Origin: Mongoliibacter sp.
GTDB taxonomy: Bacteria; Bacteroidota; Bacteroidia; Cytophagales; Cyclobacteriaceae
Direction of reading: 5' to 3'
NCBI RefSeq assembly: GCF_007692705.1
Contig: NZ_REBN01000277.1
Span: 1-44,031, forward strand
DNA: 44,031 nt
The notes under the pieces: generated by a model
What the model was told of the DNA's origin: nothing
Database searches by the model: none
The model's input: the letters and a program-made list of their open reading frames with translations, nothing else
Made by a program: the position numbers and the translations under genes
Shown here: in pieces, positions 1 through 44,031 of the stretch
Layout of the letters: the number at the start of each line of letters is the position of its first letter
Numbering within the stretch: position 1 is the stretch's first letter

Positions 1-3
1 GAG

Positions 4-20
4 TAGGGGATAGGGGATAG
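4..20. repeat. short 7-mer tandem repeat
   Basis: Two adjacent copies of TAGGGGA followed by a partial copy lie at the very start of the window. The rest of positions 1-98 is AT-rich and I see no gene in it. The repeat is too short to assign a role. Confidence 0.4.
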
Positions 21-98
21 TGTAAATAGTGAAAAGTGAAATTAACTACTAACTATCCTTTCTTAGTTGTTTAAGTTTTATTTTGAAAAAATTCTCAA

Positions 99-129
99 AA
101 AAAGGTCAGCTGATTTGGCTGACCTTTTT
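99..129 (-). terminator. terminator after lepB operon
   Basis: A perfect 12-bp stem (AAAAAGGTCAGC at 99-110, its complement at 118-129) encloses a 7-nt loop and starts four bases beyond the lepB stop. The A-run on the left arm becomes a U-run in minus-strand RNA, so it fits an intrinsic terminator for the operon. The T-run on the right arm could also stop plus-strand transcription. Confidence 0.85.
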
Positions 130-132
130 AAT

Positions 133-1209
133 TTAGTGGATTCCGTTAAAGAATCGGTTCCATCTTATTTTATTGAACATGGATTTATGCTTGTCTAGAG
201 AAAGCCATAAGAACCAAGCCTTTCCAACAATGTGATCTTCCGGAACAAACCCCCAATACCTTGAATCCAGTGAGTCGTGCCTGTTGTCACCCATCATAAA
301 ATAGTAGTTCTGCTTGAAAGTATAATTTTCTACTTTTTGACCATCAATATAGAGTTCATTGTCTCTTACTTCCACATTGTCATGACCTTCATATTTTTCA
401 ATTGTGAAGGCATATTTGGCAATATTGTCTTTGTCCAAAGTAATGCTCCAGCCTTTTTCCGGGATTTCTAACGGTCCCATATGGTCCTTGTTCCATCCGA
501 AATATGCGCCATCAGGAAATACCCTAGGATCCCCAAGATCAGATCTGTCCAATCTCATATTTACATTACCTATGGCAGGTGATTTTTTTAGTCTTTCAAT
601 CGTTTCTTCTGTGGCCATGACCATGTAACCTGCTCCGTTGGAAAAAGGAATATAACTGTCAGGGTTTACACCATAGTCAGCAAAGAAGTCTGAGCTTAGA
701 TTTCTATTTGTCATCACATCATAGGAAAACTGCATTTCTGCTGGGTTTTCACCCAATTCACCATTGATAAAGACCTGTGTTCCTTGGATTTCAATTACAT
801 CTCCAGGAATGGCAACAGCCCTTTTGATGTAATTTGTTTTGAGATCTACAGGAAACTCAAATTCCGCCGGGTAGTTGAAAACCACCACATCATTCCTTTT
901 TACAGAAGTAAAACCAGGTAATCTCATGTAAGGAAGCTGAATCCAATCTAAATATGAATTGGCATCCGTTCCCCATATTTTCTGGTGTGTCAGGGGTAGT
1001 TGAAGTGGTGTTTTGGGAATTCTTGTGCCATAATGCATCTTACTCACAAAAAGAAAATCGCCTACTAGTAGGGATTTTTCCATAGATGCCGTTGGAATGG
1101 TAAATGGTTCTAATAAGAGCCACCTGATCAAGGAAGCAGCAATAACTGCAAATATGAGTGCGTCTACCCATTCTCTGGTAGCTGACTTTTTCTTTTTTTC
1201 TCCTGTCAT
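133..1209 (-). CDS. lepB: signal peptidase I
   Basis: This 358-aa protein is a type I signal peptidase, which cleaves signal peptides from exported proteins at the periplasmic face of the inner membrane. One hydrophobic anchor spans about residues 14-33. It is followed by the PTASMEKSLL box with nucleophile Ser42, the NYIKRAVAIPGD box with general base Lys129, and the C-terminal MGDNRHDSLDSRYWG box. It is longer than E. coli LepB (324 aa). About 150 residues lie between the Lys box and the MGDN box, holding an expanded non-catalytic part as in other Bacteroidota LepB proteins. It is the last gene of a packed minus-strand operon, 14 bp after dapB, and a hairpin terminator follows. The ATG start directly precedes the anchor. 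The identification is secure. Confidence 0.96.
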   Translation of the reverse strand: MTGEKKKKSATREWVDALIFAVIAASLIRWLLLEPFTIPTASMEKSLLVGDFLFVSKMHYGTRIPKTPLQLPLTHQKIWGTDANSYLDWIQLPYMRLPGFTSVKRNDVVVFNYPAEFEFPVDLKTNYIKRAVAIPGDVIEIQGTQVFINGELGENPAEMQFSYDVMTNRNLSSDFFADYGVNPDSYIPFSNGAGYMVMATEETIERLKKSPAIGNVNMRLDRSDLGDPRVFPDGAYFGWNKDHMGPLEIPEKGWSITLDKDNIAKYAFTIEKYEGHDNVEVRDNELYIDGQKVENYTFKQNYYFMMGDNRHDSLDSRYWGFVPEDHIVGKAWFLWLSLDKHKSMFNKIRWNRFFNGIH

Positions 1210-1223
1210 TGTAGTTGAAAATT

Positions 1224-1946
1224 TTAGAAAGATAGGAAATCATCCATTGTTAAAACACCTTTTTTTTCTTTTATCCATTCAGATACCAAAACTGCACCAA
1301 GCGCAAAGCCTTTCCTGCTATGAGCAGTATGGGAAATTTCAATATCGTCGATTTCAGATTGATAGCGCACTATATGTGTACCGGGAGCAGGATCAATTCT
1401 CTTGGAAGTAATTGGCAAGGACTGTTCGCTTTCGGCACCATCATCGGACATTTTCCAGTTTTGTACCTTGGGAATATTGTCAATAATACCTTCTGCCAGT
1501 GTAATTGCCGTCCCACTTGGAGCATCTTTTTTTTCTGTGTGATGGATTTCCTCTAAAGAAACATTGTAATCGCCCTGTTCTTTCATAAGACTGGCCAGAA
1601 ACTTATTTACTTTGAAGAAAATGTTGACTCCGACACTGAAGTTGGAAGCATAAAAGAACGCGGTCTTGTTTTCCTTGGTCAACCTTTCTATGTCGGGTTT
1701 CTTGTCCAGCCAACCGGTAGTACCCGAAACAACTGGAATTCCCTTCCTAATTGCCCAACTGATGTTTTCGAATGCAGCATTGGGTTGGCTGAATTCAATA
1801 GCAACATCAATAGATTTACAATCGAGACTTTCTAAGTCTTGTCTGTTTTCGATATTTATTTTTCCTGCGATATGATGGCCCCTGCTTTCGGCTATTTCAC
1901 CGATAATCTTGCCCATTTTACCATATCCTAATAGTAGTATGTTCAT
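1224..1946 (-). CDS. dapB: 4-hydroxy-tetrahydrodipicolinate reductase
   Basis: The 240-aa product reduces 4-hydroxy-tetrahydrodipicolinate with NAD(P)H in the lysine and diaminopimelate pathway, so it supplies peptidoglycan precursors. The N-terminal Rossmann loop GYGKMG is at residues 7-12. The catalytic and substrate-binding region EIHHTEKKDAPSGTA, with the His pair and the KDAPSGTA loop typical of DapB, is in the middle. At 240 aa it is slightly shorter than the E. coli enzyme (273 aa), as is usual in this phylum. Its ATG overlaps the stop of the upstream DUF5683 gene by 4 bp (ATGA), which implies translational coupling. The downstream gene is lepB. Nothing is missing from the active site as far as can be seen. 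Confidence 0.95.
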   Translation of the reverse strand: MNILLLGYGKMGKIIGEIAESRGHHIAGKINIENRQDLESLDCKSIDVAIEFSQPNAAFENISWAIRKGIPVVSGTTGWLDKKPDIERLTKENKTAFFYASNFSVGVNIFFKVNKFLASLMKEQGDYNVSLEEIHHTEKKDAPSGTAITLAEGIIDNIPKVQNWKMSDDGAESEQSLPITSKRIDPAPGTHIVRYQSEIDDIEISHTAHSRKGFALGAVLVSEWIKEKKGVLTMDDFLSF

Positions 1947-2563
1947 TTAAAATTAATTTTCAATGATAATCCCATCATATTTGTTCCCGCCCAAAGATTT
2001 TCAAACACGGGCTCAAATCGGAAGGTGAGGTCCTCACTTACATCAAAAGAGGAAAGGTGAGCATCCACATGTGCGTCTACGATATTCAAGGCATAGATAC
2101 CAATAAAGAGAAAATAATTCAAATCTCTATTTCTTCTCCAGAAATTCACCTGTCTCACGAGCCCATCTCTATTGAGATTAGGGAAATTATTTGGTTCTCC
2201 ATCGTCCAACTGAAACAAGCCTTCTTTAAGTGCCAAATACCTCCGGTTATTGAAGTCTATAAAGAAAATATTGGTTGCAAATCCTCCATAAATCAAAGGA
2301 ACCTTCCATGCCATTCCGTTGTAAACTTGACCAGCTCCTGGCAATATCGCTGAAAGAATGGTGGCTTTTTTAGGGTCTTTGACATTTGAACCTTTTAAAT
2401 TAATCTCGGGTAATTCTCTGACATCTAATGAAAGCGTATCTATCTCTTGTGCTTGCAAATTTGTACTATTACAAATCGCAAAAATGAAAATAGCAATGAT
2501 TCCTTTTGGAATCATTGCCAGTATTCTTTTACAGTGATTGATTTTTGGATTTGCCGTTTTCAA
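1943..2563 (-). CDS. DUF5683 family secreted or membrane protein
   Basis: This 206-aa protein of unknown function has an N-terminal signal-like stretch at about residues 15-38 ending in LQAQE. A conserved hydrophobic core contains ATILSAILPGAGQVYNG and a segment ending IFFIDFNNRRY, the hallmark of DUF5683 proteins of Bacteroidota. The LPGAGQ motif resembles the PGxGQ turns of small membrane proteins. It lies between parB (3 bp upstream) and dapB (4 bp overlap), an order I know from other Bacteroidota genomes, so it is cotranscribed with segregation and cell-wall genes. An envelope role linked to growth or division is inferred from position only. Confidence 0.85.
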   Translation of the reverse strand: MKTANPKINHCKRILAMIPKGIIAIFIFAICNSTNLQAQEIDTLSLDVRELPEINLKGSNVKDPKKATILSAILPGAGQVYNGMAWKVPLIYGGFATNIFFIDFNNRRYLALKEGLFQLDDGEPNNFPNLNRDGLVRQVNFWRRNRDLNYFLFIGIYALNIVDAHVDAHLSSFDVSEDLTFRFEPVFENLWAGTNMMGLSLKINFK

Positions 2564-2566
2564 GGC

Positions 2567-3484
2567 TCAAATGATCTCCAGTATTTCAAGAATTCTGTTC
2601 AAATCCTCTGTAGATCTAAAAGGGATTTTGATTTCGCCTTTGTCTTTTCCATTGGACTTCAACTGTACTTTACTGCCAAAATGAGAAGATAGACTTTGCT
2701 GTATTTTCCCCATTTCATATTTTTTGACAGGATCCATGCCCTGCATTTTATCTGTAGTTTTTTCTTCAGGTCCTTCATTTAAAGCTTTAACCAAAGCTTC
2801 TACCTTTCTAACGCTCAGTTCTTCAGCTATAGTTCTATTATAAATAGCCAACTGACGGTCTATATCTTCCACATTGATAATAGCCCGGGCATGCCCCATG
2901 GAGATTCTATTGTCCCTTAATCCTGCTTGGATATCAGGTGGTAATTTCAATAACCTGAGGTAATTGTTGACCGTCGTTCTATTTTTACCTACTCTTTCTC
3001 CCAACTGCTCTTGTTTGAGGTCGCATTCTGCCAATAGTCTTTGGTAAGAATGAGCAATTTCCAGCGCATTTAGGTTTTCTCGCTGGATATTTTCGATAAG
3101 AGCCATTTCCAACATTTGTTGGTCGTTGGCAGTCCTTACATAGGCAGGTATTTTATTCAGTCCTGCGATTTTGGAGGCCTGAAACCTCCTTTCACCAGAG
3201 ATAAGCTGAAATTCCTTATCTGCTAACTTTCTTACAGTAACAGGTTGAATAATGCCTTGAACAAGTATAGAATCCGCCAATTCTTGAAGAGATTCTTTAT
3301 CGAAATGAGTTCTTGGCTGAAAAGGATTTACCTGGATTTCATCTAAGGAAATTTCATAAATGCCAGCAGAGGGGTGGGAGGGTACAAGTTCTTGTTTTTT
3401 GACCTTTTGAGGAGAATCTTCAAGTAATGCGCCCAGGCCTCTGCCCAATGCGGATTTTTTTGGTGTAGGTTTTTTATCAGCCAT
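2567..3484 (-). CDS. parB: chromosome partitioning protein ParB
   Basis: The 305-aa protein is a ParB/Spo0J-type CTPase clamp that loads at parS sites and works with ParA in chromosome segregation. A basic N-terminus (KKSALGRGLGALL) matches the usual ParA-interaction peptide. The ParB/Srx fold follows, with NPFQPRTHF, then GERRFQASK (CTP-binding box), then ENIQRENLNALE. A helix-turn-helix lies around EQLGERVGKNRTTVNNYLRLL, and the C-terminal dimerisation region ends the protein. It follows parA with a 5-bp gap. No parS-like 16-mer was seen in this window, so loading sites would have to lie elsewhere. The call is secure. Confidence 0.96.
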   Translation of the reverse strand: MADKKPTPKKSALGRGLGALLEDSPQKVKKQELVPSHPSAGIYEISLDEIQVNPFQPRTHFDKESLQELADSILVQGIIQPVTVRKLADKEFQLISGERRFQASKIAGLNKIPAYVRTANDQQMLEMALIENIQRENLNALEIAHSYQRLLAECDLKQEQLGERVGKNRTTVNNYLRLLKLPPDIQAGLRDNRISMGHARAIINVEDIDRQLAIYNRTIAEELSVRKVEALVKALNEGPEEKTTDKMQGMDPVKKYEMGKIQQSLSSHFGSKVQLKSNGKDKGEIKIPFRSTEDLNRILEILEII

Positions 3485-3489
3485 AAAAT

Positions 3490-4275
3490 TTATGCGTCAG
3501 TTGTTTTTTTCATCCCGTTTTTGATGGCAATTTCGTGTGCAAGGTTGAGGTAAGCTACCGCTCCTTTGCCATCTGCATCAAAAGCGATGACCGGAAGACC
3601 GAAACTCGGGGATTCGCTGAGTCTCACATTTCTTGGGATGATGGTTTCAAAAACCAAGGTTTTGAAGTGCATTCTTACTTCAGATACTACCTGATTACTC
3701 AATCTCAATCTTACATCATACATCGTAAGCAAAATCCCTTCTATTTCTAAATCAGGATTCAACCTTGTTTGTATAATTTTTATCGTATTGAGTAATTTAC
3801 CCAATCCTTCCAAAGCGAAATATTCACATTGGACTGGAATGATCACTGAGTTTGCAGCTGTAAGGGCATTGATGGTAATAAGACCTAGGGAGGGAGAACA
3901 ATCAATGATGACGAAATCATAAAGATCTCTGACCTTTGCAATGACATTCTTCATTTTTTCTTCCCTGTTGTCAAGGTTGATCATTTCTACCTCTGCACCG
4001 ACTAGGTCAATGTGTGATGGCACCAATTCCAAATGCTCTATTTCAGTTTTGAGAATAATGCTGCTAATGTCTATACCATCTACCATACATTCATAAATGC
4101 TGGTATCTATACCTTTTGGGTCGTGACCTAAACCAGAGGTGGTATTGGCCTGTGGATCAGCGTCAATGACAAGGGTCTTAAATTCGAGAACAGCCAAACT
4201 TGCTGCCAGATTCATGGCAGTGGTAGTCTTGCCGACGCCTCCCTTTTGATTTGCTATTGCAATAACTTTTCCCAT
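3490..4275 (-). CDS. parA: chromosome partitioning ATPase ParA
   Basis: The 261-aa protein is a ParA/Soj ATPase that binds DNA non-specifically and drives origin segregation with ParB. The deviant Walker A motif KGGVGKTTT begins at Lys11. The Walker A' region ([17 protein letters not shown]) and Walker B ([15 protein letters not shown]) follow. Length and motifs match chromosomal ParA and not MinD, as no amphipathic membrane-targeting tail is visible. It is placed 8 bp after the UPF0173 hydrolase gene and 5 bp before parB, within one transcription unit. The ATG start gives the standard short N-terminus before the first beta strand. Confidence 0.96.
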
Positions 4276-4283
4276 TAGGTTCT

Positions 4284-4967
4284 TCAGATCTTTATAGATT
4301 CTCCAATATTAAGTAAAATCAATTCTTTTCCTGCTTTTGCAGCTGCTTTTTTTGCATCCTCAAGATTGATTTCGATGTAGGGAAATGTATCATAGTGCAT
4401 ACCTATGATTTTCTTGGTCCCTACAAAATCTGCTGCTTTTATGGCATCTTCAATACCCATTGTGAAATTATCCCCGATAGGCATAAATGCAAAATCCACT
4501 TTGAATTCCTCGGCTATTAATTTCATATCATAAGTCAGTGCAGTATCACCCGCATAGTAAAAGCAACCATCTTCATGTTGAATCACAAAACCTCCTGGGT
4601 TTCCCCCCGAGGATCCGTCCGGTAATGTACTGCTATGAATGGCATTCACATACTTTACACTTCCAAAATCAAATTTTTTGCTACCTCCATGGTTCATGGG
4701 GTGGTATTTTTCAACGCCTTTTTCAGCAAACCAAACCGCAACTTCGTAGTTGGCTACAAGCATTGCATCTGAAGATTTGGTTATGGCCTCTGCATCTGCA
4801 ACATGGTCTTCATGGCCATGGCTGATAAGTACATAATCTGCTTTTAGAGATGAAACATCTATTTGAGAAGCTTTTTCATTTGGGCTGATAAAAGGGTCAA
4901 AAATGATGGATTTACCCCCCACTTTCACCAAAAAGGCAGAATGCCCATAGTAGGTAATTTCAATCAT
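4284..4967 (-). CDS. UPF0173 metal-dependent hydrolase
   Basis: The 227-aa protein has the metallo-beta-lactamase fold of the UPF0173 family, whose substrate is unknown. The N-terminus [15 protein letters not shown], the metal-binding box [14 protein letters not shown] (HxHxDH type), a central Asp strand ([11 protein letters not shown]) and the late His motif (GMHYDTFPY) are all present, so the metal site looks complete. Its length is normal for the family. It is the first gene of the minus-strand unit that continues into parA eight bases downstream. A TATATTTG element lies about 35 bp upstream of its ATG. A link with segregation is not implied by the family and may only reflect operon packing. 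Confidence 0.9.
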
Positions 4968-4998
4968 GGTGTGTCAGTTTATTGGTTTCTAAGGCTTA

Positions 4999-5006
4999 CA
5001 AATATA
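4999..5006 (-). promoter_or_regulatory. possible -7 element of UPF0173-parAB-dapB-lepB operon
   Basis: Read on the minus strand this is TATATTTG, matching the Bacteroidota -7 consensus TAnnTTTG. It sits about 32-40 bp upstream of the first operon ATG. I found no TTG at the expected -33 distance, so support is partial. Confidence 0.35.
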
Positions 5007-5090
5007 TAATTTATATTCTACCTGTAAACGAATTGTTTTCCACATCCGTATGTGGATACCTTTAAGCTATTGAAAATGAGGGTTTGAACA

Positions 5091-5117
5091 AAAAAAGAGA
5101 CCCTTTCAGGTCTCTTT
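5091..5117 (-). terminator. terminator after yidC
   Basis: A 9-bp stem (AAAGAGACC at 5094-5102, complement at 5109-5117) with a 6-nt loop lies directly after the yidC stop. On the minus strand it is followed by a T-run, the form of an intrinsic terminator. Confidence 0.8.
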
Positions 5118-5119
5118 AA

Positions 5120-6922
5120 TTATTTTTTCTTGTTCGCCTCAGCTGCCTTCATGGCATCTTCAAGCTTTTGTTGGAACTTTGATTTTTTCTTATTCGCATT
5201 TTTGACTTTACTTTCCTCCACCTTTTGGCGAATTTTTGCATCATCTACAAATAGTTTGATCAAAGCCTGCTGTCCAAAGGTAACCATATTGGAAACAAAG
5301 TAGTAGAAACTTAATGCCGCTGGAAAAGAATTGAGCACGAACATAAATATTACCGGCATGATATAGCCTATATTTTTCATTGGTCCTGTTTGTGCAGTCA
5401 GCTGATTATTGAAGTGTGTGTATGCAATTTGCGATACGGTCATCAATAAAGTAAATAAACTGACATGTGCGCCATAAAAAGGAATAGTGAAAGGCAAATA
5501 AAATATAGCGTCGTAGGTTGAAAGGTCATGGGCCCAAAGGAATGATTCTTGCCTCAATTCTATAGAGTTGGGGAAAAAGAAAAACATCGCAAAGAGGAAA
5601 GGCATCTGAAAGACCATCGGCAGACAGCCTGAAATCGGGCTGACACCAAGCTTTCCAAATAACTTCATCTGTTCCTGCTGCATTTTGGTAGGATCATCCG
5701 GATACTTGGCTTTCAATTCATCTATCTCAGGTTTGATTACTCGCATCTTGGCCATTCCTATATATGATTTGTAGGTCAAAGGGAACAAGGCAATTTTGAT
5801 AATCAATACTATCAGGATGATGATGATACCATAGTTGGTAAAATATCTCTCCAAAAACTGGAACAGGTTTACTATTATGTATTTATTGACCCAACTCACA
5901 AAAACATAACCCATGTATACATTTTCTTCAAAGCCGGGAGTGACTTTTTTGAGTACATTATAGTTGTTTGGTCCGAAATAGTAGCTGAGGTCTGCACGGC
6001 TGTTTTCAAGCGGAAGGCTCATGATAGCCTTCATATTTTTGACAGATAGGGTATCTTTTGGAGTCTCTTGCTCAAACTCACCTGAATTGAACTGGTTTTC
6101 AGCAATAATTCCTGAGGTGAAGAACCTTTGGCTAAAACTCATCCATTTTAAAGGCTCAGATATTTGATCATCATCAGAATCAGAAGTCAGACTCAAGTCA
6201 TTGTGTTTACCTGATATTTTGTACCAATTGATATTGGTTTTCCTCCTGGACTCTTCTAAATCCTGCTCTTGCCTTAGTAGTCTGTCATTCCATACAATTT
6301 TTACGTCAGTGCTACTTAGGTTTCCGCTAAGCCCCGAAAACTCAAGTGATTTCCCCAATAAATAGCTGTCTTCTGGTAGTGTGTAGGTTCTTACGACCTG
6401 CCCGCTTCCACTTTGAGCTATGAAAGTAATTACCTGAGCATTTACACCATCTAGATCAATGGATGAAATTGTTGGATTGAAATAGAATTGGTTTAGACTT
6501 AATTCTCCTTTATCTGTTTGGATGAAATAATCTAAATCAGAACTATTTTCATCTAATAGTAAAAGAGGTCTTTGGTCCCAAGTTTTAAATTCTTTTAACT
6601 CGACTTCCTTGATTTCTGCACCCTTTGTCGAAAAGGTGACAATCATTTTGTCATTTTCAATTTTGACCAAATCTTCCTGACCTTTGGTCATGGCAGCAAA
6701 TACACCAAATTGCCTTTGGGCATTGACATCCTGAATACTGTCAGGTTCATCCAATGGTAAGTCCAGTACTTCCTGATTTTCTGACTTTTGCTCAGCGATT
6801 GCTGTCTGCGCAGCTTCAGCATTTTCTTCTGGTAGAGGCTCTGGTGCACTCGCAAAGAAAAACGAATATATCAGCAATACTGCGGCGAATAGGATTAGCC
6901 CTGTCGCTTGGTTTCTATCCAT
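5120..6922 (-). CDS. yidC: membrane protein insertase YidC
   Basis: This 600-aa protein inserts and folds inner-membrane proteins, alone or with SecYEG. It begins MDRNQATGLILFAAVLL, the classical YidC first transmembrane segment. A large periplasmic beta domain follows at about residues 40-340. The Oxa1-like core with four or five transmembrane segments comes next (about 355-560), including MQQEQMKLFGKLGVSPISGCLP. A basic tail rich in Lys (KNANKKKSKFQQ) fits ribosome contact. An upstream in-frame ATG at 6967 would add 15 residues ahead of the conserved MDRN start, and I reject it. pyrG lies 111 bp upstream on the same strand. The identification is secure. Confidence 0.96.
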   Translation of the reverse strand: MDRNQATGLILFAAVLLIYSFFFASAPEPLPEENAEAAQTAIAEQKSENQEVLDLPLDEPDSIQDVNAQRQFGVFAAMTKGQEDLVKIENDKMIVTFSTKGAEIKEVELKEFKTWDQRPLLLLDENSSDLDYFIQTDKGELSLNQFYFNPTISSIDLDGVNAQVITFIAQSGSGQVVRTYTLPEDSYLLGKSLEFSGLSGNLSSTDVKIVWNDRLLRQEQDLEESRRKTNINWYKISGKHNDLSLTSDSDDDQISEPLKWMSFSQRFFTSGIIAENQFNSGEFEQETPKDTLSVKNMKAIMSLPLENSRADLSYYFGPNNYNVLKKVTPGFEENVYMGYVFVSWVNKYIIVNLFQFLERYFTNYGIIIILIVLIIKIALFPLTYKSYIGMAKMRVIKPEIDELKAKYPDDPTKMQQEQMKLFGKLGVSPISGCLPMVFQMPFLFAMFFFFPNSIELRQESFLWAHDLSTYDAIFYLPFTIPFYGAHVSLFTLLMTVSQIAYTHFNNQLTAQTGPMKNIGYIMPVIFMFVLNSFPAALSFYYFVSNMVTFGQQALIKLFVDDAKIRQKVEESKVKNANKKKSKFQQKLEDAMKAAEANKKK

Positions 6923-6953
6923 AAAACTAACTTTATACTCTTTTTTTGAAATG

Positions 6954-6961
6954 CAAAAGTA
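6954..6961 (-). promoter_or_regulatory. possible -7 element of yidC
   Basis: The minus strand reads TACTTTTG here, matching TAnnTTTG, 32-39 bp upstream of the chosen yidC ATG. The -33 position has ATG instead of TTG, so this is a partial match. It would place the rejected longer yidC start at or before the transcript start. Confidence 0.35.
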
Positions 6962-7033
6962 ACCCAAAATCTGTAGTTTTCATGAAACTGAATGAATTTG
7001 GGTTACTTTGAAGGTAAAATAGAGTCTTAATAA

Positions 7034-9016
<1,983 letters not shown>

Positions 9017-9490
9017 GTGGAAATCAAAGATATCATCAATATACTGAAGGAACAAGGCAGGCTAAAAGTCAAAGAAGGTCATGGTAAAGTGCTTGAATTC
9101 GTAAGCTTGGAAAGGTGGAATAAGGATAAAGATGATCAGGAGGGTATTTTTTTGATCTTTGATGTATTTCAATTGAGAAGTATTTCAGAACAGTTTGCTG
9201 ATGTATCTCTTGATATCATAGAATTCGCAACCAAGCCTACAGTGTATCATACCATCAAGGGGCGTTTTCTTCATAATGGTCCCGTCCAAGAGGGTAAGAT
9301 TAAATTTTCTTTGATCAAAAAGGATTTCTGGAATAAACTTTTGTTTAGCTATGGACAGGTTTTGATCTTGAATTATTTGGAGGATCAAGATGTGGATTTT
9401 GAGACTAAAGACTTTTTCCCTCTCTTGAGTGCGGGAACGAAAGAAATGTTTTTGAGCCCTGATGGGGATATCAAAATATTAAAAGGATGA
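9017..9490 (+). CDS. conserved-type hypothetical protein, 157 aa
   Basis: I do not recognise a domain in this 157-aa soluble, probably cytoplasmic protein. It has no signal peptide or membrane segment and is rich in Lys, Asp, Phe and Leu. Its C-terminal part carries the acidic stretch LEDQDVDFETKDFFPLLSAG. The start is GTG: an in-frame stop lies two codons upstream (9011-9013), so no longer protein is possible. The stop overlaps the ATG of the nucleotidyltransferase gene by 4 bp (ATGA), suggesting translational coupling and perhaps a related role in RNA metabolism. That link is inference from context. Confidence 0.75.
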   Translation: MEIKDIINILKEQGRLKVKEGHGKVLEFVSLERWNKDKDDQEGIFLIFDVFQLRSISEQFADVSLDIIEFATKPTVYHTIKGRFLHNGPVQEGKIKFSLIKKDFWNKLLFSYGQVLILNYLEDQDVDFETKDFFPLLSAGTKEMFLSPDGDIKILKG

Positions 9491-10902
9491 ATTTTAAAAA
9501 AGAACTGGATAAACTTGGGATTTTTGAAAGGGTAGGAAGTGTCGCGGATGAATTAGGGCTCGAGACCTTTGTAGTAGGAGGTTATGTCAGGGATTTGATC
9601 TTAAAAAGGCCTTCAAAGGATATAGATTTTGTCTGTGTTGGCAGTGGAATTACGTTAGCCCAAAAGGTAGCCGACAGTTTTGATCAGCATGTTCCATTGA
9701 ATGTTTTTAAAAATTTCGGAACAGCCAATATCAGGCTTGACGATTGGGATATAGAATTTGTAGGAGCCAGAAAGGAGTCCTACAGGCACGACTCAAGAAA
9801 GCCCATTGTCGAAGACGGAACATTGCAGGAAGATCAGATTAGAAGGGATTTCACTATTAATGCAATGGCGATTTCTGTCAATTCCGAAAGTTTCGGGGAG
9901 CTTATTGATCCCTTTGACGGGATTAAGGATATCAAGCGTAAAATTATCAGAACACCTACTGATCCAATATTGACTTTTTCAGATGATCCTCTAAGAATGA
10001 TGCGGGCAATCAGATTTGCAAGTCAGCTTAATTTTGATATCCATGCCGATACATTTGATTCCATCATTCACAATGCTCACCGATTACAGATTGTTTCAGC
10101 TGAGCGGATCATAGATGAATTGAATAAAATTATAATGGTCGATAAGCCGTCATACGGTTTTAAATTACTTTTTGTAAGTAACTTACTTCATCAATTTTTT
10201 CCCGAAATGGTGGAATTGCAAGGTGTGGATTCTGTAGGGGACAAGTCCCACAAAGATAATTTTTATCACACATTACAGGTGCTGGATAATATTTGTCAAA
10301 ATACAGATAAGCTATGGTTGCGTTGGGCAGCGATTATGCATGATATTGGGAAGCCACCAACCAAACGATTTAACAATAAAGTGGGATGGACATTTCATGG
10401 GCACGAAGACAAAGGAGCCAGGATGTTGCCTGGTATTTTCAGGCGTTTGAAATTACCTATGGATGAGCGCATGAAATATGTGCAAAAATTGGTCAGGCTG
10501 CACCTAAGACCAATTTCTTTGGTTTCGGATAAGGTCACTGATTCTGCAATCAGACGTCTTCTATTTGATGCCGGAGATGATGTGGATGATTTGATGACCT
10601 TGTGTAGGGCTGATATTACTTCAAAAAACAACAATAAAGTGCAGCGCTTTCTAGCTAATTTTGATAAAGTTGAACAGAAGATAATTGAGGTTGAAGAAAA
10701 GGACCAGGTGAGAAATTTTCAGCCTCCTGTCACAGGTGAAGAAATTATGGCGATTTTTGAGCTTCAGCCCTCGAAAATTGTCGGAGAATTAAAAGAAGAA
10801 ATCAAAGAAGCAATATTAGAAGGACAAATTCAGAACAATAAAGATGAAGCTTTGGACTTATTGTATAAATTAGCCGACCGAAAAGGATTACAAAAGAAAT
10901 AA
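9487..10902 (+). CDS. CCA-adding-type tRNA nucleotidyltransferase with HD domain
   Basis: The 471-aa protein belongs to the class II CCA-adding/poly(A) polymerase family and most likely adds or repairs the 3' CCA of tRNAs. The head contains VVGGYVRDLILKRPSKDIDF, giving the GGxVRD box and the DxD metal site. RRDFTINAMAIS (motif C) and DPLRMMRAIRFASQL (neck, base-specificity region) follow. A C-terminal HD hydrolase domain contains WAAIMHDIGKP and FHGHEDKGA. This head-neck-HD order is usual for Bacteroidota CCA enzymes. Both metal-binding sites look intact. Sequence alone does not fully separate CCA-adding from A-adding forms. Its start overlaps the preceding unknown gene and a TPR gene follows 9 bp later. 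Confidence 0.92.
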   Translation: MNFKKELDKLGIFERVGSVADELGLETFVVGGYVRDLILKRPSKDIDFVCVGSGITLAQKVADSFDQHVPLNVFKNFGTANIRLDDWDIEFVGARKESYRHDSRKPIVEDGTLQEDQIRRDFTINAMAISVNSESFGELIDPFDGIKDIKRKIIRTPTDPILTFSDDPLRMMRAIRFASQLNFDIHADTFDSIIHNAHRLQIVSAERIIDELNKIIMVDKPSYGFKLLFVSNLLHQFFPEMVELQGVDSVGDKSHKDNFYHTLQVLDNICQNTDKLWLRWAAIMHDIGKPPTKRFNNKVGWTFHGHEDKGARMLPGIFRRLKLPMDERMKYVQKLVRLHLRPISLVSDKVTDSAIRRLLFDAGDDVDDLMTLCRADITSKNNNKVQRFLANFDKVEQKIIEVEEKDQVRNFQPPVTGEEIMAIFELQPSKIVGELKEEIKEAILEGQIQNNKDEALDLLYKLADRKGLQKK

Positions 10903-10911
10903 TAACTACCC

Positions 10912-11634
10912 ATGAAGAATAAGATTACCTTAATATTTGGCCTGTTTATGTGTATGGCCATGACAGCGATCGCACAGGATGCCGAAGTACAGGCACCATC
11001 TCAAGACAGTGAAGCGGTTCGTAAAAGAAATGAAACTGATCAAAGAATTTACCAAGCAGCGATGCGCTACAACGATTTTTCTGTTGCAAGGATGAAACTT
11101 TTTGAATTGATGGAGAGAAATCCTACAAACACGAGGTACCCGGAGCTTTTGGCAACCCTGTATTTTGATGCAGGACAGTATACCTCTGCAGCAGTTTCTG
11201 CTATTGATCTGCTAGAAATGAACGATAAAAGTGTCACAGGGCTTGAGATTGCTGCATATTCACTGGAACAATTGGGAGCGATGGATAGGGCTTTGCCAAA
11301 TTTTGAGAGGCACTATCTATTGACAGGAAACCTGTTCTCTCTTTACAAAACAGCTTACATGCAATATACGCTTGATAAATCTGAAGAGGCTTTGAATTCA
11401 GTGAATATGCTGATCAAAAACAATAAGGCTTCCAGCGAAAAAGTAGGATTCCCGACTACCGATAACGACACTCAGGAAGTAAATCTGAAAGCTGCAGGTC
11501 TGAATCTAAAAGCTATGATATATATTGCCATGCAAAATAAAGAAGAAGCTTTAGAAGCAATCAACCAAGCACTTGAAGTGCAACCGGATTTTGAATTGGC
11601 AAAAGAAACCAAAGCTGAAATCAGTAATATGTAA
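10912..11634 (+). CDS. secreted TPR-repeat protein
   Basis: The 240-aa protein has an N-terminal signal peptide (about residues 1-22, ending TAIAQD) and a helical body with tetratricopeptide-like pairs. Examples are FSVARMKLFELMERNPTNTR, the NTRYPELLATLYFDAGQYTS stretch, and the C-terminal MIYIAMQNKEEALEAINQAL followed by EVQPDFELAKETKAEI. It is predicted to be periplasmic and to act as a binding scaffold, partner unknown. It lies 9 bp after the nucleotidyltransferase gene and is closed by a strong terminator, so it is probably the third gene of that unit. Function beyond TPR scaffolding cannot be read from the sequence. Confidence 0.85.
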   Translation: MKNKITLIFGLFMCMAMTAIAQDAEVQAPSQDSEAVRKRNETDQRIYQAAMRYNDFSVARMKLFELMERNPTNTRYPELLATLYFDAGQYTSAAVSAIDLLEMNDKSVTGLEIAAYSLEQLGAMDRALPNFERHYLLTGNLFSLYKTAYMQYTLDKSEEALNSVNMLIKNNKASSEKVGFPTTDNDTQEVNLKAAGLNLKAMIYIAMQNKEEALEAINQALEVQPDFELAKETKAEISNM

Positions 11635-11657
11635 TAATTTTCAGAAATAGATTTAAG

Positions 11658-11691
11658 AAGCCCAAGCAATAAAGTTTGCTTGGGCTTTTTT
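11658..11691 (+). terminator. terminator after TPR gene
   Basis: A perfect 12-bp stem (AAGCCCAAGCAA at 11658-11669, complement 11676-11687) with a short loop is followed by a T-run, 24 bp after the stop. This is a textbook intrinsic terminator. Confidence 0.9.
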
Positions 11692-11912
11692 ATGCCTTAT
11701 ACCTTACCTTATTTTTTTCTTAAAGTTTGATACCTATTCTGGTATTGGAATGCCTAAAGTTAAGGGCTAGACATGTCCTTAGTAGGTAGATTTTATGCTA
11801 TGGGAGCAGTTCTGTCTTTTTTAAAATAGTCCTACAATGAGAAATTGGTGAAGTTTCATCCATTTAAGAGAGCACTTCAAAGTAATCTGAAAAAGGAATA
11901 AAATGAGGATAG

Positions 11913-11931
11913 GTGTTCATTGGATGAACAC
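11913..11931 (-). terminator. hairpin directly after the GNAT gene
   Basis: Perfect 8-bp inverted repeat GTGTTCAT / ATGAACAC with a 3-nt loop begins one base after the acetyltransferase stop. It lacks a strong T-run on the minus strand, so it may be a weak terminator or an RNA 3' end stabiliser. The remaining AT-rich bases 11692-11912 hold no feature I can support. Confidence 0.45.
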
Positions 11932-11932
11932 A

Positions 11933-12382
11933 TTAGGGTTGGAGGAAAAACCTCATTTTTTGTTTCCCAGTACTTCCTAATCCCACATAAAATTTGATGG
12001 CTCTGGCATTGAATTCAGGAGTTTGCCATTGTATGTTTTGACAATTATTTTTTCTTGCCTCTTCTCTGATTCGTTCCATGATATCTGCACCAATGCCTTT
12101 TCCCCTACAGTTTTCATTGAGATAAAGACAATCCATGTAGAGAAATGGGGCGGCATCCCAAGTGGAAAAATCAAAAGTATAGGTAGTAAAACCTTCTGCT
12201 TTGCCGTCAATTTCTACAATCCAGCAATTGAGCTGTTTCACTTTTCCGAAAATAGCACCCCTTAAACCTTCGAGCTTGCCTTCTTTGCTGTATTCATTTT
12301 TTTCATATTCAGCATGGGCAGCACATAATTCGATAAGCTCTGGTAAATCCTTTTCTTCGCAAGGTCTGATAATATAGTTCAT
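11933..12382 (-). CDS. GNAT family N-acetyltransferase
   Basis: This 149-aa protein is a GCN5-related acetyltransferase, which moves acetyl groups from acetyl-CoA to an amine; the substrate is unknown. The N-terminal strand-helix NYIIRPCEEKDLPELIELC, the DCLYLNENCRGKGIGADIM segment with the acetyl-CoA loop (RGKGIG, an R/QxxGxG/A box), and the late INWQ-like strand ending ARAIKFYVGLGSTGKQKMRF are all present. An open frame continues 15 residues upstream to 12427. I prefer the ATG at 12382 because the fold starts with MNYIIRP and the extra residues look unlike the family. It has no obvious partner: its neighbour is a small membrane protein gene on the same strand. Confidence 0.88.
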   Translation of the reverse strand: MNYIIRPCEEKDLPELIELCAAHAEYEKNEYSKEGKLEGLRGAIFGKVKQLNCWIVEIDGKAEGFTTYTFDFSTWDAAPFLYMDCLYLNENCRGKGIGADIMERIREEARKNNCQNIQWQTPEFNARAIKFYVGLGSTGKQKMRFFLQP

Positions 12383-12463
12383 GATTGATCTTGGTGTTGG
12401 GTTGTTGGTTAGATGATTTGACATCAAAAATAATTCAATACCCTAAAATAAGGCTTTATACTA

Positions 12464-12694
12464 TTATGCAAAGGTATAATTTGGGAAAATAAAAAAATAA
12501 AGCATTATAGCAGTAACAAATACGGACAATAAAAAGCTGATCAACAAGACTCTTTTAACACTTAAAACTTCCTTATCTTCTCCTTTAATGCTGGAAACCT
12601 GCTTGGTCGCCCCTGGGATAAACCCTTGAATCAGCCCCAAAACTGCCAGAAAGTAAACTGTCAATAAAATCAAAAGGCTTGTAAAAATTTCCAT
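12464..12694 (-). CDS. small two-TM membrane protein, 76 aa
   Basis: I do not recognise a family. The 76-aa protein has two hydrophobic segments, about residues 4-26 (SLLILLTVYFLAVLGLIQGF) and about 48-70 (RVLLISFLLSVFVTAIMLYF). They are separated by a polar linker containing KGEDKEVLSVKR. It is therefore predicted to be an integral inner-membrane hairpin. The ATG start lies 19-26 bp downstream of a TACATTTG promoter-like element on the minus strand. It is 81 bp upstream of the GNAT gene and may be cotranscribed with it. Coding reality rests on the membrane pattern and on this promoter. Confidence 0.65.
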   Translation of the reverse strand: MEIFTSLLILLTVYFLAVLGLIQGFIPGATKQVSSIKGEDKEVLSVKRVLLISFLLSVFVTAIMLYFFIFPNYTFA

Positions 12695-12712
12695 GAGGTC
12701 TTGGTTGCCTTA

Positions 12713-12720
12713 CAAATGTA
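12713..12720 (-). promoter_or_regulatory. possible -7 element of the small membrane protein gene
   Basis: Minus strand reads TACATTTG, a full match to TAnnTTTG, 19-26 bp upstream of the ATG at 12694. A -33 TTG is not evident. Confidence 0.4.
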
Positions 12721-12980
12721 ACTTTGTAGTGGAATTATAAAAGTTAAAATAAATATTTTACCTCTTGATTAGAGAAACTTAACTGTTTATTAATGTTGAT
12801 TTGATAAAAACTTCAAAAGAATAAATGACAGCCTTTAGAAAAAGTCTAATTTAGATCAACTAAATGCAGTAATTTTGAGTTGATACATAAATCAATGTAT
12901 TGCTTTAGTCAATTATAGCCTGCTTTTTGAGTATAAGCTTTCAGAATACCTGGATGATTATCAGCCGATTGAATACTTAA
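12721..12980. other. AT-rich divergent intergenic region
   Basis: The region between the minus-strand small membrane protein and tamB has no open frame with coding character and no RNA gene that I can see. Its right edge runs into the tamB promoter. No strong inverted repeats were found. Confidence 0.5.
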
Positions 12981-13011
12981 TTGAATCAGCTTAATGAAAG
13001 GTATATATTTG
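12981..13011 (+). promoter_or_regulatory. tamB-tamL promoter
   Basis: TTG at 12981-12983 and TATATTTG at 13004-13011 are separated by 20 bp, matching the Bacteroidota primary sigma factor pattern TTG-N17-23-TAnnTTTG. Transcription would begin near 13018, before the tamB open frame opens at 13031. This is the best full promoter match in the window. Confidence 0.6.
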
Positions 13012-13075
13012 TGATTGAATAGGGTTTTAAATTTCACTAATTATCAGACTATACATCCTTAAATTTTTAAAAATA

Positions 13076-16000
13076 TTGGGTATCACCTTGACGGTTCTAT
13101 TTGTCTTGGTGATTGCTTTGATTTTATTTATCAGGAGTCCTTGGGGTCAGGATATAATAGTAAATAAAGCGACTTCCTACGTGAGTGGTAAGACCTCTAC
13201 CAAAGTTTCCATAGACAGACTTTTTGTGACTTTTTCGGGAAATTTATTTCTGGAGGGTTTATTTCTGGAAGATTTAAACGGAGATACGCTTATTTATTCC
13301 AAAAACATAGAGACTGGAGTGGCTATAAGACCATTGATCAGTAGTGGAGATATCAAAATCTCTACTTTGCAATGGGAAGGGTTAAGAGCAAATATTAATA
13401 GGGATGCTGATAAAGGTACTTTTAACTTTGATTTTTTGATCGATGCTTTTACTGAAGAAGAAGATGATGATGATGTCACTGATAAAAGTCCGAATGACGT
13501 AGACAATGCAGGAGAGGGGTCAAAATTTCCCAGACTCACCGTTGGTCCTATTAATTTTAAGGATTTCAGAATCAGGTATTATGATGGGGAATTAGGAGTT
13601 GACCTTAGCGCAGACTGGGATGAAATTCGGGTGAGATTAGATGAAATTGACCTGAACAAAATGAATTTCGGAATAGATGAATTTTCCATTATCGGCTCCA
13701 AAATTGACTACAGGCAATTTAAAGCTTTTCCTGAGCCTGAAGAATCAACAGACTCCGATTTACCACTGCCACTTTTGGTTCTTGAGAGATTTAATATCAA
13801 GCAGGCAAACTGGAAATTTCATTCCATTCCGGATGGCATAGAGGCTAATTTGGATATAGGAGACTTTTGGGTAGAATTGCCAGAGGCTGATCTTGAACAA
13901 CAAAAGATTTTGCTGAAATCATTTGGGCTCCATGATTCTGATATTAACATCAAAATGGTCTCTGGTACTGAATCGCCTTCAAGCTCCGAGCAATCAGTTT
14001 CAGATAGCATTCCTTTTGAATGGCCCGATTGGTTTATAGAATTGTCTGATTTTGATTTTAAAAATAACAACTTCAGCTACCAATCTGATAATGCTAGGTT
14101 GGTTAGGGGAGAGTTCAATCCGGACTTTATCAAATTTGAAGGGCTTAATCTACAGGCACATGGAATTTTCCTAAAAGATAAAAAAACGGGTTTGAATTTG
14201 GATGAGTTTTCATTTAGAGACCACAGTGGTTTGGACTTGAAAAGACTCAGCTTTGAATTAAAAGTCGATGACGAAAAAATTATTTTAGACAACCTGAGAT
14301 TTAGTGCTAATTCCACCAATTTAGAGGCTGGAATGCGGTTGGATTATACCTCCATAGACCAATTGATAAACAATCCTGATAGAAGCTCATTTGAGCTTAA
14401 CCTTAAGTCCTTTCAGACTGATGCTTCAATTGCTTTGTTTTTTGTTCCTGAATTGGGGCAAGAAAATTACTTTAAAGAAATTAGAAAAAAAGGGATTTCA
14501 GCTAGTGGCCACTTAAGGGGGGATATGCAGGACCTAGAAATCCCCAACTTTAAAGCAAGTTACGGCAAGCATACTTCTTTTTTATTGAATAATTTGACCC
14601 TTACGAATTATACAGATGTTGAACAGTTGTATGTTGACCTTTATAAATTTGAGTTTCAATCAAAGGAACGGGAACTAGTTGCATTATTGGCGGAATTTGA
14701 CATTGATTTTGATATTCCCCAAAATATTTCTCTTACCGCCAATGCTAAAGGAAGTATCCACCAACTCCATGCAGATGCTTCACTTAAATCGAGTGACGGA
14801 AATGCATTTTTTAAGGCCGATTTTGAAGATAAAACCAATATTCAATTAAAGACCTCAGTGGAGTTACAGGAACTTGATTTGGGTAAAATACTCCAAATCC
14901 CGGAGTTAAAGCCCATAAGTCTTAAAATGACAGCTGAAGGGGAAGGTTCCAACCTATATGATTTTCAAGGTTTTCTTGATACAGAAATTTCACAGCTTCA
15001 ATGGGCTGATTATGATCTTTCTGCTTTGGTGTTTAAGGTAGAGGCTAAGGATACGGTTGCAGACCTTCTCCTTTCCATTGATAAGGAAATCATTGATGTT
15101 CAGTTTGAAGCAAGAGCAAGATTGGATACAATCAATCCCGAGTTGACATTCATGTTGGATCTCAAAAACTTAGAGACACAGGCCATGAGGCTTACTGCCC
15201 AGGATATCAATGCGAGGATGAAACTAGGGGGAAAGATTTCAGGAAGCATGGATGATCTTAGAGCCGAAATCAAGCTTGAGGATGCCTTTATGTATTATGA
15301 TAGACAAGCATATCCAATAGGGCATATTGATTTGGAAGCAAGACTTTCTGACAGTTTGACTACATTAAAGTTGGATTCAGATTTCTTAAAAGGAGAAGCA
15401 GAAGCCAATAGCTCGGCCCAGGTATTGGGAAATGCCATGCAATCTTATTTTTCTGAATTGGTTACTGGAGAGGCTGACAGCTTACAGAATAAGTCCGTTA
15501 AAGCCAAGGCAGAATTTCAGTTTAAGCCTACACCTTTTATTGATCAGCTTTTGGTTGCTGGAATTGAGGAGTTGGATACAGTAAGTTTCACTTTTAATTT
15601 TGATGCAGCATTAGCCTCACTTCAGACGCAAATATACTTGCCAAACTTAGAATACACTGATGCAAAGATTAGATCCTTTGAGCTAGACCTTGATGGTGAT
15701 TCTAATAGCCTCAGCCTATCTGCCGGTTTTAAGGAATTGTTATATGGCCCTATCGATATGGGTGAAACAAGGGTTATCGGTACTTTTAAGGAGAATGATA
15801 TCAAATTTGCATTTTTATCTCTTTTAGATGATGATCCAATTATCGATCTGAAGTCAGTATTAAAATTAAGTGGTGATACTTTGGTTTACCACATTGATCC
15901 GGAAGGTCTGATATTCAATTCAAGGGCTTGGCAGATTCCTGAATCAAATGCTGTTTATTATGCTGAAAATCACCTCAGGTTTGAAGACTTTGTTTTTTCA

Positions 16001-18091
16001 AGAAATAATCAGGAGTTAAAGCTGAGTAATGAAATCCTAAGTACAGATGAGGAGCATGTCGGTGTTCAGTTCAAAGATTTTAACTTAAGTACATTTACCA
16101 GTTTTCTTAACCAGGAAAATCCCATTGTGAAGGGTACAGCCAATGGAGAGTTTACAGCGGTTAATCTTTGGGAGGCTGTTGGAGTATTGGCAGATTTTAA
16201 GGTAAGTAACCTTGAGGTTTTGGAAATTCCGCTAGGAGTACTCAGTATTGATGCAGAAGCAAGAACTTTGAAGGAATATGATTTTAAATTGGCATTGAAA
16301 GAGGGGATGTTGGATTTAGATTTGGATGGTGTCATTGAAGCAAGTGCAGAAAGCTCTCGTTTGGATCTGGAATTAAGGCTGAATGAATTCCAGATGGCTA
16401 TGATTGAAAAACTGGCTGGAGATGAACTTAGGAATACCCAAGGGTTTTTAAGTGGAAAAGTAAATGTTACGGGGAGTATGCAAGACCCTGTTTATGATGG
16501 GGTATTGGATTTTAACGATGTATCTTTAGTAGTAAGTCAGCTCAATAACAAATTTTCTGTGACAGATGATAAAATCAGAGTTGATAACCTTGGTTTGTAT
16601 TTTGAAGATTTTGATATAAGAGATGAGTCAGGACAGGAATTTAATATTGATGGAAAAATAGATACAGAAGATTTTTCTGAAATAGGTCTGGATCTTAAAA
16701 TACGTTCTGAAAATTTCCAAGTTTTGAATTCTACTCGTAGTGACAACGACCTATTCTTTGGAAGAGCAAATATCAGTTTGGATATGGATGTCAAAGGTAC
16801 AACTGAACTACCAAAACTTGATGTACAGTTGAAAATCAATAATGGCACTAATTTTACTTTTATAATTCCTGAAAGCCAGTTAGACGTAGTGGAACGTACC
16901 GGTGTTGTGATTTTTGTTAACCATGCAGATCCATATGATCTCCTAAACAAGCGGGAAACTGAGATCAGTACAAGGGGATTAGTTGGTTATGATGTCAAAG
17001 CAAATTTGCAAATAGATCCACAGGCTATTTTCAATGTAATTGTTGATGAAAGGACAGGTGACAACCTCAGACTGCAAGGTGAAGCTGACCTCAACATGTT
17101 GATGAATCCAAATGGTGACATCTCACTTTCAGGCAGATATGAAGTTAAAAGCGGACATTATGAACTCAACCTTTACAATCTGGTCAATCGTAGGTTTGAG
17201 TTGGCTGAAGGCAGTTCCGTGATATGGAATGGTGATCCATTAGACGCTAATCTGAATCTCAGGGCTATATACAATGTAAGGACCTCAGCTGCAGAGCTCA
17301 TGCAGGCACAGCTCAGTGGCTCTGGAGCAGACACTAGAAGTCAGTTTAGGCAAGTACTTCGTTTTCAAGTTTATTTGAATATTGGTGGCGAGCTATTACA
17401 ACCTCAAATCAGTTTTGATTTGGATATCCAAGAGCAGGACCGCGGAGCTTTTGGCGGAGCAGTATATAGTAAGATTCAGCAAATTAATGAAGAGGAAGAT
17501 GAGGTTACCAAACAGGTATTTGCGCTTCTTGTGCTAAATCAGTTTTTTCCAACAATGGGAAATGACGGTTCATCTGGAGGGTCGGTCAATATAGCCAGGT
17601 CAAGTGTTTCTCAGGTGCTTTCCTCTCAACTTAATGCCTTATCTGATCGCCTATTTGGCGAGTCAGGATTTAGTCTGGATATGGATTTGGATTCGTTTAC
17701 GGATTATGAGAATGGAGGAGCAGAAGACCGTACACAACTTAATTTAGCAGCGCGGCAAAGACTGATGGATGATCGCCTGATTATATCAGTAGGTGGTCAG
17801 ATGGACGTCGAAGGGGGGGCTCGTGAAAGGGCTGGGCAAGGTGATGCACTTTTTGGAGATGTAAGTTTGGAATATCTGTTGGATGAGAAAGGTCGGTGGA
17901 GAGCAAAAGCTTACCGTCGAAATCAGTTTGAATCTGTGATTGACGGACAACTTATAGTAACCGGAATTTCTTTTATTTTCAATAGAGAATTCAATGCATT
18001 GAAGGATTTGTGGAGACAAAGAGAGGTAGATGAAGCTATAGAAGAAGAAGACTTGGAACTGATAGATGATTTAGACGAAATAGAATATTAA
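13076..18091 (+). CDS. tamB: TamB-like translocation and assembly module protein
   Basis: This product of about 1671 aa is a very long AsmA/TamB-family protein that spans the periplasm as a hydrophobic beta groove. TamB works with an Omp85 partner in outer-membrane biogenesis or lipid transport. An N-terminal membrane anchor ends in LILFIRSPWGQD. More than 1200 residues of repeating beta-rich sequence follow (DFKIRYYDG, GRYEVKSGHYELN and similar), then the C-terminal DUF490 domain with LQGEADLNMLMNPNGDISLSGRY split over about residues 1335-1365. No ATG exists near the start. The TTG at 13076 is the first common start, but the frame is open from 13031. Translating from there adds three basic residues ahead of the anchor, which fits an inner-membrane anchor better. 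The stop overlaps the tamL ATG. Confidence 0.9.
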   Translation: MGITLTVLFVLVIALILFIRSPWGQDIIVNKATSYVSGKTSTKVSIDRLFVTFSGNLFLEGLFLEDLNGDTLIYSKNIETGVAIRPLISSGDIKISTLQWEGLRANINRDADKGTFNFDFLIDAFTEEEDDDDVTDKSPNDVDNAGEGSKFPRLTVGPINFKDFRIRYYDGELGVDLSADWDEIRVRLDEIDLNKMNFGIDEFSIIGSKIDYRQFKAFPEPEESTDSDLPLPLLVLERFNIKQANWKFHSIPDGIEANLDIGDFWVELPEADLEQQKILLKSFGLHDSDINIKMVSGTESPSSSEQSVSDSIPFEWPDWFIELSDFDFKNNNFSYQSDNARLVRGEFNPDFIKFEGLNLQAHGIFLKDKKTGLNLDEFSFRDHSGLDLKRLSFELKVDDEKIILDNLRFSANSTNLEAGMRLDYTSIDQLINNPDRSSFELNLKSFQTDASIALFFVPELGQENYFKEIRKKGISASGHLRGDMQDLEIPNFKASYGKHTSFLLNNLTLTNYTDVEQLYVDLYKFEFQSKERELVALLAEFDIDFDIPQNISLTANAKGSIHQLHADASLKSSDGNAFFKADFEDKTNIQLKTSVELQELDLGKILQIPELKPISLKMTAEGEGSNLYDFQGFLDTEISQLQWADYDLSALVFKVEAKDTVADLLLSIDKEIIDVQFEARARLDTINPELTFMLDLKNLETQAMRLTAQDINARMKLGGKISGSMDDLRAEIKLEDAFMYYDRQAYPIGHIDLEARLSDSLTTLKLDSDFLKGEAEANSSAQVLGNAMQSYFSELVTGEADSLQNKSVKAKAEFQFKPTPFIDQLLVAGIEELDTVSFTFNFDAALASLQTQIYLPNLEYTDAKIRSFELDLDGDSNSLSLSAGFKELLYGPIDMGETRVIGTFKENDIKFAFLSLLDDDPIIDLKSVLKLSGDTLVYHIDPEGLIFNSRAWQIPESNAVYYAENHLRFEDFVFSRNNQELKLSNEILSTDEEHVGVQFKDFNLSTFTSFLNQENPIVKGTANGEFTAVNLWEAVGVLADFKVSNLEVLEIPLGVLSIDAEARTLKEYDFKLALKEGMLDLDLDGVIEASAESSRLDLELRLNEFQMAMIEKLAGDELRNTQGFLSGKVNVTGSMQDPVYDGVLDFNDVSLVVSQLNNKFSVTDDKIRVDNLGLYFEDFDIRDESGQEFNIDGKIDTEDFSEIGLDLKIRSENFQVLNSTRSDNDLFFGRANISLDMDVKGTTELPKLDVQLKINNGTNFTFIIPESQLDVVERTGVVIFVNHADPYDLLNKRETEISTRGLVGYDVKANLQIDPQAIFNVIVDERTGDNLRLQGEADLNMLMNPNGDISLSGRYEVKSGHYELNLYNLVNRRFELAEGSSVIWNGDPLDANLNLRAIYNVRTSAAELMQAQLSGSGADTRSQFRQVLRFQVYLNIGGELLQPQISFDLDIQEQDRGAFGGAVYSKIQQINEEEDEVTKQVFALLVLNQFFPTMGNDGSSGGSVNIARSSVSQVLSSQLNALSDRLFGESGFSLDMDLDSFTDYENGGAEDRTQLNLAARQRLMDDRLIISVGGQMDVEGGARERAGQGDALFGDVSLEYLLDEKGRWRAKAYRRNQFESVIDGQLIVTGISFIFNREFNALKDLWRQREVDEAIEEEDLELIDDLDEIEY

Positions 18092-20379
18092 TGAGTGAAA
18101 GGTTTTACATATTTCTTTGCATGATTTTTCTGCTGAGCTCTTGCGGGGTGAAGAAATTTATTCCTGAGGGTGAGAAATTATACATTGGGGCCGAATTGGA
18201 CCTATCAGCTGAACTTCCCAAAAGAGAAGTAAATGAATTGGAGGATGAATTGGAAGGCTTACTAAGGCCTCAGCCAAACAGTAAAGTTCTTGGTCAGCGC
18301 TTTGGCCTTTGGGCACATTATAAAGGGAGTAAAGAAAAGCCTGGTTTTATCAATAAGTTTCTTAAAAATAGATTTGGTGAGAGTCCAGTCTACTTATCCG
18401 ATGTGCAGCCTGAAAGAACCATGGATATACTTGGAAATAGGATGGAAAACAAAGGTTATTTTTTCTATAAGACGGATTATAAAGTAGATGACAAGGAGAA
18501 ATTTGCTTCCATTAAATATGAAATTGATTTTTCCGAAGGCTATAAATTGAAAACTTATAAGCTTTTGGGAGATACTTTGGGTATCATGGAAGAAATTAAA
18601 AGAGATTTGGACAAAACTGAGTTGAAAGAGGGGACACGTTTTGATTTGGATAAATTGAAATCTGAAAGAGAGCGGATTGATAGGGCATTGAAGTTAAAGG
18701 GGTATTATAACTTTAATGCGGATTTATTGATTTTTGAATCCGACACCAACCAATATGAAAATAGAGGCTATGACCTTTACCTTAGACTTAAAAATGAAGC
18801 GCCTGAAAAATCACTGCATCCTTATACCATTCAACAAATAAGGGTATATCCAAATTTCACTGTAACTTCTGAAACGGAGGATCAGGACACTACCAGGGTA
18901 GGAGGGATCAAGGTGATCCAAGATGATATAGTTTTCCGTCCAGACCTTCTTGAGAATTATATACTTTTTGAACCAGGGCAAAAATTCAACCCTCAAACCT
19001 CAAGATTGACTTCCAATAGGCTCTCCAGTATTGGGAATTTCAGATATGTCAATATTACGTTTCAAGAGAGCGAGGAAATGTTAAATGATGGAACTTACCC
19101 ACTTGATGCCAGGATTTTACTATCACCTTTAGATAAAAGAGGTTTAAGGGCAGAAATACAGGGGGTTACAAAGTCTAATAGTTTTGTGGGACCTGCTCTG
19201 ATTTTGAATTACCAGAATAGAAACCTTTTTCGTGGAGGAGAGACTTTTAACCTAACTGGTAAAGTAGGTTACGAGCAACAGATTGCCTCAGGAAGCAGGG
19301 AAGCACTTAGGTCGATTGAACTAGGACTAACAGGTTCATTGATTTTTCCAAGAGTTTTGTTTCCAGTTCCAATTATGAACAGGTTCAATTACTCAATTCC
19401 TAAAACCAAGATTTCTTTGGGATATGAATATCAAAATAGAACTGATCTTTATCAGCTTAATTCTTATAAAGCTACATTTGGATATTTATGGAACGTCAAC
19501 AGGTATCAGTACCATGAATTTAATCCAATCAGCTTGAGCATTGTGGATTTGGCCAATACTACCCCCGTATTTGAGGAAATCCTTAATTCTAACCCATTTT
19601 TAAGAAGAAGCTTTGAACAGCAATTTATTTCGGGAATGAATTATACCTGGAATTACAATCAGCTGGTGGATTCTGAGCGTAAAAATCCGATTATGATTAC
19701 CTCTACCATAGATTTAGCAGGAAATTTATTTAAAGGTTTAAACAGATTGGTAGGTTCTGAAAATCCCGATTTCATTTTTGGATTGGATTATGCCCAATAT
19801 ATCAAAGGAGAGGTAGACTTTGTATATTACCATAGATTTACAGATGAACATAATTTGGTGACCAGGTTCTTTGGTGGTTTAGGTGTTCCTTTAGGGAATT
19901 CTTCTTCTTTACCATTCGTGAAGCAATTTTTTGCCGGTGGACCAAGAAGTGTCAGGTCTTTCAGGATAAGGTCTTTGGGCCCTGGTGTTTTTGTGCCTCA
20001 AAGTATAGGTACTGGAGGTTTCTTTGATCAGGCGGGAGACATAAGATTAGAAGGAAATATGGAATACAGGTTTCCTTTCAATAAGTATCTGAAGGGAGCT
20101 TTTTTTGTCGATGCCGGAAACGTATGGCTTTATAATGAAAATGAGGCACTCCCAGGAGGTAGGTTCAGTAGTGACTGGGCGGAAGAGCTTGGAGTAGGTG
20201 CTGGATTTGGATTGAGAATAGATATCCAGCTTTTTGTACTAAGGCTTGATTTGGCCATACCGGTTCGTAAGCCTTGGCTGGAACCTCAAGAAAGATGGCA
20301 ACAAAGTCTTGAGTTTAGAAGTGGGGAGTGGAGGAGAGAAAATATGGTTCTTAATTTTGCTATAGGATACCCGTTTTAG
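18091..20379 (+). CDS. tamL: TamL: lipoprotein TamA-like Omp85 outer-membrane protein
   Basis: The 762-aa protein is an Omp85/BamA-superfamily barrel of the type called TamL in Bacteroidota, a TamA relative carrying a lipid anchor. The signal peptide ends in LLSSC with lipobox Cys18. POTRA-like segments occupy about residues 20-340 (YKLKTYKLLGDTLG, LHPYTIQQIRVYPNFT, LRAEIQGVTKSNSFVGPAL). The C-terminal 16-strand surface-antigen barrel contains FFAGGPRSVRSFRIRSLGPG, whose RSF-R-R segment resembles the conserved loop 6 motif VRGF/Y of Omp85 proteins, and it ends FAIGYPF with terminal Phe. Its ATG overlaps the tamB stop (TAATG), so the two are translationally coupled. A terminator follows at 20488. 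Confidence 0.92.
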   Translation: MSERFYIFLCMIFLLSSCGVKKFIPEGEKLYIGAELDLSAELPKREVNELEDELEGLLRPQPNSKVLGQRFGLWAHYKGSKEKPGFINKFLKNRFGESPVYLSDVQPERTMDILGNRMENKGYFFYKTDYKVDDKEKFASIKYEIDFSEGYKLKTYKLLGDTLGIMEEIKRDLDKTELKEGTRFDLDKLKSERERIDRALKLKGYYNFNADLLIFESDTNQYENRGYDLYLRLKNEAPEKSLHPYTIQQIRVYPNFTVTSETEDQDTTRVGGIKVIQDDIVFRPDLLENYILFEPGQKFNPQTSRLTSNRLSSIGNFRYVNITFQESEEMLNDGTYPLDARILLSPLDKRGLRAEIQGVTKSNSFVGPALILNYQNRNLFRGGETFNLTGKVGYEQQIASGSREALRSIELGLTGSLIFPRVLFPVPIMNRFNYSIPKTKISLGYEYQNRTDLYQLNSYKATFGYLWNVNRYQYHEFNPISLSIVDLANTTPVFEEILNSNPFLRRSFEQQFISGMNYTWNYNQLVDSERKNPIMITSTIDLAGNLFKGLNRLVGSENPDFIFGLDYAQYIKGEVDFVYYHRFTDEHNLVTRFFGGLGVPLGNSSSLPFVKQFFAGGPRSVRSFRIRSLGPGVFVPQSIGTGGFFDQAGDIRLEGNMEYRFPFNKYLKGAFFVDAGNVWLYNENEALPGGRFSSDWAEELGVGAGFGLRIDIQLFVLRLDLAIPVRKPWLEPQERWQQSLEFRSGEWRRENMVLNFAIGYPF

Positions 20380-20487
20380 AATAGTTTAAAGATTGCTGAC
20401 AAGTTTGCTTTAAGGAGCTCAGCTTAGGTAAAATCAAAATTTGGAAAGATTAAAAAATCTAACCGACATCAACATCATTTAAAACAT

Positions 20488-20521
20488 AAAAAAACCCGGC
20501 TTGAAAAAGCAGGGTTTTTTT
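20488..20521. terminator. bidirectional terminator between tamL and csbD
   Basis: AAAAAACCC-GGCTT pairs with AAGC-A-GGGTTTTTT with one mismatch and a short loop. The A- and T-runs on both sides make it usable from either strand: it would end tamL (plus) and the csbD-like gene (minus). Confidence 0.75.
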
Positions 20522-20536
20522 AAATGCAAAAGTTGA

Positions 20537-20728
20537 TTATAAACTATCTATAAAGCCTTTAATTTCTTCTTTAGACTTTCCAGTTTTCTTTTGAATCTTA
20601 CCAAGAAGCTCATCTTCTTGACCTTCAGCATAAGTCAACTCATCTTCTGAAAGCTCACCATACTTCTGCTTTAATTTACCTTTAATCTCGTTCCAGTTTC
20701 CTTTTATTTTGTCTTGAAAAGCACTCAT
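20537..20728 (-). CDS. CsbD family stress protein
   Basis: This 63-aa protein is a CsbD/YjbJ-type small hydrophilic helical protein, often highly expressed under stress, with no known biochemical activity. It has the family signature with KGNWNEIKGKLKQKYGEL near residues 9-26, followed by DDELTYAEGQEDELLGKIQKKTG in two parts and an ending in EEIKGFIDSL. Length matches the family. It is transcribed toward tamL and lies in a region rich in stress-type genes. Its upstream region (20729-21251) is long and AT-rich, with no clear sigma consensus element found. Confidence 0.9.
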   Translation of the reverse strand: MSAFQDKIKGNWNEIKGKLKQKYGELSEDELTYAEGQEDELLGKIQKKTGKSKEEIKGFIDSL

Positions 20729-21251
20729 AGTCTATAAAGTTTTAGTTAAGAATATAATTCAATACTTATTATTCATAAACCATGCCCCTAGTAATTTTAC
20801 CATAGAAATCAACTTTAGGGCCTGTAAATGAGCTGAGTTGACATAATTCGCCAATTTTTCTTTTGACAATCCTTAATTCAAGTGTGGAATTAATACCATG
20901 TTTTGGGGAATGTAATTCAGTATGAACAGAACTGATTAAAATTTTTTGGTAGGAATTATGGGAGTTTTCGATTTTAAATAAAAATGAATATATAAAATCT
21001 TTAATTAGTTTAATTATAGGATTACTCTTTTAGTCAACGGTTTCTGGCGTAATTACTGCTTTTTTAAGTTTGAAGGCATCTTTTGTAGGATAATCATACT
21101 CATTTTAAATGTAAACTGAAAAGGGTGAATCAAATCAAGCCTCCTAGTGTGCCTGATAAGTAAAAATTGAATCAACTGTTTAATATGTATCCGGTTTGGA
21201 TTTATTGAATTGGAATTATAAATAAAGTTTGGAGATATAAATATAAGAAAT
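20729..21251. other. long divergent intergenic region csbD / mscS
   Basis: This 523-bp AT-rich region separates divergent csbD-like and mscS-type genes. I see no conserved ORF, RNA gene or repeat. Near its right end, TAAAGTTTG at about 21225 is a near miss to the -7 consensus (three spacer bases instead of two). The unusual length leaves room for regulatory sites, but none could be named. Confidence 0.4.
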
Positions 21252-22178
21252 ATGAATACTGGAGAATTAATCAATGCTTTAATAGATAAGTTAGAGGGCT
21301 GGGCAATAGCAATAGTCCGTTTGCTTCCCAATTTGGCTTTGGCAATATTGGTGATATTTCTTGGCCTTTTGGCTGCAAAAGTGATAAGGAGATTTTCGAA
21401 AAGACAACTAACCAGTTTTAATGTAGATAAAACCATCACAGGTTTTTTAAGCAGAATTCTTTATATCGCTGTATTTATCGTTGGTTTGGTCGTAGCATTA
21501 TCCATTCTTAATCTTTCGGGTACTGTCGCCTCCATTCTAGCCGGCTTGGGTATTTTAGGACTAGCACTAGGATTCGCATTTCAAGACACCGCAGCCAACT
21601 TCATGTCAGGTATATATATCACATTCAAACAACCCTTTGCAATTGGTGATGTGATTGCAACACAAAATGATACAATGGGGAATGTGGTAGACATTAATCT
21701 GCGTGTCACCAAAGTAAAGACATTCGATGGTCCCATTGTATATGTTCCCAATAGGTTTTTGTTTGAAGATGACTTTACAAACTTTACAGAATCAGGTCAG
21801 CGTAGGCTCAGAGTAGCGTGCGGTGTAAGTTATGGAGATGACCTGGAAAAAGTGGAAAACATAGTTTTGGAAGCATTAGAGGATACTCCAGGCCGAATCA
21901 AAGATCAAGAAATAACCATTCATTGGACAGAGTTTGGAGATAGCTCTATAGATTTTACTGCAAATATTTGGTTGGATTATACCCGTGAAAATAAAGCATT
22001 TGTAGGTGCAAAGAATTATGCTTTCAAAGCAATTAAGAAAGCATTTGATGAAAATGATATCATGATCCCTTTCCCAATCCGAACTTTGGACTTTGGTATT
22101 AAAGGTGGTGTGGCATTCAAGGAGGAATTGAAAGCGTCAAAGCTTTTGACCAATAATGGTTCAGAAAGAGGGAACTGA
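21252..22178 (+). CDS. MscS family mechanosensitive ion channel
   Basis: The 308-aa protein is a small-conductance mechanosensitive channel that opens under membrane tension on osmotic downshock. Three transmembrane segments lie at about residues 15-40, 60-85 and 90-120. The pore-lining TM3 reads GLGILGLALGFAFQDTAANF with the Gly/Ala packing of MscS, and it continues into FMSGIYITFKQPFAIGD and the beta domain (VVDINLRVTKVKTFDG, VYVPNRFLF). The C-terminal alpha/beta cage region ends with IPFPIRTLDFG, a canonical MscS tail motif. Length is close to E. coli MscS (286 aa), so it is the minimal type without extra N-terminal helices. It lies among other stress-type genes. Confidence 0.94.
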   Translation: MNTGELINALIDKLEGWAIAIVRLLPNLALAILVIFLGLLAAKVIRRFSKRQLTSFNVDKTITGFLSRILYIAVFIVGLVVALSILNLSGTVASILAGLGILGLALGFAFQDTAANFMSGIYITFKQPFAIGDVIATQNDTMGNVVDINLRVTKVKTFDGPIVYVPNRFLFEDDFTNFTESGQRRLRVACGVSYGDDLEKVENIVLEALEDTPGRIKDQEITIHWTEFGDSSIDFTANIWLDYTRENKAFVGAKNYAFKAIKKAFDENDIMIPFPIRTLDFGIKGGVAFKEELKASKLLTNNGSERGN

Positions 22179-22240
22179 GATTCTTAAGTCTTTTTGAGGT
22201 GTTTTTAATACTTTACAAGACCGAAAGAAGTAATTGGAAC

Positions 22241-22271
22241 AAATGGAGGTTAGATTTTTTAACCTCCATTT
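22241..22271 (+). terminator. terminator after mscS gene
   Basis: A perfect 12-bp stem (AAATGGAGGTTA at 22241-22252, complement 22260-22271) with a T-rich loop lies 62 bp after the stop. The tail is AT-rich, not a pure T-run. Confidence 0.7.
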
Positions 22272-22565
22272 ATATTATAATAGGATAAATTTTATTCTTT
22301 ATTGCTTTATATCATTTTTTGATCACCGTTTTTAATCAGTATGTATTTATTACAGAGCTGGGGCACTTTTTCCAATATTTGTGGAATTGTTGCTTCATCA
22401 CTTGAAATTATCAGGGAATTTTATTGAAAAAAATATAGTATTAAGATACTAAAAATCAGTTGTTTAAGCTTAAACTATCAAGTCTTTAAAGAATACTACT
22501 CTTGTGGAATCCCTTTTGCAATTCTATAGATAAATAAACTTTTGTTGAACCAAACATTATTTATC
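22272..22565. other. AT-rich intergenic region with one 14-bp palindrome
   Basis: Between the mscS terminator and the lipoprotein ATG there is no gene. A perfect palindrome GTTTAAGCTTAAAC lies at 22462-22475, about 90 bp upstream of the ATG. TACTCTTG near 22495 matches the -7 consensus with one mismatch. An operator role for the palindrome is possible but unsupported. Confidence 0.4.
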
Positions 22566-23090
22566 ATGCAACGAACAAATGCAGTATTACTCGGAATAGG
22601 AATGGGATTATTTATGGTGGTCTCATGTGATCAAAAAGGGAATAGCGAAGAGCAAAAAGAAAGTATAGACAAGTTGGAAAGTTATGTCGACAGTGTTGAA
22701 ACAGCTGTAAATAGAGAAGCGAATCATAACTGGACAGTTTTGGACAGAAGATATAGTATGCTTGTATCTGATGTAGAGTCTTCTTATCAAAATACCGCCC
22801 AGGATGCAAAAAAGGAGTGGGAAGACCTTGAAAAAAGATATGAAGATGCTAAAATAGAAGCCAAAGAAAGACGCGATGAGATGGAGGAGGCCGCTGAAAG
22901 GCACATGTCCAATGTAGAGTCCTGGTGGGAAATTAATGTAGCCAAAGTGCAACGTAGTACCAAAAGTACTAAAGCAGATTTAGAAGAAGGGACTAAAGAA
23001 AGCTGGGATTGGTTGGAGAAAAACGCTGAAAAACTCGGTGATGATATTAAGAAAAGGTATGAGAAAATAAAGTCAGACCTTGAGGGATGA
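22566..23090 (+). CDS. coiled-coil lipoprotein, 174 aa
   Basis: The protein has a lipoprotein signal (MQRTNAVLLGIGMGLFMVVSC, lipobox Cys21). Its mature part is almost wholly charged helix, rich in Glu, Lys and Asp. Trp-x-x-Leu motifs recur at W56, W85 and W147, in contexts such as NWTVLDRRY and EWEDLEKRYE, and W120-W121 lies between. This suggests degenerate repeats of about 27-36 residues. It resembles apolipoprotein- or YtxH-like helical envelope proteins in composition, but I cannot assign a family. A TTG 24 bp upstream opens a longer frame; I chose the ATG because it begins a proper signal peptide. It follows mscS and precedes a bidirectional terminator, and a role in envelope or stress adaptation is inferred from that context. 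Confidence 0.8.
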   Translation: MQRTNAVLLGIGMGLFMVVSCDQKGNSEEQKESIDKLESYVDSVETAVNREANHNWTVLDRRYSMLVSDVESSYQNTAQDAKKEWEDLEKRYEDAKIEAKERRDEMEEAAERHMSNVESWWEINVAKVQRSTKSTKADLEEGTKESWDWLEKNAEKLGDDIKKRYEKIKSDLEG

Positions 23091-23144
23091 TTTTTTTAAA
23101 ACTCTTTTCCTAATAGGGTTAAACATTTCAGAAATATTTATCTA

Positions 23145-23177
23145 AAAGAGGTCGTGCCATAGGCACGACCACTTTTT
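23145..23177. terminator. bidirectional terminator
   Basis: A 9-bp GC-rich stem (GGTCGTGCC at 23150-23158, complement 23162-23170) is flanked by an A-run and a T-run. It separates the plus-strand lipoprotein gene from the minus-strand kinase gene and can serve both. Confidence 0.85.
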
Positions 23178-23184
23178 GATATGA

Positions 23185-24636
23185 TTAGACACAGTCCAAT
23201 GCAATATAGAAGGTAGTACCGATTCCCTCTTTACTCTGTACCCTAAGGCTGCCTCCATGGCTAAAAATTATATTTTGTGTGTTTGTTAGCCCAAGACCGG
23301 ATCCGGTTGGTTTACTTGTATAAAATGGTTCAAATAGCCGGTCAAGTTTTTCTTCCGGAATACCTACACCATTATCAGAAATTTCTACCTGGCATTTATT
23401 GGCTTTTACAACAGAACGTACCCTAAGAATACCAAAATCATGGTGCAGGGCTTCTATAGCGTTGACCATAATATTGACAAAAGCGATTTTCACTTTAGAA
23501 ACATCAACGTTTACATCACCTATATCATTTGAGAGCTGTTTGATGAGTTTTATATTTTTCAGCTCAATTCTTTCCTCTACCTCCTCAAGTGCTTCTTCCA
23601 AAATTTGATTTAAAGGATATTTTTTGGCTTCTAATTCGGTAAATCGGGTAGACTCTAAGAGCTCAGTTATCAACTGATTGATTCTGGTACAGTTTTTCTT
23701 GATAGTTTCGACAAGGTCACCACTTTCTTCTTTCACCTCCGGTGGCAATTCATAACACAATTGCTCTGCTGACAGCAATATTGTAGTGAGCGGATTTTTC
23801 ACTTCGTGAGCTAATATTCTGGCAATTCTTCCTGTAGAAGAGAATCTTTTTAGGTTATACAGTTCTTCTTCCTTGATTTTTAATTCAGTCAAATCTTTGA
23901 TCATGATTTGATAGAGTTCTTTGCTAGTCTCATTCATGACCACACTTACCAGAGCCATAATATTCTGATCTGGACTGATCTTGATATCAGCTTCAAAATC
24001 CAGGACATCCGTATTGCTCTTCAATACTTCCTTGAGGAATTCCTTATCTTCTTTTTTTACCAGTAAATCGGTAAAATGGAGTGAGTGGAAGTCATTTTTA
24101 CCCAGATTGTAACTGAATTTCTGAAGGAATGAAGGATTAAAATCAATGATTAAAGAAAGCCTATTTACCAAAATAATGGGGTCTGCTGCTCTTTCAAAAA
24201 TATTCTTGAATTTGCGGCCTGCTATATCCAAGCTTTCATGTAATTCGGCATCTCTGATAGCATACCTGATAGACCTGCTTAACATCTGCGCATCAAAAGC
24301 TCCTTTTACCAGATAGTCAGAAGCGCCTGATTCTCTAGCTTGGTCGTCTACCTGCCCATTCTCCATTCCTGTAAGTATAATTACAGGAGCGTGTTTTTTC
24401 GTACTTTTAATCAATTCCAGAACCTCAATTCCAGATTTCGACCCTAGTCTGTAATCTACTAGGTATGCATCAAAATTGCCATCCAAATGTGCTTTTGCTT
24501 GCTCAAAACTTCCCGCATGGGTCATTTCAAAATCCATGTGTTTGTACCCATGAAGCATTCTTTCAACCAATAAAAAGTCATCTGCATCATCGTCTACATA
24601 CAATACCTTCTTCTTATTTTCTTCCATAGGAATCAT
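23185..24636 (-). CDS. REC-PAS-histidine kinase
   Basis: This 483-aa cytoplasmic signalling protein begins with a receiver domain (VLYVDDDADDFLLV, phospho-acceptor in AYLVDYRLGSKSG, Lys in YLVKGAF). A PAS-like sensor domain follows at about residues 145-265 (NIFERAADPIILVNRL). Next is a HisKA domain with the H-box LAHEVKNPLTTIL, then a HATPase with NAIEALHHDFG (N box), DNGVGIPEEKL (G1) and GSGLGLTNTQNI (G2). No membrane segment is seen, so input comes through REC and PAS. Two ATGs (24636 and 24627) are equally placed before the first strand. The Rcp1-like regulator gene ends 15 bp upstream on the same strand, so the pair is probably one operon and may form a phosphorelay. Confidence 0.92.
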   Translation of the reverse strand: MIPMEENKKKVLYVDDDADDFLLVERMLHGYKHMDFEMTHAGSFEQAKAHLDGNFDAYLVDYRLGSKSGIEVLELIKSTKKHAPVIILTGMENGQVDDQARESGASDYLVKGAFDAQMLSRSIRYAIRDAELHESLDIAGRKFKNIFERAADPIILVNRLSLIIDFNPSFLQKFSYNLGKNDFHSLHFTDLLVKKEDKEFLKEVLKSNTDVLDFEADIKISPDQNIMALVSVVMNETSKELYQIMIKDLTELKIKEEELYNLKRFSSTGRIARILAHEVKNPLTTILLSAEQLCYELPPEVKEESGDLVETIKKNCTRINQLITELLESTRFTELEAKKYPLNQILEEALEEVEERIELKNIKLIKQLSNDIGDVNVDVSKVKIAFVNIMVNAIEALHHDFGILRVRSVVKANKCQVEISDNGVGIPEEKLDRLFEPFYTSKPTGSGLGLTNTQNIIFSHGGSLRVQSKEGIGTTFYIALDCV

Positions 24637-24651
24637 TAATAAGGTTATGGA

Positions 24652-25095
24652 TTAATCCGGTAACAAAACTGTTCTGCCCCAATAGGTTTCAAGTTCTTTT
24701 CCCACTTCCAGTAATCCGTCAAATGTTCCCGGTTTAGTGATGTAACTATTGGTTCCACTTTTATAAGTGATTTTGATGTCGTCTTCCAATTGGGAGGTGG
24801 TAAAAATGATAACGGGAATTTTTTTCAATTCAGCATCGGATTTTATTTCTACTAATGCCTCACGACCATCTTTTTTTGGCATGTTTAGGTCAAGCAGAAT
24901 AAGATTAGGGAGTGGGTATTTTTCTTCATCGATAAACTTTCCTTCTCTTTTAAGGTACTGAATAAGTACTTCACCATTTTCAACGCAGATCAGGTTGGCC
25001 TTGTCAAAGGATTCTTTGAATGCCTTAGTGATGAGCAGTCTGTCATCAATGTCATCTTCTGCTACTAGGATATTCATTACTCTTTCAGTTTTCAT
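24652..25095 (-). CDS. Rcp1-like single-domain response regulator
   Basis: The 147-aa protein is a stand-alone receiver domain with no output domain. Acidic residues are in LVAEDDIDDRLL, the phospho-acceptor is Asp69 in LPNLILLDLNMPKKDGREAL, and the switch Thr and Lys are in IIFTTS and YITKPG. The long loop before the Asp strand (KREGKFIDEEKYPLPNL) is typical of the Rcp1/CheY-like regulators that pair with phytochrome-type kinases. The adjacent genes are a REC-PAS-kinase 15 bp downstream and, 230 bp upstream on the same strand, a kinase with the matching DLQEPLRK H-box. A phosphotransfer role among these three is inferred. Met1 and Met7 are both possible starts. Confidence 0.92.
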   Translation of the reverse strand: MKTERVMNILVAEDDIDDRLLITKAFKESFDKANLICVENGEVLIQYLKREGKFIDEEKYPLPNLILLDLNMPKKDGREALVEIKSDAELKKIPVIIFTTSQLEDDIKITYKSGTNSYITKPGTFDGLLEVGKELETYWGRTVLLPD

Positions 25096-25325
25096 ATTGC
25101 AAATGGGCTTATAAATTCTATGTAGTTACGAAATTAGTAAAATAATTTTTGTTGTAAATGAATTAGGACTTTTAATTTACTTAACCAATTGTAATTCTAT
25201 AGTATAATTCCTATAAAACCTTGTCCTTTTAAAATATATTTTTCCCGTATAATTGAATTTTTCACATGAATGAATCTATCAGAATTCTTTAAAATCCTAA
25301 CCCAATTTGGCTGTAGGATTCTTCT

Positions 25326-26759
25326 TTAAGAATTTTCTCCATAGTCAGGAAAAATCAAATGAAACGTGGCGCCTTTACCGACCTGAGATTCCGCATATAT
25401 TGTACCTTCCATTTTATCGAATATTTTTTTGCAAATGGCTAGGCCAATTCCTGTTCCATCATAAATGTCTTTTCCATAAAGCCTTTGAAAAATGATGAAA
25501 ATTTTGTCAGCATACTCCTGATTGAAGCCAATTCCATTATCCGTCACTGTTATGTGGTAATATTCGACCTTATCGTCAGGATCTTCAATATGTTCATTGA
25601 CCAACTCTCTTGGGGCAATTTCAGATGTAATACGGATTATAGGCGGAGTATCTTTTTTAGAAAATTTCACAGCATTACTGATAAGGTTTTGGAAAACTGT
25701 TCTCCAATCTGTGTAGGATCCCCATATATCCGGTAAGTTACCAACTTGGATATCCGCCGATTTTTCTTTGATAATTACATACAAATCTTCTAATACATCA
25801 TATGCGACTTCAGAAAGTTTCAAGTTACCTTCTTCTTCTTTTTGTCTACCGGCTCTACTGTATTGAAGAAGATCTGTAATAAGTTTTCTCATTCTATTGG
25901 CAGCATATGCTATTCTTTCCAGATAAAGCTTACCATCTCCCTCCAAGACGTCCTTATATTGATCCTGTAGCAAGTCGTTGAAAGAGGTGATTTTTCTCAG
26001 GGGTTCTTGTAGGTCGTGAGAAGCTACATATGCAAACTGTTCCAGCTCCTTATTTGAAATATTAAGTTGATAAACCTGTTCCTCCAATAACTCTTTGTAT
26101 TCTGCCAGCTTTCTAGTGTTTTCTTCTTGCTCGATCTTATACCTGGAAAAAGAATTAAAGCTGATTATTACTGCCATTATTGCGATTGCTGCTACTGCAA
26201 ATATGATTACAGCAAGGACATTTAAGTTGTTGATTAGCCCCTGTTCTTTAGCTTGAAGTTCTGTTTTTAAATTGTTTAAAATGAGGTTGTTAAAACCCTT
26301 TATTCTTTGGCTAAATTGCAGGTAAATGTCTTTTCTGTGTGTCTTGACAAAAGCCAGAAATTGTTCTTGTTCAGGATTTTCTGAAAGTGAGCTTTCAAAA
26401 ATATCCATTCTTTTATCGATTAAAGCTACAATAGAATCAATTCCTGAAATATCTTGATCTATCTCGTAAGCCAGCTCTTTTAAACTATCAATTTTTCTGG
26501 AAATATCAAATTGAATATGCTGTATACTATTTAAAAATGTAGAATCAAAAGTCCCGGCAAAACTCAAAATCGCAATTTCATTTTCCAAAACTTTAGCATG
26601 AATATCATTGGTATACCTGACCATCTGGTCATTGATTATCTTGATCTTATTGAAATGATTGATTCTATAAAGTGTATATATTGAAATGACACCACCCAGT
26701 ATGATTAAAGTAAGTGTAAGAATGGTAAAAGACTTTATTTTGTCCATAAGTGTATTCAA
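25326..26759 (-). CDS. membrane sensor histidine kinase
   Basis: The 477-aa protein has a transmembrane segment at about residues 10-31 and a helical extracytoplasmic sensor of about 150 residues (MVRYTNDIHAKVLENEIAIL onward) that resembles CHASE3-type bundles. A second transmembrane segment follows at about 183-207, then a coiled coil, then the kinase core. The H-box reads FAYVASHDLQEPLRK, the form seen in phytochrome-family kinases. The ATPase motifs are NLISNAVKFS, DNGIGFNQEY and GTGIGLAICKKI. It lacks its own receiver. The nearest downstream gene on the same strand is the Rcp1-like regulator, 230 bp away, which is the obvious candidate partner. The ligand is unknown, and the CHASE3 assignment is by general appearance only. 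Confidence 0.9.
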   Translation of the reverse strand: MNTLMDKIKSFTILTLTLIILGGVISIYTLYRINHFNKIKIINDQMVRYTNDIHAKVLENEIAILSFAGTFDSTFLNSIQHIQFDISRKIDSLKELAYEIDQDISGIDSIVALIDKRMDIFESSLSENPEQEQFLAFVKTHRKDIYLQFSQRIKGFNNLILNNLKTELQAKEQGLINNLNVLAVIIFAVAAIAIMAVIISFNSFSRYKIEQEENTRKLAEYKELLEEQVYQLNISNKELEQFAYVASHDLQEPLRKITSFNDLLQDQYKDVLEGDGKLYLERIAYAANRMRKLITDLLQYSRAGRQKEEEGNLKLSEVAYDVLEDLYVIIKEKSADIQVGNLPDIWGSYTDWRTVFQNLISNAVKFSKKDTPPIIRITSEIAPRELVNEHIEDPDDKVEYYHITVTDNGIGFNQEYADKIFIIFQRLYGKDIYDGTGIGLAICKKIFDKMEGTIYAESQVGKGATFHLIFPDYGENS

Positions 26760-26930
26760 ATAAAATAATAAGTGCTCAAAATGGGGTTTTCATGCCCCAA
26801 ATATCCCAATCAAAAAGGAGGCATTTTGCAGAATAAGTATGATGTACCCCTTAATTGTACGTTTCTCCTTTAGGCATAAAGTTTGAAAAAATTTTTAGAA
26901 AATATTATTTAAACTTTAAATATTTAAAAG

Positions 26931-27083
26931 ATGGGAAATTTATTGTATTTGATCGCAGTTATTTTAGTTATAGGCTGGATCTTTGGCGCGTTTGTTTACA
27001 GTGTAGGGGGATTGATACATATATTGCTGGTTTTAGCAATTATTTCAATTCTTTTCAGGGTGATCTCAGGTCGCCGAGTATAG
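26931..27083 (+). CDS. Lmo0937 family small membrane protein, 50 aa
   Basis: A 50-codon gene starting ATG at 26931 and ending TAG encodes a peptide beginning MGNLLYLIAVILVIGWIFGA. It continues with a second hydrophobic stretch (HILLVLAIISILFRV) and ends in a basic tail (SGRRV). This is the pattern of Lmo0937/DUF5670 two-TM peptides, which are common next to stress genes in Bacteroidota. Function is unknown. A longer overlapping frame starting at 26855 runs through the same bases in another register and has no such pattern, so I reject it. A perfect 13-bp stem terminator follows, so it is an independent unit. Confidence 0.88.
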   Translation: MGNLLYLIAVILVIGWIFGAFVYSVGGLIHILLVLAIISILFRVISGRRV

Positions 27084-27132
27084 TTTGAATCATGTTTGAA
27101 ATTAAAATGTTAGGCTTCCTAAGCATTAACAA

Positions 27133-27165
27133 TATCAAAAGACAGTTGAAAGCTGTCTTTTGATA
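27133..27165 (+). terminator. terminator after Lmo0937-type gene
   Basis: A perfect 13-bp stem (TATCAAAAGACAG at 27133-27145, complement at 27153-27165) with a 7-nt loop is followed by a T-rich tail, 50 bp after the stop. Confidence 0.85.
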
Positions 27166-27261
27166 CTTTTAAATTTATCTTGAATCCTTTGTTCGTTTTA
27201 AGTAAATAGGGTTCAATAAATGGGAAGTTACAGTTACAGGAAAGTTAAGGATTAATAACCT

Positions 27262-27612
27262 ATGGTGAAAAGGGTAGTTTTGATTATAGATGATGAAGTA
27301 GGTATATTGAGTTTGTTATCCAGATTCCTTAAGAAAAAGGGATTTGAGGTATTTACAGCAGAGAATTTGAGGGAAGGTAAAAATCAATTGGAAAAAATTA
27401 ATCCTGATTTCTTATTTTTAGATGTTAACCTACCGGATGGGAATGGTCTAGAAAACCTTCCCCAAGTAAAGGAAAGCTTTCCAAGCTTATCAATAATTAT
27501 GATGAGTGCTTTTGATCATGGAGAAATGAGAAGTAAAGCCAAATCTAAAGGAGCTTTGGCATTTCTAAGTAAACCATTTTCCTTATCTGAAATTGACCAA
27601 ATAGTAGATTGA
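27262..27612 (+). CDS. single-domain response regulator
   Basis: This 116-aa protein is a receiver domain alone. The acidic pair is Asp10-Asp11 (VVLIIDDEVGIL), the phospho-acceptor is Asp54 in PDFLFLDVNLPDGNG, a Ser takes the switch position (IIMMSAFD), and the conserved Lys lies in FLSKPFS. There is no output domain, so it either relays phosphate or acts by protein contact. It lies 14 bp before a sigma-54 activator gene whose own receiver has a similar N-terminal helix (FLKKKG here, FLSKKG there), so the two may be a duplicated pair. They are probably cotranscribed. The cognate kinase is not identifiable, although three kinases are encoded nearby. Confidence 0.92.
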   Translation: MVKRVVLIIDDEVGILSLLSRFLKKKGFEVFTAENLREGKNQLEKINPDFLFLDVNLPDGNGLENLPQVKESFPSLSIIMMSAFDHGEMRSKAKSKGALAFLSKPFSLSEIDQIVD

Positions 27613-27626
27613 ATTAAACCGATTTT

Positions 27627-29054
27627 ATGGCGAAAATATTAGTTATTGACGACAATCTTGATATCTGTAATTTGCTTAAACGCTTTCTGTCTAAGAAAGG
27701 ACATGATGTAGAAACCACAATGAGCGGCGTAAATGGGCTTGAATTGGTCAAAAAGAACAATTTTGACCTTATACTTTGCGACTTTAAATTGAGGGATATT
27801 GAAGGTCCCGAGATTTTACAGGAAGTAAAGAAGATTTCTCCTATGACCAAACTCGCAATCATTACGGGTTATTCAGATGTCAGGGTTGCAGTAGAAGTGA
27901 TGAAAAAAGGGGCGTTTGATTATGTGGTCAAGCCCTTGATACCTGATGAAATACTCAGCCTTATTGACAGGGCGATGAATACACCCACCATTTCACCTGC
28001 AATCTCTGATACAGAAGAAAAGCAGGCAGAAAGTAAAAACATCAAATTGCCAAAAGGTGATGCTGACTACATTTGGGGTAAGGACAGTGCTTCCAAAAAC
28101 CTGTTGAAGGAAGTTTCTCTGGTAGCTCCTACCAATTTTTCTGTAATCATCTACGGAGAAAGTGGAGCAGGCAAAGAAAATATAGCCAGGACTATTCACG
28201 ACCTCAGTGAAAGAAAAGACAAGCCATTTGTAGCGATTGACTGTGGTGCTCTTACAAGAGACCTTGCAGGGAGCGAACTCTGGGGACATGAGAAAGGAGC
28301 ATTTACTGGTGCACTTGCCTCCAAAGAAGGACAATTTGAATTGGCCGATGGCGGAACCATATTTCTTGATGAGATAGCCAATTTATCCTATGATATTCAA
28401 GTTGGTCTTTTAAGGTTGGTTCAGGAAAAAAAATTAAGGAGGATTGGAGGCGTAAAAGACAAGAGCATAGATGTGAGGATCATTGTTGCTTCTAATGAAA
28501 ACCTGAAAGATGCTGTTGGAAAAGGTAAATTTAGAGAAGATCTCTTTTATAGGTTCAATGAATTTATCATCAGTGTACCACCTCTCCGCAAAAGAGGAAA
28601 AGACATCATGCTATTTGCTGAACATTTCTTGCAGTTGGCCAACAAGGAGCTTAAAAAAGAAGTCAATGGGTTTTCGCATGAAGTTGCCGAGCTTTTTGGG
28701 CAATATGAGTGGCCTGGTAACCTGAGGGAAATGAGAAATATTATCAGAAGATCGCTACTTTTAACAGATGGGGATGAGGTTAAGATTTCTGCTATTCCAC
28801 ATGAAATAGTTCATGCGAATAAATTTGCGTTCAAGGATGATGGTGATTCTCCAGCTGGAGAAACCTCTCAAAACAATTCCGGGCAAGTTACAGTAGATCA
28901 TGTGGATTTGAAAGAGATAGCAGCCAATGCAGAGGCAGAGGCCATCAAAAAAGCACTGCTGGAAAATCAGTATAACAAAACAAAAGCTGCCAAGCAGCTG
29001 GGGATAGACAGAAAAACACTTTTCAATAAAATCAAGCTGCACAATATAGCCTGA
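27627..29054 (+). CDS. sigma-54-dependent response regulator (NtrC family)
   Basis: The 475-aa protein activates RNA polymerase with sigma-54 from remote sites. The N-terminal receiver (residues 1-120) has Asp8-Asp9 and phospho-acceptor Asp52. The AAA+ domain (about 145-385) contains Walker A GESGAGKE, the sigma-54 contact loop GAFTGA, Walker B TIFLDEIANLS and the arginine region RLVQEKKLRRIGG. The C-terminal Fis-type helix-turn-helix (NKTKAAKQLGIDRKTLFNKI) binds DNA. All motifs needed for activation are intact. It follows a single-domain receiver by 14 bp. rpoN is not in this window, and I could not find a convincing -24/-12 promoter here, so its targets are probably elsewhere. Confidence 0.95.
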   Translation: MAKILVIDDNLDICNLLKRFLSKKGHDVETTMSGVNGLELVKKNNFDLILCDFKLRDIEGPEILQEVKKISPMTKLAIITGYSDVRVAVEVMKKGAFDYVVKPLIPDEILSLIDRAMNTPTISPAISDTEEKQAESKNIKLPKGDADYIWGKDSASKNLLKEVSLVAPTNFSVIIYGESGAGKENIARTIHDLSERKDKPFVAIDCGALTRDLAGSELWGHEKGAFTGALASKEGQFELADGGTIFLDEIANLSYDIQVGLLRLVQEKKLRRIGGVKDKSIDVRIIVASNENLKDAVGKGKFREDLFYRFNEFIISVPPLRKRGKDIMLFAEHFLQLANKELKKEVNGFSHEVAELFGQYEWPGNLREMRNIIRRSLLLTDGDEVKISAIPHEIVHANKFAFKDDGDSPAGETSQNNSGQVTVDHVDLKEIAANAEAEAIKKALLENQYNKTKAAKQLGIDRKTLFNKIKLHNIA

Positions 29055-29062
29055 TGATCTAG

Positions 29063-29086
29063 GCACCTATCAATTGGGATAGGTGC
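29063..29086 (+). terminator. hairpin after sigma-54 activator gene
   Basis: A perfect 9-bp stem (GCACCTATC / GATAGGTGC) with a 6-nt loop begins 9 bp after the stop. There is no T-run, so it may be a weak terminator or an RNA-stabilising hairpin. Confidence 0.5.
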
Positions 29087-29659
29087 TTGCCAAACAATAT
29101 TTAAATTTAAAAATGATTGAAGACCGTAAATGTTACCGCACGTTTAGGGCCTTAGAGAAGAGGTTTAGAATTGGGGATTTTTAAAAGATTTAAGTTTGAG
29201 TAAAAACTTATGAGGGACAGAATTGAATAAGCGGAATTACCCCTTTACTTGAAAGAAAACTTGTAAACAGGATTATATCTAAGGCATTGCAAGTTGCTTT
29301 GAGTCAATACACCCATCTGTGAATTCCTATTTCGTTGCATGGAAGGACCCATGAAAAGTCTAATTATTCGAATTCAATGATTTTTAACAGCATTTTATTA
29401 ATAAAACTCTCTTCATTTTAAAATGAAATTTTTAAACTATTGTAAATCAATTCATTACATATTTTATTTTTAGCCAATATGTTTGTTTACCGTTTAAAAT
29501 ATATATGCCTCAACATGGTAATCTTGGCTATATAATTGTTAATATTAATCTATACTGATTATTGGTAATTGTTTGGCTTAAAGTATTGATACACTAAAAC
29601 CATTTTTTGATAGGGTAAGAGGATTTTTATATGATTCCCACCTCGATTACGATCACCTT
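29087..29659. other. long AT-rich intergenic region before CheBR-kinase gene
   Basis: About 570 bp contain no gene I can support. TATGTTTG at 29478-29485 matches the -7 consensus, but the nearest upstream TTG is 35 bp away and the site would leave a leader of about 190 nt. A sigma-54-like box near 29283 has the wrong spacing. No tRNA-like fold or repeats were recognised. Confidence 0.45.
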
Positions 29660-29683
29660 TTGTCACTTTTAAACCATAATACA

Positions 29684-32600
29684 ATGAAACATAACGAAGA
29701 GGATTACACGCAAGACACACATATTATTGCCATTGGTGCTTCAGCAGGCGGGATGGAAGCTATACACTTGCTTTTTGATCACACACCAGAAGATGAGGTA
29801 GCCTATGTGATAATTCAGCACCTGTCTCCTGATCATAAAAGCTTTATGGCAGAGTTGCTTGAAAAACATAGTAAACTGAAAATATTTATTGCAGAAAGCG
29901 GAATGTTTGTGGAGTCTAACTGTGTTTACCTTATCCCCAAAGGGAAAAACATGACGATCAAAAGTCGAAAGCTCCAATTGTCGGATAGTAGGCCCAATCA
30001 ACCCAATATGGCTATAGATATTTTTTTCGATTCTTTGGCTGACGATCAGGGGGAAAAAAGCATTGCTGTGATTCTTTCAGGGACAGGTAAAGATGGAACC
30101 AAAGGTGCTGAGGCTATCAAAAGAAATGGTGGATTTGTGATCGTTCAGGATCCTGATACAGCAAAATTTGATGGAATGCCTAACAGTGTCATAGAATCGG
30201 GAAATGTGGATGTGATCCGTTCTCCGCAGTTGATTCCCGAGGAAATCATTTATCATTTGCAAAGGGTGTTTTTGGAAAAAGATTTGACACATCAAAGCTC
30301 AAAAGTAGATGAAGCTTCTCTACTGAGGATTCTTAATCTGATCCAGAAAAACACACCCCTAGATTTTTCAGAATACAAACGAACCACTATCCTTAGACGG
30401 ATTGCTATCAGAATGACTAAAACCAAGATGGCGACACTGGATGATTATGCCGATTTTTTGGAAGCAGATGCCACAGAAATAGGTGTTTTGGCAAAAGAAT
30501 TTTTAATCAGTGTTACAAAATTTTTTAGGGATTCAGAGGCTTTTGAAATTATCAAAGCAGAGGTAATCCCCAATATTATTTCTAATAAACTCCAGGTTGA
30601 CACACTGAAGGTTTGGGTAGTTGGATGTGCAACCGGAGAAGAAGCCTATTCCCTAGCAATCCTAATCGTAGAACATCTCACGGAGCTTAAGAAAAATCTG
30701 GAAGTAAAGATTTTTGCCAGCGATATAGACAAGGCAGCCTTGCTTCATGCTTCTAAAGGAATTTATTCTAATAACATTACCAAAGATGTATCTAAAGAAA
30801 GGCTTGATAAATTCTTTATAAAAGACAATGAAAAGTATAAGGTAAGGGACAATATCAGAAAAATGATCATTTTTGCCGATCATGATATCATCAAACAACC
30901 TCCTTATGGTAAGATAGATCTGATCAGCTGTAGAAATCTTCTTATCTATCTCAATCCGATTTTACAAAGGAAAATACTTTCCTCGCTACATTTTTGCCTT
31001 AACTTGGGAGGGTATTTGTTTTTAGGCCCTAGCGAAAGTCTGGGGGATTTGAAAAAATCCTTTGAGGATGTAAATAAAAAATGGAAAGTCTATAGAAATC
31101 AGGAATTAGTCCGCAGACTTAGGGATACCACCTACAGTACTCCCGGTATGCAAAGACAGTTTATCAACCCAAATTTGATCAGCTCTTCGCCTCAGAAAAA
31201 TATTTTTAAGGGGAATCTTACTGAGCTGGTCAACCAAACCTTGCTTGCAGAATCTGGATACCAGGCAGGAGTATGGGTGGATTCTGAATTTGAAATCCAA
31301 CATACCTACGGGAATTACGAGAAATACTTACTTCCCAAAATTTTCAATTTCAACCTGCTTGAAATGCTTCCCGAAGAACTAGCTATTGCCACCTCGACCA
31401 CTTTACGAAAGGCAGTGAAAGAGAATAAGGAAAAAGTTATCAAGGATGTTAAAATCAAAAAAAGTGAAAATTTTGAATATGTGAATGTTTTTATCAAACC
31501 ATTTCTATCGGAAAATAATACATCACAAAATGTAACCCTTATTTTGTTCAGTGATGCACAAACAAAGAATATCGCTAATAAAGATGTTGAAATCTTTGGA
31601 ATGGAAGCCCATACCAAGCGATATATGGAAGATATCAAAGAAGAACTTGCAGAGGCGAAACACAGATTGGGAGAGGCGCATGAGGCACTGGCCATTTCCA
31701 ATGACAATATTTCATCTTATAATGAAGAGCTAATATCCAGTAATGAGGAAATGCAAAGCACAAATGAAGAACTGCAGTCTGTCAATGAAGAATTGCAGAC
31801 AGTGAATAATGAATATCAATTGAAAATCAAGGAACTGGCTGAGCTGAATGATGATCTGAACAATTACTTCAAGTCCACTATCAATGCACAGCTGTACGTG
31901 GACAAAGACCTTGTTCTAAGAAAATTCACTCCTTCTGCCATCAGGCAGGTGAACCTGAAAGAAAGTGATATTGGACGACTTTTAAGCGATATTTCCACCA
32001 ATATCAGGTTTTCAACCTTGATAGATGATATCTGGAAAGTAATTGCCAACGGTGATTCGGTAGAAAAGGAAGTGCAGACTGTGGAAGGCAGGTGGTATCA
32101 GATGAAGGCATTGCCCTACATCAAACAGGAGAATAATCAGGCAAATGGGGTCATTATTACCTTCAACGATATAACAGAGCTGAAAAATGTCCAGGACAAA
32201 CTTTTCAGGATAAACGCGGACCATGATACCTTCATCTATTCAGTTTCCCATGACTTGAAAGGGCCATTGGCAAGCTTGACTTCATTGGTACAGTATCTAA
32301 AGGAGTCAGAAAAACTTCAGTCAAATGATGAATTGGAACTGACAGAAATGATGGGTCAATCTGTTTCAAACCTGTCCCACATTATAGACGAGCTCTCTGA
32401 TATCGTCAAAATAGAGCAGGAGTTAGACGCCTATGAAAGTATTGACCTGAAGGGGTTCATCAGTGACATTGAACGTACCATGAAGGATAAAATAATCAAA
32501 TCCAAAGCAACTATAAAACTGGATCTTAAGGTGCCTGAAATTCCCTTTACAAGAAAGAATCTCAGAGGAATTCTATCTAACCTGATGAGTAATGCCATCA

Positions 32601-32917
32601 AATACAAAGCAAATGATAGGGCACCTGAGATGACCATCAAAACAGAAAAATCAGATGATGGGATCATCTTATCTGTTCATGACAATGGCCTGGGAATCCC
32701 AGATAATAAAAAGCATGAGATTTTTTCAAGATTCAGAAGGGCGCATGACCATGTGGAAGGCAGTGGTGTGGGCCTTTATTTAGCCAAAAAAATTATCACC
32801 AATGCTGGAGGAAGTATTGAGGTAGAAAGTGAATTGGGAAAAGGCTCTGTTTTCAAAGTCTTTTTTAAAAATAAGTATGAGAATGAAAATGGAGGAATTG
32901 TTCAAAACAAATTATGA
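29684..32917 (+). CDS. CheB-CheR-PAS-histidine kinase fusion
   Basis: This 1077-aa protein joins a CheB methylesterase domain (residues 1-200: Ser20 in IGASAGGMEAI, His in IIQHLSPDHK, Asp in SGTGKDGTKGAEAI) to a CheR methyltransferase (about 210-467). CheR holds SAM loop GCATGEEAYSLAI and DLISCRNLLIYL. A degenerate PAS-like region and a long coiled coil (about 645-729, repeats such as NEELQSVNEELQTVNNEYQ) follow. A second PAS (about 731-840) leads to a kinase with H-box SVSHDLKGPLASL and ATPase motifs NLMSNAIKYK, DNGLGIPDNK and GSGVGLYLAKKI. All catalytic sites look intact. CheB lacks its usual receiver. No CheA, CheW or chemoreceptor gene is near, so a chemotaxis role is unlikely. The TTG at 29660 would add 8 residues; I chose the ATG. 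Confidence 0.94.
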   Translation: MKHNEEDYTQDTHIIAIGASAGGMEAIHLLFDHTPEDEVAYVIIQHLSPDHKSFMAELLEKHSKLKIFIAESGMFVESNCVYLIPKGKNMTIKSRKLQLSDSRPNQPNMAIDIFFDSLADDQGEKSIAVILSGTGKDGTKGAEAIKRNGGFVIVQDPDTAKFDGMPNSVIESGNVDVIRSPQLIPEEIIYHLQRVFLEKDLTHQSSKVDEASLLRILNLIQKNTPLDFSEYKRTTILRRIAIRMTKTKMATLDDYADFLEADATEIGVLAKEFLISVTKFFRDSEAFEIIKAEVIPNIISNKLQVDTLKVWVVGCATGEEAYSLAILIVEHLTELKKNLEVKIFASDIDKAALLHASKGIYSNNITKDVSKERLDKFFIKDNEKYKVRDNIRKMIIFADHDIIKQPPYGKIDLISCRNLLIYLNPILQRKILSSLHFCLNLGGYLFLGPSESLGDLKKSFEDVNKKWKVYRNQELVRRLRDTTYSTPGMQRQFINPNLISSSPQKNIFKGNLTELVNQTLLAESGYQAGVWVDSEFEIQHTYGNYEKYLLPKIFNFNLLEMLPEELAIATSTTLRKAVKENKEKVIKDVKIKKSENFEYVNVFIKPFLSENNTSQNVTLILFSDAQTKNIANKDVEIFGMEAHTKRYMEDIKEELAEAKHRLGEAHEALAISNDNISSYNEELISSNEEMQSTNEELQSVNEELQTVNNEYQLKIKELAELNDDLNNYFKSTINAQLYVDKDLVLRKFTPSAIRQVNLKESDIGRLLSDISTNIRFSTLIDDIWKVIANGDSVEKEVQTVEGRWYQMKALPYIKQENNQANGVIITFNDITELKNVQDKLFRINADHDTFIYSVSHDLKGPLASLTSLVQYLKESEKLQSNDELELTEMMGQSVSNLSHIIDELSDIVKIEQELDAYESIDLKGFISDIERTMKDKIIKSKATIKLDLKVPEIPFTRKNLRGILSNLMSNAIKYKANDRAPEMTIKTEKSDDGIILSVHDNGLGIPDNKKHEIFSRFRRAHDHVEGSGVGLYLAKKIITNAGGSIEVESELGKGSVFKVFFKNKYENENGGIVQNKL

Positions 32918-32996
32918 AATCAATAATTGTAATATGGAATACGAAACATTTTGTTAAAGTGAGGGGATTGACAGTTTTGAGATTCTTTTAAAAATA

Positions 32997-33028
32997 AAGA
33001 AGCCCTGACTGATGTGGTAGGGCTTCTT
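32997..33028 (-). terminator. terminator after M23 peptidase gene
   Basis: A perfect 10-bp stem (AAGAAGCCCT / AGGGCTTCTT) with a 12-nt loop lies 31 bp past the M23 stop. On the minus strand it runs into a T-rich tail. It may also stop the converging CheBR-kinase transcript. Confidence 0.75.
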
Positions 33029-33059
33029 CGCATATTAGGCAAATTCGGTATGGACAAAC

Positions 33060-34037
33060 TTAAGAGAGAGATTGATTTTCTTTAGAAGCCAGCTCGAGGA
33101 TTTTGTCATATTCCTCGGGAGTTAGATCCTTGAAGAAATACTGTACAGGATTGACAAACCTGTCATCCTTGATCACTTCGTAATGAACATGTGGAGCAGT
33201 TGATGAGCCTGTATTGCCAACAGTACCTATTTGATCTCCTCTTTTGACTTTCTGACCAGCTCTCACTTTGAAATCATTCATATGGGCATATCTGGTAACA
33301 AAACCAAAACCATGGTCTATTTCAACATATTTGCCATAGCCACCAAAAATAGTTTTGGCGGTTTTGACTATTCCATCTCCTGTGGCATAGATCGGAGTTC
33401 CCTTTGGAGCGGCAAAATCCACTCCTGTATGCAATTTCCGTACTTTAAGGATAGGGTGTACACGCATGCCGAAACCCGAAGCCAATAGGTTGAGGTCCTC
33501 GTTCAATATGGGCTGAATAGCCGGGACGGATGCCCAATATTCTTCTTTTCTCAAAGCTAATTCTGATACTTCATCGTAACTTACCGACTGCACATACATT
33601 TGTCTTTTCAGCGCATCTATTTTAGCGTTCAGCGAAATGATCATTTTTTCCTGATTAAGACCTTTTTCTCTGATTTCTTTGTACTTGTCTGATCCGCCTA
33701 CTCCAGCTTGCCTTATTTCAGGGGCTATTGGCTCTGATTCGAAAATGATACGGTAAAGGTTGTCGTCACGCTGTTGTAAGTCTGTAAGCATGTCATTCAT
33801 TTTCCCAACCTCCTCTTCCATAAGTTGGTAATAGAATTTCAGTTCAGAATTTTCTCTTTTCAGCAAAAGCTCTTTGGGGCTATCGAAGTAAAAGTTGAAA
33901 ACAATGATAAATACGATTGCCAAAACAGAAGACAAAGACAAAAATCCCAGTCCATTGAGGAGGGTGTCCCATTTGCTTCTTTTATATCTTTCGTATTTAC
34001 AGGATTTAGGGTCGTAGTAATATTTTATTCTACTCAT
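33060..34037 (-). CDS. M23 family metallopeptidase (membrane-anchored)
   Basis: The 325-aa protein is an M23/LytM-type peptidase, probably a peptidoglycan endopeptidase or envelope regulator in the periplasm. A short basic cytoplasmic start precedes one transmembrane helix (about residues 30-52) and a coiled coil (about 60-155). The catalytic domain has HPILKVRKLHTGVDFAAPKGTPI, with the zinc ligands in HTGVD, and the late HVHYEV motif. So all the LytM zinc ligands (HxxxD and HxH) appear present and it should be active. It is divergent from alaS with a 118-bp gap, an arrangement I know from other Bacteroidota. A TATCTTTG element lies about 70 bp upstream of its ATG. Confidence 0.92.
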   Translation of the reverse strand: MSRIKYYYDPKSCKYERYKRSKWDTLLNGLGFLSLSSVLAIVFIIVFNFYFDSPKELLLKRENSELKFYYQLMEEEVGKMNDMLTDLQQRDDNLYRIIFESEPIAPEIRQAGVGGSDKYKEIREKGLNQEKMIISLNAKIDALKRQMYVQSVSYDEVSELALRKEEYWASVPAIQPILNEDLNLLASGFGMRVHPILKVRKLHTGVDFAAPKGTPIYATGDGIVKTAKTIFGGYGKYVEIDHGFGFVTRYAHMNDFKVRAGQKVKRGDQIGTVGNTGSSTAPHVHYEVIKDDRFVNPVQYFFKDLTPEEYDKILELASKENQSLS

Positions 34038-34107
34038 TACAATTTGCAGGCTAATTCTTATAATTTTGTAGCCCTTATGGGCTTGGGTGATTCCACTTTA
34101 AAGTCCG

Positions 34108-34115
34108 CAAAGATA
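34108..34115 (-). promoter_or_regulatory. possible -7 element of M23 peptidase gene
   Basis: Minus strand reads TATCTTTG, matching TAnnTTTG. A TTG lies 14 bp further upstream, shorter than the usual 17-23 bp, so the match is partial. Confidence 0.35.
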
Positions 34116-34155
34116 GACAATAATCAATACAATCCGAACATAGTCAAAAGCTTAC

Positions 34156-36783
34156 ATGGAAGCCAAACAGATCAGAAGTACTTTTATCGAATTTTTCAAA
34201 TCCAAGCAGCACCAATTTGTACCTTCTTCTCCGATCGTTGTCAAAAATGATCCAACGCTGATGTTTACCAATGCTGGTATGAATCAGTTTAAGGATTTCT
34301 TTCTAGGCAATGAACTGGCGAAAGTCACGAGAGTAGCTAACAGCCAAAAGTGTTTAAGAGTTTCAGGTAAACACAATGATTTAGAAGAAGTTGGTGTGGA
34401 TACTTATCACCATACTATGTTTGAAATGCTCGGAAATTGGTCATTTGGAGACTACTTCAAAAAGGAGGCCATCGAATGGGCATGGGAACTTTTAACGAAT
34501 GTTTATGACCTTCCAAAGGAGAGACTTTATGTTTCTGTATTTGGTGGAGATGAGGAAGATGGATTGGGTAAAGACATTGAAGCTTTCGATATATGGAAAA
34601 ATATAGTTCCTGAAGACAGGATACTTTTTGGGAATAAAAAGGATAATTTTTGGGAAATGGGAGATACAGGTCCTTGTGGACCTTGCTCAGAAATTCATAT
34701 TGACCTGAGGCCGGATAAAGAAATCGAGGAATTAAGTGGATATGAGCTGGTAAATAATGATCACCCACAGGTCATTGAGATCTGGAATTTGGTTTTTATG
34801 CAGTTCAATAGGTTATCAGACGGGTCTTTGAAGGATTTGCCAGCCAAGCATGTAGATACAGGAATGGGATTTGAAAGACTTGTTCGCGCCATTCAATTCA
34901 AGTCTTCCAATTACGATACTGATATTTTCACGCCATTTATCAATTTGTTGGAAGAAAAATCAGGTAAGCAATACGGAAAGGATGAAAAGTTGGATATAGC
35001 CATGAGGGTGATTGTGGATCATATTCGGGCTATTGCTTTTACAATTGCAGATGGACAGCTTCCTTCCAACAATAAAGCAGGGTATGTTATCAGGAGAATC
35101 TTAAGGAGAGCTGTTAGGTATGGCTATACCTTTCTGGGTCTACAGAAACCATTCCTTTATGAACTCATGCCTCTGCTAGCCGAGAATTTTGGAGATATTT
35201 TTCCCGAAGTTGCTTTTCAGCAGGATTTTATAGCCAAAGTAATCATGGAAGAAGAAGCATCTTTTTTGAGGACTTTGGACAATGGACTAAAAAAACTTGA
35301 GCAAATCAAAGAAGAACAGGCAAAATCTGGAGTTGGATTTATCACTGGTAAAGTTGCCTTTGAATTGTATGACACTTATGGTTTCCCTTTGGATCTAACT
35401 TCTTTGATAGCAAGAGAAAATGGGTTGTCAGTAGATGAAAAAGGCTTTGCTGCTGAAATGGAAATCCAGAAAAACAGGTCTCGTGCCGCGGCAGAACAAG
35501 AAACAGGAGACTGGGTTTTGATCCGTCCTGAAGAGGCTGTTGAATTTGTTGGCTATGATGCTTTAACTGCGTCAAGCTCGATAATCAAGTATAGGGCAAT
35601 AAAAGATAAAAAAGGGGATCGTTTTCAGCTTGTTTTAGACAAAACCCCATTTTATGCTGAAAGTGGTGGACAGGTAGGAGACAAAGGTTATTTAAAATCT
35701 TCTAGCGAGACCATCAAAGTTTTGGATACCAAAAAAGAAAATGACCTTACCGTTCATTTTGTGGACAGGCTTCCATCTGATCCAAGTGCTGAGTTTATGG
35801 CAGAAGTTGATGCAATAAAGAGAAAAGCTTCGATGAATAATCATTCTGCAACACACCTTTTACATGCGGCTCTCAAGCAGGTGCTTGGCGATCATGTCCA
35901 ACAAAAAGGCTCCCTGGTAAATGAGTCATTGTTGAGATTTGATTTTTCTCATTTTGCCAAGATGACAGAAGAAGAGGTCTCAAAGGTAGAAATGATCGTC
36001 AATTCGAAAATCAGAGAAAATATACACTTGTATGAGCAAAGGAATATTCCAATAGAAGAAGCAAAGAAACAGGGTGCTACGGCTTTGTTTGGGGAAAAAT
36101 ACGGTGATTATGTCCGAGTGATTACTTTTGACAAAGATTTTTCTGTTGAGCTTTGCGGCGGCACCCATGTCAGGGCTACAGGTGAAATTGGCATTTTTAA
36201 AATTGTCTCAGAAGGCTCTATTTCAGCAGGAGTAAGGAGAATTGAGGCCATTACTGCTAAAGTAGCTGAAGAGTATGTCAATCAGCAATTACAGTTACTT
36301 GGAGAAATACAGGAATTGCTCAAAAGCCCAAAAGACCTTAAAAAGTCTCTGGAAGTGCTGTTGAATGAAAGGAATGAATTGAGGAAAGAAATCGAAGTAC
36401 TTCATACCAAAGAGGCGGGTGCATTAAAAGGAGAATTAATCAAGACGGTTAAGGAAGTAAATGGATATAATTTTATTGCCGCAAAAGTAACTTTACCTTC
36501 AGCGGATGCATTGAAAAAGCTGGCTTTCGAGCTGAGAAATGAAATTACAAAAGTATTGGCAGTGATCGCTGCTGATATAGATGGTAAGCCGCAGATAGCA
36601 GTAATCATCGATGAAGAGCTTGTTAAAGAAAAAGGTTTTAATGCAGGCAATTTTGTAAGAGATTTGGCCAAAGAAATCCAAGGTGGTGGCGGGGGACAAC
36701 CTTTCTTCGCTACGGCAGGAGGAAAGAACCTCTCTGGCTTGAGTAATGTTATCACTAAGGCAGAGGAATTGTTTGGGTCTTAA
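34156..36783 (+). CDS. alaS: alanyl-tRNA synthetase
   Basis: The 875-aa enzyme charges tRNA-Ala. The class II catalytic core starts SFIEF-like (IRSTFIEFFKSKQHQFVPSS) and includes DPTLMFTNAGMNQFKDFFLG and the motif 3 region (IRRILRRAVRYGYTFL). The editing domain carries the zinc-binding motif NHSATHLLHAAL (HxxxH) and the downstream CGGTHVRATG. A C-terminal C-Ala domain ends with the Gly-rich GGGGGQPFFATAGG. Length is standard (E. coli 876 aa). All editing-site ligands are present. It is divergent from the M23 peptidase gene and lies 84 bp before gatB, so alaS and gatB may share a transcript, joining two tRNA-charging functions. Confidence 0.97.
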   Translation: MEAKQIRSTFIEFFKSKQHQFVPSSPIVVKNDPTLMFTNAGMNQFKDFFLGNELAKVTRVANSQKCLRVSGKHNDLEEVGVDTYHHTMFEMLGNWSFGDYFKKEAIEWAWELLTNVYDLPKERLYVSVFGGDEEDGLGKDIEAFDIWKNIVPEDRILFGNKKDNFWEMGDTGPCGPCSEIHIDLRPDKEIEELSGYELVNNDHPQVIEIWNLVFMQFNRLSDGSLKDLPAKHVDTGMGFERLVRAIQFKSSNYDTDIFTPFINLLEEKSGKQYGKDEKLDIAMRVIVDHIRAIAFTIADGQLPSNNKAGYVIRRILRRAVRYGYTFLGLQKPFLYELMPLLAENFGDIFPEVAFQQDFIAKVIMEEEASFLRTLDNGLKKLEQIKEEQAKSGVGFITGKVAFELYDTYGFPLDLTSLIARENGLSVDEKGFAAEMEIQKNRSRAAAEQETGDWVLIRPEEAVEFVGYDALTASSSIIKYRAIKDKKGDRFQLVLDKTPFYAESGGQVGDKGYLKSSSETIKVLDTKKENDLTVHFVDRLPSDPSAEFMAEVDAIKRKASMNNHSATHLLHAALKQVLGDHVQQKGSLVNESLLRFDFSHFAKMTEEEVSKVEMIVNSKIRENIHLYEQRNIPIEEAKKQGATALFGEKYGDYVRVITFDKDFSVELCGGTHVRATGEIGIFKIVSEGSISAGVRRIEAITAKVAEEYVNQQLQLLGEIQELLKSPKDLKKSLEVLLNERNELRKEIEVLHTKEAGALKGELIKTVKEVNGYNFIAAKVTLPSADALKKLAFELRNEITKVLAVIAADIDGKPQIAVIIDEELVKEKGFNAGNFVRDLAKEIQGGGGGQPFFATAGGKNLSGLSNVITKAEELFGS

Positions 36784-36867
36784 AGCCTTTTAAGTAAATC
36801 AATTTGGTTTTAGTGGATTTTGCCTCCATTTTTGACCAATGTTTTTAAAACAATACAGAACTAGAAT

Positions 36868-38328
36868 ATGCTTTCAGCAGAATTAAAAGATAAATATGAA
36901 CTGGTAGTGGGCCTTGAGGTCCATGCACAATTGCTTACTAAAAGTAAAATGTATGCCACTGATTCAACAGAGTTTGGGAATTTTCCTAACACCCAAATTT
37001 CTGTATTAACAATGGGGCATCCCGGAACACTTCCTAAAGTGAATAGGAAAGCAGTGGAATTTGCGATTAAAATGGGATTGGCTTGTAATTCGGAAATCAC
37101 TAGAAAGAATATTTTTGCCAGGAAGAATTATTTTTATCCCGATCTTCCAAAAGGATATCAGATTACACAGGACAAGGGTCCAATCTGCGTAGGTGGGGAA
37201 GTGCCAGTATCGCTTTCTGATGGTATCAAAAAATCAGTAACCCTCACCCGAATCCACATGGAAGAAGATGCTGGTAAGTCCATGCACCTTGCTGGGGAAA
37301 TTGATACGCTTGTAGATTTCAATAGGGCAGGAGTCCCTCTTATCGAAATAGTATCTGAACCAGATATCAGGTCTTCAGAAGAAGCTTATGCATTTTTGGT
37401 AGAGATCAAAAAACTTGTCAGATACCTCGATATTTGCGATGGCAATATGGAAGAAGGTTCTTTGAGATGTGATGCAAATATTTCCGTTAGGATCAGAGGA
37501 GAGCAGGAATATGGTAAAAAGGTAGAAGTTAAAAACATGAACTCCTTTAGGAACGTATCTAGAGCCATTGAACATGAATATGAAAGACAAATTGGATTGA
37601 TTGAGAAAGGTGTAGAAATCATATCTGAAACAAGGACATTTGACGCGACAACGGGAACTACTGCTAGTATGCGGACCAAAGAAGACTTGAATGATTACAG
37701 GTATTTTCCGGAACCTGATCTCAGTCCTGTAGTTGTTTCAGAAGAATGGCTTGAAAGTATTAAAGTAGCCATGCCATCCTTACCGAGGGAACTGCATCAT
37801 AAGTTTGTTCATGAGTTTGGATTACCTGAATACGATGCGGGTGTATTGACGGATAGCAAGGAAATTGCCTTGTATTTTGAGGCACTCTGTACCAAAACCA
37901 AAAACTATAAAGCCGCTTCCAATTGGATGATGGGTCCTGTAAAGTCTTACCTCAATGAATTGACCCTTCACGTGGAGGACTTTCCCATAAGTCCTGAAAA
38001 ATTAGCTTCTTTGATTGCTTTAGTAGATGACGGCAAAGTCAGTTTTTCTGTAGCTTCTCAAAAAATTTATCCAGAAATGCTTCAGAAAAAAGAGCTTTCA
38101 CCTCTGGAAATAGCGCAGCAGCTCAACTTGATTCAAGAGAGTGACGAAAGTAGCTTAAAACCTATAGTAGAAGGTATACTTGCTGAAAATGAAGCAAAAG
38201 TAGCTGAATATAAGTCAGGTAAAAAAGGTCTGATGGGTATGTTTATGGGACAGGTAATGAAAAAGTCTCAGGGCAAGGCAGATCCAAAAGTAGCTACAAA
38301 ATTATTGTCAGAATTATTAGATAACTGA
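36868..38328 (+). CDS. gatB: Asp-tRNA(Asn)/Glu-tRNA(Gln) amidotransferase subunit B
   Basis: The 486-aa protein is GatB, the kinase and tRNA-binding subunit of the GatCAB amidotransferase that makes Gln-tRNA or Asn-tRNA by the indirect route. It has VVGLEVHAQLLTKSKMY at the start, the catalytic cradle motifs HPGTLPKVNRKAVEF, RIHMEEDAGKS and DFNRAGVPLIEIVSEPDI, and the YqeY-like tail ending PKVATKLLSELL. The tail motif KKGLMGMFMGQVMKKSQGKADP is the standard GatB C-terminus. gatA and gatC are not in the window. No terminator is clear between alaS and gatB. A downstream repeat cluster separates it from the next gene. Confidence 0.97.
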   Translation: MLSAELKDKYELVVGLEVHAQLLTKSKMYATDSTEFGNFPNTQISVLTMGHPGTLPKVNRKAVEFAIKMGLACNSEITRKNIFARKNYFYPDLPKGYQITQDKGPICVGGEVPVSLSDGIKKSVTLTRIHMEEDAGKSMHLAGEIDTLVDFNRAGVPLIEIVSEPDIRSSEEAYAFLVEIKKLVRYLDICDGNMEEGSLRCDANISVRIRGEQEYGKKVEVKNMNSFRNVSRAIEHEYERQIGLIEKGVEIISETRTFDATTGTTASMRTKEDLNDYRYFPEPDLSPVVVSEEWLESIKVAMPSLPRELHHKFVHEFGLPEYDAGVLTDSKEIALYFEALCTKTKNYKAASNWMMGPVKSYLNELTLHVEDFPISPEKLASLIALVDDGKVSFSVASQKIYPEMLQKKELSPLEIAQQLNLIQESDESSLKPIVEGILAENEAKVAEYKSGKKGLMGMFMGQVMKKSQGKADPKVATKLLSELLDN

Positions 38329-38510
38329 TAATTATTAGATGGTAGAATATCTCAGCCGTCCATCTTAAAGTTAGCATTCCTGCCTTAGTGATTCGATACG
38401 ATTATTTCTATCGAATAGATTAAATATATTGAACAGAAAATAAAATATAGATTACAACTCGTACTTGGGATGTAGTGCTCAATGAAGAATAATTATAATC
38501 ATATGAAAAT
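38329..38510. other. intergenic region after gatB
   Basis: This AT-rich stretch leads from the gatB stop into the hairpin cluster at 38.51-38.63 kb. No ORF with coding character and no clear intrinsic terminator was seen. Confidence 0.4.
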
Positions 38511-38625
38511 GAGCTTGCCTACCGGACAGGCAGGCATGAAACAACTCTCACATACTGGGATGACCCCGATAGCTATCGGGGTGGAGAGATTCCATAGCCT
38601 GCCCCGATCCATCGGGGTGACCTCT
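38511..38625. repeat. cluster of GC-rich inverted repeats, probable dispersed element
   Basis: Within AT-rich DNA lies a patch containing a perfect 20-bp palindrome at 38563-38582 (half-site ACCCCGATAG), a second hairpin at 38602-38617 (CCCCGAT / ATCGGGG, 2-nt loop), a TGCCT / AGGCA hairpin at 38516-38532, and an outer pair GGCAGGC (38529-38535) / GCCTGCC (38597-38603). The two CCCCGAT hairpins share the extension TGACCCCGAT / ATCGGGGTGA. Composition and structure are typical of REP- or MITE-like repeats. Copy number cannot be tested here. Confidence 0.65.
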
Positions 38626-38645
38626 GAAAAGCAAATTATAAACAC

Positions 38646-39761
38646 ATGAAAACTATAAAAAATATCCTGTTACTTTTTTTCACTATGTCTTTAATGGCAT
38701 GTGGAGAAAGTGAAAAAAGAGAGTTTGATGGCAGTGTAAAAATTTCTGGCAAGCTGGAAAATATACCTTCAGGGCAAGTGGTTCTTGCCTACATCAATGA
38801 AGATACTCCTGAGCAGATAGCTGAAATACCTGTCAATAGTTCTGGTAAGTTTGAGTACAATTTAATACTGGATGGACCAGGGTTTTATTTACTAAACCTG
38901 ATGGGAAGTAAAGAGGTGAAATTGGCACTTTATGACCAGGATGTTGAGATATCCTACAACTTTGCTGATGATACCAGCTTGGAGGTAAGTGGTTCTGATG
39001 ACTCGCAAAATGTACAGAAAATCAATGCTTTGATGGCAGAATACCAAGGTAACATCAATTACCTCAATACGGTATATATGGATGCGATGAAGGCCAAAGA
39101 TCAGGAGAAGGTACGAAAGGTGCAGCAAGATGCACTTGAACTAGAACAAAGCCATGCGGAAAAGGTTAAAGAATTGGTTAGAGAAATGGATGGAAGTTTT
39201 GCTGCTTTGCAGTCTTTTGCCATGATCAATCCGAAATCAGACTTTGAGTTTTTGGATGAAACAGTAACCAAAATGGCTGAAAAATATCCAGACTTCAAAG
39301 ATGTACAAAACCTTATGGTTCAATTAGAGGAGATGAGAATTTTGGCAGTAGGTCAACCTGCACCTGATATTTCGCTTCCTAATCCAGACGGAGATGTAGT
39401 GAACTTGTCTGATTTGAGAGGTAAATATGTCTTGATTGATTTTTGGGCTGCTTGGTGTAGGCCATGTAGAGAGGAAAATCCAAATGTGGTGAGATTATAC
39501 AATGAGTACAAAGATCAAGGTTTCGAGGTTTTCGGTGTTTCGTTGGATAGGACCAAAGAGGCTTGGGTCAAAGCCATAGCGGATGATGAGCTTACATGGA
39601 CGCACGTCTCAGATTTGAAGTACTTCAATTCAGAGGCAGCATCTCTTTACCAAATCAATGCAATTCCAGCTACATATATGCTTGATCCTGAGGGGAAAAT
39701 CATAGCAAAAGATTTGAGAGGGCCATCTTTAGAGAACAAATTGAAGGAAATTTTCAATTGA
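38646..39761 (+). CDS. DUF4369-thioredoxin (TlpA-like) lipoprotein
   Basis: The 371-aa protein is a lipid-anchored thiol-disulfide oxidoreductase of the TlpA/ResA type. The signal peptide ends MSLMAC (lipobox Cys19). A DUF4369 domain of about 30-130 residues contains SGKLENIPSGQVVLAYIN. A helical linker follows, then a thioredoxin fold with the active site WCRPC (Cys271 and Cys274) in VLIDFWAAWCRPCREENPN and the cis-Pro region NAIPATYMLDPEGKII. It should face the periplasm and reduce or isomerise disulfides, or act in cytochrome c maturation; the substrate is not indicated. It is a single-gene unit, with a hairpin cluster upstream and a terminator downstream. Confidence 0.92.
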   Translation: MKTIKNILLLFFTMSLMACGESEKREFDGSVKISGKLENIPSGQVVLAYINEDTPEQIAEIPVNSSGKFEYNLILDGPGFYLLNLMGSKEVKLALYDQDVEISYNFADDTSLEVSGSDDSQNVQKINALMAEYQGNINYLNTVYMDAMKAKDQEKVRKVQQDALELEQSHAEKVKELVREMDGSFAALQSFAMINPKSDFEFLDETVTKMAEKYPDFKDVQNLMVQLEEMRILAVGQPAPDISLPNPDGDVVNLSDLRGKYVLIDFWAAWCRPCREENPNVVRLYNEYKDQGFEVFGVSLDRTKEAWVKAIADDELTWTHVSDLKYFNSEAASLYQINAIPATYMLDPEGKIIAKDLRGPSLENKLKEIFN

Positions 39762-39785
39762 TTATAATACCATTCAAAGAATTAG

Positions 39786-39814
39786 GTCATGTTGAATTTC
39801 AGCATGACTTTTTT
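39786..39814 (+). terminator. terminator after TlpA-like gene
   Basis: A 10-bp stem with one G-T pair (GTCATGTTGA / TCAGCATGAC) is followed by six Ts. It starts 25 bp after the stop. Confidence 0.8.
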
Positions 39815-39876
39815 AAGTGAAAAAATAATTTTAATTTCCTCAAATTTCAATGATGCAAATAATTGGAATTTTCATT

Positions 39877-39884
39877 TACATTTG
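39877..39884 (+). promoter_or_regulatory. possible -7 element of the envelope operon
   Basis: TACATTTG fits TAnnTTTG and is followed by GCGCC. It is about 150 bp upstream of the first operon ATG. The only upstream TTG is 11 bp away, too close for a normal -33, so the site is partial. A leader of about 140 nt would result. Confidence 0.4.
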
Positions 39885-40034
39885 CGCCATTGATCGAATA
39901 AGTAATCGAAATACCTGAATTTCAGTTGCAGATATTAAAATACCTTAATAGATCTATAAACATCGATTCTATGGAATGCTTTTTGCTTTTAGTGGAATCG
40001 ATCAGCAAAAAAAACAAAAACAATAAGATCAAAA

Positions 40035-40505
40035 ATGAAAAAAAGAACCATCCAATCACCCCTGAGCAGGTTGTTGACCTTAGCATTGTTCTGCTTGTTA
40101 GCAATGGGAGCTTGTAAAAGCAAAAAGAAAGTTGTAGCAGCTCCAGAACCTGCTCCAGTTGAAGAACCTGCACCGACACCGCCGGCTGCCGAGCCACAAC
40201 CTTCTGCTGAGGAAGTAGCAGTAGGTAAATTGGAAAATTACTTCTCAAGTATTTCCAATTCCTCAAATGTCGACACTGCAAACAGAACAATTTCAGAAGC
40301 TATGGGAATGTTTTCAAACCAAGACACCCCTGTTTTGATTGTTATCCATGAAGAGAATGGAATTAAAGACTATGATGAGCCTACGACCATCAATAAGTAT
40401 CTTAATTACCTGAAGGACACCAAGAAGAACCTTAACTTCATCTCTGACATCAGACTTGATAACAACGGAAGAGTCTCTGAGCTTGAACTTCGTAGAAAAA
40501 AATAA
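40035..40505 (+). CDS. Pro-rich lipoprotein, first gene of envelope operon
   Basis: I do not recognise a named family. The 156-aa protein has a lipoprotein signal (lipobox Cys27, LLAMGAC) and then a Lys-rich patch. A Pro/Ala/Glu linker spans about residues 36-62 (APEPAPVEEPAPTPPAAEP) and is of the kind that spans periplasmic space or peptidoglycan. The C-terminal domain of about 95 residues starts KLENYFSSISNSSNVDTANR and ends NNGRVSELELRRKK. That domain resembles parts of the products at 40526 and 41927 by eye (pattern: aromatic-hydrophobic start, Ser/Gly-Ser, Thr, then Asp-x-Asn-Arg and a Phe about ten residues later). It is the first of four consecutive plus-strand genes of exported proteins, 20 bp before the next. 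Confidence 0.8.
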   Translation: MKKRTIQSPLSRLLTLALFCLLAMGACKSKKKVVAAPEPAPVEEPAPTPPAAEPQPSAEEVAVGKLENYFSSISNSSNVDTANRTISEAMGMFSNQDTPVLIVIHEENGIKDYDEPTTINKYLNYLKDTKKNLNFISDIRLDNNGRVSELELRRKK

Positions 40506-40525
40506 TTCTGAAATAATAAATCACC

Positions 40526-41104
40526 ATGAAAAAAATTATCCAGTTATTCCTGTTTTTGTTTTTTACAACGACAGTCGTTTCCCTAGCGCAGTCAGACAAT
40601 ATTAGTCCCGCAAGGAAGCAGGCAATTGATTCACTTGCACTAGAGAAGGTGAAAGATTTGTCTAAATATATCTCAATCATAGGCAGTAAAGAAACTCAGT
40701 TTTCGGAAGCAAACAGAGTTATGGACAGGGCAGAAGAGCTTTTTGCGCCAGATGCTGAAATGGGAGTTTCTTCTTTGAGTAGAAGAGAGATCGCTTACTA
40801 TAAAGTAAGAAGATACTTCGAAAGGCTGATGGCACTTAACTATGATAGGGTAAATATTACTTGGTACGACATCCATTATATTTCCGATCTTGAAAGACAG
40901 CCTGATGGAAGATATGTAGGTGTAGTTACTGTTTATCAAAGGTTTGAAGGTACTTCTTTGGAAAGTGGCTTGAACTATAGAGATACCACCAAAAAGGATA
41001 TCACCATTTATGTTGAGAAAAAACAAACTCAAATTGCAGGTAGAACCATTGAGTTCTGGGATGTAATGTTGGGTGATATCAGAGTGACTGAAACCTCCGC
41101 ATGA
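40526..41104 (+). CDS. secreted protein of unknown function, 192 aa
   Basis: The 192-aa protein has a signal peptide ending VVSLAQSD at about residue 22 and a soluble alpha/beta body. The first half (KDLSKYISIIGSKETQFSEA with NRVMDRAEELF) matches the start of the module in the flanking lipoprotein and the LRR protein. The second half (YVGVVTVYQRFEGTS, DITIYVEKKQ, IEFWDVMLGDIRV) looks like beta strands. No catalytic motif is visible. It overlaps the next gene by 4 bp (ATGA), so the two are translationally coupled and probably made in matched amounts. A periplasmic partner or adaptor role is an inference. Confidence 0.8.
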   Translation: MKKIIQLFLFLFFTTTVVSLAQSDNISPARKQAIDSLALEKVKDLSKYISIIGSKETQFSEANRVMDRAEELFAPDAEMGVSSLSRREIAYYKVRRYFERLMALNYDRVNITWYDIHYISDLERQPDGRYVGVVTVYQRFEGTSLESGLNYRDTTKKDITIYVEKKQTQIAGRTIEFWDVMLGDIRVTETSA

Positions 41105-41940
41105 GAAAATTAATTTTAGTAGTATTAGTTACAATATTATCTGTTGAGTTGGCGCCGGGGCAAGGTTTGTATAGCCCCGGCCAACCCAAAGATGATGGGA
41201 GATTTGCAGCTTCCACCAAACAAGTAAATCAATTTTTCAGACGCTTCAATGCTGAAGAATCTGTTGAAGGGGATAAGCGCTATTATGAAGGTGATCCCTT
41301 ATACAGAGACAGAGAGCTTAGAGGTAAATTTATAAGTATACTTTTCGATAATGAAACTTCTTCAGTTGATTCAGAAACCAAGAAACAGTTTTTGAGCGAA
41401 GTACTATCAGAAAATTATCCTCAATTTATTCATTTTCACCGTGAAAACTGGTTCGCAGAAGTCAGTTCTGTGTTCACATATAAGGGAAAAAGAGAAAATG
41501 TAACTTTATTCCTAAAAATCCAGCCGGAAGGATTGGGTTATGAATGGGTGATCGATAAAGTTGTTTTCAAGCCATTTAAAGATATATTCAAAAAGCCTGA
41601 GGGAGATGCTAAAGGGTTCTTACATCCTTTGAGCCATGAACTTGGATTTATGAACCTGAGGAAGGCATTTCAAGATTCAGATACCCCCGAAGCTTATACT
41701 CCTAAAGAGTATGATCCGGATTATTTAACGCTTTTTCTTTATGAGATGAAAAAAGGTAGCATCAAATTTGAAACAATAAATGATGTGAAGTTTCATTTCT
41801 TCCAAATCAATAACTGGTATTTTGAATTGAATCAATTCAATAGACCAGGTTTTAATACAGGCTGGCTAATCAGTAATCTGGTAAAGTTGAACCCTGGAGA
41901 TAAAGAATCTATACTAAGATATATATATGACCAGAAATAG
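41101..41940 (+). CDS. secreted protein of unknown function, 279 aa
   Basis: The 279-aa protein starts with a signal peptide (about residues 1-21, ending VELAPGQ). Its mature part is rich in Phe, Tyr, Lys and Asp. QVNQFFRRFNAEESVEGDKR near residue 43 vaguely resembles the module start in its neighbours. Beta-like stretches follow (WFAEVSSVFTYKGKRENVTL, YEWVIDKVVFKPF), then a C-terminal half with PLSHELGFMNLRKAF and WYFELNQFNRPGFNTGWLIS. I find no known domain or catalytic motif. Its 3' end overlaps the LRR gene start by 14 bp in another frame, so it is closely coupled to it. Confidence 0.78.
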   Translation: MRKLILVVLVTILSVELAPGQGLYSPGQPKDDGRFAASTKQVNQFFRRFNAEESVEGDKRYYEGDPLYRDRELRGKFISILFDNETSSVDSETKKQFLSEVLSENYPQFIHFHRENWFAEVSSVFTYKGKRENVTLFLKIQPEGLGYEWVIDKVVFKPFKDIFKKPEGDAKGFLHPLSHELGFMNLRKAFQDSDTPEAYTPKEYDPDYLTLFLYEMKKGSIKFETINDVKFHFFQINNWYFELNQFNRPGFNTGWLISNLVKLNPGDKESILRYIYDQK

Positions 41941-44031
41941 TCCTCTATTCCTGCTTTTCTTGACTTTTCTTGGCACTACCTCACTTGTATTTAGCCAAGA
42001 CATTGGCGGCTACAATAAATCAGAGGTCAAGGACCTTGGTCAGAAAGTAGAAGATCAAGTGAAATTTTTAGAATATTTCCTGAATACGGTAGGAAGTAAG
42101 GATACTCCTGCCAGAGATAAGGATGTTATTATAAGAGAAAGTTATTTGAAGATTTTCCGTGATGGGAAAGTTCAGGTTGAAGACGACCTATTACTGGATA
42201 GAAAAGTAATCACAAATAAAGATATTACAGCTTATCTCAAGGATATTGAGTTTTTCTTCAGGGATGCTAGTTTCAAATTTAAAATTAGAGAAGTAAAGCC
42301 ATTTGAAAGAGATAATGGTGAGCTATCTTTTATAGTATCCATGGATAGGACTTTGGAAGCTCAGGGACTCAATAAAGAAAAAATCACCAATACCAAACAA
42401 AGGTTTATTGAGGTCAATGTGGATCCAAAAACAAATGAACTCAAAATAGCCAGCATGTATACTACAAAACTCAGTAGAGATGAAGAGTTGCAAGAATGGT
42501 GGGGAACAGTTTCTTATACATGGGAAAGTTATTTCAGATCAAAAATTGGTTTGAGCGAAAGTGATTCAGTAACTCTTGATCATTTATATAAGATAAGTAC
42601 TCTTGATAGCATAAATATGTCAGGTAACCAATATGTGGTTGATCTGGAACCTATAGAAGCACTTAGAGACCTCAAATACATAGATATTAGCAATACCAGA
42701 ATCACAGAGCTGAATCCTATCAGTAATGTGACGTTTTTGACCTATCTTAATATTGCAAATACGCCAACCGAGGATATACAATTTATAAAATATTCAGATA
42801 AACTTACTGTCTTGGATATTTCAGGTACTCAGATCCAAGATCTTAGTGAACTTGGCAATTTAAAACAATTGCATACATTAAGAGCAGTGAAAACTCCAAT
42901 AATGAGCTTTGGGGTATTGAATTCATTCTCTGCTTTGAGGCATTTGAATTTAAGTGAAAGTGGTTTCAATAATGTAGAGAATATCAATGAGCTAACCGAT
43001 CTCAAGTATTTGGATATCAGCAATAATTACCTGATTAATTTTGAAATGTTAAGTCAGTTGGAGAGCCTTGAAGAAATCAATCTTCAGGAAACCAATATTG
43101 TGGAGATCAGTCCTTTATCGGCACTTTCTAAATTGAAAGTAGTAAACATTAATCAGACAGAGGTAACTGATATTTCTCCTCTAAATGACAACCCTTCACT
43201 GCAAAGAGTCTATGCAGATAGAACCAGGATTTCAGAAGCCAGCGCGGATATGTTTTCCAGAAGAAATAGAAGAGTTCTTTTGATGCACCATGTAGAGAAT
43301 CTACAAACTTGGTGGGAGGGTCTTCCGGAAGCTTGGAGAGAGGTGTTAGGTGAAATTAATCCCGATTTAATAAACAATACTCCAAGTGTTGAAAGCTTGA
43401 CTTATACCGTTGGTATGGATTCATTGGATATATCAGGATCTGCAATCAAAGGTCTTGGACCGGTTTTAAAATTCAGAAAAATCAATCACCTTAACTTTGA
43501 TGATACAGAAATTCAGGATTTAGCTCCACTTTCCGACATCAAAACCTTGACTAGTATATCGGGCAGGAATTCCAAAGTTAAATCCTTACAGCCCTTAGCT
43601 AACCTTTCTGAGCTTACTTATCTTGATTTTTCCAAGGCGGCTGTAGCTACTTTAACTGATCTGCATAGTTTGAAAAAACTGGAATATTTAAATGTGGATG
43701 CGGCTCCAATCGAAGAGGCTGAAGTTCCTGACCTATTGGAAATGATGCCTGATCTTCATTTGATCTACAGGACTTCAATTCTTACAGATTGGTGGGATAA
43801 TTTGGAAGATAGGTGGAAATCATTGCTCAAAGGATATTTCAAAGGGTCTGAAGATCCTGACATGGAAACATTGCACTTGTGGACTTCTAGCCCCAAACTT
43901 TCTATTGAAAGGGTTTCAATCTCAACCTTGAGACCTATGCTTATATTTGTAAACCTAAGAGAATTGAATATTCACAATGTCCCGGTTACAGATTTTTCAA
44001 TTCTTGGAGAAATGCTATTGTTGAAGGAATT
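41927..44031 (+). CDS. secreted leucine-rich-repeat protein (partial)
   Basis: An open frame runs from ATG 41927 to the window end, 701 codons without a stop. A signal peptide ends VFSQD at about residue 25. An N-terminal module of about 130 residues (KFLEYFLNTVGSKDTPARDK, then IKIREVKPF-like strands) resembles the modules in the two proteins encoded upstream. Internalin-like repeats of about 22 residues follow, such as LKYIDISNTRITELNPIS, LKYLDISNNYLINFEMLSQL and LKVVNINQTEVTDISPLN. The repeats are broken by three helical inserts with the pattern WW-x6-W at Trp191/192/199, Trp462/463/470 and Trp622/623/630, each leading into a new LRR block. It should lie in the periplasm or on the cell surface and bind protein or glycan partners; this is inference from LRR biology. 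It is truncated only by the window. Confidence 0.85.
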   Translation, partial: MTRNSPLFLLFLTFLGTTSLVFSQDIGGYNKSEVKDLGQKVEDQVKFLEYFLNTVGSKDTPARDKDVIIRESYLKIFRDGKVQVEDDLLLDRKVITNKDITAYLKDIEFFFRDASFKFKIREVKPFERDNGELSFIVSMDRTLEAQGLNKEKITNTKQRFIEVNVDPKTNELKIASMYTTKLSRDEELQEWWGTVSYTWESYFRSKIGLSESDSVTLDHLYKISTLDSINMSGNQYVVDLEPIEALRDLKYIDISNTRITELNPISNVTFLTYLNIANTPTEDIQFIKYSDKLTVLDISGTQIQDLSELGNLKQLHTLRAVKTPIMSFGVLNSFSALRHLNLSESGFNNVENINELTDLKYLDISNNYLINFEMLSQLESLEEINLQETNIVEISPLSALSKLKVVNINQTEVTDISPLNDNPSLQRVYADRTRISEASADMFSRRNRRVLLMHHVENLQTWWEGLPEAWREVLGEINPDLINNTPSVESLTYTVGMDSLDISGSAIKGLGPVLKFRKINHLNFDDTEIQDLAPLSDIKTLTSISGRNSKVKSLQPLANLSELTYLDFSKAAVATLTDLHSLKKLEYLNVDAAPIEEAEVPDLLEMMPDLHLIYRTSILTDWWDNLEDRWKSLLKGYFKGSEDPDMETLHLWTSSPKLSIERVSISTLRPMLIFVNLRELNIHNVPVTDFSILGEMLLLKE

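Follow-up and report, generated by a model that had tools for sequence, protein, structure and literature searches.

The window analysed here, a stretch of 44,031 nucleotides at its full length, is contig C209 of a 4.4-Mb Mongoliibacter genome (Cyclobacteriaceae). On its forward strand, an open reading frame of 1,686 codons (13031–18091) encodes a TamB protein, which matches the Pfam family TamB (PF04357) with 233.7 bits at residues 1193–1654 of the frame. Counted from the start codon that we favor, an ATC at 13043, the predicted coding sequence (13043–18091, forward strand) comprises 1682 amino acids, with a hydrophobic anchor at about codons 12–28 that follows a +3 segment and with the TamB domain near the C-terminus. 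Its stop codon is overlapped by 1 nt (TAATG) by the ATG of tamL2 (18091–20379, forward strand), an Omp85 lipoprotein gene with an Omp85 match, whose product contains a lipobox-like LLSSCG recognized by eye. A second, separate TamB-family frame of 1,540 codons is present in the same genome (G000:C250), and such a second TamB was found in all 20 clade genomes searched. This layout matches that of the TamB2/TamL2 genes of Flavobacterium johnsoniae (Fjoh_1899/Fjoh_1900), where the TamL lipoprotein gene likewise overlaps the stop of a TamB-family gene and a second, separate TamB is encoded in the genome (PMC12045153). Therefore, the window gene is best called tamB2 rather than tamB, the name used in the preliminary description. 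F. johnsoniae depends on its separate TamB but tolerates the deletion of tamB2; the parts of that paper that were covered do not discuss the start codon of tamB2 (PMC12045153).

The close spacing of the two genes is a general feature of the locus. At all 19 loci that possess tamL2 (the window, 18086–18095, and 18 others), the in-frame ATG closest to the tamB2 stop falls within −11 to +2 nt of it, and tamB2 and tamL2 are therefore probably translationally coupled. One locus, L128, has no tamL2 gene.

Upstream of the frame we predict a promoter of the Bacteroidota type (12981–13011, forward strand), consisting of TTG at 12981–12983, a 20-nt spacer, and the −7 box TATATTTG at 13004–13011; its identification relies on the −7 box consensus and its spacing. 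The TAnnTTTG string as such also occurs elsewhere in published literature. Between the −7 box and the putative start codon lies a stretch of 31 nt (13012–13042, forward strand), which includes the short leader, is free of coding constraint (see below), and holds an unconserved ATT at 13031–13033 as well as a second ATT at 13040 that directly precedes the ATC (ATT-ATC, 13040–13045). The preliminary description of this region was correct in several respects: the frame opens at 13031 after a TAA (13028–13030), a promoter-like box precedes it, no ATG or GTG occurs before the anchor, and the first common start codon is the TTG at 13076–13078. It had also noted that translation from this TTG would leave no basic residue in front of the anchor, while Arg, Lys, and Lys precede the anchor if the start lies well before 13076, and this applies as well.

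For comparison, 94 of 390 genomes of the family matched TamB2 at E ≤ 1e-50, and the N-terminal region was readable at 93 of the 94 loci (L030/G101 was left out). Codons were numbered by counting back from a conserved FIRSPWGQ motif after the anchor, which places ATC 13043 at codon −28, ATT 13031 at −32, and TTG 13076 at −17. Most of the following counts refer to a clade set of 52 genomes from 12 genera with similar N-termini, which includes the window and the genera Mongoliibacter (g1), Aquiflexum (g2), and Belliella (g40). This set was picked by genus after viewing the N-termini; one locus with TTG at −28 (L108, genus g38) hence falls outside it. The companion genome of the same genus (G001) belongs to Mongoliibacter ruber DSM 27929 (Cyclobacteriaceae), the sister species. 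Rates of change were taken from 25 close pairs drawn from the 52, which share no species, may share branches, and in a few cases cross genera.

According to the preliminary description, an ATG in close relatives would have pointed to a base error in the window. None was found: codons −45 to −14 are free of ATG in all 52 clade genomes, window included, and M. ruber has no ATG, GTG, or TTG until codon −7. Thus, we regard the lack of a conventional start in the window as real and as the result of neither chance nor a sequencing error. At codons −36 to −21, 46 of the 52 genomes contain no ATG, GTG, or TTG; the six exceptions carry TTG at −30 (L019, L020), GTG at −29 (L028), or TTG at −24 (L088, L089, L099). 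Over the wider stretch between −45 and −15, conventional codons are missing from 29 of the 52. An in-frame stop is located only 1–4 codons upstream of −28 in 26 of the 52 genomes, and the 25 nt before −28 are free of ATG, GTG, and TTG in any frame in 39 genomes and free of ATG in 49. With stops so near and no start in any frame, upstream initiation, whether in frame or by frameshift, is therefore unavailable in most species. An out-of-frame ATG does exist in the window at 12994–12996, upstream of the predicted transcript start, from which ribosomes might reach the tamB2 frame by frameshifting. Neither such a route nor an ATG hidden by a sequencing error fits the any-frame counts or the same absence of ATG in many separately sequenced genomes. 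We give this combined explanation practically no chance.

What the relatives do share is an isoleucine codon at −28. Of the 52 genomes, 31 have ATC here, 15 ATT, 3 ATA, 2 ACC, and one ACT, so that Ile codons occupy the position in 49 of them, and the codon is followed at −27 by Lys in 51 genomes and by Arg in the window. The near-cognate codon coincides with the point at which coding constraint sets in. Among the 25 pairs, differences at codon positions 1/2/3 amount to 69/76/71 at −44 to −38, 44/51/42 at −37 to −32, and 18/23/24 at −31 to −29, followed by 0/0/5 at −28 itself, where all five are synonymous. Downstream, they number 39/22/53 at −27 to −18, 107/43/129 at −17 to −3, and 68/29/216 at −2 to +20. 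Before −28, changes are spread about evenly as in non-coding DNA, and after it the third position leads; therefore, coding constraint begins at 13043. Codons −27 to −18 nevertheless change fairly freely, with 31 synonymous and 48 non-synonymous changed codons in the 25 pairs, and as judged from these changes the protein constraint there is moderate. The number of Lys and Arg residues at −28 to −17 stays between 3 and 5 in all 52 genomes.

These data bear directly on the choice among the candidate codons. The preliminary description had proposed a rare isoleucine start that would place positive residues before the anchor, and had favored ATT 13031. The first part is strongly backed by the relatives. 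ATT 13031 is indeed the first codon of the open frame, and ATT is a known near-cognate start; however, its column (−32) reads ATT in only 3 of the 52 genomes, AAT in the sister species, and ACG, AAA, TAA, or other codons elsewhere. In addition, 10 of the 52 genomes have an in-frame stop at or downstream of this column, with 1–3 codons between stop and −28, and the stretch before −28 that holds ATT 13031 is free of coding constraint. A start at ATT 13031, or at any other leader codon upstream of 13040, is thus hardly credible, and the tamB2 start of the window is probably ATC 13043.

A start at TTG 13076 would be the conventional solution, with the conservation upstream of it reflecting something else. 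TTG is a normal bacterial start codon, this TTG is the one picked by the ORF caller, and both infC and the tamB paralogue carry an aligned TTG at their start in the same genomes (see below). Furthermore, TTG is found at column −17 in 6 of the 52 genomes, and 18 of the 52, window included, have a TTG somewhere at −27 to −15, although in columns that are not common to the group. In those 18, a later conventional start may still be possible if loss of the anchor is the only ground considered. Against this stand the ATA of the sister species at the column of TTG 13076, the 29 genomes without any conventional codon from −45 to −15, which with a later start would be left with an incomplete anchor or none, the onset of coding-type change at −28, well before the TTG, and the missing positive residue ahead of the anchor. 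We therefore reject TTG 13076 as very unlikely and keep to ATC 13043.

The codon directly before the ATC is harder to set aside, and the start codon of the window is, from the alignment, uncertain by one. ATT 13040 (−29) could itself be used if the exact Ile codon drifted between −30 and −28 among species; Ile occurs at −29 in 17 of the 52 genomes, and three members of the clade apparently need a start at −30. Yet Ile is missing at −29 in 35 of the 52, compared with its presence at −28 in 49, and the pairs give no sign of coding constraint at −29. Use of ATT 13040 in place of ATC 13043 is accordingly improbable, albeit the least so of the alternatives.

The exceptions to the pattern at −28 are few. 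Thr codons occur there only in L084, L097, and L099 of genus g82, which must start elsewhere, and as all three have ATT at −30, this is probably their start. They represent three related species and look as if the Ile start had moved two codons upstream. L019 and L020 (TTG at −30) as well as L028 (GTG at −29) may start at the adjacent conventional codon. Outside the clade set, L108 supports the inferred position, as its column −28 holds a conventional start, TTG, which is followed by AAA and preceded by a stop two codons before.

On a quick tree, codon −28 underwent at least six third-letter changes, which exchanged C, T, and A, while none produced a G. An argument that ATG has been avoided was dropped, since only six changes on this tree are within chance. 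If all 49 rows other than L019, L020, and L028 are labeled as Ile starts, this label changes five times on the tree, with at least two changes forced by well-supported branches; as its root is arbitrary and it contains open forks as well as long branches, the tree favors neither a single gain nor an ancestral state.

The Ile start appears to be a trait of this gene. We surveyed the neighboring genes in 20 regions, the window and 19 regions of 15–20 kb from other clade genomes, and obtained 15 ortholog groups, the small ones of which were read without formal scoring. An aligned ATG is present in 19 of 19 tamL2 genes, in 11 of 11 genes of a GNAT group, and in two further groups (9/9 and 8/8), and in a fifth the start is ATG or GTG throughout (8/8). 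The group seeded by L115|9 looks antisense and was not used; in the group seeded by L122|7 the conserved start had been mis-called since the frame overlaps the upstream gene. As far as these neighbors show, Ile starts are not a general practice of the clade, and the invariant ATG of tamL2 in particular argues that the trait is gene-specific. Even among the other family members the gene mostly begins differently: 36 of 41 read have TTG at −29 to −31, 28 of them at −31, where the invariance of TTG is by construction because these rows were chosen for it. The remainder are L108 with its TTG at −28 and four loci with ATG (two of genus g28 at −29, two of genus g8 at −34), so that an ATG start of tamB2 is confined to four more distant members of the family.

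Conventional codons other than ATG are found at two other genes of interest. The paralogous tamB has an aligned TTG (TTG-GAA/AAA-AAG) in all 21 genomes read (L133, G000:C250:6000-13500, frame from 1653; L225–L244); in L237, earlier conventional codons also exist in a longer open frame. For infC, an aligned TTG was seen in 20 of 20 genomes read (L111, at about 1453; L205–L224; L222 was left out of 21). In many species this infC codon is directly preceded by ATT, in contrast to the ATT, ATC, or AUA starts of infC elsewhere. Taken together, both TamB genes seem to avoid ATG, with tamB2 of the 12-genus group going furthest.

The predicted promoter is conserved in a part of the clade. In 27 of the 52 genomes, a TAnnTTTG box precedes codon −28 by 24–33 nt, compared with about 0.018 boxes expected per 38-nt stretch, and these are all the clade members outside genus g82; none of the 25 g82 members has it. 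Some g82 loci have a TACATTTAC-like stretch at a similar place, 25–45 nt upstream of −28. In six rows of genus g47, which have TTG at −31, the TAnnTTTG box is 22 nt from that TTG, which puts it 31 nt away from column −28.

Shine-Dalgarno-like 4-mers 4–20 nt before −28 were counted in 3 of the 52 genomes, against 2.1 expected from shuffled sequences, and no strong Shine-Dalgarno motif was apparent in this stretch. The AGGG that the preliminary description had noted upstream of ATT 13031 is present in the window, just outside the 4–20 nt scanned, but no such motif is conserved among the 52 and it was discarded as a ribosome-binding site. This is in line with the fact that mRNAs of Bacteroidota naturally lack Shine-Dalgarno sequences (PMC6847099). 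Folding of 70 nt around −28 gave a mean z of +0.52 relative to mononucleotide shuffles (n = 52), meaning that this region is, if anything, less structured and that no structured regulatory leader was detected. Kozak-like A residues are also known at positions −6, −12, and −13. Together with the A at −3 described in PMC6847099, these positions are enriched within the leader and fit only moderately, but several downstream offsets score higher, and they were dropped as proof of the start.

We consider it very probable that tamB2 possesses a conserved near-cognate start, ATC 13043 in the window, and that this codon would throttle TamB2 synthesis without the help of a Shine-Dalgarno sequence. The mRNA would begin a few nucleotides after the −7 box (13004–13011) and carry a leader of about 25 nt devoid of a Shine-Dalgarno motif. 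Initiation at ATC 13043 would presumably use the initiator fMet-tRNA and thus yield Met at residue 1, giving the N-terminus Met-RLYILKFLKIL with three positive residues before the anchor in agreement with the positive-inside rule. The retention of ATC or ATT (rarely ATA) followed by Lys, or by Arg in the window, across 12 genera would most likely serve to keep a very large envelope protein scarce, and tamL2, with its ATG overlapping the tamB2 stop, would partly follow the low tamB2 yield. From the comparison of relatives we infer initiation at ATC, the low yield, selection for it, and the partial coupling of tamL2; expression tuning by a rare start is plausible. A low yield of TamB2 is likely because AUU and AUA starts reach about 10% of AUG expression in Staphylococcus aureus in poor medium (PMC13009471) and because sigR, with its GTC start, is repressed by IF3 (PMC5472188). 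One could further speculate that tamB2-tamL2 is an IF3-gated operon, in which an AUC/AUU start without a Shine-Dalgarno sequence makes the capacity for envelope assembly depend on how faithfully translation is initiated (IF3, fMet-tRNA, growth state), the weak start having been selected for, as both TamB paralogues and infC appear to avoid AUG. We regard this extension as rather doubtful.

In the papers considered, only a handful of bacterial genes with near-cognate starts have been studied well, namely infC, sigR, ccpN, and cvfC1, as well as pcnB, which reportedly has such a start, going by the title of one paper. The best known example is infC, encoding IF3, which starts with ATT in Escherichia coli, ATC in Streptomyces, and AUA in S. 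aureus, and whose near-cognate Ile codon limits expression (PMC5472188; PMC13009471). The proposed tamB2 start resembles it in the kind of codon and its presumed limiting effect, but infC responds to its own product (PMC5472188), and in the present clade it is infC that has TTG and tamB2 that has the Ile codon, with no conserved Shine-Dalgarno sequence. Streptomyces sigR starts with a GTC that is repressed by IF3 and is conserved throughout the genus (GTC in 32 of 34, GTT in 2; PMC5472188). Like tamB2, it does not belong to the translation machinery and has a conserved rare start; unlike tamB2, it is proven by experiment and possesses a ribosome-binding site that is both strong and conserved (PMC5472188), whereas the tamB2 pattern spans 12 genera. 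In S. aureus, ccpN (AUA) and cvfC1 (AUU) also have conserved near-cognate starts, which give about 10% of the expression from AUG in poor medium (PMC13009471). They differ from tamB2 in their extended Shine-Dalgarno pairing and in their products, as the cvfC1 product has 61 aa and that of ccpN represses transcription (PMC13009471), while TamB2 would be an envelope protein of 1682 aa. A strong or extended Shine-Dalgarno sequence beside the weak codon is common to sigR, ccpN, cvfC1, and infC of S. aureus (PMC5472188; PMC13009471).

Near-cognate starts as such are thus known; what would be new is a conserved one in an envelope gene and without Shine-Dalgarno support. Among the matches listed in a literature search, which largely lies outside subscription literature and so does not prove that nothing is in print, no title or abstract opening mentioned a near-cognate start for a TamB gene. 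If the proposed reading is true, an AUC/AUU start conserved across 12 genera of Bacteroidota would demonstrate that such codons can be maintained without help from a Shine-Dalgarno sequence, and tamB2 would provide a direct system for how ribosomes of this phylum choose weak starts. By implication, gene callers that accept only ATG, GTG, and TTG would truncate the N-terminus of TamB2, often together with its anchor, in these genomes.

Beyond the family, a class-wide census matched 71 of 395 genomes at 74 places. Of these, 30 came directly as loci, and 40 of the remaining 44 were retrieved. Most encode divergent TamB proteins that are unreadable by the motif, with too few close members to count. 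Six close members of the class (L138–L143) were viewed by eye, with no count drawn. A single ATG precedes the anchor in L140 and L143; L141 (G737, same class, other family) encodes a close TamB2 homologue without ATG, GTG, or TTG before the anchor and possibly represents an independent case.
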